Shown here: positions 1 through 64,000 of the stretch, one piece after another
Numbering within the stretch: the first letter of the stretch is position 1
How the letters are laid out: every line of letters begins with the position of its first letter
Made by a program: the position numbers and the translations under genes
NCBI GenBank assembly: GCA_949317995.1
Contig: OX439039.1
Span: forward strand, 72,488,002-72,552,001
DNA length: 64,000 bases
Origin: Acholoe squamosa
Lineage: Eukaryota > Annelida > Polychaeta > Phyllodocida > Polynoidae
Direction of reading: 5' to 3'
The notes under the pieces: generated by a model
Told to the model about the DNA's origin: nothing
Database searches by the model: none
Seen by the model: only the letters and a program-made list of their open reading frames with translations

Positions 1-1812
1 GGAATTTTTGACCACATATATGATAGATGCATAGGAGGGGGAGGCTGAGTGACATGTACAGGAAAGTAGAGGCTTTATCTATTCAGGGCTGTACACATAG
101 TTGATAAGGCCCATGGTTTATTTACCTTTTGCTGTCATGTGCAAACATTGAAAAATGAAAGAAAACAATAACAGACATATAAGTGCACAGATTACACTAT
201 TGGCAGCCAAATCAAAACACCAGTTGGGTGATACATCATATGAACCACATTTATCGAAAAGGTGAAGCAACTGGTATTTTGATATAGGTACACCTTGACT
301 ATAACAGTGGAAGCATGCTAACAATAATACATATATTTAACAGCAGTAAATAATCGCACAGTGCTAAGTACAAACGAAAATCTACTCTTTCTACTGCAGA
401 ATGTACTAGCACAGTCACAAATAGAACATTACACATGTGCAATAACATGTATTTATGTAATATGTAATGCTAAACCTTTTTTCCTACATGAATATCAGCA
501 TAAAGATTATTAAAAGTCAAAGATTTATTGATGTTTTCAGACAATATTTAATTTAATATAGTAGGTTTGAAATCATATTTCCATCATCAAAGACCTTAAC
601 TAGAAACTCAAAACAGGGCTATATGTTAGATATAACACCAAGAACATAATTATCTTGTTCTCTTTATTTGTGTATGTATGGTAATCACAATGTTGGTTAT
701 ATACAAATAATTACGGGATTGGATACAACGTTGCAGGTTTAGGACAGGGAAAATAGCCAAAGAAGCAAATTAAAAGTTCTTTTTTTAGCTTTCGAGATGA
801 GATTAATCAAGCAAAATTCCGACGGCGCTTCGCTAATTTCCATCCCATTCTTGTCAATAAATGTCTATGCACTTCACCAATGTTGGGTATGTATAGTTCC
901 TTTATCAATCTACAAGCAGAATACCTGTAATGCAAAATGAAAAAAAAGCTCCACTTTTTTTTCTAAATAAAGAAATGATTAAAGCAGGTATGAGAACATA
1001 TATGGTTTTGTCACATCAGAGGCAACAAAACTTATGTAAGGAAAAGGGCACTGTTATAAAGTTAGTTTCATAAAACGGTTTGAATCGCATGGATTAAGGT
1101 TTCATGTACACCCAAAATGTAGAAAAGGTGCCTTAGGCAAAAACACAAAACTGGAGGAAGATTTTAGAAGCGATAGAAAACCCTTTTTTTTTTTTTTTTA
1201 GTTCCAAATTCTGGCTAACCAGTAATATTATACAGAGACCAAAAGTCTTCAAGTATATTTACCTTTCGCCGCTAAATAGGAAACCAAATATACAAATTAC
1301 TATAAAGTGAAATGAGCATGAACGAACAAAGAAACACAGCCAAACATCAAACACGCTGAAGCCTTTTCCATTAAATTAATTGATGTCAATATTCCGTCCT
1401 CTATACACTTAAAAATATTTCATCATGATAGTTTTCTTTCAATTTCTTTGTATCTATTAAGGACTGATTACGCCTCCTATATCATTAAACCATCTAGTGT
1501 ATAATACCAGACAATATCTTCTAACCAATGTGATGGAAAAGGCTTTAGTACTACCCTAATACATGCACAATGTTCACAATTACATCAAAATGAAATAATG
1601 GTACATTTTGCATACAAGTGCAGCTACCTACTCATGCTTGTTTACACCCAACACCCAACACCTCGTGTAGTTTTACATTGTTATTGCATTGAGTGTTCAC
1701 TGCATTGTGTTGTGGATTTGTGTCATTTGTCAAATCATAGTGTTGACGTAACCCTTGAAATTTGAAATGTTGCAGCCCCTAGATGACGGTTCCAGAGATA
1801 GCCTTTTCTTAC
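1..1812. other. intron of MCTP, no gene seen
   Basis: AT-rich sequence downstream of the exon ending at 1813. I looked on the minus strand for the next family block (an EKKG...VQNxLxEIASFxERIKNTFNW-type segment) and did not find it. The only notable feature is a T-tract near 1184-1199. Confidence 0.6.
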
Positions 1813-1857
1813 CTTTTCTTTGTCTTCCTCATCATCATCGTCTTCTTCTACATATTC
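1813..1857 (-). CDS. MCTP: MCTP exon: acidic loop after the first membrane segment
   Basis: The 45-bp exon has acceptor TATCCTCAG and donor AAG|GTAAGAA. It encodes [15 protein letters not shown]. Family members have the same acidic, Lys-punctuated stretch here, ahead of EKKG and the second membrane hairpin. It is the last exon in the window; the gene continues to the left. Confidence 0.85.
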
Positions 1858-3605
1858 CTGAGGATATATAGGAGATGAGAAAGATGGAGTGTGTAACTTA
1901 GATTAAAGTACATTGTCAGGTAGATGCCTGATTTCCTTTGTGTAATGCTTCAGAAATGCCCTTGGATGGTCATTCTAACCTACCCAAGAGTCGCAAGAAG
2001 TGTCTCAATTTTTTGCCTCGTGTTCGTACAGGATTTTATTACAATCTGTGAAACTTGTTATTGGACCACCATTCATCCTGTGCAATCTCATGTTTTTAAT
2101 TGGGTCTGGTATATCACTTCGTGCATTTTCTTACATTACATCCACGCAAGAAAAGAACAGAAAAGTGATTACTGTATCCATTCTAATAAGCGCACCTGTG
2201 CGGATAATTATTCTTGAGATATTCTCATAAGGGCACCCCCTGAAGCCTAAAAAAACAATGTTTTGCCCTAAAATCTTTATCTTTACACTTCGAGTGCATG
2301 GTTTAACAGCATGGGGATGCTCTTATGGTCCAAAAACGGGCGGGGTGCGCTTTGCAAAATCGCTTAATCATCCCAATTGTAAAAACTCCCAAGCAGCTTT
2401 TGTCAAAATATGATTTTTCTTTTCATATATATTTACTTACATCGTCCTCCTTGTCCTTCATAAGGTTGCCTACAATGTGAACGACCAACAGGTTCTTGGC
2501 GAAGAGTATCAACAGTGTGATGGGAAGCATGTACAGCTCGAAGTTCCACACGATGATCATGAACACCTAAACAAGGAGAAAATTGTGGAATCGATCATTG
2601 AATATTCACAATTAGTCATACTTGATTCACTGTACATCCTGAGGATTTGATGGAATATTTGCAGCGTTTGATATGTGGGAATGAAAATCCTTTAAACATG
2701 CAATCGATTCGGCAATACTTTCTGGACAAAGTGATTCTACAATTTTGAGAACAGTATTGATTGATCGACCTAAGTAACATACAATAACTGACATTCTTCT
2801 TCAAAAAGAGAGCGATCTGATTATCAGATGTTCAAAAATTTATAAAGGAACAAAGGACACGAGAAAAGGTTTGAGTGCCTTGGATGAGAAAATGCTATTT
2901 GCCTTCTTCTAAGTGACGACTTGTAAAATGCATATGTCACCAGAAAAATATGCTATGATGGACCTTTTCTCAGGGGTTACAAAATAAGGTCCCAGTAAAA
3001 TGAAAGTCACTTACAGCAAATGCAGCAGAGCTCCGAACTTTGGATTCCCAATCAAAGCAGCTTTGTATGAACTTTCCCCCCTCTACAACCGCCTCTACTA
3101 ATTTACTGACACGGTCAATATTTTTCTTCATCACCTGAAATCAGAAGTGTGTTACTAAAATCTATTTTATGCTTCTTACATTCCCATAATAATCTATAAA
3201 GTATATATACAGTTGCCTAGCTTAGGCTATCTTCCTAAGGCTTATGCCCAAATGAGCATAGCAGAGGTTTGAGAATAGGAGTTTTAACTCAAGAGTCGAA
3301 TATACTTATATGAATTACTGTCGTACACATTGTACATACACATAAATCATTTGTGCATTTAAGTAGCTGAATACAAGATCATACCTAATAATCATTCATC
3401 ATGTTTTACATGTATGCTACATAAAATTCACTCAAAGCAGAATAATTACCACAATACTTACCGATATTTTGAATTTCGGCTCTGGTTGCATATATTTCTC
3501 CTCCCTTGGATTGAAGGTTCGGATAGCAGCTTTAACCTTAAATAAATCAAATTGAAGAAAAAAAATATATGCAAAGAGCAGCGAGAAAAGAGCACATGCA
3601 TTTTA

Positions 3606-3699
<94 letters not shown>

Positions 3700-6600
3700 C
3701 TCTGCTTTATGGTAGAGTTATCAACATTGACCAGGTAATCAAAGAACATATTGAAGAATCAGAACAACAGTATCTTTTTTATGAACTGTCTTACGTACGT
3801 GGTTGTAGATGAAATCCAGTTCCAGCTGGATTGCACCTTTGGCTCGGCCTGTAAGTTTCTTGTCTTTTAAGGCATACCATCGCCTCTCTCCACATCGAAT
3901 CTGAAGCAATGATCTCAAATTAAAGAATCGGGAATTTCTGGCCGAGATATTTGGCTTATTATTCAAACCATTATCCATTGCCTTAGTCTTAGGGTGACAT
4001 CGGGGTACCCCCTACGATAGGTCCTAACCAGGTTTGTTCCTGGATACAGGCAATTAATTTATCAACCAATATTAGATATTTGAGTATAATAATCGGAGCG
4101 TAAGACAATCTAGATATTTTACTCATAATAGGGTTAGATATGCAATACGGTATCTTACTCGCTCGAGAGGAACAAATGTATTTCAAAATATCTTACCCGT
4201 AGGAGGGGTATGGCGACTTTTCCAAGAAACTCGGCCTTTTTATCTCTGTCCTCGTCGTAGACAGTGACTTCTAATACGGAGTGGATATCCTTCACAACAC
4301 TGAAAGGAAATGTTCGAGATATAAACTTTCTTATCAGGAATTAATTTGAGACACAACATATCTCACTGAAAGAGACACCATGGGTAGGGTATGAAAGGAA
4401 AATATCAGAACAATAATCCCTTAAATCTTTGATGGCCTTCCTCTCGAAATTTGTCGGATTTTTTTTTCTACTCTGCACAAGCATGATAAAAAAAGGCAGT
4501 GCTCTTGTTCTTAGAATAAACCCATAGATACTCTCTGTTTAAGAGAGGAGTGTTCAACCAAGATTGGACAGTAAGGATATATCTGATGGACAACTTACAA
4601 GGTGAAGACCTTCCCCCACTCAGGGAAGAGAGTTTTATACTCTGTCTGTGTTTGAAGGCGGTCATTGACGAGTTCCAGGACACAGAAGGGGTCACTTTTA
4701 CCACCTAAATCAGCAGCAGCCAAACCCTGAGCTTTTATCACTGTAAAGATGATAAATAAAATACAGCTAAAGTTGAATATTTATTGGTATTATGAGAAAT
4801 AAAAAGGATTAAATAGATAACTTTGACAGCTGCCTCTGGTAAATGCAGTAGTGTTAAAGAAAACAAAGGCGTATTTGAGTTGTTAAACACTTCCTTTCGT
4901 TATTTGCTATTTTGATCTAAGCCTCACATACTTGTGGACCTCGGTGTCCAAAGCCTTCCAATATACAGAAATCGACTTGTCAATTCTTAAATTGTGGTGT
5001 TCACTCTTCGACCATCAAATTCATACCATATTTCGGCATTTTGATATCGTTTGGGCCTTTGACCACATGTCACTTCGTGCCCAACTACAAAAACAAATCA
5101 GCATCACGCAAGTACGCCTCGAACAACTACGACATATACATAGGAAGACCGAAAAGTCTACCAGCCTAGCTGCATATAGACACATGATCCGCCCAATACT
5201 GGACTATTGTGGATTTATGGTGGAGTGTGGGCCTGGATGGGCGGTGGACAAGGTACAAGTGTTCCAAAATCACTACTTACGGGTTTGCGAGAAAATTCTC
5301 CATCCGAGGGGAGTAATATTGACAAGTTGCATGTCCGTAACAATGTATCCGAATTGAAAAACACCAGGGATCAGCAACTACTATGACACATGTACAAGAA
5401 ATCAAAGGACCCAGACATGGTCGTACCACCCGCAGGGCAACTACGGGACAACTTGAAGATAAAGCTCAAACAGCAACGTTCCCGTCGGGACATATACGAC
5501 AGGAGACATATCAACGGGGTTTAGTACTGTGGAACGGCCTGCCACATGGCATTCAAAGAAAAGAAACCTTGACCAGTTTCCAACTGGCCATGAAAACACA
5601 AGTGTAATGTGGTTACATCTACACAGTGCTATTGATGTGATAGACAAGTCCTAATGACTACTCTGCCATGGTTATTAAAGCTAGTAAGATATGGTCAATA
5701 TGGACAATCAAACCCGCCTACGAAGATTATTGAACTGCAGGCCCAATTGACATTTTTGTCATGATAATTGATATGAATTGACATTCTTGACCTGATAACT
5801 GATAATTTATGCAACAGTATTTATAGTTAACTAAGTCTGGCTTAATTATGAAAATCGGCCCATGTTGTGATTTTTTATGGCCAATAAACAAATTCAATTC
5901 AATTCTGCACATTAAATACTATAATTGTCTTCTTACCTTTGACTTGTAGCCAGCCATTTTCTTTCATGTTCTTGAATGAGTTCATCAGACCCTGCAGGGT
6001 AATAGAGTTATGCCATTTAAGTTAGCAATGTTATACAGATCAATACAGAAATGGTGCTTTTCAAGACAGGATGACGATCTTGCAATCAAATGCATACTAT
6101 TGAAATTTTGTATCCCGTGAAAAGCGTTTGCTGTTTTAACAGCAATACAGACATATTTAATAGATAGAGATGCCACTAATGGGTCTCGTAAAATCAGCTT
6201 AATTTTCTCGATTTCCAATAGGAAATGCTTGTAGTAATTACAGCCCAAAATTCGGAATTCCTGAAGGGTTAGAAAAAGGAACATCATGCACATTAGGTTA
6301 GACCATTTTCCCTTGACCAACTTATTTCCTAGCTCATTCAACACGCTGAAATGTAAATACCCTTATCGGTATCTCAATTTTGGCAACAGTAAAGTGCAGA
6401 TTTATCAACCTTATCTAAAATAATGCGTGTGCTACCGTATTGCCGACTCACCCCCTGTCGTCTGCAATAAGATACTTATATCTCCAAATAAACCCAACCA
6501 GCCAGATGCCCATCGAGGGAGTAGGTGGAGCAGCTAACTGAGCAGTGGACTGACGGACGTTGAATGGGAAGGATTAAAATACCCTGCCGTTTGTCCAATC

Positions 6601-9600
6601 GTATATCTGGAGTGTGTGCACGTTATAGGACTCAGTATGGAGGCCTAGTGGAGCCGCCATTTTGAATTTTGCTGGTTGAGGTAAAGCCGACTGATAAGGC
6701 ATACTATGATGGGTACCTTGTCCCTTGTTAACACCTACTTCCAGGGACATGCTGGTCCCATCTTATCAGTTCTTATCAGTGTGTGTCGCTGGAACCAGCT
6801 CCAGACCAGCTAGTGGCCAATAGTAACTGGACCTTTACCAGTATTTTATAAATGGAACCAACTTGACTATAGAGGGTTAGAACCTCATGAGCATGAACCT
6901 GTACCTTATATCTACTATGACGTGATTTAATTTACTGAGAACATGCTTTTTATATAGAAACTTCAAAGGTGGATATGGCACATAGCTTCTTCCCACTGTC
7001 TAACCTGGGCTCGGTTCCACATAATCGTATAGCGCTCCATGTCAAAGTAGGAAAACTTTGCCAGCTGTGAAGGAAGATTAATATGGACGTGGTAGAAATA
7101 ATGAAGCTCGTGATACAGTAGGTCTATAATCTTACCGTATAGCCCCACATAGTACCCATAGCTCTATAGACTATTCCACTTTAAGGTAGGCGAGTCAGTG
7201 AGTAACATCTCATTTTCGACAGCTAAGGTCATAATCACGGCAAGAAAACTACATTACACATCAATGGATGAATGAATGTGTGTCTGCACCAATGAATATA
7301 TGTGCATAGACAACAAGAAGAGAAAGAAAATAACATTTCCACAATATGGAAGAAGCGCAGTTGATGGATAGCCTTTTGAATTTTAAGATCTATTCATCAG
7401 ATAAAAAGTTAAACAATTCAGATTGTTTGGCAAACCTCCAAACTCAGGGTGCAGCTTCCATCTGGGCATGGGTTTTAGGGTAACTTGTTTATTCTGTGTA
7501 TAATACATATATTCATTTTAAGTGGTAGTTGGTCTTAAAGTGACTTCCTCCTCCGGGTTGATATAACATTCCCAGATGGTCGGCACAACCCACCAATGAA
7601 GAGCTGCCCTGCAGACTTGCGGCCTATATATCATTGCTGCATCAAGTAAGCCAATGAACATGATGCACCAATGCATCTGCGGCCAATTATTTAATTCAGT
7701 TTTTACTCACATGTTTGCAGACCACCTGTTCCCGTTCCCGTGGGTTGGGTGTGTAGTTGACGAGGTCTGAGATGGACTCTCCCCCGCTGGTGCCGCTGAT
7801 AGACAGGAGGCAGTGGATGCTGCCTGCCCCGTCCTCCAGCTGCACGTCCAGGGCGTGCGTCTGTTCCCGCTTTAACGTTGTCAGGTCCAGGGTAGCTCTG
7901 CAACACAAGGTTAGATATGATCAGTGGTTTATTTTCTATTTTTCAAAAGATGGAGCAATCTATAATCAAACCAATGAATGTCCCAACCCCTATTTTTTTC
8001 ATTTCAGGGAATTTTAACCACATTTGCTATTTTAAGGCCACACCAAAAAAATAAGTTGGTCTATGGATTTTGGTTTTGAAAAAATGGTGTGAGCGAGTGC
8101 AAAAAATTTATTTAAAAAAAAAATTGCCAAACATCACAAAGAGAAAACTTGTAGAAAGTGAAGCGAGCAAAATCTGTAGACAAGATTTTTTTTCAATTTT
8201 TTTTGGTGTGGCCTAAGGATGCCAAACAAATTTATATTGAGGTACATGTTTTCTTTGTTGTAATGCTGATCATTCAGGAGTGTACATGTATACATCTGTG
8301 TGTTAATCACATAGTTTTGGCACCTTGTATGATTGTAGCCCTGGCTGGTTAGGTCTGCTACTGGGGATGTGTGCTAAATGGATGTTTACTACAAGTTTCA
8401 GAAGAAAGAAAAAGAGAAATCTAGCTATGTATAAATTGTAATGTAATTTAAACACTTTCCATGGATAGAACTTATTATCAACCCAATAAGGGAAGCATGA
8501 TGTCTTAAGGGTTATTTTGTTGCCATGGTGAGTGCAATCTAGCACTGTATCTGCGTACATGTATATTTATCAATCCCAATGAGATAGCACGACATATACA
8601 CCCATGCGACGTCTATGCTCTCTTTGAAAAATTAATTACTGAACCAAAGAGGGAAAAATGAAACCTAAAATTTGATCATAGTCATAGGGCTGAGAAGTTA
8701 TGCTTAGATTTGATATTCTCTACCCATCTGTGAGTCACTTATCTCTGGACACAAAAAGAAGACAGTGCGTTGGATCTATGGAGAGGCAATAATATCTATC
8801 CACCAGACTGGCGTTACATCGCATACCGCCAGATTTGTAAGTCTAGCGAGACTAAAAATGATCCACAGTGTCAAAAGCGAGAAAGTCTGGCAAAATCGAT
8901 TAGACTGTGTGACTGTCTTCATCAATACAAACAGACTATTGCAGAAACTGAGTCTACTGTTGTGTTTGTATGTACAACTTGGAAACCAGTACTTATTATT
9001 GTCTGAGCTGCCTATTCCTATGCGAAGCTAATATGATTATTTATACTATTGTGTGACAAGAATACTCTTCTTGTTTTGAAGAGTGTATATATGCGCTTAT
9101 TGCGGAGGTATTTCTCTCTACCTTTTCCACTCTAGTTGACCTAATGACTTGGTCTAACCTTGAAGCCTTCCATTTTAAAAGTCAGTAAGTTCAACCCTAC
9201 AGACATACATTTCGAGCATCTGCAGGTAAATCTCTCATTTCATTCCCAGAACACAGTGCCATACATTATAGTGTGGCATTCAATCCTTTTTACGATCACT
9301 ACACTGGTGACAAAAGACGAACCATTACCACTGGTGGAATAAATTGTCATCCACAATAACCTATATGATATATCATAACATGTCACACCCCATGTTACAT
9401 AAAACATTTGTGGCAATGGTACTTGAAATGATTGCTTCACCACTTAACATATGTTGCCAGGCAACATGTCGTCATTTGAAAAGACCAGAGATGAATGGGG
9501 TCCATAAGTCATGGCCAGCACTATTATGGTATTATACCATTTTACTACGGACTACTCTTCCAATAAGGCCTGAATGAACCTAGCTCCTCCATGCTCTTAA

Positions 9601-12600
9601 ATTAGCCCTTCAATGGCAGCATGGTGCCCCAAGGCTTTATTTCAATTTGTTGTCATGCTGCCACAGTGACGCATTTAGATGGTGGCCACAGAGGTGTGCA
9701 TCCCCTTCATTTCATCTACAGTTTAGTGTTCAAATATCTCTTTAGTCTGCCATTTAGTCACTCCCACTCCCTTTACTCCTCTCTTTTACCAAATCCTGGA
9801 TCTTCCACTGCGCCCAAACTCAATTTCTTTTTTTGTCATTGCCGCATGATGCCCTCCACTCTGAAGTCTATCTACCCGGGAAGGGGTCAGTAGGATGTGT
9901 GTGTGCAGCACTGGTGATGTGTGAGTGCAGCACTGGTGAATTACTAGCATACATGCATCATACTTATAAAAGGGAATGATGCTTTAAAAAAGTGTAAGCT
10001 GGTGTAAGTGCCGATCAGGGTCTAAGGCTTCCAGTGCCAGTTTCATTTATAAAAATCCACCCATCTGTTATTTGCAGAATTTGTAGAAGGATTGTAGATA
10101 TCAGCGCGACTTTTCCTTCAAACTCAATTGCCTACTTAACTTGGCAGTTCATAAATTAATGTATTAATCTCCCATGCATGCGGGTCTCCTCTGAAGCCAA
10201 GTATCAGATAATTGGTTCCCTGAAGCGATAGGATACCTTCAAAGATTAAGCCTGCCGCAAACAGCATGGATCGGACGCTGATCCGACACAGACCAGATAT
10301 GGGAATCCAGTCTGCGATATTTGTGGTAAAAATAGACATAGATCACTGAAAACATGGAAAATCTGAAACTAGTCAGTGGTGACTACTTTAGGTCCTCAAG
10401 TTGACGATACCTAAAACTACAGCTTTAGGTAGTCAAAATGACGACTTTAGGTCATCATCCTGACAACCTGAGTCATCAGGATGACAATACTGACAGTACA
10501 GGGTCGTCATATTGACGACTCAGGTCGTCAGGATGACGACTTAAAGTCATCATTTTGACAACCTAAAATTGTAGTTTTAGGTATCGTCAACTTGAGGACC
10601 TAAAGTGGTCACCGCTGACTAGTTTCGGATCTTCCATGTTTTCAGTGATGAGACGTTCAATCCGAGTTTGAGGTGAGTCTTGGCATATCCATCATGTTGG
10701 ATATTGACAGACTGCACAGACGGTCTGTGCATACATTAGCTAATAACAGCCTAGAATCTGCCCCCAATCAAAAAGGGGTGAAAATGAAAAGGAGTGGAGG
10801 GTGGTATGGATTCTTCACAGATGCCCCCTGAATCCTGTCTGAGTTGGACATGAGTCTGGTCTGTACTGTTTGCGGCTGGCTTAAATTGAGGGCTAGCATC
10901 GACTATAGTCAACACCAAGGTAGGCTTAGTGTTGATTCTAGTCGACACCATGGTAGGCCTAGCGTCAACTATACACTGAAAACATGGAAGATCCGAAACT
11001 AGTCAGCGGTGCCCACTTTAGGTGCTCAAGTTGACGATATCTAAAACTACAACTTTAGGTAATCAAAATGATGACTTTAGGTAGTCATCCTGACGACCTA
11101 AGTCATCAATATGACGACTCTGTACTGTCAGTATTGTCATCCTGACTACCTAAAGTTGTAGTTTTAGGTATCGTCAACTTGAGAACCTAAAGTGGTCACC
11201 GCTGACTAGTTTCGGATCTTCCATGTTTTCAGTGTAGTCGACACCCATTATATAGGGTTTGTATAGGAATTGAAAATAGGCTCGTTCTCTAGGAACTATA
11301 CTTTTTTAGGAGCAGTCCAAATGGCCAGGGTGACCATTTTTCTCTGCCCTTTAAGGGTTATAGATGAATATGAAATCTTTACTGCCCTTAAAGGGGTTTA
11401 AATTAATTAGTACTTAGAAAGAAGAATATAAAATCTGCCCTACCTGCCCATGATGTCGTCCTTGCCGGCGTGGTCGTGGTCCCAGACAGAGATTTCCAGG
11501 TGACTCGTTTGGTCGTCAAACATGTGCAGGTCAAACTGTTCCAACCACCGGGGTGCCAACGTCTTGGCTTTGTACTGCATAAATGAGGAAAGAAATATAA
11601 GTATATTGTAAAGAAATTCTCTCAATGTGCAATTGTAGATGATTTGATTTTTTTTTATATTGAAGAAATCAATGTTCTCTTGATACTCCCTAATTGCTAG
11701 AGGATGTAGAAGAGGCCCAGTAAGCCCATTTAATTGTAAAATGCAATCAGGGGTTGAAATAATCTGGACCAAATTATGTGGCAGCTTGGTAAAAGAAATC
11801 CTATTATAAAATGTGACTTCTCATTTGGAACTCTTACTCTTGTCTCTTAGGACAGAACTTAAGATTTTAATTTCGGGAAATTATAAATACATGAAATGAA
11901 CATCTCTGATAGTTTTCCGCTTGCAGATTACGGCCAGTTTTATCTTTCAAACCGAAGGAGAAAGTTTTCCTATTCAATTCATATTTAAAGAAGAATTTAA
12001 CTTAAGACGATCAAGTAACATGACTATAACATACTAACTAATAACACAGGGACTAACAGAACAATAAAAGTAAAGTCAAACAGTGTGGACAGTCCTTCTA
12101 GTGCATTAAATGTTAAAGGAACACAGAGAAACAGCTGCTTTTGGTGAAATAAATGTCCAGAAGAACGCATTTGTTTCTAGAGAGCTTCATTTCTCAAAGA
12201 CTATAAGATTTTTTAATACCCTTCAAGGGCTACATAGAGCTCTAATGCACTATGTAATTTTGCTGCCCGTAACCTTTTCAGGACCACTGATCACTAATGC
12301 ATCATGCTCTATGGTCGTCATGATGCATGAATGCAGCCATAGTGAGTAACTCGCCAGGGCTACATTCATGCATCATACTGACTCTACTGGGCTGATACAC
12401 TCCGGAAGGTCGGCATGATGCTCCAAAGAAGTGCTGGTGAGCAGTCTCGCCAGCACTTCATTGGTGCATCATGCCGACCATGATGCATGATGCACTCCTG
12501 TGGCGCTTAAAGGGTTAAATGTTTAACACAGTTGACTGAAGGTTAACCCCCAGTACAACCGCAACAAGGCAGGGTGCACGCCTGGGACTGGTGCACTGGG

Positions 12601-15600
12601 GATGGAAGCAAGGAAGACCTACAATATAAGGAAGAACACGATGCGTCCATTTCAAGCAATCTTGGGAAACACTGGAGGTTCCCTTGATCTGTAGAACGGC
12701 TGGTATGGACTAGGGGAGGCTGAGGAGGGAGTAGGGTGGTAACAGAGGGTCCCCAATGGCTGCTAGTAGAAGCCGTGGTCGTCGGCACCCTTAAACCCTG
12801 ACTCCCCATGCTGCCCCACAACCCAATCACCACTGATAACTCTTTATTTATCTTCTTTAAGATTTTCATAGTGCAGAATTTCAAGGTTTCTGATTCTACT
12901 CTTTGAACGGCTCGTTCCAAAAGACCAAGGGCGATTGGTAATGTTTGAATATGGTAATAGATGCCCTCTATCTGACGCAAAACAAGGACCAATCTCGGTT
13001 TTCTTTCTAAAAGGGAATAAGTGTAGAAGGAAATGAACTGCATTAATCTTTACATGAACTGGCCCAAAATACAGTGATTTCATCCAGACATTCCTCAGTG
13101 GTTGAATGGTAACTGCAAGCAGTCAAAGAAGGATGATCCACAGCAAGGCCCCTGGAAAATCCTTCTTGCTTGCCTTGTCACATTATTCTACTGTGGGCAA
13201 CGTTGATGGGAGGTCCACAGGGATGCAGCCCACTGTGACCCAGTCTGTAGCCAGCAGCAGCAGCAGCAGCCAGATAGGAACCTGCAGGAGTCTGGTACAG
13301 AAGATGGTAACCCTTTAAGGACAGCATGATGACTAAGGCAGGCCTGAGGATTTGTTATCTAATGCACTGCTGGTGAGCAAATTGCTCACGCTGCTTTGAT
13401 GCATTATGCTGACCCTTGAGATGTCCATCAGCCCTGTAGGGCTGGCACGAGACAATCTCAGACATAAATACATCCCTCTCAGGTTCAGAGGTCTCATTTA
13501 AGTGTTGGTCCACCCTCTAAAAAACTTTAGGGACCTTGAACACTTCACAAGTGGAAGTACTTCTTAGCATATGCACTAAAGTCGAAATTTGAGGGGCCTC
13601 TGAACCTCTGGAAAAGGATGGTCCTCTCAGGGTCTGACATCTCTGCAGGTTAGTCTCCAGGGCCGCATTCAAGTACATGTATTATGACAGGACTAGGATA
13701 TAATCCTCTAATATAATTTGCTGTCCTTATAGGGTTATTTGGCAATTTTCTGTAACAGACCCACGTCATACACTACAGTGTTCAGCGCAACAATATCTCC
13801 ACTCAGCTGACTTAGTAACAACTTCACAATAACCAACCAACCAAACACTCACTTAGTGGTCAAAAACAGAAACACATGTTAATCACTCGGCTCGGTTTAT
13901 GTTAATAATGGTAATGATAACAAATGTTAGTTATTATAAGAGCGATAATAGAGGGACAACAACCTGCGTCTAGAGTGCTTTACCCTTTAAAGGTAGCAAA
14001 GTGCTTTAATCCATTATGTCCATTGGCCATTTCACATGATGCATGATTGCAGCCATGGCATGTAACTCACCAGGGCTACATTCATGTATTATGCTGACTC
14101 TACAGAATTGTTACTCCCCATAGGGTCAGCATGATGGATGCTTCAATGCACTGCTCGAGAGTAGACTCACCAGCACTGCATTGGTTCACCATGACCACCA
14201 AGGAGCATGGCCCTGGAGGCACGATGCGGCCCTTAAAGGGTTATTATTGATACTGGTTAACCACAGGTTAGGTGAAGGAGTTAGTCACATTGTCAGAGCT
14301 CTCGGTAGAGGCATGAGCTTGGGAGCCTACATATTGACGGGGTGACCGCGCGAACCGCCGGCGCTGCCGAACCACCTGAAAACCACCATGTATAGAGAAA
14401 AAAACAACATATTAAACTAACTTCCAGGCATCCAGGTCATCAGAAATATATTGTATGTGTGTGTCAAGTCATCTCTGTGTGTGGGAATGTGTCATTTGTA
14501 ACGGCGGACTGTCCAGTGTGTCCTGTGTCAAATCTGCATTGTCATCATTTCTCATTGACAGGGTTCTTAGGTCTATCCATGTAATTTGTAGATATACATG
14601 TAGTACAACCACAGACGGGTATGCATTTATAATCGATCTTAATCAAGGCTGATCAAGAATCAAAGGATAGGTGTACTCATTCAGGACTAAGGCTAACCTA
14701 ATGTACACGTATAAAGGTGAATGCAATCGGCACAGCTGTATAAAGAATCTTTGCAAAAATAATGAAAGAGAAAAATTGGCATATTTGACAAACTGAATAA
14801 AACTATTCATATTAGAAAGGTTCCTGCCTCTCATTGATTAGCCTTATAGGTGTAGGGGCTATTCAGAATCATTGGTTAAGCCTACATCTTTTACTTCATC
14901 ATGCATCAGTTTTTATTCGTTTACTTGACTTCATCATGCATTTTATGTCAATCCCATTAATGTTTGTATTTTAGTTGATGATCGGTGATGGTGAAGACAA
15001 AATAAAAATGGATCCTCTTTGAAAAGTTATATTTGTACCCATAATGAAAATGATAGCGATAATAAACTGTCCTTTATCCCTCTAAGGGGCACATAATGTC
15101 TTAAAGCTCATGTTCCTATGTTTTTATGATGTATAAATACAGTACTGGTGAGTCTACCCACCAGTACTGCAATGGTGTATCCCTTCAGGGATGTATCATC
15201 CCAATAGGGCCGGCACCATGACTGAATATGTGTTTAACAGACGATAGAGGACCATAGAGTGCATTCAGGTGTCATGACAACTACAGAGCATGATGCATCA
15301 ATGCATTCTGTGACCCTTAAAGTGTTGATGAGTATATATATCATAGATTGCATTTCACTATTGGATTTTGAGAAAGGTAATGAGACAAATCAATTTAAGT
15401 GACAATTAGCACTCCCGGGCCAAAATGCAGTAGAAAATCAATATTTAAACAGTAGAAAAACAGTGTGGTGTGACAGTAGTCATTCAGTGTGAAAGCAACA
15501 TCAGAAACAGTACTGTATCAGCATCTACTGCTCAGCACACAGAACATGAAAGCAGTGGTTCAGTAGCAGAACAGTAGTAGTAGCAGCATGCAAGCAGTAT

Positions 15601-18600
15601 TGAATCAGTTGTCCCAATTATGACTGCTACTATAGCAGTAGGTGAGCAGTAGATCATACTAAAAAGCTACCACTGGGGGCAGGTAGAAGCATAGAAAAAG
15701 CAGCTATTGTTTTAGTACTGGCACTACCAATGCTGTTCTAGTTGGTCCTTGCTTGATGTGAACTTGGGATCTTCTGATTACTCTACCCATGCATTAGCCC
15801 CCTATGCCACCACCCCATCAGTTATGTGGAGCTGTCATTACTTCCTAGTAGTGTATGCAACCCATATAGGAGGGGGCTAGGGCAGCATTAATTCAGTAGT
15901 AAGCCTACTGGGTAACTTCTACCATAGCAAAGTTGCATAGGGTAAGAGTAGATATGTCTGATAAAATGCTGCTATAGTAGACAGCCATGCACTTTACTGA
16001 TGTTAAGGTGATAAGACAGCAGATTTATAATTATCAATGAAAAATGTAAAATGAAAATGTCATGATTGTGACCAAAAGAACACTTGATGATTCAAAACAT
16101 TTATGCCCTACATAAAGTCAGTGAGTAATTCCTCGCTTCCACACATCCCAACATCCATTACTGGTACTCAACAACATGATATTATGCAAAGCCTGGATGA
16201 AGTAAGCTTTTCTCTACAAACACTGGATAGTTTCAGAATTTCATTACTTAATCATTTGATTGCTGTTTTCAGCCATATTGACATTCACAGTAAGGACTGT
16301 CTCAACAGCATCAAGTCAGAACCCCAGTAAATAACCCATGTATGAATAGAGTGATACCAGTAGATGGTCAGTAGACTACTGTATCTAAACTGCTCCACAG
16401 AGTGTGCCATTTTTGGTATCTGTTAACATTCAGTTGAGGGTCAGTAGACTACTGATTCTATACTGAAAAAGCAGTGCATATTCAGTTGAGGGTCAGCACA
16501 CTGAGTCTAGACTGAAAAGGCAGTGTAGAGTCAGCTGTTTTGGAAGTATTTCAGCAGATAGATACTGCCTTCTGGTCTGGGGGTTACTACTCATTCATGG
16601 TAACAATAATATATTCAAATTAAATCTGCACCAAAGTTATTTTAAACGTTTTTCCATTTTGATCACCACGATTTGAAAACAATGAAAAGTAGGAGATTAA
16701 CATCAATGTAAATGGACTAAAAGGGGTTATGTTAAATATGAAATAATAATAAGTCCAGAATTACCCTGTTTGTTATCAAATTGATTATGAATACAGGAAA
16801 AAATATAAATATGGATTAGAATATCATCACTCACCTTGCTCTTATACTTCTCATTGCCTAGCCTGAACTTGACATAGGGATCAGAGAAACCGTTGTCGTC
16901 CATAGGGAGCAGATTGCTCCCCTCCACTAGCACTATGGTAACCACTGAACTCCATATTTGGGTCTTCAACTTCTTAGCCTGCTCGCCAAGCTTTGTAGCC
17001 TTCTTGAAGTACTGCAGGTGGAACAAGAACAACTCTGTTAAAAACTCCCCAATTGTTGATTTTATTTCCCATGGATACATTGAGATGTTTTATTTGTGAG
17101 GAGCTCTTGGAAAATTGAGTCATGAAGATGCATATATTTGAACCAAGGTACCATTCAGTATTAAAAGTAGAGTATACAGTGTGTTTACTGTGAGACATTG
17201 TTTTCTTTTAGGTGAGAGGAAATGATAATGTCGTTTCAAAGAACAGAGAGGTACAACATGTATAATAATTTAGATTCAGAAGTATCTACAGAGAGACGAC
17301 AAAAACTGTTGAAATAAATGACAAGGAAGTATAAGATATAATTTGAGTTGCTTGTGTAGGAGAATATAATCTAACTGAAAAATAGAAACATTTTTTAGAT
17401 TAAAACATAGGATATGAAATAACATGTTGATGATTAGGCTTTGCTGCATACTGGTCAGGCATTACTGCGACCAGAACCACAAAGCTCCCAAGCACAGGCA
17501 GAATCCCAACACCAATGGTTAACAATGCATCTATAATTATTATGGAGGCATTCAGAGATGCCACTCCCTAAAAAGAAAATGCAGGACATCGTCACCTCTG
17601 AACACATTGTCACCCGCCTCTGGCGTCGGGATCAGTACCATAGCGATACCATTGCAAATGAGATTAATGCCTCATGCTAGAAGCACCTGATCTCAGAGAT
17701 GTAGACACAAACAAAACCACTGATTCACGGCCAACTGACGGCCGTCAGTCACTGACGGACGGCGTAGGGACAGTATCATTAGCCCTTTAATTGTTTCTAG
17801 TTCTATTAGAGCTTGGAATATGATTATTTGGTTCACTATTCATCCCTAATGGTTTTAATTCCACTATCACTACACACTGGCGGCCTACTCCAGCCGCCAG
17901 CCGGCTGCCATTGCTGCCTGTGATGTCATGACCTCATTATCTGAAAACAAGGCTCGCTGAGATCAGGTGCTTCTAGCATGAGGCACTGATCTCATTTGCA
18001 ATGCTATTGCTATGGCACTGATCCCGACGCGAGAGGCACGTGATCTGTGTTCACAGGGCTGGGACATCTCACATTTTGATCAACATTATGCAAAAAAAAA
18101 ATCATGAAGAGAAGGAATTGTCATTAAACTTATATAGGAAGGGGAAAGGTGGCATTTCTGTAAACTGTAAGATTTAACCTTGAACCTGTTGGTTGCTACC
18201 CTCTACACCTAGACCCTACAGGTTTGGTATCCTACCAGTTAGAAACTAGTATTCCACCCTCTAATCCTGGAGATGACTGAAATGGTAACCGCTTCCATAC
18301 TTACGTCTTTCATCTCTACTGTGGTAGCCATACTGTTACCAACATGGACACTGAGCTCACGCTTTACTGGCATTTACTATAGCCCCTTATAGACCAGCCT
18401 CCATTAGTGGATATCCTGAGCCCCTCTGATGAGGCTACTCAAGTATATTTGCCTCCTATGGTAAGTCAACATCTGTGGCTGGCTTATGTTGCAGGAATGC
18501 GGCAGCAGTAGCAGCCAAGGACATCACAATGATTTGCCCATAGCAGTTTGGATTATTACAATCTTCATACTGAGATACTTACAGGCATACAATCCTCCAT

Positions 18601-21600
18601 GGGGCCAGCATGGGTTATTGACCTTATCCTAACCGCTTGAGTCTAAAAATATCCTTCTAGTAATTGTATTGTCCATCAAAAATACCATATATTACATATT
18701 GAGTAGCCAGTATGATTTGTAAAGCTCCTTGTGTGGTTGATGTACATGATGTAGTGGCAGCTGTGTATAGTCCCTGGATGCTGAACAATGACTAGGGAGG
18801 CTATTCATGAAGCTTAATGCTGAAACATGTACCCCAAAATCAATAGTTTTATACCATGTATTAACATGTACTATGCACATTCATATTACACAATGTGGGT
18901 AATTGTACGGGTGCAACTAACCACGAACACATGATTATCGGACTTGGCACCTTTTGTTATATTTTGGAGCAAAGTTTAAGCTTCAGAAAGATACATTTAT
19001 ATCGGCAAATTCTGGCCATGAAAACAATGGGTGGATTCTGCATTTTTATCCGTTTTGACATCTGATAGCACAGCATTTTAAAAAGGGACCTCATCTCCTG
19101 TTCCGTTACATGTTTTAAATACATGTTAAGGCAGTGTGCCAGCAGCTGTGATTACATGAATACACATCACCACCAAACACCCAGGGTTTCTATGCACCAC
19201 CAGCAGCTAGAACCTCACCCAGAGCCGAGCGCCCATTGCAATGGCACCCTGCAATGCTCCAGCCCATGGCAGCCCCAAATATGAGACTGTCAATGTATGT
19301 TATAGGGCCCAGTACCCGGTTGGTTTGAATGCTCCAGACCCCACACTGAAAAGATAAGGCTTAAAAAGGTACTCTGTAGTGATGACTTTTTGTCATCTTA
19401 TTGATGAGCCCGAGGGGGAGTACCCGGTGATCTTTGAACTAATCATATGTGATCACCATGGGTGATCATATGTGATGACCTATCTGAACAGATCAGAGGG
19501 GAGCATGTAAATGATTGTTTTTCATTAATGAGTATCTTTTTGATGATCATTTCCACCAATTGCATAATTACCCCCTTCCCTCCCCACAACCAAGCATTTA
19601 TTGTGGGCATTTACTGCTAACTTATAAATGCCCTAAAGGGACATATTAGATGTGTATAACAAATGTCAGCTTGTACCCATGGTTGTAACTATAGTTTCAG
19701 TTACAAAAGAGGTGTCCATCTTTAAACATGCTTGTACCTTTGATAATGTTGCCTAAATTTCTTTTCATATCATCTGATATTCAAGTGTGGTGATATTCCT
19801 CACATCTTCTACCTTATAAACACCCATTATCAAGTGGATTAGTGATAATAATCAATATATTCAACATAGTACATATTGTATTTTCCATTATTGTATACTA
19901 GGGCCCCCTGGTGGCAGAAAGTGATGACCCAAGGTGATCAACATGATCACCTTGGGTCATCACATTGATGACCCAAGGTCTCCTTCGGTTATCACTTTGA
20001 TGACCCATGGTGATCAACATGATTACCTTGGGTCATCAACATGGAAAGAGGACCTTAAGTCATCTGTACTGATCACCTTCATGGAGATCCATCTTTTCGG
20101 TGCAATACTGGATAGTCATGCAATGCTCCAGCCCTAATGCTAGGCCGTCATTCAGAGCTCCAACCCTCAGTACTAGGCCATCATGCTGTGTTCCAGCAGC
20201 CAATACTAGGCCATCATGCAATGCTCCAGCATCCAATACTAGGCCACCATGCAATGCTACAGCACCTATTACAAGGATTTCATGAGATGTACCAGTACAA
20301 GGTCATCATGGAATGCTCTAGCGGCTAATACTAGACCATCATGCAGTGCTCCAGCAGCCAATACTAGACCATCATGCAATGCTCAGGTCCCTAATACTAG
20401 GCTGTCATTCATTGCTCCAGCACCCGATACAAAGATGTCATGCAATGTACCCGTACAAGGTCATCATGGAATGCTCCAGCAGCCAAAGCTATACTGTTAT
20501 GCAATGCTCCAGCATCCAATAATAAGCTGTCATACAATGCTCAGGCTCCTAAGGCTGCCATGCAATGCTGCAGCCCCTAATACTAGGCCATTATTCAAAG
20601 CTCTACCCTCAGTGCTAGGGCATCATGCAATGCACCAGCATCCAAAACTAGGCCATCATGCAATATTCAGCATCAAACACTAGGGCGGCCGTGGTCATGC
20701 AATGTTCAAACATCCAATGCTAGCCTGTCATGCAATGCACAGGCCCCTAATGCTAGGTCATCTTGCAATGCTCTAGGCAGTCATGCCATGCTCTAGCACC
20801 CAATACACGAATGCCATGTAATGCTCCAGCCCAAAACTAGGCCATCATGTAATGATTTAGCCCCTAACACTAGGCTGTCATGCAATGCTCCGACCCTCAA
20901 TACTATGCCATTATACAATGCTCATAAAAGTACTAGGACGTCAGGCAAGGCTTCAGCATATACGTTTTTGGCCATGCAAGGTATTCTGTCCTGTTGGTTG
21001 CTGGGGTTTCTGGTTGGCCGTCATGTTCCAGCACCCAATAATCATCAGGTATGATACAAACCACCCAACAAGACTAGGCATTCTCTACTCCAGCCCCACA
21101 TACTAGGATACTTGCTATGCTCCAGCTGCCAGTAGGAGGCCATCATATAATGCTCCAGCCTCCAATACTAGGCAGCCATGCTAGGCTACAGACCCAGATA
21201 GAGGCAAGGCAAGCCTATGATTTATCTTTATAAAGTTGACTTTTAAGCAAAATGGACCTTTTGTCCTGTTCATTTCTCCCACAAGCTCAGATTTATATCT
21301 GCAATCATTTGCTCCCTGAATAATAACTTTCCAGCAAGTGTATACATCCACAATTCCTTAATGAATAATGAATAGATTCCCTCACTAGGTATACGCCCAT
21401 GCATTAAAATGGCTGCACTAGAAATTGTCTAGATGAATTCTGAGAAGCAGTTTAAAGTTTTAATCGAGGGACTTTAATTTCCACTGCATTCGCAATGCAT
21501 AGGTAGTGTCATGACCCCTGATTATTTACAACCGGAAGTTTGCTGCATGGCCATCAACAAAGGGCGTTTGTCCATTGTTCTGAATGCATAACTAAGGCTT

Positions 21601-24600
21601 CAATCAGACAAGAACATGATTTGTTATTCAAGATGTTAAAGACATGTGGCTTCCTTTCAGCCTGGAGAGTGTCCACACTTTGAGTAATCACTAAATGGAA
21701 CTGACAACATCCTCAGGATTTCTCTTTTCTGGCTATGACATTACAGACTGTCAAAACTACAGTATTATGAAACCAATGAAAATCTCTACAGGCATTTTCG
21801 AGACAAACTACATCCAAAAGCTTTCGTTTGATTCTGGCATAAAAGAACAGTCTATTGTCATAGTGGCATGAACCTAACATTACCCCGTTGAAGAATGAAA
21901 GTGAGTTGACAATGTGGACCAGCCTAAACACGGTGTCAATTCACTTCTAAATTACGACTATGGATTATAATTCGATTAACAATGTCATCACTTGTCATCA
22001 TACCAGCAGGTGAAATGTGCACTGTTGTATTGATAATGTGTATTTGCACATAGTACAATGATTGGGTAGTGTATTGGCGCAGTGGTAACATCCACATTTA
22101 TACATAATTTTATTATCATTTGGTATAATTGTACATCAGAATGCTACATCACACAGTATAGTATTACTGTATCTTTTGGATATTATTTTAAATCAAGACA
22201 TTGACCATAAATTGTTGAGCGAACTGAATGCTACTCTTTGCACAAAACTCTAGATAAAAGCCAATCACTCTAACATCTTGGTCTGCAGCTGTGACATTTC
22301 CTACACTTTTTCTCCACTGATACGCTAAATGTCCCATCCACACTAACTGCATTTGTATTTAGGTCGTTCATCTACTGGTCTAGATCCAAAGTCCCACGAA
22401 AATATTACTTTTGTATCAATACTTGAAACCTTAACGGTGGTTCTGTGTTTCATTGCACTAGGTCGAATCCCACATGGCGAAAAATGGCCAAAATATCTCT
22501 GCGATTTTGTGGCCTCAACAAGGGCCATACAACGCAAGGGACAAAATCGCAGAGATATTTTAGCCATTTTTCGCCATTGTGGGATTCGACCTACTAGGTC
22601 CTATTTTCAGAATGGCATATGTAAGCAGCACTGGCAATGATGTGTTGACCGGGGTGTTGACACATAATCCTGCCCATCGTGCCGATCTTATGGGTTACTG
22701 CACTCCTGAAGGGTTTGCATTATGCACAAGAATAACGAGAGCAATTTATTCGCCAACATTGGTGCATCATATCAACTTCATTGTATAAGTAAGAGGAAAA
22801 GAAATATATCAATGGACCTCTTGGAATCGAACCCAGACCTCTACACCTGCAAGCAAGAATCATACCTCTACACCAAGGCCCCGTACCTTACCTTTCCAAC
22901 TTCCACTGGATTGGTGTAATAAGCAAGGAGCATCGATTAACCTTCTGAATCTAACTGGTCAGTTACAGTATAAATGAGACATCCTGCTGGCCTTAATGCA
23001 TTAGAGCCCTCCTTTCTGTAAGTATGACCCCTCCCCACTGTTACACATTCAGTTTGCCACAGTACTTACCACTGCCCTCCTTAGCACAGACCAGGTATTG
23101 TCAGAAAAACTTGACCTCCTGCCAGCCGAAGTAGAGGGTGGTTCATCTCCCTCCTCACTCTCTGTCACAGAGCTTCTTTTGTTTTGTGGGGGTTGAGCTG
23201 TAGCCATAGTACCCAATATATAACTGGTTATCTATATGGTATCAAAATGCTGCCTGCAGTAGCACCCTTTTCACCAAAGGGGTTCAGTCCTTTGCTTATA
23301 TCCTATGTATGCATGGTCGATCAGAGGGTTCACTAAATGTGTGGTCTCTATATCAACTAAGACAAATCTAAGTATATAACATCAACTCAACTGAACGTGT
23401 GGACAGACACCCATATGGGTTCCTTGTACCTAGGAGTAGTCATATGCACATATGGTATACAAAGCACCCTTATAATCGTGATGACCAGAGGTCACAGCTG
23501 GTCTGTGACTGGAGGCTTTCATATATAGCAATATTTTCTCATTTCATTGGTTAACACATTCCCCTATGTTACCTAACACTAAACAGGCTACATCGAACCC
23601 AACTTATGCAAAAAACGCATTCGACTCTGGTCACAGCACCTATCTCACAGAAATATGAGAAAAGGGTGGTATTCCTTCCACTAGGAATGGCTTTTGAAGA
23701 AACGAGGTATATACAGTTTTGCGGGTTAGGGCGTCAACGGTTTTATTTGTACAGCTTGAATATAGGGTAATGCAACATGATTTTTCTGTGTACATATAAA
23801 TGCTTCAAGAGTGCCCCTCCCCCCAAACAAAACCTCTCAGTTGGATTAAATTACTTACCTGCAATATATTCATGCTTGGTTTGGTGTGCTCATCACTCTC
23901 CGCTAAAATGTCACTTCATTAAATGTAGATATGGATAAATATAACTGTTTGTCGTATAGTAGGACTTGCGTTGAATGTCTTTCACACCATTGTCATCCAT
24001 TATTAAGGCATATTCATCCTCATTAAACACAAAATCACATGCCATGTCTCCAGTAGGCCTACCGCACTGTAGAAGTGGTTCTGATCCTGGGCTCTGACAT
24101 CCTGCACACTACCTAAATGGGATTGGCTTCCCGTCTGCCGGCGTCATGGGGTCCTCCAGGGCTTGTCATTTGGCTTCTTCTTGCCCTCCTCCCCTCTCCA
24201 TGTGAGTCCCTATAATGGTTTAGATATTGACTATGCCAAGGTGAAGGCAGGGCTTGGTCTGCGTGACAGGAGTGTTTGTGACAAGGTATCATGACTTGGG
24301 GATAGGGTTGCCCTATCGTTACCCCTGAGCCAAGCATTGCCTGTAGTGTAGTTATTACAGTGCGAAGCCCTCAGTACCTCGGACCATATATTCTCCTGGC
24401 AGGCAACATCATATTGCTTCCAGACTGGTGCTTCCTCACGGCTCATGCTATGGCATCTCGCGTTTCCATATGTCTCGCTTTCCATATGTCCTAATTCCCA
24501 TATTGTAATGGCATGTTTCACACTGTTGCCTTGTCTTATTTGGCCATACTGCTCACTTGCTGCATTCCTCTTTTGCTTTGTCACTGATTGTACTTTCTGC

Positions 24601-27600
24601 CCAAACCTTCATAGAGTAGAGGTCCTCAATGGTGGCTGAATTGTGACATGATTGTAGCCTTCTTTTTTACCGAGACGACTTTGGTCTGCTGTGATGGCCT
24701 GTCACTATCGTTTTCAATGCAGTTTCAATGAATTTTCAATTCGGTTCATCGAATCGCTCATACCATGGTCCCGATGACCATAGTCAAGTACTTTCAGTCT
24801 TACGCTTAGGAGTAAGTAGTCTTGGCTGATTCTTTTCCAATTTTGGTCAAGCTGGGCTTCAACCTATGTAAGGGAAAGTGTTATACTATGGGTGTGGAAT
24901 ACTAAAATCGACATGGTGACATGGGCTTTTTAGGCTTAGTGACATGGGACATGACCAATTTATTAAAATTGACCATTTCTTAAAATTGACATGGGGACAT
25001 GGCCATTTTTTAAAATCGACATGTGACTTGGGGGACCCCCCCATCCACACCCCCTATATTGGGAGGCCCTGGTATGTAATCATTCTTTAGGGAATAGGCT
25101 GATTAATTAGCCCCTAATGATCACGACAGGTGACTTGGGTTGAGTGGTGGGTGGTGGCAGTATCTGAGGTGCAATTAACTATCAGTATATTAAAGTCGAT
25201 GGCGACACCTCTCCTGGTTAACATTCTGGCTTTGTTTCAGAAGCCGCATTATCATTCAACCTGGTATTTAGATAATGTAAAAAGAAAGAAAAAAAAGAGA
25301 GACCATAATAAATCATATTCTCCACAAGTATAGGATTGATATACATGTAGTATATTCTTGGAGTCAGCTTTGACTAATTGACTAACCTCTTCATTTCCTA
25401 GAGCCAGGGCATGCCAAGATCTGATCGCATTAATGGTCCGACTGACCATTAGTGTGTACCTCTCCATTCACAGTGCTACACATAGAGCAATAATGCCCCC
25501 AAGACATTATCTATAGAGTAACCAGGAAGAGGATACACAGCATAGGTAGAATCATCCTTTTCATTTCCATTCACCTTCTAGGGTATTCCGTGAATAGCTA
25601 AAACGGCCTCCTGAGGGCTGGTCGCCTTCACGTACAAAGACTGAATCCAGGCGTGTAATGCTAACACTGCACTGCAGGCCCATCCTTTCCCGGTGTTTAC
25701 AGCTTACAAGAGCTGGACACAGGACCCATGGTATACACTGTCCACCATTCCATGGCAAAAGACCTAAAGGTTGTCTGGGAGAACCTGGTGGGCCCCAGCT
25801 GTGTGTGATTAATACATTTATTAGTGGGAGATTTTACACACACAACTGGACAAGTGGCCATCCTCATCCCTTTGAAAGTGTCATTATAGACCATAACATT
25901 TTAGACCTGGAGGCCCTTTGTTGATTTTGCTGAATGTGGTATAGCATCCTGAGCATCTCACAGAATAAGGAGTTCCTGGTCCCTGGGGACAGGAGCAGCT
26001 CATAGTCTGTGGCACCTGCTGCTGTCGGAGCTTATTACACATTGTTGTTCGAACTCTCACCAGGGGTCATGGTGGTAGGCATGTGGACAGGATCTAAGGG
26101 TATTAAGGGAGATACCCTCTTGTAGTATGGGTATCTTCCTGCTCTTTGGATCTAAAGGCAGTTTGTTTGCATGTGTTTTTTTTTTGTTTTTTTTTTGTAT
26201 TGTAGGCCTATATAGACTCCTGTAAGTTCAGTGGGTCCACTATTTTAAATTTTACCTGCTCTGCTAAAAGTGGCAAAACACACTGCTAAGACAATCACAT
26301 GTCATGATGGGTAACATGTCCCTGGATAAGACCCACTTCCAGGGAAAAACTCGTCCCCATCTCATCAGTGCAAGCCGCCAGAATCCAGCCCCAGTGCCAC
26401 TTAGGCCCAAATTGAGCAAACGGCGTGAATGCTAGTAATGGGCACGACCACACAGCAATAGCAATGATGATGAAAATCTCTCAGGACTGGTACATAAATG
26501 GTGTTTTACAATTCCTTCAAGTATTTTTACTTGCTTCACATTCATTTTCTCAATCCATATCGCCACGCATGTGCTGTCTTTGCATATTGGCGGGCTTACA
26601 CTGAATATATTTATCACCCATATAGGCCTATACTCAATGTCGATTTATATCTTGGATTACATACCTTCATGGGACCAACCTATATAGCATTGGCAATATG
26701 ACAGATTGAGACCATCCGTTGCGTTGTTATGGAGCTAGGAAGAGAGCAATATCCAGCAGGGTTGGATAGTATTCAGAGCATTCACTGCACAGGCGTGCTG
26801 CTGGGGGACATCCGGTTATATTAGTAATGTATGGGACAGCCACTACCGACTGTGACCGGAACCACTAACGACAGGCATCAGCGTCTGCCACATTCACCTA
26901 GTGGTAGCAGCAAACACTAAAAAGCACATGGATTCAATAAAACAGGCAGGTCATTAACACAAGTCAGGGTTTCCTATTTATGTCTGTGTCTTGTTAATAA
27001 TAGATTCAGAACCCCATACCTCTCCTGCCCCCATATATGCGCGATCAGATTGATCTGCAGTGGTTCGCAGTTTGACACTGGAGTCATTATGATGGCTGAC
27101 GTTTTGACTGACAGCCGTGGGTATAGCTGTACTGGGGTGGTACCTGTGGGTCTAATCCTCCTGGCCATCCTCCTCCTGTGTGGGCATCATCAACCTGTTA
27201 CTGTTTACCCAATAGCAATGCCCAACGCCTCTCCTGTCCACCTTAATGCCTGCAGGAGGCCCTTCTTACCTCCACCTTCCACCCCTATCGGACTAATTTT
27301 TCACTCCTCCTGTAGACAAAATTAATGTTTCTCCTTGTCAGCCCAGCCGGGATAATGGTGACCAGCCAGGGGGGGGGGTGCTCTCCTGAGTCTGTGGCTC
27401 CAGGTGTGGGACGACAGTGAGCTGCTCCTAGCTGGGATCTGAGCTGCTCCTCTTTCTCGGCTTACCGATGTACCCTAGACTGAGCAGGAGGTATAAAAAG
27501 GTGAAAAGGGTCCTTGTTGGGGAGCACCCAGGCACCTGCTGCTCACCAGGAGCGGGGAGGGAACCACTGAGCCGGAAGAAGAGGGAGAGGCGGGAAGGTG

Positions 27601-30600
27601 GGGAGTGCTGCTGCCGCCTCTATACTACCTACAGTGAGCTGCTTGTCTGCCGAGCAGCTCGTATTGTTCGCATTAACCAACGCAGAAAAGGAGGATACAG
27701 ATCACTGCGGCCGCCACCATGTAGTACCAATATGAGAGGGCTACCTGGTGGTCTACCTTACCTATGCCTCACAGCGCACCCCCCCCCCCCCCCCAGTCCC
27801 TCCTAGATCATGGCTGGCAAAGCTGACCCAATACCGGTATTTGTGTTTCGATTGTTCAAAATCCACTACATAATACCTATTTCGGCGCATTTCTTTTTCT
27901 ATTGCTGGCCCATTATGTCTTTCAATTGTTCCAAATCCACTAATTTATAGGTCATTCCCTATTCATTTTTCCCTGCAGAAAAGGAAAGCCGCATTTCATA
28001 CCCCCCCCCCCCCTCCATGTTTGATTCCAATCCACCATGGATGATAGGAATAGAAATATGCAGCTTTCCCGAAGACAGGGATGCCACTCGCTGATCCCCA
28101 AAAATTCGGAAATCCTCTTAAATTTCTCATTTAACAATAGGAAATACCTATAGGAATGAAAGCCAAAAATTCGGAATTCCTAAAAAGTTAGGAAAAGTGG
28201 CATCTCTGCGAAGAGGGCAAGGACCGGGGCCCACCTGGTCTCTTTTATTCTCAGTTTCCATAATCTATCTCATCTGAGCAGTGGTAAAGGCCAGATCTGC
28301 GTCTGATCATCGAGTTCCTCCCACTTAGACAGGATCAAGCACGAGCAGTTCCCTTGTTATAAAATATGCAGCTTAATGCCAGACTGTATGAGCTTTAACC
28401 AATTAAAAGCCACATCATGTCTCAGTGTTACTTGGTCCACATGATACACTGGTCAATGCAATGAGTATACTCGCCACAAATACACTGAGGTTTCATACTG
28501 ACTTTTTTGGTAGTATATTAACTATCTAGGTTTCTCATGATGGACGATGAGGTACTCGCCATGGTTGAATCTTTAACGACCATTAGACATGGTGCATCAA
28601 AGTGCTAGGATTATGCAGTCTTAAAAGGGTTAATACCAACCACCCTGTCTGCTTAATGCCACAGTTAAGCCAATTAGGTTAACCCTTTAAGTCTTTATTT
28701 TATGTGAATAACTTCTTCCCATAGAGATAGCATTGCAGGGCCGATCCGCACACCCCCAGTGGCGTAACGTGTGCCGATCCACCACAGCGGCCGATCCACC
28801 ACTGCAGCCTCGTTCTGGGTGCATGTAAACATTCAAAATGGCGGACCGCCGCTCGTACGGGGCACTACGGTAACAAATTTTGTTAATTTTCAGTTAATTA
28901 AAGACTCTAAAAACATAAAATAAATATAGAACTAAACTCCCCTGGTGTCCTCGGTGGCCGATCCACCCCTCGGGGGGAGTCTCCCCCTCGGGGTGGATCG
29001 GCCACCTTGTACACCACGGTCGTTTAGTTCTATCTATATATTCGTTTTATACTAATGATGCACGAATACAGCTGTAACCACTGGTTTGACTATGCCACGA
29101 TCCATGCACATAGCCGCCCCTCTGGGATTGAAATATTTCCAAGGAGTCAATATGATGCAACAATGTTGTACTGGCAATATCCTCTTCAGTACTGCACTGG
29201 TGCATCATGCAAACAACTGGCATTGATTTCATAACACACTGAAGATGTGGATAGATCTTGTGAAGAACGACAGTTTAGTAGATTTATATTAATATGTACA
29301 TGTTCTTGGTCTCCTACAGAAGATCAGAAGGTCTGCAGATACTCTGTTCTAAAAGATTATAGATATATAAATCCCTGTCTCATATCACCTCGCCCCAGGC
29401 TATACCGACCGTATATCATTCTACTGTAGAGAAGAAAGTCTCCATTGCACCGGGTACATAGCAAAAACAGAGGGAAATGAAGAGAGTCTCTTATATATGT
29501 ATATATACATGGAAAATGAATTCACTCGTCTAAGTATTCTTAGCTTCATAAAGGTTTTCACATCTCGCTGGCATTAGTCGATTAAACAAACGCCCTTTAA
29601 GTTGATTTCTCAATACAATTCACTGATACAGTGTATTCAAGGGACCCCCAGCACTACACAGGTACATAATATTGACCATGCAAGAATACATCAACCCATA
29701 TGGTTGGCATTAAGCCTAAAACCAGAGACCACGAATCATCCAGCAGCAGTACACTCATACTTAACTCCAACAAAACGTTTCTATGTATTGCAACACTATG
29801 CCAGAGATGTCAGTTCGATATTTGGCGAAACTCTGAAAATTATTTTTGGGCACTTCAAAAGTGGGGTTATACCCTAATCAGAGTGACAAATACCTTCAAA
29901 ATTAATCACTTAGGGTTTGGTGTATCATTAAGGATTATCAGAATTATAAAATATTCATTTTAAATTTTTTTTCTTATTATTTCTGTAGTAAAATATCACC
30001 TTTGAAACTCTGAAATCAGAGAAAATCTGAAACTCTGACATCTCTGCTATGCTTCCCCTAAATGGTTATTTTAAAGCCCATGTTTACAATACCCTAGGGC
30101 TTCAGCAGCTCGTGTGTTTTATAAAACTAGAAGCTGCCTGTCTGCCGGAGAAGATCCTGTAACAACAGAAATGAGCTAAAATCCTAACTAAATGCCCATG
30201 CGCTACCTCGGGCTCAGTACTAACATGTTTAGATATGGTTTCAGAAGTGATGACTCTTGATGAGGCAATTCATGCTAACTCAGCTTCACCTTAAAATGTC
30301 CCCTTTGGGTACTTCAACCCTTTAAGTGCGACATGATGCTTTGAAGCACTCTGCCCTTTTGTGTGAATGGTGCATTCATGCAGCACCAACAAGCAATTCG
30401 CCAGTGCTTCATTTGTGCATCATGCCAGCCCGAGGGGGTTGAAAACATCCCTGATTAACATGATGCACCAATGTAGCACTTGAGGTTAACATGACGGAGC
30501 CGCATTGGTTATCCATGATACACAACAGGGTTGGGAGGTTTCTTCCGGAGGGCGGAAAATACCGGTAAAAAACGCAGAAAAAAATGTCCGGAAGAAATAG

Positions 30601-33600
30601 GTTTTGTCTGCCTCAAAGTGGAAGAAATGGAAGAAACTGGAAAAATGTCCCTTAACATTTAGTATATAACCCAAAATGTCACCAAATACTTTTTAAAGTA
30701 TAATAAAGACAATTACAGAGGTATCTTTACAATTTCTTCTGGTGGGGGAGTTTTTGTTTTTTCAAAATCATGATGGCGGAAACTAAATGAGTGGATATTG
30801 TCTGTTTTGTGACCTGGACAAAATTGCATTTTCAGTTCTTTCCAAAGTGAGACTAACTTCAACCTATTTTCATTCAAGGCACATATTTTTTTTGATGATA
30901 CATTGACTTAAACTGACTTTATATCTCTCATGAGTGAGAAGAAGGTTCTACAAAATATGTGATGGAAGAAACTAAATTCTGAGGAAAGATTTCTGTGTCG
31001 CCAAGTGGTTGGAATTTGCTTGTTTGGTTTCATGGCTATAAGACACATTTGTCTGAAAACTGATGACAATCTCTTGCATCTTTTCTTTTTCTTTTCTGAG
31101 TGAAATGTAACCGTCACCATTGGAAAAGTCCAATCCCAACCGGGACTCGAACCTGGCTCCTTCGGGTACCAAGCGAAAGCTCTGACCGCTGAGCTATCGG
31201 GACAGTGCTTCATCCAAGGTGAGGTATACGTGTGGATCATGGCAGGGTAGGAGAGAGTCAGAGTACAGTGGTTCCACCTGTTTTACCTGACGAACCTACC
31301 CTGCTACACTCCTCGCTACCAGCTTCAACCATACTCTCTAGTACTGAGTCACACCCAGAGTTTGCGGTATCCTGTTCCCAGGATCCTCTGAGGGTGCCCC
31401 CTGTTTCCAAGGCCACCAGCACTAGGTTTGAAGTGTTCCCAAACTGATCCACACACCTTAACCAGGTTCCTACAGGAACGCGCGGTTGGGATTCTAGTGT
31501 AACCGTCACCATTGGAAAAATCCAATCCCAACCGGGACTCAAACCCGGGTCCTTCGGGTACCAGGCGAATGCTCTGACCGCTGAGCTATCGGGACGGTGC
31601 TTCATCCAAGGTGAGGTATACGTGTGGATCATGGCAGGGTAGGAGAGAGTCAGAGTACAGTGGTTCCACCTGTTTTACCAGACGAACCTACCCTGCTACA
31701 GAAAGCTAGATAATCATCATATACATCAAATAAATGTGAAGATACTGAAAGTGAAAGATGAACAGCCATACAGATATTGAATATTATAGTCTGGTTATCA
31801 ACCCTGGGTTATTAACCTGTATAGAATGAGACTTGATCTACTGTGTGATACCATTCTTGAATATATGTTATGATTATGGACATTTCTCTTAGTTTCTGTC
31901 CTTTTTTGACTTTGAGATGGATGAAACACATTTATTAAAGAACATTCGTTCACCTGGTCTCCACATTGTTTTTTTTTTACCCTGAACCAACTACAAAGTA
32001 GAAGCCATTGCATACCAAATCCTCACTTGCTATCTAGTGTGCTAGAATTTGTGCTATGGCTTGATATGGTCAGGTAAGAAAAATGCAAGAAAATTGTATT
32101 CTTATGTCAGCTCTGGCTTTTATAGATCCCCATAGGTCTGTCTCTTCACCATGGCAGGTGAATTAAGCAAAACTCATAGCTTACATACTTTATTCCAAGA
32201 GTGTTCTGAGTGTCTTCCAGAAGAAACCTGGAAGAAACTGGACAAAATAAGTTTCTTCCAGGTTTCTTCCACTGTCCCGGAAGAAATACCTTTCTTCCGG
32301 GAAGAAACCAAGCCCTGATACACAGTAAAAAATGTCATCAAAATAACGACAAAATCCTTGTCCCTAAAATGCTAGAGATCCATGGTTATTTTCCAGAGAT
32401 GACTTGTACCACCGTACTGCCACTTGGAGCTTATTGTAAAAACTGCACTGGTTCACTGCAAAACAATTACGGTGGTTCACTGTTTAGTTTTACGAGTTAC
32501 CTGGTAGATCAACAGTTATTTTTTACAATGTACCAAATAAGCATGAAGTCTTAAAGCAGCGTGCCGTCCTTACAGATTAAGACTACTGGGCAAGGCACCT
32601 GTTCTTATCCACCAAAGCAATCTAGCAGGCAGGGTAAGCGCTAGTTCTACATTCCCAATCCAGTTCACCTCCACAATAGGGTCTGCCACGATACTGGTCT
32701 TATCTGGTTCCAAGATGATAGGATGAGGTCTAGTGCTGATGGTAGTAGTAGATGTAGTAGTAGTTAACTGTAATAAAAACACGACCAAACATCATGAATG
32801 ACACTGTTATATATTTTTGTGTATGACATGCCAAGTGCGGTAGTTCAGGCAGGCTGGTATTTATAGCTTATTCCTATCATGCTTTTCATCGTATGTCCAT
32901 TTGCCTTGCGACCCTACACCATTAAGCCAGAAGCCATTAAGTTCTATCTATCCATAATCCTAGCCATGCCTCCTAAAGCAAAGACCTTACATATAAACCT
33001 TGGCAGAGGCATTACTTTACCCATTACAACACGCAGCCTCGTTTGTACAGAAAATAAGATCTATTAAAGATGCTTTACCCTCGTTGAATCAAATTGATAT
33101 GGTAAGTCTGCCTTTTAAAGAGATGCTTAGTTCGAATGGCCCACCATTGATGTTGTATTTTACCGGCAGACACATGTAAGCTTTGGGGCCTATGCAGTCT
33201 GTATAAAGCAACTATAACTGCCTGCAATGTCATATTGGATAGTTGCTATGCAGTCTGGCCTCACCGAAAGTAAACCCCTCATCAATCATACCCTATATAA
33301 GGCAACCAGCCAGGCCAAAACACGCCTGCTTACAGCAAAGCCCACTCCAGTGACCTGTCAATTCACCAACCACTCTCCCCTCCATCATATGCCATCTCTC
33401 CACGGCCTGTAACTTATTCAGCATTGTAAAAAATATGGAGTCAAATTCAAGGCAGTTCTCTGCCAACTTTGGGACAAAGCTTTCAATGTCAATTTTTATA
33501 AAGAATCCCTGTGACACAGTGCTTGACTGTACCGCCATCTGGGGCTTCATTGTAAAAACTACACTGCTTCACTGCATTACAATTTATGGTGGTTCACCTT

Positions 33601-36600
33601 TCAATCTTACAAGGATGCCTGGTAGATTCAACAGTGGCATCTTAGGAGTGTTCCCATGCCTGATAGGTAGTAGACCAAAATACATACCGAGTAGAGGCAG
33701 GTCATTTAAACCATCAGTTTAAAGAACATGATTGGATTCAATAGGACCAGAGGGAAATAACCTGCCCCACTTCTAGTTTGAATGAGATGTTTTACCCAGA
33801 AGGTTTTATGATGGGGAGAAATGTACTTCATGCATTTGAACTAAAATACCAGCCTCATTAAAAAAAAAAAAACACATGAAGTCAATGGATGCAATGAATA
33901 TTCTCAAAAATATATGGAATAAGCAGGCAATCTGAAATCCACTGTTATCGCTTATCATTGGAAGGTTTTGGATCATCCTAGCTCAAACAATTTATCACCA
34001 GCAGAGAAAGATACTTCAGTCTTACATTAGAAATCCTAGGGCAAGATATCATTGCTAAAAGCTCTATCAAATAGACTTGGCCGACGAGAATAACTCCCCA
34101 TGGATATAAAGGTCTTTTATTGGGGACATTTCTTTGGATCTTCAGCAGGACTTCTGCTCATCCCTGCGAGTAGCTGACGAGCAGCTCGGTGCATTAGCAG
34201 AGCAGGTCCATGGTTGGAGCAGGCATTAATGTGTAGAAGCCCCTAGCTCTGTAATGCAAGATCCCTCCAGGCTCATGTATCCTCATGATGTAGATGCAGT
34301 TCTGGCTAGTTTACCTACCAGCATCAGTGCATCATGGCCATCCTTCTGTAGAGTATCAATGCCATAGGGTCGGCTTGATGCATGAGTGCAGCCCTGGTGG
34401 GTCTATATACTCCCCAGGGCTGCAGCAATCATGCATTATAATCAAGAATGGACATATGAGGACATTAATGCACTGTGATACTCTTATAGGGTTACTAAGA
34501 GACAGGCGCCTTACCCGATTATAAAGCCTTTTAGAGAAAAAGCCTAGGTAGGCACAACACAGGGCGACAATTCTCTCTATATTGGCTAGAAGGTCTTAGA
34601 AGATGTGCGTATGCATTTTAACAGCTAGGCAGCTTTCTGGTAGGCTGCTTGGCTTGTCCTAACAGGGATTCTCCATATTTCCAGCATGAGCAGCCATATA
34701 GAATGGATAGACTGTACATAACGACACAGGACATTTTTAATGCATGGCTGATCTTATATATATCCACAGGCCGAGCTGGATTCTTTCAGCATAAGACTGT
34801 ATACATAGGTATCCCACAATGGTGATATGATTAATTAAGGGAGTGATTTCAATGAGGTAAGGGACCCACTAGGCATCTATGATAAACGTGATTCGATAAT
34901 GAATAGAGGCGTAGAGAGGACTCTCCGCCTCTCCTCGTGAGGGATTATTGCTTAATTAATACAGCCGATGCACCACACTGTATTTATGCTTCTTGCTGAC
35001 ATTATCTTAACCCAACATGGGTGACCTTCACAGAGACATGGATGAATTTTACGGCAGGTTAAAATTCAAAACATTTTTCAATCCTGTAAACAGTGATTTA
35101 CAACCACCCTGGGTAGATTGTAATTCTACACCCACCCAAAATAACTTACCTGATTCCAACACTGACAGTTCATTATTGGACAGTATTGATAGATCGAAAG
35201 TTATAAAGCGCAACACTACCTGGCACCCTGGTGCCACCCCTGTCCCCCTACAAGCATATATCCTAGCAAATGAAAACAACCTTAATAATCTAATTGTAAA
35301 GTCACCTTCTAAGCATAATATATGTAAACAAGAAAACTCCTCCCTCAAATCATTAATGAAAAATCGCAAGATAGTCATTAAGCCAGCAGATAAGGGCGGA
35401 GCAATAGTCATACAAAACAGGTCAGATTATGTGTCAGAAGGCTTGTGACAACTTTCTGATACTAATTTCTACAAAGAGGTCCCTGAAGACCTAACCTCGA
35501 CCCATAATGATTATATAAATAACCATATCAACAGACTAGTCGGCCTGAAAGAAATGTCAAAGTCCTTCTTGGAGAAACTCAAAACTTCTAAACCCAGAAC
35601 GGCTCAATTGTATCTGCTACCCAAGATACATAAAGGTAAGTCACCCCCTCCTGGTAGACCCATTGTGTCCACTAATGGATGTCCCACTGAGAAGATATCC
35701 TGCCTGGTGGACTATTATCTAAGACCTTTTCTACCTTTGACAAAGTCTTATCTAAGGGATACCACTGACTTATTACTTAAATTACAGGATTTGGGCACAC
35801 TCCCCAAGGGCTGTATACTAGGGACCCTGATTGTCACCTCTCTATATACCAATATACCCAACCTTGAAGGGGTTATGTCTATTTATAAGTATCTGTACCA
35901 TAATAGAACCCCCGCCCCCCAAGGTGAGTTGTCAAATGAGGCAATCTACAGCCCGTTGTGGATTGTACTCACCAAAAACAACTTTGACTTCAATGGTAGG
36001 CACTTAAACCAAGTTGGAGGCACTGCCATGGGCACTAGAGTGGCCCCCACATATGCCAACTTATTCATGGCCCACATAGAAGAATCCAAGGTCTACACCT
36101 ATAAACTACAACCACTACTGTGGCTTAGATTCATAGATGATATATTCTTCATCTGGCCACATGGCCAAGAGGAATTAGACAACTTCACCCTCCATTTGAA
36201 TAGAAGCCATGATTCCATCAAATTCAGAGTAGTAACCTCTACTACACAGGTGGAATTCCTGGATACCACTATTCAACTGGAGGATGAAGGCAAAATCTCC
36301 ACTGATCTGTACACAAAACCCACAGACAGTTCAAACTACCTCCACTTCACCTCGGCCCACACCCGACATAGCATAAGAGGTATACTATATGGCCAATTCT
36401 TATGAATTAGGCGCATTTGTTCTGATGACCAGAAATTCTTAGAACACTGTATCAATCGCAGTAGACACTTTGTCAGAAACAGATACCCCCCTGCCTTCAT
36501 TTCACAATGCTTCCACAGAGCCAATGAAAAAAATCGCATAGACTTACTGAAGGCCAAGTCCATAAAATCCTTAGAAAAAGAGAAAATTAAGGCGAGCTTC

Positions 36601-39600
36601 TTAGTTTCCACTTACATCCCTGGATTCAATGGCATACACCGTATTGCAAAGAAAAACTGGGACCTTCTAGGGAAATCTTGCAGTACGAGGGATGTTTTTC
36701 AAGATGGCTTCAGGATGTCACACAGACCCCCGAAAATCCTGAGAGACATGTTGGTAAAATCCAAATTACCTCCTGAGGAGCCCCTTGTTCCCAAGCCAAA
36801 CAAAAACAGGTGCCTTTCCTGGCCCAAATGCAACTATTGCCCACAATTGGACAAAAGTGGCAAAAAAAAGTGCACTGTCACAGGTCGGGAATATACCAGT
36901 TAATACAATGTGTGTTGCTCCAGCACAAATTTGATCTACTGTATCACCTGTAAAATATGCAGCAAACAATATGTCGTCAAAGCCGAAAATGCCGTAAAAA
37001 ACAGATTTTCTGACCATTACGGAAAAATCAAACGCAAAGAATTCAAACGAAGTGAGGTCTCCCGTCACATGAATTCTTGCTCCAGCTGTGGACAAGACTA
37101 CAAACACAGGGACATGACCATCCATGTGGTAGATTTTATCCACGAAAATTCAAAATCCTATAGGGCCAAGTATGTAAGGAATCTATTTGAATTTAATTGG
37201 ATCCAGAAGCTCCATACAAATGCCCCTAGAGGCTTAAATGTGAGTGACCCCCTGGTCCACTAGATGACACCTGAACTGGTCTTCAACTGGGTCATTGCCA
37301 TGTACAGTTAACCCAATTTCCCCACAAAGGATATTGCCCGGTAGAGGACCATGTGTATTTTATAGTGCCTAGGCCTACAAGGGCCCTGAATAATGACATG
37401 TTAAAAACTAACCTCACAAGCTACACTTAAGACCTTGGAAAAATCAAAATACCTTTAATTTTGAATTTCTTCCGCACATACAATTTTTATTCCAGAATAA
37501 AAATCATTATTTTGGACTAGAATTAATTTTAGAAGAGGCCTGCCCCTGAAACTAATTAATTCAGTCTATTGGAATTTTTGACACTGGTTCACCTTGTGCA
37601 CCAAGTAAAAAATATCCCCACCCACCATCCCTACATGGGGGTACCGCTCAAATTAATTCTAATTTTTTGGCACTGCCCAAAACAATTACATTAATTTTAT
37701 GTCAATGCAGTCTGAGGATCCCCATAGCTGAAACCACCAGTTACTCATAATAGCACACGGTTGTTAGAGCAAACAATGCCCTGGTTACCACCTGCATGAC
37801 AACCAATTATTGTCACTGTTACATCAAGAGCCACTCAGAGTGGCTCCTGATTGGTCAATTCCGGTCACATGTCATGCACTATATAAGGGCACTTTTTCAA
37901 AATCAGTGCCATTCCAGCGATAACTGCTATACTAAACAGTCTACCCCGTATCAACCATCTTCTTGCTGACATTAGGTGATATGGACAGGGATGCCACTCA
38001 CTGCATGATCACCAAAAAGTCGGAAATTTCCCTAATTTTCTCAATTTCCAATAGGAAATACCTGTAGGAATGAAAGTCTAAAATTCAGAATTCCTTAAAG
38101 GTTAGGAAAAGTGGCACCTCTGTATGGAAAGACAAATAGATTAGCGACATTATCCCAATGTGCCGTCTGATATAAGATATATCTAGACACACTATCTGAT
38201 TTTCTTCACATCAATAACCACATTACAAAATGATTTTGTAATCGTAGGTAGATAAGGGTATGCTGAGTCAACTTAACTTAATTCACAGTGTAGTTCTCCG
38301 CCTACACTGCTGTATATGTCCCTCTGTGTGGGCATTTGCACTGATGCAGTAGTATATAATCCTTTACTTAAGATGCTAATACTACATGAATATAACCAGG
38401 CAGGTTGATACTATGCATAGAAAATGCCGTAAGCTATCTAAAAAGAGTTCAAGATGCACAGACAGTAAAATATTTCAATTAATTAAATAAATAAAAGAAA
38501 GATCTAAAAGACTGGTTGATGAGAATGAGAAAAGCGCTAGCTAATAACATCATTCCCCAGGCGTATTTATCTAATTATGGGGAGAAGGCAGGTACAAGAC
38601 AGGACACAGACAAATTCAATATGAAGGATGAATGGATGTTTAAAAGTATGATATTTGCTGTGATCGGAGGTTTCCCCTTGGGGAACACAATTACATATTC
38701 AAGTAACGCAAAATAAAATATACATTTGTATAGGCAATGGCTTGAATAACGAAATGTCAATATGTGATTATTGTAACTTGTTACTATGGTAAACGTTGTA
38801 AATGTGAGAAAAAACGTCTATCAAAATATGGGCCACCATGCTTCACGTCCCATCTAATTACTGAAAATTTAATTTCTGAATATTCTAGACTTTGTAGTCA
38901 TTTCAATGTAAAGCGTAACTGTGATGAAATATAAAATATTTATCAGTAAAGCTTGGCGATGGTGAAGACAAAATTGTATTGTCTGGCTTACTATGGAAAA
39001 GCTAGCGATTGCTTAAAAGATCTTTGAGAAAGATAGTTACCTTCCTATATGTGGCCTATATGAAAATGCACATGGCTATAAACTTACTATTGCACCTCAA
39101 AATGCTTCTATAGAATAGAGTGCAACCAATGGGAATCTTTTCAAATCTCCTCAGTCACACCGATGTAAGACCTTGTCTATTACAACAAGATCAGACTGCT
39201 TACAACTCTGGGTACGGCTTGGATAAGGGATGTATGGGTACCCCTAGTTTCCATAAACCTAACCACTATGATATCTACCGACCCATACATTCCATAAGTT
39301 GTCATGTGTGGCTGCTCTCAGGAGCAACACTTTCATTTAATGAAGTGGAAGAGGCTAAGGGAAATATATTCAGAGTTTCACCACAGGCAGTGCCATCTTG
39401 GGCAAACATATGACATTACACAAAATACTCCAAACCACTTTTTTTAAAAGGCATTGAGTCTTGTGCAAACATGACATTACATAAAATACTTCAAACCGCT
39501 TTATTGCATTCAGACGTATCACAGCTTTATTATTAAATGCTGTTTCCCAATTATATTTCAATGTATGCTCTTTGAAAAGTCTGTAATTTATGTGTAATTT

Positions 39601-41306
39601 CGCTTTGTTCCGTTACAGAAAATTAGTTTGAATTGATAGTTCAATTTGGTTCCACCAGACGGCAGTACTATGAGTGAAACGGCCGTATATAGGGGACTAT
39701 ATGACTCAGTTGTCGGTACAAGGGCACAACGGATTTGGGAAGCTGGGTGATGTTCAACAACATTCATTCACATTCACTACACAACATTCATAACGATCTT
39801 TTCGAGCAATGTAAGCTTACTCACGGTGGCTACAAGCCCCTAAGAAGGCAAAATGTAAACAAACAACAGTGAACAGTCATTCAGTGGTGAAAGAGAAGTC
39901 GCCATACCTTTGTTGGGCCGCTATACAAGGCCTATGTTGGTCAGAATGCAAAGTTAAAAAGGGAAAAAATATTGAGCCAAAAAAAAGAGAAAAAAGATCA
40001 AAGTGGTGTTAGCTAGTGTGAGAAAGTATTGTTGAATTATGAGCTATTTACAAATTTTCTGTGAGTGTGTGGTAAGTATCATAAAAAGGAATTTTGTGGA
40101 ACCATTCTCCTGAAAATCGAGCTTCTCTGAAGCATGATTTGTGTTTGTGAGATAACTATGTAGCTAACCAAACCAAAATAGGATTATAATTTTACCATTT
40201 CTTCAAACTGGAATTGGATAGAAATGTATAAAAAAAAATCAAATACATGCACTATTATGTTTTCATGTTTTCGAACAAACTGTGAGAGGGCACATTCATT
40301 CATTGTTTTTTTTTCATATTGCAATAATTTTCTCCCTCCCCCCTTGGATAAAGCACTTCATGTTTTCAATATCTGAATGTGATTAGCATTTTCATAACTT
40401 CTTAGAAATTTCAAACATTCTGTAAAATGTATGTAGATTATCGATTTACTTTGTCTAATGAAATCAAATTGAAATAAACAAGAAAATAACAATAAATAAG
40501 AACTGAATGATCATCTCCCAAATGTAGATTAAAAGGTCTACATGTACATCAAGATATTACAAGTTTCCATGGGAACAGTGGGGCTTGGGGTCACGGTATT
40601 TTACTTCATTTGAATACAAATGGAACTCAAAACGTGGGACACATTTCCATAAAAAGTACAATAATAGGTCCCTGCATGCAAATATTGCATCGATAGCACC
40701 TATATAAACCTTTAAGGACAGCATGATGCCTCAAGGCTTTAAGTTCAGTCTCGTCATGATACGTCAATGCAGTAATGGCACGCTAGTCATGCATTAGAGC
40801 ATCATCCCCTGAGGGGTCAACATGATGCTTAAACTCAGCACTAGCGAGTTACTGCACACAATAAACATGACTAAATATAAAGACAAAGAGCAATAAAACA
40901 TGGAGTTATCCTTAAAGGGTAATTGTTTCAGACGGCATGGGAAGCATGCAAACATAAAACAAACTCAACATATTTGAAACATCTTGGACAATCAGCTCTT
41001 CTCTGATTATTAACCGTGATTTTGGAGGGAAATGGTCACAAAGTAGGGGAAGGCAAATTCTTGCTGGAATGTCCCATCATATTTCTCTAGGAGAAAACCC
41101 GAAAATAAAGGATGAAACCATAAAATGGAGGTTGATATAGGCCTTAGACTTAAGAATTGTAGAATTGTATAGGAGCAAGAAGACTTACCTGTTCTTTATC
41201 GTCCTGAGTCTTGGGGATGAGTGTGCACTGAACTATAAGATAACCCATGTAGTCCACCTTGCCTTTCCCTACTTTCTCTGTGAGATTGAGTTTCAGCTCT
41301 ACAGGC
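1813..41306 (-). CDS. MCTP: MCTP homologue, partial, 13 exons visible
   Basis: This is the joined gene span, read from high to low coordinates. Exons: 41189-41306, 16835-17011, 11444-11574, 7711-7897, 7005-7064, 5937-5991, 4599-4740, 4197-4299, 3799-3900, 3462-3536, 3015-3134, 2441-2566 and 1813-1857. Every junction has GT/AG sites and compatible phase. The order of parts (end of C2A, C2B, C2C, linker, membrane segment, acidic DDDDEED stretch) matches the MCTP family. Known members are ER-anchored calcium-binding proteins, and the fly protein acts in presynaptic homeostasis. The calcium-binding Asp residues of C2B and C2C look intact, so I infer a functional gene. The N-terminal half of C2A and the C-terminal region with the second membrane segment are not in the window. 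The intron between the first two listed exons is about 24 kb and full of mobile elements. Confidence 0.9.
2441..2566 (-). CDS. MCTP: MCTP exon: first transmembrane segment
   Basis: The 126-bp exon has acceptor TTGTTTAG and donor GAT|GTAAGTA. It encodes [20 protein letters not shown], then [13 protein letters not shown] and an acidic end KDKEDD. [15 protein letters not shown] is the signature first membrane segment of MCTPs, which anchors the protein in the ER. Confidence 0.94.
3015..3134 (-). CDS. MCTP: MCTP exon: juxtamembrane linker, part 2
   Basis: The 120-bp exon has acceptor GATTTCAG and donor GCT|GTAAGTG. It encodes [20 protein letters not shown], then [20 protein letters not shown]. 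The block SCFDWESxxRSxxAF precedes the first membrane segment in the family. Confidence 0.93.
3462..3536 (-). CDS. MCTP: MCTP exon: juxtamembrane linker, part 1
   Basis: The 75-bp exon has acceptor TTATTTAAG and donor TCG|GTAAGTA. It encodes [20 protein letters not shown] and KFKIS. The VKAxIRTFxPREEK block follows C2C in animal MCTPs. Confidence 0.92.
3611..3697. repeat. (AT)n microsatellite
   Basis: About 87 bases of uninterrupted AT dinucleotide in the 262-bp intron between the exons at 3799 and 3536. It leaves roughly 70 bp of unique intron on one side and 100 bp on the other. Confidence 0.98.
3799..3900 (-). CDS. MCTP: MCTP exon: end of C2C
   Basis: The 102-bp exon runs from phase 0 to phase 0, with acceptor TTGCTTCAG and donor CAC|GTACGTAA. 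It encodes [20 protein letters not shown] and then [14 protein letters not shown]. The WYxLKDKKLTxRAKGxIxLELxxIYN pattern is typical of the last strands of C2C. Confidence 0.95.
4197..4299 (-). CDS. MCTP: MCTP exon: C2C third calcium loop
   Basis: The 103-bp exon has acceptor CTTTCAG and donor CGG|GTAAGAT. It encodes [20 protein letters not shown] and then [28 protein letters not shown] holds the acidic residues of the third loop. It ends in phase 0. Confidence 0.95.
4599..4740 (-). CDS. MCTP: MCTP exon: C2C first calcium loop
   Basis: The 142-bp exon has acceptor ATCTTTACAG and donor CCTT|GTAAGTTG. It encodes [20 protein letters not shown], then [17 protein letters not shown] and [20 protein letters not shown] is the calcium loop with both Asp residues. 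The tract LxTxTxYKTLxPEWxKVFTF is the best-kept sequence of the family. Confidence 0.95.
4920..5906 (+). mobile_element. LINE 3' end, decayed
   Basis: Plus-strand remnants of the end of a non-LTR reverse transcriptase. The first block (around 5040-5290) reads like an RT thumb region: [14 protein letters not shown], then [18 protein letters not shown] second block in another frame (around 5480-5607) has [11 protein letters not shown] followed by [10 protein letters not shown], the usual 'G..LWN.LP..IR....SFK..LK' end of CR1/jockey-like elements. Frameshifts and stops separate the blocks. The 3' end runs into CAATAAACAAATTCAATTC, a short tail repeat of the kind that ends such elements. It sits antisense to MCTP and stops about 30 bp from the exon at 5937. 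Confidence 0.7.
5937..5991 (-). CDS. MCTP: MCTP exon: first strand of C2C
   Basis: The 55-bp exon has acceptor ACCCTGCAG and donor AAAG|GTAAGAAG. It encodes [18 protein letters not shown], equivalent to the NSLKDVKDVGxLQVK block that opens C2C in the family. It leaves with one base of a Val codon. Confidence 0.9.
5992..7004. other. intron with two dispersed repeat fragments
   Basis: No gene seen. Around 6166-6290 is a diverged copy of the GATGCCACT MITE also found at 28076 and 37986. Around 6615-6830 is a copy of a dispersed repeat with GGCCTAGTGGAGCCGCCA and TGATGGGTACC blocks. Related copies lie near 26235-26400 and 42540-42650. Confidence 0.45.
7005..7064 (-). CDS. MCTP: MCTP exon: 20-residue piece of the C2B-C2C linker
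   Basis: The 60-bp exon runs in phase 0 to phase 0, with acceptor CCTTCACAG and donor CCCAG|GTTAGA. It encodes [20 protein letters not shown]. Vertebrate paralogues have a shorter and different sequence here (a KRYS-like start, then the LKDVG block). Being symmetrical and a multiple of three, it could be skipped without a frameshift. Confidence 0.75.
7711..7897 (-). CDS. MCTP: MCTP exon: end of C2B
   Basis: The 187-bp exon has acceptor TGTTGCAG and donor CAT|GTGAGTA. After completing Arg it encodes [20 protein letters not shown], then [15 protein letters not shown] and a tail ending [10 protein letters not shown]. The block LxREQTHxLxxQLEDGxG is strongly characteristic of the C2B end in MCTP proteins. 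It is noticeably more GC-rich than the introns. Confidence 0.92.
8033..8216. mobile_element. MITE with GGCCACACC inverted ends
   Basis: The ends are AAGGCCACACCAAAAAAAT on the left and TTTTTTTTGGTGTGGCCTAA on the right, so the termini are inverted repeats of about 20 bp. The interior is about 140 bp, AT-rich and non-coding. Size and structure fit a non-autonomous DNA transposon; the superfamily is unknown. Confidence 0.65.
8217..10343. other. intron, no convincing gene
   Basis: Several short open frames exist (for example around 8765-9031 in two frames), but none carries a recognisable motif or splice context. Around 9598-9700 is a partial copy of the CCCTTTAAGG/CATCATG dispersed family. Confidence 0.4.
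10344..10647. mobile_element. CACTGAAAAC hairpin MITE, copy 1
   Basis: A 304-bp near-palindrome. It starts CACTGAAAACATGGAAAATC and ends GATCTTCCATGTTTTCAGTG, and the arms pair almost to the centre. The body is built of short TTTAGGT..TCATC..TGACGAC blocks in both orientations. AT is found on both sides. Confidence 0.85.
10974..11234. mobile_element. CACTGAAAAC hairpin MITE, copy 2
   Basis: A 261-bp sibling of copy 1. Ends are CACTGAAAACATGGAAGATC and GATCTTCCATGTTTTCAGTG. It is flanked by TA on both sides, within a locally repeated GTCAACTATAGTCGACACC sequence that shows the TA was duplicated. A TA target fits Tc1/mariner-type insertion. Confidence 0.88.
11444..11574 (-). CDS. MCTP: MCTP exon: C2B core
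   Basis: The 131-bp exon has acceptor TTTATGCAG and donor GGCAG|GTAGGG. It encodes [19 protein letters not shown] and then [17 protein letters not shown]. The sequence [11 protein letters not shown] is the third calcium loop, with the D-x-D pair. It ends with two bases of an Arg codon that the next exon completes. Confidence 0.92.
12214..12517. mobile_element. CCCTTTAAGG-type MITE with CATCATG core
   Basis: Ends are TAATACCCTTCAAGGG and CTTAAAGGGTTA (imperfect inverted ends). The interior has repeated ATGCATGAATGCAGCC, TTCATGCATCATACTGAC and GGTGCATCATGCCGACC blocks, partly inverted. It belongs to the most abundant dispersed family in the window. Confidence 0.6.
13308..13737. mobile_element. 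CCCTTTAAGG-type MITE
   Basis: Ends are TAACCCTTTAAGGACAGC and GCTGTCCTTATAGGGTTA, inverted repeats of 18 bp with one mismatch. This is the clearest full-length copy of the family. Near the left end it has CAGCATGATG, with CTGGTGAGC and GCATTATGCTGACC blocks shared with the other copies. Confidence 0.7.
13981..14243. mobile_element. CCCTTTAAGG-type MITE
   Basis: Begins TACCCTTTAAAGG and ends CCCTTAAAGGGTTA. It contains ATGATGCATGATTGCAGCC, TTCATGTATTATGCTGACTC and a TGCTCGAGAGTAGACTCACC block, in the same order as the copy at 12214. Confidence 0.65.
15074..15327. mobile_element. CCCTTTAAGG-type MITE, diverged
   Basis: Starts near TATCCCTCTAAGGGGC and ends near GACCCTTAAAGTGTTG. The core carries GGTGAGTCTACCCACCAGTA and GCATGATGCATCAATGC. 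Confidence 0.5.
15400..16600. repeat. CAGTAG/AGCAGT-rich degenerate repeat
   Basis: Dense imperfect copies of CAGTAG, AGCAGTA and 'GGTCAGTAGACTACTG'. No fixed period could be counted by eye. No coding signal. Confidence 0.4.
16835..17011 (-). CDS. MCTP: MCTP exon: start of C2B
   Basis: The 177-bp exon encodes 59 residues, with acceptor CACCTGCAG and donor AAG|GTGAGTG. It runs from [11 protein letters not shown] through [15 protein letters not shown] to KYKSK. The segment [17 protein letters not shown] is the first calcium-binding loop of a C2 domain, with both expected Asp positions kept. The basic helix before it ([14 protein letters not shown]) is the C2A-C2B linker. Confidence 0.93.
17599..18053. 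mobile_element. DNA transposon remnant with about 95-bp inverted ends
   Basis: The left arm (17599-17695) begins TGAACACATTGTCACCCGCC and the right arm (17955-18053) ends GGCACGTGATCTGTGTTCA. The arms are inverted copies over about 95 bp, including CTTCTAGCATGAGGC and CTGATCCCGACGC. The 260-bp interior has no open frame and carries a small GACGGCCGTCAGTCACTGACGG palindrome. Confidence 0.75.
18305..18331 (-). CDS. possible nine-codon first exon (weak)
   Basis: Minus strand: ATG at 18331 is followed by codons for ATTVEMKD and a strong donor GAC|GTAAGTATGG in phase 0. It is compatible with the MCTP exon at 17011. A TATAAGG sequence lies about 55 bases upstream. It is too short to be convincing by sequence alone. 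Confidence 0.2.
19230..21190. repeat. 33-bp minisatellite, interrupted
   Basis: Degenerate units of about 33 bp with the consensus parts ATCATGCAATGCTCCAGC and CCAATACTAGGC. They run from about 20100 to 21190, and a few diverged units lie before 19344. As 33 is a multiple of three, several long open frames appear across it; they are repeat artefacts. Confidence 0.75.
19344..20102. mobile_element. possible CACTGAAAAG element inserted in the minisatellite
   Basis: The left end CACTGAAAAGATAAGG and right end CCATCTTTTCGGTG are inverted repeats. The interior has short palindromes such as GGTGATCAACATGATCACC and GATGACCCAAGG/CCTTGGGTCATC. The termini resemble those of the CACTGAAAAC MITEs, so it may be a longer relative. 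Confidence 0.4.
21200..22458. other. intron, nothing recognised
   Basis: AT-rich sequence with no open frame of note and no repeat I could define. Confidence 0.4.
22459..22593. mobile_element. foldback MITE, 135 bp
   Basis: The left arm starts TAGGTCGAATCCCACA and the right arm ends TGTGGGATTCGACCTA. The arms (about 52 bp each) pair nearly perfectly through GGCGAAAAATGGC and ATATCTCTGCGATTTTGT, leaving a loop of roughly 25-30 bp. Confidence 0.85.
23070..23207 (-). CDS. possible alternative first coding exon of MCTP
   Basis: Read on the minus strand, an ATG at 23207 opens 46 codons. They end exactly at a consensus donor GTG|GTAAGTAC in phase 0. The peptide starts [20 protein letters not shown] and ends SVLRRAV. 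It is polar and rich in Ser, Glu and Pro, with basic RR patches that look like kinase sites. The next exon on this strand (17011) also starts in phase 0, so splicing would give a protein that starts just before C2B and lacks C2A. The open frame, ATG and strong donor are seen directly. That it belongs to MCTP is inference from strand, phase and position. It could instead be the first exon of another nested gene. Confidence 0.5.
23208..27330. other. intron, dispersed repeat fragments
   Basis: No gene recognised. Near 24890-25030 there are short imperfect GACATGG(T/G)GACATGG and TTAAAATTGAC repeats. Near 26235-26400 is a copy of the repeat also seen near 6615-6830. Short open frames here have no family resemblance I can name. 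Confidence 0.35.
27330..27830. other. GC- and CpG-rich island
   Basis: The stretch is clearly richer in G+C and CpG than its surroundings. It includes TGCGGCCGCCACCATG, CCGGAAGAAG and CCGAGCAGCTCG, and runs of G (27370-27378) and C (27780-27794). An open frame on the plus strand (27468-27806) has no recognisable domain. It could be a promoter region or a GC-rich repeat. Confidence 0.35.
28076..28208. mobile_element. GATGCCACT MITE, copy 1
   Basis: Ends are CAGGGATGCCACT and AGTGGCATCTCTG (inverted, one mismatch). The 133-bp body has AAAAATTCGGAAAT and ATTCGGAATTCCTAAAAAG blocks in opposite senses. A near-identical copy lies at 37986. Confidence 0.75.
28738..29040. repeat. GGCCGATCC element with a strong GC hairpin
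   Basis: The motif GGCCGATCC(A/G)C recurs at the left, and a near-perfect 53-base palindrome lies at 28953-29005 (GGTGGCCGATCC ... GGATCGGCCACC). It is enclosed by TATAGAACTAAAC and GTTTAGTTCTATCTATA inverted repeats at 28925-29037. Probably a foldback element. Confidence 0.6.
29041..31101. other. intron, one MITE-like fragment
   Basis: No gene recognised. Around 30315-30490 is a copy of the CCCTTTAAG/CATGATGC family. Short open frames at 29602-29963 overlap in two frames and look accidental. Confidence 0.4.
31132..31203 (-). tRNA. tRNA-like sequence in the 3' LTR
   Basis: 72 nt fold as a cloverleaf. The acceptor arm GTCCCGA pairs with TTGGGAT (two wobbles), and the D arm is GCTC/GAGC. The A box is TAGCTCAGCGG and the B box GGTTCGAGTCC. 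The anticodon loop TTGGTAC gives GGT, with one mismatch in the stem and one in the T stem. TTTT lies four bases downstream. It is part of a repeat, not a stand-alone host gene. Confidence 0.55.
31483..31496 (-). other. putative primer-binding site of the TRIM-like element
   Basis: On the sense (minus) strand TAGAATCCCAACCG starts one base after the 5' LTR. The expected complement of the embedded tRNA-like 3' end plus CCA would be TGGAATCCCAACCG. It therefore matches at 13 of 14 positions. Confidence 0.55.
31524..31595 (-). tRNA. tRNA-like sequence in the 5' LTR
   Basis: 72 nt cloverleaf, better paired than its partner at 31132. The T arm CCGGG/CCCGG is perfect, the D arm is GCTC/GAGC, and the acceptor has two wobbles. 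The loop CTGGTAC places anticodon GGT (Thr ACC), with a C-C mismatch closing the anticodon stem. The B box GGTTTGAGTCC differs from consensus at one position. TTTTT follows four bases after the end, as a possible Pol III terminator. Confidence 0.6.
32331..32530. mobile_element. CACTGTAAAA MITE, copy 1
   Basis: Starts CACAGTAAAAAATGTC and ends TTATTTTTTACAATG, with TA on both sides. Interior blocks ACTGGTTCACTGCAAAACAA and CTGGTAGAT are shared with the copies at 33422 and 60878. Confidence 0.7.
33422..33635. mobile_element. CACTGTAAAA MITE, copy 2, truncated
   Basis: Begins CATTGTAAAAAATATGG. The interior has CTACACTGCTTCACTGCATT, GGTGGTTCAC and CCTGGTAGATTCAACAGT, but the right TIR is missing. 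Confidence 0.6.
33640..34988. other. intron with a dispersed CATCATG repeat
   Basis: No gene recognised. Around 34290-34500 is a copy of the CATCATG family (GCATCATGGCCATCC, GATGCATGAGTGCAGCC, and ending CTTATAGGGTTA). Confidence 0.4.
35017..37263 (+). pseudogene. Penelope-like RT with GIY-YIG endonuclease, three in-frame stops
   Basis: A single frame of 749 codons from ATG to the final TAG is broken by TGA at 35446, TGA at 36403 and TAA at 36901. RT landmarks in order are [11 protein letters not shown] (about 35389), [56 protein letters not shown] (catalytic DD kept) and VEFLDTTI. The residue before VTSLYTNIP, normally the first catalytic Asp, is Ile here. A Cys-rich linker [10 protein letters not shown] leads to the GIY-YIG part, [16 protein letters not shown], in which the Gly of the usual YVGE is Val. 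A C-terminal RFSDHYG and SRHMNS follow. These losses mean the enzyme is dead. Intact relatives prime reverse transcription with their own endonuclease cuts. Confidence 0.92.
37705..37748 (+). ncRNA. possible decayed hammerhead ribozyme in the pseudo-LTR
   Basis: CTGAGGA (37712-37718) fits the CUGANGA core and GAAA (37730-37733) fits the second core box. Stem I can form from ATG-C-AGT (37705-37711) with ACTCAT (37743-37748), and a two-base stem III from AC (37733-37734) with GT. Helix II between the boxes (TCCCCATAGCT) does not pair, so this copy would be inactive. Hammerheads with very short stem III are known from Penelope-like elements, which is why I looked here. Confidence 0.35.
37846..37894 (+). 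promoter_or_regulatory. candidate Pol II promoter in the 3' pseudo-LTR
   Basis: TGATTGGTCAA, an inverted CCAAT box, lies about 25 bases before CTATATAAGGGC, a good TATA box (TATATAAG at 37880). Just upstream is the perfect palindrome GAGCCACTCAGAGTGGCTC (37828-37846). The order CCAAT, TATA, then about 75 bases to the end of the pseudo-LTR fits an internal promoter that would drive a downstream copy. Confidence 0.45.
37986..38122. mobile_element. GATGCCACT MITE, copy 2
   Basis: Ends are CAGGGATGCCACT and AGTGGCACCTCTG. The body is nearly the same as the copy at 28076 (AATTTCCAATAGGAAATACC, TAGGAATGAAAG). It starts 11 bases after the end of the Penelope-like element. Confidence 0.72.
38123..40704. 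other. intron, nothing recognised
   Basis: AT-rich. The short open frame at 38516-38716 and others have no recognisable motif. No clear repeat unit seen. Confidence 0.4.
40705..40921. mobile_element. CCCTTTAAGG-type MITE
   Basis: Starts TAAACCTTTAAGGACAGC, shared with the left end of the copy at 13308, and ends CCTTAAAGGGTAA. The interior has CATGATGC and GCATTAGAGCATCATCCCC. Confidence 0.6.
41189..41306 (-). CDS. MCTP: MCTP exon: C-terminal part of C2A
   Basis: The 118-bp exon has an acceptor TTTTACAG and a donor CAG|GTAAGTC. It enters with one base of a split codon and leaves in phase 0. The peptide begins [20 protein letters not shown] and ends KTQDDKEQ. This matches the last strands of the first C2 domain, which in family members read '...LKLxLxDxxxxDxxLGxIxLxxxLxPK'. 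It joins in phase to the exon at 17011, which begins YFKKATK. The preceding exon with most of C2A was not found up to 64000. Confidence 0.8.
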
Positions 41307-41498
41307 CTGTAAAATGTAGAAACAAGATAATTGTTGAGGATAATTGATCATTTCGATCAAAATATGTAGTTTTGAGGTTTTATTACATTCATTTATGTAC
41401 TAAAATCTTTTGGACAATATTCAGTGAAAGAAATAAACAAAGACTCTACTCTTTAAGCCAGGACTGCATACCAATCAACATAACCAGGGTTATGATCA

Positions 41499-41825
41499 CC
41501 TTTTAAAGGGCAATAGCCTTGAGGCTTCATGTGTATCTGCCAGTTGGTACACCAATGTTGTGAATTCCATTTCAACTATTCTGGTGTATCAATGCAGGGA
41601 TGCATTCTTATTACAGGATACTGGCGAGTTACTCACCAATACTGCGCTAATGCATTAAGAGGCCATGAGTTAAGTAAAGACCTATGTTGCCGCTAGTGTG
41701 ATCCATGCCCATAGACACCAAGCTAATCTATATATGAAGGTTAAGTCTAGGCCACAGGCCTACTTGTTATTGGCTTCTAAGTTCAATGGAAAAAATGTAT
41801 GTTCTATGCAGCCCCTAAAGGGTTA
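41499..41825. mobile_element. CCCTTTAAGG-type MITE, diverged
   Basis: Left part CCTTTTAAAGGGCAATAGCC, right end GCAGCCCCTAAAGGGTTA. The interior has CTGGCGAGTTACTCACC. A partial copy of its right end (GTTAAGTCTAGGCCACAGGCC to CAGGGTTA) also lies at about 43545-43634. Confidence 0.5.
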
Positions 41826-42820
41826 ATGGTTTGTGTGCACCAACAATGAGGCGTCAGTAATCCATCCTCCCACCTTCAAGCCCCAATAAACAGCTGACTA
41901 TGCTTTATCTCTTAGGTGCAAAAGCCAGTTGTCCATGCCATTCTGTCATACCTGGTTCAGCATATTATTTACTAAATGCATTTAAGGTCAAACAGTGATT
42001 ATTCAACCATGGCCTAGCTGCGGTGGCAATTGTTCAGAGATACAGTATAGACCAGATTTCCCTCTATGTTCCTATGTCTGTCAGAAACCCTCTTTTTAAT
42101 CTAATGTGGTCCTGTGCGGCAGTTTCCATATATATGAATGTGTTATTGACTAAAGTCAATAACACAACTATGACCTTTTCACTTCTCCAACTTCATGGCA
42201 AAGACAAAGAAGATGAAGCATACTGCTGACAAATAGCCCTTTTACATGGCTGCTCCGTCCCCCTTACCCAAAAGGTCAAAATGTACCTGACAACAAAGTG
42301 GGTGCACTCTTTGTCTCAAGAGCAACAGGAGAAGGGATCATGAATCGCCCATTAGAGGGAAGGGATGGACTGCAGAGGACAGGGTGACCTCTATGGCAGA
42401 GGTTGAGCTGCTCCTGAGCGGCTCATATTGGGAAGCAAGACTCCTAAAATAGTTGCTCATGGTCAATAGGACTGGAGAAAGTAATGCCATGGCCGTAGGC
42501 TGCTTACAGAGTCGTTTGGGTCTAATCTTCCTATAGGGCTTAGTACTGAGGCCTAGTGCGTCCGCCACTGCTTTATCTGGGAGCTGGTGAGATAAGGACT
42601 GATAACAACCAGCATGGTGGGTACCAGCTGTTACATAATGTACCCAAAAAATTCTGCAGTGAATGGAGGGAGGCACCTCATTGGTTGATATTGTATCCTG
42701 GGTCAGCCCTATACAGCCACAGCCATAGAGTGGGAAGGGAGATAAAGCCTATTACTAACAACAGGAGACGATCTGATGGCAGTAGGGATATAATTCTCTT
42801 ATCAAATACCCTTGGAAACT

Positions 42821-42898
<78 letters not shown>

Positions 42899-42956
42899 GA
42901 CAGACAGAGACAGAGGCAGAGACAGAGAGAGACAAAGAAAGAGACAGAGAGAGAGA
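42821..42956. repeat. (GA)n/(GACA)n microsatellite
   Basis: About 57 bases of GA followed by GACA-rich repeats. The long Ser/Leu open frames on the other strand are artefacts of this repeat. Confidence 0.97.
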
Positions 42957-44897
42957 CCACTGACACATATGAGAGGAAGGGGGCTATGTAGAATGCTAGT
43001 GCCACATATCCGGGACACTTTCTGGCCCACTTTCTCCCCCAGAAATGTAGAATCGTCTCCTAGGCACTTGTGGGGGCGAACATCAGAGGGAGAATGGCTA
43101 TGACTGTGACAGATAAAAGGACGTTCAGATATTGGATGGGGCTCATGCTTATTGCAAATATTTCACAGCAAAAGATTCAGAGGACCGCATTTAATCCCCA
43201 CGGCAGGATTCTGAGATCAAAACATGGTCACGGAACTGATACCTCATATAGCTACCTGAGGACAAATTTCTCATACAGCTACCTGAGGAGACATGGCAAG
43301 TCCTAGAAAAAAATGAATTAAATGAATTTCTCATAGGTCCAAGGGGATGAGGCACTCGTTAATCTACAGGGGCGTAGGAAAAGGGGGGGGGCAGGTGGGC
43401 CTGTGCCCTCCCGCCCCCCCCCCCCATGCCCCACCTCATGAAGGAGGTGGGGCCTGAGTATGTCTGGGCCCCCCAAAAAAATTGCCAAGAACTCATAAAC
43501 AAAATGGAAAAGAACCTTAAACTCTGCATCTCAAATCAGATGAAGGTTAAGTCTAGGCCACAGGCCTACATGTTATTGGCTTCTAAGTTCAATGAAAAAA
43601 AATGTTTAAGTTCTATGCAGCCCCTACAGGGTTAATTCAGCACTTTGAAAGCATTGATCTTGTATGTCAGAGATGGACCGCACCTTATCGTCTAGTGGTA
43701 TATACCCACCAAGATAGCCTTATACCCAGGGCATGTTCCGACCTCCTGCCAATACCATATCTCATTATCATCACATCCCATCTATGTTCTGCCGTTCATA
43801 TCATATATGGGTTATTGATGTTACCCTTAAGACCACCCGAAAAACAAAAGTTTCTCATGACCGCTCACTCAAAATATGTTTGGGGTATTTCCATATAATC
43901 ATTTCTTAACGGTTTATCGTCAGGATTTTATGAGAAAAAAAAATCCCCGTTTCAGTAGTGATCGGTTGTGTAATATTATTATAGTACAAATGTGTGCACG
44001 ATTGACACCATAATGTTTTAGTGTAGTAAAAAGTTAAATACAAGAGGTTGATTATTTCCATTCTATATTTCTTCTAATAAAAAGTCTAGGAAATAATACG
44101 ACCTAAAACATACTTCATTCTTGCCCTCCGATTACCAACTCTGTCATATTGAAATTCCGACACCTTTGCAGTCACATTTCCTCATCAAGGCTCTTTCAAA
44201 TCCAAAATGAGAAAAGATAAACAAGACAGAAAATCGAAATTCATCCTTGGCTTTAAAAACAAAGACAAAGTCTGAGAATTCCACTATGATTACCACCGGC
44301 TGACAAATGGGGAGATTCATTTTCGAGAAGACGAAAAAAGAAAGACAGGGATTTTTTTATTTTTTTTTAATTTATTTCAGTCACTAATGAATCGATTAGT
44401 GCTGGTGACGCTCTTGCCGCCTGTCATTAGGCTGGCCTTTACCCAGTTTTAGCACCCTGATCAGACACAAAGGCTGTTAAGATTCTAAGTGCCGGAGACC
44501 TGCCCGAGGAAGAGAGTGAAACTCTCATTTCTTTCTAATTTTTCAATTTCTTTTTTTTTTTTCAATTCAAAAGAAGGTAATTTCTCATATTGTGCCTGTT
44601 CTTCTACTATATTATTCATATTTATTTTTGCGTGAACACGTCGGGCCTAGCACACCCATCCTAATCAGGGGAAAAAAGCAAAGTACAGGGAAGGGAGAAT
44701 TTGGTTGATGATCAACTGGCAGCTGTGCCTGACATCAACAGGTAATTGAGTGGTATGGCCGTTCACAGTAGCCAGACATACAGTGTTACCGAGAGGGAAG
44801 CATTGGGTGTGTAAGTGATTTTGATATCACATAGTGCATTTAATTTTAGCAGAGAAACTGATGCTTGTCCACTGAGGCAGTGATGGTGTTAGGGCTG

Positions 44898-45312
44898 CAT
44901 TCATGCATCATGCCATCCCCACATATATACTACCAAAGGACTGAGGCTAGACGAGTCACCAGCACTGCACCCAGGCACTGCATTCATGCATCATGCCATC
45001 CCTACATATATACTACCAAAGGACTGAGGCTAGACGAGTCACCAGCACTGCACTCAGGCACTGCATTCATGCATCATGCCACCCCCACATATATACTTCC
45101 AAAGGACTGAGGCTAGACGAGTCACCAGCACTGCACCCAGGCACTGCATTCATGCATCATGCCACCCCCACATATATACTCCCAAAGGACTGAGGCTAGA
45201 CGAGTCACCAGCACTGTACCCAGACACTGCATTCATGCATCATGCCACCCCCACATATATACTCCCAAAGGACTGAGGCTAGACGAGTCACCAGCACTGC
45301 ACTCAGGCATCA
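44898..45312. repeat. 83-bp tandem array, five units (copy 1)
   Basis: The unit runs CTGCATTCATGCATCATGCC, then CACATATATACT, AAAGGACTGAGGCTAGACG and AGTCACCAGCACTGCAC. The units differ at a few sites (ATCCCC, ATCCCTACAT, ACTTCC, ACTCCC). Confidence 0.9.
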
Positions 45313-45949
45313 CGGCCATAAACTTAGGGAGAATCGGTCTCTCAAAGGATTATCCCCAGGGAATAGCTTTGACACTTTCCAAGGAACTACAAAAGAGGCA
45401 GTGAGACAGGTTTAACACAATTACTCCTCTCTCTCTCCACCAAAACGTCCCACCTGACCTGATTGTTTCCTTCTCAAAACGTCCAGTAAGAAAATCTTAA
45501 TTCGCCAGTTCAAGATTCAGCCGCGCCGACAAATCTCCAACCTCAAAATCAGCTTCAACAGCTGTAACCACCTTCTGTGTGGACTTTCACAGACCAAAAC
45601 TTTCCCGGTGGCAACAAAAAGGATAAAATACAAATAGAGAAATTAATGGAGAGGAAGGTGCTGGGCTTTCCGCTCGGTGGTGGCGCTCATCCATTATCCT
45701 GTGCGCGCCATTTATTTCTGCTGCACCTGCAGACCGTTTGTGCATGGTTTGAGCCCTTTAAATGCCATGTGCCCATTTGTCGTCATGATGCACGAATGGA
45801 GACAGAGTTGCATTCATACATCATAAGGCTACTGTGGTTAGGACACTGCTGGAGGGTTGATATTGTCAAGGAATTATAGGAGAGACCCTGATATTGTGTA
45901 TGAATTCGCCTGGGACGCATTCATGCATCATGATGACAAATTAAAAAAA

Positions 45950-46170
45950 TATATATATATATAAATTTATGTATCATGCGTATAAGGCACACCCTGGTTT
46001 GGAAGGAAAGCTATAGGGCGCACCTTGGACCTGATTTTGATCATTTCAGTATTGTCCTAAATAGGCCTAATTTCCTCGCCTATAAGGCGCAACAACAATT
46101 TTTGCTGATGCTTTAGGGTCCAGTAGGACCCATGTACATATGACGCTCCTTATACGCGGGGTATTGCAGT
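45950..46170. repeat. TATAAGGCGCACC repeat block
   Basis: Contains GCGTATAAGGCACACC, GCCTATAAGGCGCAAC and the inverted CTCCTTATACGCGGGG, separated by GATTTTGATCATTTCAG. It looks like a MITE with inverted ATAAGGCGC ends. A second copy lies at about 48668-48890. Confidence 0.5.
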
Positions 46171-47615
46171 ATTTTGCAGTCCTTAAAGGGCGAGGGACAA
46201 TACCCACATAACCAAATTTTGTCATCTCTCGTATTTCCTCTATGGCTGATTCAACACTCTCCTATTGCCACCAGGCAGAGCTACTCAAGGATACAGTGAG
46301 ATGTCATTGAGAGGAGATTAAGAGCGGTAAATCGAAGGGCAAAGTTAATTAGGTGGCATTAAGTGACATGCCTAAGGGATGTAATACAACGCAGAATGGC
46401 AGTGTTTGGGAGCTATTGTCGGTGTCCCTGCAGGAAGTGCAGAGTTATGACAATCTTAGTTTGGTTTTATCCTCTTTGGTCTTAATCATAACAGTTTTAC
46501 ACGTTTACCTTTTGGTATGACTCAGCACTTTGGGAATTTTTGTTCATATGGCGTTAGTTCCTAGCTTGTCACCATGGTAGGGAAAGACGTTGTGTGTGGG
46601 AAGCAGTGGAATTATTGATAAATAATCCGTAATTCTGTATTCAGGGATTTTATGAGAAAAAAAAATCCCCGTTTCAGTAGTGATCGGTTGTGTAATATTA
46701 ATATAGTACAAATGTGTGCACGATTGACACCATAATGTTTTAGTGTAGTAAAAAGTTAAATACAAGAGGTTGATTATTTCCATTCTATATTTCTTCTAAT
46801 AAAAAGTCTAGGAAATAATACGACCTAAAACATACTTCATTCTTGCCCTCCGATTACCAACTCTGTCATATTGAAATTCCGACACCTTTGCAGTCACATT
46901 TCCTCATCAAGGCTCTTTCAAATCCAAAATGAGAAAAGATAAACAAGACAGAAAATCGAAATTCATCCTTGGCTTTAAAAACAAAGACAAAGTCTGGGAA
47001 TTCCACTATGATTACCACCGGCTGACAAATGGGGAGATTCATTTTCGAGAAGACGAAAAAAGAAAGACAGGGATTTTTTTATTTTTTTTAAATTTATTTC
47101 AGTCACTAATGAATCGATTAGTGCTGGTGATGCTCTTGTTGCCTGTCATTAGGCTGGCCTTTACCCAGTTTTAGCACCCTGATCAGACACAACGGCTGTT
47201 AAGATTCTAAGTGCCGGAGACCTGCCCGAGGAAGAGAGTGAAACTCTCATTTCTTTCTAATTTTTCAATTTTTTTTTTTTCAATTCAAAAGAAGGTAATT
47301 TCTCATATTGTGCCTGTTCTTCTACTATATTATTCATATTTATTTTTGCGTGAACACGTCGGGCCTAGCACACCCATCCTAATCAGGGGAAAAAAGCAAA
47401 GTACAGGGAAGGGAGAATTTGGTTGATGATCAACTGGCAGCTGTGCCTGACATCAACAGGTAATTGAGTGGTATGGCCGTTCACAGTAGCCAGACATACA
47501 GTGTTACCGAGAGGAAAGCATTGGGTGTGTAAGTGATTTTGATATCACATAGTGCATTTAATTTTAGCAGAGAAACTGATGCTTGTCCACTGAGGCAGTG
47601 ATGGTGTTAGGGCTG

Positions 47616-48030
47616 CATTCATGCATCATGCCATCCCCACATATATACTACCAAAGGACTGAGGCTAGACGAGTCACCAGCACTGCACCCAGGCACTGCA
47701 TTCATGCATCATGCTATCCCTACATATATACTACCAAAGGACTGAGGCTAGACGAGTCACCAGCACTGCACTTAGGCACTGCATTCATGCATCATGCCAC
47801 CCCCACATATATACTCCCAAAGGACTGAGGCTAGACGAGTCACCAGCACTGCACCCAGGCACTGCATTCATGCATCATGCCACCCCCACATATATACTCC
47901 CAAAGGACTGAGGCTAGACGAGTCACCAGCACTGTACCCAGGCACTGCATTCATGCATCATGCCACCCCCACATATATACTCCCAAAGGACTGAGGCTAG
48001 ACGAGTCACCAGCACTGCACTCAGGCATCA
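47616..48030. repeat. 83-bp tandem array, five units (copy 2)
   Basis: Same five units as at 44898 and in nearly the same variant order, 2.72 kb away. The array therefore predates the larger duplication. Confidence 0.9.
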
Positions 48031-49829
48031 CGGCGATAAACTTAGGGAGAATCGGTCTCTCAAAGGATTATCCCCGGGGAATAGCTTTGACACTTTCCAA
48101 GGAACTACAAAAGAGGCAGTAAGACAGGTTTAACACAATTACTCCTCTCTCTCTCCACCAAAATGTCCCACCTGACCTGATTGTTTCCTTCTCAAAACGT
48201 CCAGTAAGAAAATCTTAATTCGCCAGTTCAAGATTCAGCCGCGCCGACAAATCTCCAACCTCAAAATCAGCTTCAACAGCTGTAACCACCTTCCGTGTGG
48301 ACTTTCACAGACCAAAACTTTCCCAGTGGCAACAAAAAGGATAAAATACAAATAGAGAAATTAATGGAGAGGAAGGTGCTGGGCTTTCCGCTCTGTGGTG
48401 GCGCTCATCCATTATCCTGTGCACGCCATTTATTTCTGCTGCACCTGCAGACCGTTTGTGCATGGTTTGAGCCCTTTAAATGCCATGTGCCCATTTGTCG
48501 TCCTAATGCACGAATGGAGACAGAGTTGCATTCATACATCATAAGGCTACTGTGGTTGGGACACTGCTGGAGGGTTGATATTGTCAAGGAATTATAGGAG
48601 AGACCCTGATATTGTGTATGAATTCGCCTGGGACGCATTCATGCATCATGATGACAAATTAAAAAAAAATATATATATATAAATTTATGTATCATGCGTA
48701 TAAGGCACACCCTGGTTTGGAAGGAAAGCTATAGGGCGCACCTTGGACCTGATTTTGATCATTTTAGTATTGTCCTAAATAGGCCTAATTTCCTCGCCTA
48801 TAAGGCGCACCAACAATTTTTGCTGATGCTTTAGGGTCCAGTAGGACCCATGTACATATGACGCTCCTTATATGCGGGGTATTGCAGTATTTTGCAGTCC
48901 TTAAAGGGCGAGGGACAATACCCACATAACCAAATTTTGTTATCTCTCGTATTTCCTCTATGGCTGATTCAACACTCTCCTATTGCCACCAGGCAGAGCT
49001 ACTCAAGGATACAGTGAGATGTCGTTGAGAGGAGATTAAGAGCGGTAAATCGAAGGGCAAAGTTAATTAGGTGGCATTAAGTGACATGCCTAAGGGATGT
49101 AATACAACGCAGAATGGCAGTGTTTGGGAGCTATTGTCGGTGTCCCTGCAGGAAGTGCAGAGTTATGACAATCTTAGTTTGGTTTTATCCTCTTTGGTCT
49201 TAATCATAACAGTTTTACACGTTTACCTTTTGGTATGACTCAGCACTTTGGGAATTTTTGTTCATATGGAGTTAGTTCCTAGCTTGTCACCATGGTAGGG
49301 AAAGACGTTGTGTGTGGGAAGCAGTGGAATTATTGATAAATAATCCGTAATTCTGTTGCCATGGGAGCATGGAGAGCCAGTAAAATAATTGGGAACAAGT
49401 ATTAGCTGTAGACCTTATCAACCCACGGCATATAAACATCCTAAGTTAAATCAAATTTTTGAGGACCATACACAGAGAGAGCAGCCAACTTGACAACTGG
49501 CAGTTTCTGCTTCAGAAATAGATAGCAATAACCTTTTGTCAAGGGGCAATTGTGTCTGGCCATAAATAAAAGATCTACCCACATTTCATTGTAAATTCAC
49601 ATGTATACAAGACTCATTTAAAACTGAAAAGGCGCAATACTGATGCCACGTAGCTACACATATGACATCATTGTATTGTTAAACTGCATACCCCGCTTAC
49701 GTTAGATAACAGCCAAACTGACATGTCTCTATTATACAGCGACCATACATCACCAGCCATCAGATTAGACAGATAGGAGGCTGTAGGACGGCAAGTCATG
49801 CAGCTTATCTCTATAGTTATAGAGCAGCT

Positions 49830-51100
49830 CACCATGGACATTGTACACAGAGGGGCTTAGTATGATCCCATCTCGTACAGTTTAATACACAGAGCAGCGC
49901 ACACCCCTCAGGTATAGTGTAAAACATGGAGCAGCACATCATGGCCCTATGTCCTAAGGTGTAGGCCTAGTAGACAGAGCAGCTCATCATGGCCCTTTGT
50001 CCTAAAGTCTAGTACAATGAGCAGCTCATCATGGCCCTTTGTCATAAAGTGTATAACACAGAACATTATATTATGGTCCTATGTCCTAAAAAGTAGTACA
50101 CAGAGCAGCACACAGGACTATGCCCTACAGTGTAGTGCACAGAGCAGCACACAGCCCTATACCCTATAGTGTAGTACAGAGAGCAGCACACGGCCCTATG
50201 CCCTATAGTGTAGTACAGAGAGCAGCACACGGCCCTATGCCCTATAGTGTAGTACACAGAGCAGCACACGGCCCTATACCCTATAGTGTAGTACAGAGAG
50301 CAGCACACGGCCCTATACCCTATAGGGTAGTACACAGAGCAGCACACGGCCCTATGCCCTACAGTGTAGTACACAGAGCAGCACACGGCCCTATGCCCTA
50401 TAGGGTAGTACAGAGAGCAGCACACGGCCCTATGCCCTATAGTGTAGTACAGAGAGCAGCACACGGCCCTATACCCTATAGTGTAGTACACAGAGCAGCA
50501 CACGGCCCTATGCCCTATAGGGTAGTACAGAGAGCAGCACACGGCCCTATACCATATAGTGTAGTACAGAGAGCAGCACACGGCCCTATACCCTATAGGG
50601 TAGTACACAGAGCAGCACACGGCCCTATGCCCTACAGTGTAGTACACAGAGCAGCACATGGCCCTATGCCCTATAGTGTAGTACACAAAGCATCGCACAG
50701 CCCTATGCCCTATAGTGTAGTACACAGAGCAGCACATCATGGCCCTGTGCCCTAGTGTAGTATGCAGAGCAATGTATCATGACCCCATTCCTTTCAATGG
50801 AGTACAGAGCAGCACAAGTACAGTGTCGCACACAAAGCAGCACATCATATCTCTTAGTGTACATGTAGTACACAGATCAGCATAGCCCTGTCCTACAGTG
50901 TAGTACACAGAGCACATCATATTCTACAGTGTCATACACGGGAGCACAAAATGGCGCTATTTCCTACAGTGTAGTACACAGAGCAGCATATCATGGCCCG
51001 ATTATGCCCTACAGGATAGTGCACAGAACAGTACATCATAGCTCTATGAAATACAGTACAATACATAGCGTAGCACACCATGGCCCTATGTCCTACACAA
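49830..51100. repeat. 39-bp minisatellite with diverged flanks
   Basis: A regular core at about 50105-50755 has some sixteen units of 39 bp: CACACGGCCCTATGCCCTAT, then AGTGTAGTACACAGAGCAG. Units alternate between TATG/TATA and CACAG/AGAGAG variants. Looser copies with GAGCAGC(T/A)CATCATGGCCC extend both ways. Because 39 is 13 codons, both strands stay open for more than 200 codons without being genes. Confidence 0.92.
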
Positions 51101-52539
51101 TGCCCTATATCCTCCAATGAAGACCACTGAGCAATGCACACAACCTGCTTATTTACAACGTGGACACGTGCGTCTTGCTCATTACACTGTAAACTCAATG
51201 GAGAGTCTTGTCACTGCCAGTTCTAGATCGATCTAATAGAATAATAGTTACCTGATGGTTGTGGGGGTATTACATTGTTCCCTAAATACCTACATCTATA
51301 GGCTATAACTGTTTTGAGTCATTTTGTATATTATTGTATTTGTCCATACATATTTACAAATTATCACTCCAAGGGCAGTTCTTTGGTGTGTAAAATAACC
51401 CTTGTAATTGGGGTCCCATTTTCCTGGATCATGGCCCCGTGGTTTGGTACTAAGGCACTTTCTTCGTTAACTGGACACCTTTCTCCCAAATTGTGCACAA
51501 TAAGGAATGGCCATTAGTTTTTGAGTTGGGTTCCTATACAAATGCACACCTAAAAGCCCTATATACAGACATTAACTGTGGCCACTGATGAAAAGTCTGA
51601 GCCCCCCGGCGGCTGGTGCTGCTGGTATTCGGCGTGTCCTCACAAATCGATACTGTCAGGAATGTCTGCATTGCTGTCGCTGCAATGGACGCTTGTATCC
51701 GGCCTGTCCTGCCCCACAGAAAAGGAGTCCCCACACAGGATGGCCCTGTGGGTGGCGGGAACCAGCAAACCTGCCGGCGGACATAAGTGTGGACAGGAAA
51801 TCGGAGCTGTCAGGGACCTAACAGCACTTATCAAAACATTGGCAGCTCCCTCCACACCTACCCCTGGTAGTTCTGAATATTGGTCTTCCCAAAGCCTTCA
51901 CCACTCTCATCTTTTGATTTTTTATGATGTGGAGTATAGCCTTTGTCTCAAGTGCTGGTGCAGTTCTGGAGATAACCAGTCAAAGAGCCTACTCTTAGAG
52001 GTTAATACAGAGCAACTAACAGACCACCATTTCATTACCTTTATAAGCAAGAGATTTCAGATGTATTAATCGAAAGAAGTTGAACACAAGGGGTCAATGG
52101 TTAGGAGATTATGTTAAGGATTCAATCGAAAATTTTGGATCTAAGATCTATGATCAAGAGGCCCGTGTTAAGGATGCAATTGAGAGGATTGAATTTAGGA
52201 TCTGTCATCTATGATCAAGATATTAGGATTTCATATTTAAATTTGACGATCAATTCTGAGTTTAATATCAATTCTAAAAGCAGTTAAATTGCAGTGCGTT
52301 TCCCGGATTAGAAATTTATCCCATATTTTCGGCAAAGTAAACACAGCAAAGCTGTAATGCCGTGCATATTCATATCATGTTCTAAGAAGTATAGAATTGA
52401 TTTACAACATTTTTAATATGATCTTAGATCAAAATTTTCAGAACAAATATTATTTTAATACGGAATATAAAAGCCCTTCATATGTTGTGTGTTTTGCAAT
52501 TTATTAATCTATAACATACTTTCAGGAAAGTAAACACAG
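51101..52539. other. non-repetitive stretch with one GC-rich segment
   Basis: The segment at about 51590-51870 is GC- and CpG-rich (CCCCCCGGCGGCTGG, CCTGCCGGCGGACA), and open in more than one frame on both strands. I could not match any frame to MCTP or another family. The rest is AT-rich. A local repeat, AGTAAACACAGCAA(A/T)GCTG, occurs at about 52336 and 52528. Confidence 0.35.
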
Positions 52540-52787
52540 CAATGCTGTAATGCCGTGCATATTCCTATTATGATCCAAGGAAAAAAGATCATTATATATG
52601 AACTCTATGGCCTTTGGAATGGACCTATACTTAAATATATGCTCTGATTGTGGTGCTTCCTCGCTCTCCATGTAAAATCCTGTCCCATTGCTATAGTATG
52701 GAGTAAACCTATGCCTGGATTAAAATATGCAAATAAGGAATGTGTGTGAGGGTTGGGAGTAGTGTGGTGGTGGTATTGGTGGTGGTG

Positions 52788-55700
52788 GTGTCACAATGGT
52801 CACTAACATCCATCTGATAACTTTTGAAGATCAAAATTGACCATATATGACCTGGATCCCTGTGATTCCTGAAACCAAGATGGCCGACACACAAGGAAAA
52901 CAAAAGAATTAGGTAGTTGAGGTGTCCCAATGGTCACTAACATCCATCTGATAACTTTTGAAGATCAAAATTGACCACATATGACCTGGATCCCTGTGAT
53001 TCCTGAAACCAAGATGGCCGACACACAAGGAAAACAAAAGAATTAGGTAGTTGAGGTGTCCCAATGGTCACTAACATCCATCTGATAACTTTTGAAGATC
53101 AAAATTGACCACATATGACCTGGATCCCTGTGTTTCCTAAAACCAAGATGGCCGACACACATGGAAAACAATAAAATTGGGTAGTTGAGGTGTCCAAATG
53201 GTCACTAACATCCATCTGATAACTTTTGAAGATCAAAATTGACCACATATGACCTGGATCCCTGTGTTTCCGAAAACCAAGATGGACGACACATATGGAA
53301 AACAATAGAATTAGGTAGTTGAGGTATCCCAATGACTACTAACATCCACCTCATAACTTTGAAAGATCAAAATTGACAATATTTGAGCTGGATCCCTGTG
53401 TTTTCTTAAACCAAGATGGCCGACACATATGAAAAACAATAGAATTAGGTAGTTGAGGTCTTTCAATGGTCACTAACATCCATCTGATAACATTTGAAGA
53501 TCGAAATTGACCACATATGACCTGGATCCCTGTGTTTCCTGAAAACAAGATGGCCGACACACAAGGAAAACAATAGAATTAGGTAGTTGAGGTGTCCCAA
53601 TGGTCACTAACATCCATCTGATATCTTTTGAAGATTAAAATTGACCACATATGACCTGGATCCCTGTGTTTCCTAAAACCAAGATGGCAGACACACAAGG
53701 AAAACAATAGAATTAGGTAGTTGAGGTGTCCCAATGGCCACTAACATCCATCTGATATCTTTTGAAGATCAAAATTGACCACATATGACCTAGATCCCTG
53801 TGTTTCCTAAAACCAAGATGGCCGACACACATGGAAAACAATAAAATTGGGTAGTTGAGGTCTCCCAATGGACACTAACATCCATCTGATAATTTTTGAA
53901 GATCAAAGTTGACCATATATGGCCTGGATCCCTGTGTTTTCTAAAACAAAGATGGCTGACACATATTGAAAAAAATAGAATTAGGTAGTTGAGGTCTTTC
54001 AATGGTCACTAACATCCATCTGATAACTTTTGAAGATCAAAATTGACCACATATGACCTGGATCCCTGTGTTTCCTAAAACAAAGATGGCCGACACACAT
54101 GGAAAACAATAAAATTGGGTAGTTGAGGTGTCCCAATGGTCACTTACATCCATCTATAACTTTTTTTTTAGGATCAAAATTGACCATGTATGACCTGGAT
54201 CCCTGTGTTTCCTAAAACAAAGATGGCCGACACACATGGAAAACAACAAAATTGGGTAGTTGAGGTCTCCCAATGGTCACTAACATCCATCTGATATCTT
54301 TTGAAGATCAAAATTGACCACATATGACCTGGACCCCTGTGTTTCCGAAAACCAAAATGGACGACACATATGGAAAACAATAGAATTAGGTAGTTGAGGT
54401 ATCCCAATGACTACTAACATCCACCTCATAACTTTGAAAGATCAAAATTGACCATATTTGAGCTGGATCCCTGCATTTTCTAAAACCAAGATGGCCGACA
54501 CATATGAAAAACAATAGAATTAGGTAGTTGAGGTCTTTCAATGGTCACTAACATCCATCTCATAACTTTTGAAGATCAAAATTGACCACATATGACCTGG
54601 ATCCCTGTGATCCTGAAACCAAGATGGCCGACACACAAGGAAAACAAAAGAATTAGGTAGTTGAGGTCTTCCAATGGTCACTAACATCCATCTGATAACT
54701 TTTGAAGATCGAAGTTGACCATATATGACCTGGACCCCTGTGTTTCCTAAAACAAAGATGGCCGACACATATGGAGAACAAAAGAATTAGGTAGTTGAGG
54801 TCTTTCAATGGTCACTAACATCCATCTGATAACATTTAAAGATCGAAATTGACCACATATGACCTGGATCCCTGTGTTTCCTGAAAACAAGATGGCCGAC
54901 ACACAAGGAAAACAATAGAATTAGGTAGTTGAGGTGTCCCAATGGTCACTAACATCCATCTGATATCTTTTGAAGATTAAAATTGACCACATATGACCTG
55001 GATCCCTGTGTTTCCTAAAACCAAGATGGCAGACACACAAGGAAAACAATAGAATTAGGTAGTTGAGGTGTCCCAATGGCCACTAACATCCATCTGATAT
55101 CTTTTGAAGATCAAAATTGACCACATATGACCTAGATCCCTGTGTTTCCTAAAACCAAGATGGCCGACACACATGGAAAACAATAAAATTGGGTAGTTGA
55201 GGTCTCCCAATGGTCACTAACATCCATCTGATAATTTTTGAAGATCAAAGTTGACCATATATGGCCTGGATCCCTGTGTTTTCTAAAACAAAGATGGCTG
55301 ACACATATTGAAAAAAATAGAATTAGGTAGTTGAGGTCTTTCAATGGTCACTAACATCCATCTGATAACTTTTGAAGATCAATATTGACCACATATGACC
55401 TGGATCCCTGTGTTTCCTAAAACAAAGATGGCCGACACACATGGAAAACAATAAAATTGGGTAGTTGAGGTGTCCCAATGGTCACTAACATCCATCTATA
55501 ACTTTTTTTTTAGGATCAAAATTGACCATGTATGACCTGGATCCCTGTGTTTCCTAAAACAAAGATGGCCGACACACATGGAAAACAACAAAATTGGGTA
55601 GTTGAGGTCTCCCAATGGTCACTAACATCCATCTGATAACTTTTGAGGATCAAAATTGACCACATATGACCTGGATCCCTGTGTTTCCGAAAACCAAGAT

Positions 55701-55995
55701 GGCCGATACACATGGAAAACAATAAAATTAGGTACTTGAGGTGTCCCAATGGTCACTAACATCCATCTGATAACTTTTGAAGATCGAAGTTGACCATATA
55801 TGGCCTGGATCCCTGTGTTTCCTAAAACAAAGATGGCCGACATATATGGAGAACAATAAAATTAGCTAGTTGAGGTGTCCCAATGGTCACTAACATCCAT
55901 CTGATAACTTTTGAAGATTAAAATTGACAATATATGAGCTGGATCCCTGTGTTTCCTAAAACAAAGATGGCCGACACACATGGAAAACAACTAGG
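52788..55995. repeat. 134-bp satellite with ten-unit higher-order period
   Basis: About 24 units of 134 bp. Each contains CACTAACATCCATCTGATAA, GACCTGGATCCCTGTG, CCAAGATGGCCGACACAC and AATTAGGTAGTTGAGGT. Distinctive variants recur exactly 1342 bp apart: CATCTATAACTTTTTTTTTA at 54151 and 55493, and the CATTT(G/A)AAGATCG variant at 53491 and 54833. Ten-unit blocks have thus been duplicated. Open frames of about 70 codons on the minus strand are repeat artefacts. Confidence 0.95.
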
Positions 55996-56079
55996 AGGTG
56001 TGTGTTTGATGGATTAAGGAAATTAGTTAAGCACGGCATAGCCGTGGTGATTTATTTTGTCATGGTTAATTATAATGCT

Positions 56080-57510
56080 TAAAGTGTGCATCAATGTAGC
56101 AGGTCACCCATAAAGGGTTAATTGTGCATCAATGCATCATGCCATCCATAAAGGGTTAAGTGTGCACCAATGCATCATGCCATCCCTAAAGGGTTAAGTG
56201 TAAATCAATGTATCATGCCATCTATAAAGGGTTAAGTGTGCATCAATGCATCATGCCATCCCGAAAGCGTTAAGTGTACATCAATGCATCATGCAACCCA
56301 TGAAGGGTTAAATGTGCATCAATGCATCATGCAATCTATAAAGGGTTAAGTGTGCATCAATGCATCATGCCATCCCTCAAGGGTTAAGTGTGCATCAATG
56401 CATCATGCCATCTATAAAGGGTTAAGTGTGCATCAATACATCCCTAAAGGGTTAAGTGTGCATCAATGCATCATGCTATCCATGAAGGGTTAAGTGTGCA
56501 CCAATGCATCATGCCATCTATAAAGGGTTAAGTGTGCATCAATGCATCATGCTATCCCTAACGGGGTTAAGTGTGCATCAATACATCATGCTATCCATAA
56601 AGGTCTAAGTGTGCACCAATGCATCATGATATCCATAAAGGGTTAAGTGTGCATCAATGCATCATGCAATCTACAAAGGGTTAAGTGTGCATCAATACAT
56701 CTATAAAGGGTTAAGTGTGCATCAATGCATCATGCCATTCATAAAGGGTTAAGTGTGCATCAATGCATCATGCCATCTATAAAGGGTTAAGTGTGAATCA
56801 ATGCATCATGCTATCCATAAAGGTCTAAGTGTGCACCAATGCATCATGCCATCCATAAAGGTTTAATTGTGCATCAATGCATCATGCTATCCCTAAAGGT
56901 TAAGTGTGCATCAATGCATCATGCAATCTACAAAGGGTTAAGTGTGCATCAATACATCCATAAAGGGTTAAGAGTGCATCGATGCATCATGCAATCTACA
57001 AAGGGTTAAGTGTGCATCAACACATCTATAAAGGGTTAAGTGTGCATCAATGCATCATGCCATTCATAAAGGGTTAAGTGTGCATCAGTGCATCATGCCA
57101 TCTATAAAGGGTTAAGTGTGAATCAATGCATCATGCTATCCATAAAGGTCTAAGTGTGCACCAATGCATCATGCCATCCATAAAGGTTTAATTGTGCATC
57201 AATGCATCATGCTATCCCTAAAGGTTAAGTGTGCATCAATGCATCATGCCATCTATAAAGGGTTAAGTGTGCATCAATACATCCCTAAGGGGTTAAGTGT
57301 GCATCAATGTATTATGCTATCCCTAAAGGGTTAAGTGTGCATCAATGCATCATGCCATCTATAAAGGGTTAAGTGTGCATCAATACATCCCTAAGGGGTT
57401 AAGTGTGCATCAATACATCATGCTATCCATAAAGGTCTAAGTGTGCATCAATGCATCATGCCATCCATAAAGGTTTAAATGTGCATCAATTCATCATGCC
57501 ACTTAAAACT
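56080..57510. repeat. 38-bp satellite related to the CCCTTTAAGG MITE ends
   Basis: The unit is AAAGGGTTAAGTGTGCATCA followed by ATGCATCATGCCATCTAT, with some 24-bp short units that lack the middle. About 36 units. A block of several units, marked by GTGTGAATCA, recurs 325 bp apart (56791 and 57116). Confidence 0.95.
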
Positions 57511-58020
57511 CCTAAAAAAAGTGCATCATACTTATGTGTACATGTATACATAAATATACATGTAGGTGGCCTTTAGTGGGTTAATAGTCAGTGGTGCTGA
57601 GAAACGCACCACCAGCAGAAGAGAACCACATGGTGCTGGGGGAGGTGGTGCCAGGCAGGTATGGGGCCACCCCAGGAGCACAGCCACCACCACCATTCAG
57701 AGGTGGGTGGGGGGGGGGGGGCTCTATATACTATATACCATGGCTCTGCCTGGTGTCCAGGGCTACCACCACTGTCCCCAGGGTCTACAATAACAGGTCC
57801 ACCAACACCACCACTGCCACCACTTCTATGCTTGACTGATTTGCAGATTTTAATCCAGGTATAGGCATACTCAATACTGTACCTATGAGAGGATTATACA
57901 TGGAGAGCGAGGAAGCACCACTATGAGAGCTTGTATTTAAGAATGGGTCCCCTCCTATAGCCGTTCATTCTTAAGAATGAACGGCAATAAGGTATACATG
58001 TCTTGAAACCACGGCATGGC

Positions 58021-59500
58021 ACACCCTCCCCATAATCTAAATGAACACATCCTGTTTAAATCTAGTATTTGCTACACACGTATATGAAATGGTTCTCTAA
58101 AAATAAACTGATAATATCAGATAAACAGGCTGCTATCTTACCATACTGGAAATATCTTTACAGAGCCTATATCAAAATAACACTTAAGTTTTATTACATC
58201 AGGATAAAAACAAGTAATAATTAATACTGGCGGGTCTGCTACAGAGGGTTTACTCCCTGGAGGTGATTTATTGATTGCCCCATGTTAGCTTACAGGTTGA
58301 ACAACTTAAACAAAGTACATCGTGTACACATTCCTCTTCAGTATTCCTATCATGCTAGAGGTGGCAGAGGTGAATTAGAGCTCTAAATGACATATGGGAA
58401 TCCATATTAGAGCGTGGGTATGAATAGATTCAAATCCATAGAACTGTATGATACTGTGACATGGTACTCTTTCCTTTAGCCAGTCGTTCTTGCCGAAACA
58501 AACACATACACTGATTTATTTTCCAGTACAGAGCTGTTAATATTGATTCCCACTGATAGCCATAATGGAATATGGTCCAAGGTATGAGGGATTTTGTTCT
58601 CCAGGTAACACAGTGCATGAATGCAGCCTTGGTGCGTTTAACACCAGTGCTACATTAATGCCCTGGCAGTCAAGTTAACTTATGGCATCTCCAAGAACAT
58701 AGATTTGCTAACAGCCTCCTCCCCCTCCACAAGAAAGAAAGTGCCTAAATTAATTATGCTTCATTACCAGTCAGTTCTCATTATTAACAGATAAATTACG
58801 AGTAAATGCTGAGGCGACTGAACTATATCAAATTATTTAGTAGGCCCCCTACATAAATAACTTTTGATTACCATGTGTTGAACACTAGAAAGAACAGTTT
58901 AGCATGATACCTCCTTCTGCAAAAAACCAATAAACACTACCATGAAAAACATTAATATATTGATAGAAGGCGTGCTATGATTATGTCTAGTTGATACTCA
59001 ATTACAATGTGGAACAGAGCAACAGAGCAGTGGGTGCGCTGGTGGAGGTCTCCCTCTAGTAAACACAACGACTGATCTCATTATGTAACAAAGTGAGGAG
59101 GAACAGGTGAATATGTTGGAGGAAATGGGCTTCCAAAAGACAGACAAATACTGATAATACATATACAGGGCAGCCAGTCCACTCTATAGTCTATAAGGTA
59201 CCCGTGTCCTTGGTAAATATGCTCCAGTATATCTGGAGGGGAGGTAAGGTCATTTCAATGCCTGGCGGCATCAATGTCATAGGAGAAGGAGAGAAATGTA
59301 AGCCATGCCAATCACTCTAGACATCTCACGGCTAATGCAGCAGTAACATGACACACTGGCAAAATGGGAACTTTTCATAGCTGTGCTTTGGGCTCTGTGC
59401 CATTTTTAAGCATGACCCATAAGGTCTCAACCATGCAAGTCACAGCTGACAGTGCTCATAGGATGTGATGATACATGATTGCAGGGCCGATGATACTTAC
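58021..59500. other. unique sequence with one dispersed repeat
   Basis: No gene recognised. The stretch at about 58990-59130 (GTGGAACAG, ATCTCATTATGTAACAA) has a diverged copy at about 63776-63905. Confidence 0.4.
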
Positions 59501-59509
59501 ACGACGATG

Positions 59510-59805
59510 TCGTGAATATAGCGTGTCTTATATACACACAGTTGGTCGTGTATATAAGACACCTTATATACACGACCAAGGGTGGTCAGAGGACATGTCT
59601 AGTTAGGATTTGATGTCCTCTGACCAACTCTTAAAAACTTATATGTGTGTCCTGTGACCAACCCTAAAAATCATGTCCTCTGACCAACCCTAATTTGATG
59701 TCCTCTGACCATTCCTTAAAAACTAATATGTGTGTCCTGTGACCAACCCTGAAAAACACGTCCTCTGACCAACTCTGATTTGATGTCCTCTGACCAACCC
59801 TTAAA
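59510..59805. repeat. TATACACGAC hairpin followed by a tandem repeat
   Basis: At 59520-59580 GTGTCTTATATACAC and GTGTATATAAGACACC form an inverted repeat. Then TGTCCTCTGACCAACCCT and TGTGTGTCCTGTGACCAACC blocks repeat in tandem up to about 59805. Confidence 0.7.
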
Positions 59806-59808
59806 TAG

Positions 59809-59845
59809 TTTTTTTTTTTTTTTTTTTTTTTTTTTGGGGGGGGGG
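59809..59845. repeat. T-tract followed by G-tract
   Basis: 27 T followed by 10 G. These lengths are prone to assembly error. Confidence 0.95.
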
Positions 59846-60877
59846 CATAGGACAGTGAGGGTTCGTACCTGCCATGGCCAGATATGAAGTCTGACACCAT
59901 ATGTGCATGACACACATCTGAGGGGATAGAGAAGAGGAGATATAGACCCTTTTAAGTGGGCTAGGGAAGCCCTACTCGAGGAAAGCTTTTGGTGTATGAG
60001 CATGTGATTAGTAACATACTTTGATGAGTTCTGCTATGTTAAGATCAAAGGCAGTCATCATATATGCCATGTGTGAATGACAAGTAACTCAGTTATACAC
60101 AAAAGTTCCCTGACTGTCCCACACAGAGCAGCACTGATCTACTCATCAGGCCATGAGACACACTCATCTCCTCCCACAGACATACGTCCCCAGAAATTTC
60201 TCATCTTGCCCTTGACAGAAAAGTATAGGTAATGATTAGTGAGCTCCTTTACTGCAGACAAGGCACATTTATCGTGCTACATATTACATACTGCTGACGT
60301 CCATCTCCCTTTGTCACTGTCCACCTGAATGTCTTAGCAGTGTAGTATAGGTAGAATGGACTTGAAGAATGGTCATAGTTTCTGCTTTATTCATGCTCCT
60401 GTCAAGCATAATTATGATTGTTAGTTCTGAGGTTTCTAGTTTCAGAGATACATGGGTGGCCATAAAATACAGTCCATTCACTCATAAAGGCCCTCTCTTT
60501 CTAAATTTGTTGCAGGATCTCTCTTTAGAAATGCTCTTAGCTTTATAGTTCTTTGCTTTTAATGTTAACTCGGAGCACGGTTTAACCACCTTGGCCATGA
60601 GGCAACAAAACACCATTCTATGCGGCCAACGCCCTGGATATAGGGAGTTAATGGCTGTATTTCTGTCCCTGCGCACTTACTTGAGTTCCCTTTGAGGTGC
60701 TCTTACATTCACGAGCTGAATGGCTGATCTGACTATGGCAAAGAATATGTGGTACACACCAGCCAACACCCAAGGTTAATGTACGGGGTCATGAAGGTCG
60801 AATCGGTATGTTGTCTAACATAAGCAACACCTGGTTGTCATGCTGTACAAAAGACTACACTTGCTACTAGAAAACTG

Positions 60878-61047
60878 CACTGTAAAAAGAGAAAGTTGTC
60901 AAAATAGCAATGGAATCCTCATCCCAAAGTTGCCACCTGGGGCTTCTTCTAAAAGGCACACTGGTTCACTGCAAAACAATAGCGCTGTTTCACTTTTCAG
61001 TCTTACGAGGATCCCTGGTAGATTTAACAGTTATTTTTTACACTGTG
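60878..61047. mobile_element. CACTGTAAAA MITE, copy 3
   Basis: Ends are CACTGTAAAAAG and TTATTTTTTACACTGTG. The interior CACTGGTTCACTGCAAAACA and CCTGGTAGATTTAACAG match the copy at 32331. Confidence 0.72.
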
Positions 61048-61139
61048 TGATAAGTATTTTCCTAGGTACTTTTATTTTCTTGGATTGAATTATCTATACA
61101 TACATTTAAGTAGCAACTTCCTGTAAGAAAGTATATACC

Positions 61140-61450
61140 TCGCTACAGCTGTGTGTGTATGGTTTCTATTTTTCTTTCACAGAGAACATTCTGAGTGAAT
61201 GAGTAGAGGTACAGGGTGAAATTAAGGAACTGTATATAGTTGAGAACCTAGACATGCTATTTGGGGCTTATAAATCAATACTGATATTTTCTTGGATTGA
61301 AGAATTATGTAGCACTTTGGATTGAAGGATTATGTAGCACATAGCTGTGTGTGTGTATGGTTTCTGTCTTGTTTTTTCACAGAGTGAATGAGTGGAGGTA
61401 GTGTAACATTATGGAACTGTAGTTGGGAACCTAGACATGCTATTTGGGGC
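61140..61450. repeat. two-copy tandem repeat of about 195 bp
   Basis: GCTGTGTGTGTATGGTTTCT, CACAGAG, GTGAATGAGT and GGGAACCTAGACATGC (or GAGAACCTAGACATGC) recur in the same order about 195 bp later, followed by TATTTGGGGCTTATA both times. Confidence 0.75.
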
Positions 61451-61889
61451 TTATACACTGAAAACTGTAAGCTGTAGTGTAATCTATATTTCATACTGTA
61501 GGTCATCCTATAGATAATTTTGTTAGTTAATAATGTACTTATCTGCATCACGAATGTTGCAATAGCCATTTATATTTATGCTGGATAGGAAATACAGCAA
61601 GAAATTTTGCTCAAGTAATTTGAAGGGAGTTATGGGGTCTCTATGTGCTTGAACACCTTTTATGTGTCTGAAGACTTACTTAGAAGTGCACAGACTGGCT
61701 AGAAACTGTTGTTTACATATAATACCAGTCACTTGGTCTACCAGAAGGACAATACATCTAATAAAGGTCTGGCTATGGTGGGGTAGGGGGATTCTAAGGT
61801 TAATCTACTTACTATTTCATAATTAATGGAAATTAAAAATGAATGTCATTGAATTGACTACCCACACTCATCATATTGATTGCATAGCT

Positions 61890-62057
61890 TCATCATAAAA
61901 GGTCCTCAAATTGAGGACATTAGGTCCTCAAATTGAGGACTTTAGTGAGGACCCGGTACTCTGCCCAGGACCCATCAATTTGAGGGCCCAAAGTCCTCAA
62001 ATTGAGGACCCAAAGTCCTCTGCACAGAGGACCTTTTTCACCAACATGTTTTCAGTG
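61890..62057. mobile_element. CCTCAAATTGAGGA hairpin with a CACTGAAAAC-type right end
   Basis: The palindromic block GGTCCTCAAATTGAGGACAT recurs four times in both senses. The right end ACATGTTTTCAGTG followed by TA matches the terminus of the MITEs at 10344 and 10974. The left CACTGAAAAC at 61456 may be the other end of a 602-bp element. Confidence 0.5.
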
Positions 62058-63056
62058 TAAATATTCCTTTTTTCTCTGCATCCCCTATTCCCCTGTGGTA
62101 ACTACCTTGATTTCTTTTTATCTAAAACAATACCATCTTCTGTGAGGCTCACCAATGAAAGGCCGGCCAAAACAAAAGTCTACGCTGCAAGTAGAAACGA
62201 TCAATAAGATGGCTTTTTCAGAGAATAAAAAAAATAAAAATTCGAAATAAGAACACAAACAGATGGGGAAAAAGCACTAGTCTTGTCTTTGATACTAACA
62301 GATAAAATTGTGAAACAAGACAGACCTGTGACAATACACTCAGTTTATGGAAGGGATTACCTCGTGTGCACGCCAGGCAATGAAAAAAAGGTGTGGTTTA
62401 AAAGAGTAGGGAGGATTTCAAGGACATTCCGTTTCCTATGATTTGTACAACCAAAAGAAAGTTCCATAGTGTCTAGAATTATTCCATCGATTGATGCATA
62501 TATCCTAAATATCTGCCATGAAATAAAATATTGAATTCGCAGAGAGGGGAAACTGATTTTCTTTCAAAAAAATATCAAAATACAAATAAAACCGTAGTTA
62601 TTTTATATAGTAGAGAATACTCCTGTGAGACATGGCACGGCGACTTGTTATCTTTTGTCTAATTTTAGTTGCTGATTGAATAATAGAAAATGATTTTTTT
62701 TCAGTGGGGTTTCAAGTTTCTGCACAATAAAGACAACGCTTTGGCGTGCAAAAGGACTCAGACTATAGATCATTCTCCTGCAAGCCATGGCCATTCTGAC
62801 TAAAAACTGCACTGAATATTTGTGTTAAAAGGACCTTAAAAGATAATATGGTTATGTTCTGATCTCTTGCGAATTACCTCCTAGCTTACTTCTAAAAATG
62901 TAGTTACATAAGTATTCCAGACCTGGATAGTCTTGGAATCAGTGCAATTCGAGCTCTATGTTGTATACACAAATCCTATTGAACTGAATGCGGTTACCAT
63001 GTGTTCCTTACTCTTTGGTTTGAAATCTTATGTCTATCATCACACTTCATTACCAT

Positions 63057-63661
63057 TAGTCTGGTCTGTTAAACCAAGAAAATGCCACTTGATGTTATTT
63101 TTGTGATAAAAGTGCCAAAATTGGTTTATAGGTAGAACATTACATAATATTCAACATTTTTCCTTGCTCCAAAAAATAATATTATTGCAACACCCTTTTT
63201 TGGGCATTTTCGTGAAAAAAGTGAAAGATGGCACAAATAATTTTCTAAGTTTATTCAGACTAAGTGACTGACCATCAAACCCCCTCAAATAGAATGTAAG
63301 ATTTTGTGGTCATCAACCTACACTGGAAGGGCTTACAAAAATTCAAATGTTTTTTTTTTCACTTTTTCAGGAAATTGACCCACAAAACCATGTTCTATTA
63401 CTCAACTGGTTTACACCATATATCATTATGATAATGCACAGATATATTGAATCTATTTGAGGGGGTCAGTCACTTAGTCTGAATAAACTTAGAAAATTAT
63501 TTGTGCCATTTTTCACGAAAATGCCCAAAAATCTGGTGTTGCAATAATATTATTTTTTGGAGCAAGGAAAAATCTTGAATATTATGTTATGTTCTACCTA
63601 TAAACCAATTTTGGTGCTTTTATCACAAAAATAACTCGTTCGAACTTAACAGACCAGACTA
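63057..63661. mobile_element. 605-bp foldback element
   Basis: Begins TAGTCTGGTCTGTTAA and ends TTAACAGACCAGACTA. Arms of about 230 bp are inverted copies, including TTATCACAAAAATAA, GCAATAATATTATTTTTTGG and GTCACTTAGTCTGAATAAAC. The loop of about 160 bp is non-coding. CAT stands directly on both sides, a possible 3-bp target duplication. Confidence 0.88.
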
Positions 63662-64000
63662 CATGGGCTACATCAGAAACCTGTGCTTATTTCATGACCC
63701 GTGCTAGACTGAGATAGCTGTGTACACTGCATTACCTAGCACCTATATTACAGTGCCAGAACTATCAGCCGCTAATACTCATTACCACGTGGAACAGCTC
63801 AGTGGATCCAACCTGCTCCTGTGATGGAGTTCCCCTGCCAGTAAACCCAACCACTAATCTCATTATGTAACAAGGAGGGACAGGACCATGAATATGGATG
63901 AGGCCTCCAGCATCCCAACCCTCCCTGAAAATCCAAGAGGATACACTGACACCACAGAATAGCAGACTTTCCTGGCTAAAAAAATGCTGTCTAAAGACTG
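63662..64000. other. window end, dispersed repeat, no gene
   Basis: Contains the second copy of the repeat at 58990-59130. Nothing else recognised. Confidence 0.4.

What the first reader, a model, noticed from the sequence alone, without database searches (positions are those of the whole stretch)
31106..31700. Miniature LTR element whose LTRs carry a whole tRNA-like gene
The 203-bp direct repeats have TG...CA ends, a GAAA target duplication on both sides of the pair, and a 189-bp core without genes. Each repeat contains a 72-nt cloverleaf sequence in the middle (LTR positions about 106-177 on the sense strand). A known precedent for an RNA gene inside LTRs is the plant Cassandra group, which carries 5S rRNA. 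A tRNA version in an animal-like genome would be a distinct architecture.
Basis: partly seen in the sequence, partly recalled or inferred. Interest (0 to 1): 0.88.

Follow-up and report, generated by a model that had tools for sequence, protein, structure and literature searches.

The report
Mobile element carrying its own primer
A tiny gene-less LTR retroelement carries a tRNA-like gene in each of its end repeats, and the site where its copying must start is complementary to that same tRNA's tail, which suggests that it supplies its own primer for reverse transcription.

Summary
Window 31106-31700 (element on the minus strand) is a 595-bp LTR element without genes: two 203-bp LTRs (96% identical), a 189-bp core, a 4-bp target duplication and a 72-nt tRNA-like sequence in each LTR (45.9 and 55.7 bits against Rfam tRNA). 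The genome holds two-LTR copies, solo LTRs and relatives. The architecture is not new: it is Helenus (Kojima 2024), TRIMs with tRNA-like sequences in their LTRs. What looks new is the priming. Kojima reports no complementarity between Helenus LTR tRNAs and their primer-binding sites (PBS). Here the PBS is complementary to the 3' end of the element's own tRNA-like sequence plus an un-encoded CCA, in four subfamilies: A TGGAATCCCAACCG, B TGGTATCCCAACCG, C TGGGATCCCAACCG, and G, with another, Ala-type tRNA, TGGTGGAGACACCG (18 nt in one copy). Matches to the tRNA of another subfamily are 3-4 nt. All 46 genome sites of the A-type tRNA end lie in LTR relatives, so no cellular tRNA with that end was found; B, C and G were tested less fully. 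Most likely these elements encode their own reverse-transcription primer. This is inferred from sequence; there are no RNA data.

The parts
31102..31105 (.). target site duplication GAAA (left)
   Evidence: read; matches 31701-31704
31106..31308 (-). 3' LTR of the element (203 nt, TGTAGC...GTTACA in sense)
31132..31203 (-). tRNA-like sequence of the 3' LTR (Thr-GGT, 72 nt)
   Evidence: ARAGORN; Rfam tRNA 45.9 bits, L001:1527-1598
31124..31127 (-). T4 run, possible pol III terminator, 4 nt after the tRNA 3' end
   Evidence: read; each of its four columns is T in 42 or 43 of 44 aligned LTRs
31309..31320 (-). polypurine tract directly before the 3' LTR (GGTAGCGAGGAG in sense)
   Evidence: relatives
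31309..31497 (-). 189-nt gene-less core
31466..31479 (-). perfect 5-bp inverted repeat just after the PBS (GTTCC-TGTA-GGAAC)
   Evidence: read; similar inverted repeats seen by eye in L126, L127, L129, not tested
31483..31496 (-). primer-binding site; complementary over 13 of 14 nt to the 3' end of the element's own tRNA-like sequence plus CCA
31498..31700 (-). 5' LTR of the element (203 nt)
31524..31595 (-). tRNA-like sequence of the 5' LTR (Thr-GGT, 72 nt)
   Evidence: (55.7 bits, L001:1919-1990)
31516..31520 (-). T5 run, possible pol III terminator, after the tRNA of the 5' LTR
   Evidence: read
31701..31704 (.). target site duplication GAAA (right)
   Evidence: read

Best explanation
The element is a Helenus-type TRIM (non-autonomous LTR retrotransposon) whose LTRs hold a tRNA-like gene that serves two jobs: an internal pol III promoter for the element RNA, and the source of its reverse-transcription primer. 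Proposed cycle: pol III starts just before the tRNA. Stopping at the T-run gives a short precursor that is trimmed, receives CCA and becomes a mature tRNA. Reading through gives an RNA that runs to the T-run of the 3' LTR, so the repeat at both RNA ends is the tRNA gene itself. The mature LTR-made tRNA pairs with the PBS next to the 5' LTR and primes a reverse transcriptase supplied in trans, probably by a Ty3/Gypsy element (4-bp duplications, after Kojima). Shown by sequence: LTR anatomy, tRNA-like sequences that Rfam and ARAGORN accept, a PBS complementary to the own tRNA end plus CCA in four subfamilies with three discriminator bases and two different acceptor ends, and absence of a cellular tRNA with the exact A-type end. 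Inferred: transcription, processing, CCA addition, priming, identity of the helper.
For: (1) The PBS right after the 5' LTR equals TGG plus the reverse complement of the own tRNA end: 12, 14, 14, 14 and 18 contiguous nt in five chosen representatives (A L010, B L039, C L075, G L144, G L141), 3-4 nt against the tRNA of another subfamily; 0 of 200,000 shuffles of each PBS region reach the own value (highest shuffle 9-13). (2) The discriminator base and PBS base 4 change together: of 45 parsed 5' junctions, A-T 23, T-A 16, C-G 3, G-A 2, A-A 1, i.e. 42 of 45 as scored; the two G-A rows (L004, L020) are script misreads and by eye are T-A, giving 44 of 45. Some of the 45 are near-duplicates. (3) Divergent relatives: of 15 sites fetched with PBS base 4 left free, 7 carry a tRNA end and all 7 agree at the discriminator (by eye; several have mismatches further in); the other 8 have no tRNA and are chance hits. 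(4) Subfamily G, kin of A by core blocks (E 2e-6, 9e-6, 3e-5), has a different, Ala-type tRNA and a different PBS that again matches its own tRNA: runs of 13-14 nt in 10 elements and 18 nt in L141. Eighteen nt is the length that retroviral PBS copies reach when copying of the primer halts at modified A58 (recalled). (5) The TGG pairs with CCA, which the LTR does not encode (mostly GGAC, TGGAC, GAGAC or GAAGAC follows the tRNA). (6) All 46 genome sites of a tRNA-type T-loop followed by the A-type end lie in LTR relatives, L060 and L064 being the weakest matches. (7) The LTR end plus this PBS (ACANTGGDATCCCAACCG) occurs 32 times, control 1; 31 coincide with LTR ends of the family found and the other, L125, is a degenerate tRNA-bearing relative.
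Against: No RNA evidence of any kind. Kojima 2024 reports that no complementarity between LTR tRNA-like sequence and PBS could be found in a survey that lists over 200 families (113 + 40 + 51 for three groups), so it is not general. The tRNA part of subfamily A is not more conserved than the rest of the LTR (minor-allele fraction 0.040 in the tRNA, 0.024 before it, 0.040 after it, 44 LTRs). The match stops at 14 nt or less in all examined G copies but L141, and at about 14 in A-C, short of the 18 expected if each PBS were freshly copied from the primer. In L032 the 5' LTR tRNA disagrees with the PBS (its 3' LTR agrees), and L029 agrees at base 4 but not beyond. LTR tRNA end and PBS are about 30 nt apart and can move as one block, so the 4 supported independent pairs on the core tree (sign test p 0.125) may be recombination rather than new mutations. 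For G, 17 of 100 listed sites (135 in all) carry the G-type end with another next base and were not examined; for B and C ends only a sample was examined. The single-strand folds of four tRNA-like sequences are not clear cloverleaves. L141 lacks a target duplication. The PBS of the window copy itself has one mismatch.
Confidence: 0.73

Rival explanations
1. The primer is an ordinary cellular tRNA; the LTR tRNA-like sequence merely descends from the same cellular tRNA and only acts as a pol III promoter.
For: Usual for LTR elements; Kojima assigns bivalve Helenus PBSs to cellular tRNAs. G-type ends outside obvious LTRs remain unexamined (17 of 100 listed, 135 in all).
Against: For A, 46 of 46 genome sites of the exact end are in LTR relatives. 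Of the wider pattern (195 sites, 100 listed) 20 unusual ones were fetched; in 19 of 20 the similarity to the LTR runs past the tRNA into its trailer, in L123 it does not, though an LTR-like end follows by eye. The dense array on C15 ending CATCTCCA, taken for cellular Ala-type genes, matches the G PBS over 9 nt only against 14-18 for the own tRNA. Three different discriminator bases would each need their own cellular tRNA.
Confidence: 0.15
2. Tf1-like self-priming in cis: the tRNA 3' half in the RNA folds back on the PBS and is cut to make the primer, with no mature tRNA.
For: tRNA end and PBS are about 27 nt apart in the same RNA, so fold-back is easy; Tf1-type self-priming is named in PMC6934838 (passage).
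Against: The PBS begins with TGG, which pairs with a CCA that the LTR does not encode; the 18-nt limit in L141 fits a modified mature tRNA.
Confidence: 0.08
3. The complementarity is structural (a hairpin that hides the PBS or aids packaging) and has no role in priming.
For: It would give the same covariation.
Against: It does not explain the TGG, nor the place directly at the LTR border where a PBS must be; no other PBS is evident there.
Confidence: 0.04
4. Tandem tRNA-SINE dimers.
For: tRNA-like sequence with A and B boxes; extra tandem units occur (L004, L125).
Against: Constant core between the repeats, tRNA in the middle of the unit, TG..CA ends, 4-bp duplications around pairs and solos, no tail.
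Confidence: 0.01

Closest known systems
Helenus (TRIMp3; Kojima 2024, PMC10886601)
   Same: TRIM size, tRNA-like sequence with A and B boxes in the LTR, PBS and PPT, animal families with 4-bp duplications, some bivalve families of tRNA-Thr type, solo LTRs.
   Different: There the PBS fits cellular tRNAs and no complementarity to the LTR tRNA was found; here it fits the own LTR tRNA and follows its changes.
Cassandra (plants) and Ajax (nemerteans)
   Same: Small RNA gene (pol III promoter) inside TRIM LTRs.
   Different: 5S rRNA instead of tRNA; for Ajax the paper names cellular tRNA-Leu as primer.
biv-TRIM (PMC6934838)
   Same: TRIMs of bivalves with solos and tandems (abstract).
   Different: No canonical PBS could be identified there (passages).
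cqgypsy_1 of Culex (PMC3286476, passages and one section read)
   Same: Whole tRNA sequences sit at the 5' LTR/PBS region, next to a 26-nt LTR duplication; here the tRNA ends 26 nt (A) or 24-25 nt (G) before the LTR end.
   Different: An element of the Osvaldo lineage detected as a single copy, two tRNAs, not said to pair with the PBS.
Engineered tRNA-like primer for a murine leukaemia virus vector (Lund 1997, seen only as a citation in PMC3185771)
   Same: A supplied tRNA-like RNA complements a changed PBS.
   Different: Man-made; here it appears to be natural and encoded in the LTR.
Tf1-type self-primed retrotransposons (named in PMC6934838; details recalled)
   Same: The primer comes from the element.
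   Different: Primer is the mRNA 5' end, not a CCA-ended tRNA.

Membership tests
Helenus / TRIMp3 | TRIM: two short LTRs, short gene-less core (311-1263 bp in the paper) | tested here: met
   595 bp in the window; 707-709 bp in 7 G copies
Helenus / TRIMp3 | tRNA-like sequence with A and B boxes in the LTR | tested here: met
Helenus / TRIMp3 | 4-bp target duplication (animal type) | tested here: met
   perfect in 18 of 26 typed loci of the LTR search and 11 of 14 two-LTR loci of the core search; 4 of 7 in G
Helenus / TRIMp3 | PBS after the 5' LTR and PPT before the 3' LTR | tested here: met
Helenus / TRIMp3 | sequence relation to a published Helenus family | not tested
   consensus sequences are in supplements and Repbase, which are not held
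Helenus / TRIMp3 | PBS not complementary to the LTR tRNA (Kojima's finding, not a definition) | tested here: not met
SINE (tRNA-derived) | tRNA at the 5' end, single unit with A-rich or short-repeat tail, longer duplications | tested here: not met
Cassandra | 5S rRNA-derived sequence in LTR | tested here: not met
   only tRNA (RF00005) matched at gathering threshold in L001, L033, L075, L096

The most novel reading that the evidence does not exclude
A natural lineage of LTR retroelements whose LTRs are working tRNA genes that make the primer for their own reverse transcription; when the tRNA is changed or replaced, the PBS is rewritten to match, because each round copies the primer into the PBS.
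Probability: 0.7. Interest if true: 0.88.

Novelty: new variant of a known kind. Interest (0 to 1): 0.8.

Why it matters
LTR elements and retroviruses are taught to borrow a host tRNA as primer. An element that carries the primer gene in its LTR would be free of the host tRNA pool, would give a reason why a small RNA gene sits inside LTRs, and offers a natural record of which primer was used. It also goes against the one published survey found on this point, and can be tested directly by small-RNA sequencing and by re-examining other Helenus families. The listings of the paper searches showed no report of it (openly licensed PMC papers only).

Tried and rejected
SINE dimer: rejected. Chance: rejected (shuffles, 32 sites against 1 in the control). 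Cellular primer tRNA: searched by patterns, largely rejected for A, less firmly for B, C and G. Autonomous partner: the one PBS site outside the known copies (L125) turned out to be a degenerate tRNA-bearing relative, so no helper element was found. Selection on the tRNA within A: no extra conservation (figures under evidence against). RNA folding of four tRNA-likes was not distinctive (z -1.39 to 0.63). Subfamily D (11 loci, L094-L104) gave no PBS: it is one solo LTR copied inside another repeat. A pattern for tRNA ends with the trailer gave 175 sites (100 listed) with little variety in the acceptor end, so A-C alone could not test other acceptor ends; G did. Pfam scan of four window ORFs gave nothing. 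A tree of 45 cores was poorly resolved; 4 long rows (L076, L078, L084, L087) were dropped. Rows without a PBS-like start were not counted; the L029 5' junction was missed by the script and was read by eye.

Full report
What is there. The window (C5 of a 1.48-Gb genome) holds at 31106-31700 two 203-nt direct repeats, 96% identical, around a 189-nt core, flanked by GAAA on both sides. ARAGORN places a tRNA-Thr(GGT) of 72 nt on the minus strand of each repeat, and Rfam tRNA scores 45.9 and 55.7 bits. The element therefore reads on the minus strand: 5' LTR 31700-31498, core, 3' LTR 31308-31106, with the tRNA at LTR position 106-177.

Copies. The LTR search scored 40 of 385 candidates. The 31 loci examined contain 11 two-LTR elements with a core, 15 solo LTRs and 5 other arrangements; 7 of 11 and 11 of 15 have a perfect 4-bp duplication. 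The core search scored 40 of 642 candidates; 20 of its loci were put through the same census, 14 are two-LTR and 11 of 14 have a perfect duplication. Complete cores abut the LTRs exactly. A purine tract (GGTAGGGAGGAG in most two-LTR copies) precedes the 3' LTR. L009, L019 and L023 share flank and duplication, as solo and two-LTR states of one insertion. This is an LTR retroelement, not a SINE.

The primer site. Directly after the 5' LTR, one base in, most two-LTR copies of the window's subfamily (A) have TGGAATCCCAACCG, some with a change or a lost base. [quoted passage not shown] With CCA added, the two are complementary over 14 nt; in the window copy 13 of 14. The LTR does not encode the CCA: GGAC follows the tRNA in most copies. 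The TGG of the PBS thus points to a matured tRNA. After that comes TTTT, a possible pol III stop, T in 42 or 43 of 44 LTRs at each of four columns.

It changes together. Subfamily B (Ser-CGA anticodon arm) ends GGGATA and has PBS TGGTATCCCAACCG; subfamily C (Thr arm like A; three loci) ends GGGATC and has TGGGATCCCAACCG. Over the 45 junctions that the script could parse: A-T 23, T-A 16, C-G 3, G-A 2, A-A 1; the two G-A rows are misread and by eye are T-A, so 42 of 45 as scored and 44 of 45 by eye. Some rows are near-duplicates. The exception L032 is a mosaic whose 3' LTR agrees. Of 15 divergent sites fetched, 7 carry a tRNA end and all 7 agree at the discriminator, with mismatches further in for several; 8 are chance hits without a tRNA. 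On a tree of cores, 4 supported independent pairs go the same way in 3.9 of 4 on average (sign test p 0.125), but LTR and PBS are so close that recombination may move both.

The strongest case. The tRNA family search (63 scored of 97,417 candidates) brought out tRNA pairs 458-459 nt apart. These are a second subfamily (G): 249-250-nt LTRs with 0-3 differences within each of 7 two-LTR copies and perfect duplications in 4 of those 7. Its tRNA is Ala(TGC)-type and ends CCCGGTGTCTCCA. The PBS is TGGTGGAGACACCG, complementary to the own tRNA over 13-14 nt in 10 elements and over 18 nt in L141. Nine of the 20 fetched loci show no such PBS next to the LTR. A and G share core blocks, so they are kin in which tRNA and PBS were changed in step. 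In the cross table of five chosen representatives the own pair gives 12, 14, 14, 14 and 18 nt, other subfamilies 3-4, and the C15 Ala-type ends 9 against G; none of 200,000 shuffles per element reaches the own value.

Is it a cellular tRNA? The A-type end after a tRNA T-loop occurs 46 times in the genome; 26 sites lie in loci already fetched (matched by coordinates) and 20 were fetched. All 20 resemble the LTR, and of the 40 distinct contexts among the fetched loci all 40 do, 39 of them past the tRNA into its trailer; L060 and L064 are the weakest. A wider pattern that also takes the B and C ends gives 195 sites (control 6; 100 listed); 20 unusual ones were fetched, and in 19 of 20 the likeness to the LTR runs past the tRNA, L123 being the exception. 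For G the control pattern found 135 sites (100 listed), including 49 in a dense array on C15 ending CATCTCCA, which I take for cellular Ala-type genes without further proof; 17 listed sites with the G-type end but another next base could not be fetched. The case is firm for A and good, but not closed, for B, C and G.

How it likely works (inference). Pol III reads the LTR tRNA gene. Short products become mature tRNA-like primers; read-through products are the element RNA, with the tRNA as terminal repeat. The LTR tRNA primes at the PBS, and plus-strand synthesis copies the primer end back into the PBS, which keeps the two matched and would explain the 18-nt match of L141. The helper is probably a Ty3/Gypsy element (4-bp duplications; Kojima's argument), but none was found here. 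Against strong recent constraint, the tRNA part of A is not more conserved than the rest of the LTR.

Known or new. The element meets the tested features of Helenus (Kojima 2024). Kojima states that no complementarity between the LTR tRNA-like sequence and the PBS could be found and that the tRNA does not contribute to initiation. The present families are an exception, hence a new variant of a known kind. Papers searched; no report of a natural LTR element with its own tRNA primer was seen among the listings. The nearest oddity is cqgypsy_1 of Culex with tRNAs at its PBS, which suggests that read-through of the primer tRNA could be how such LTR tRNAs arise (inference).

Noticed in passing
L094-L104 (11 loci): One solo LTR of a related subfamily (TGTAGCAGGAGTAGG...CACCACTACA, duplication CATG, tRNA-Thr TGT by ARAGORN in 10 of 11) sits at the same place inside another dispersed repeat and has been copied with it.
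   Followed up: partly
G000 C15:5088374-5129432: Dense one-strand array of tRNA-type ends (49 of the 100 listed sites), likely a cellular tRNA gene cluster.
   Followed up: no
G000, dispersed: Many dispersed copies of GTTCGACTCCCGGTATCTCCAT, probably one more tRNA-bearing repeat family.
   Followed up: no
window 31466-31479 and L126, L127, L129: A short inverted repeat follows the PBS in relatives with different sequence (GTTCCTGTAGGAAC in the window family, ATTCTATGGAAT in others), seen by eye.
   Followed up: no
L047, L051, L091, L092 (C8:5.29-5.62 Mb): B-type copies with very similar cores, starred as one group in the core tree, probably one duplicated insertion.
   Followed up: partly
window 35011-36903: Three adjacent open stretches that look like a decayed reverse-transcriptase gene (LPKIHK motif, recalled); no Pfam match.
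   Followed up: partly
window 52787-57501: Large tandem arrays: 134-bp unit x 24 and 38-bp unit x 39; also two 83-bp x 5 arrays at 44895-45309 and 47613-48027 with nearly the same unit.
   Followed up: no
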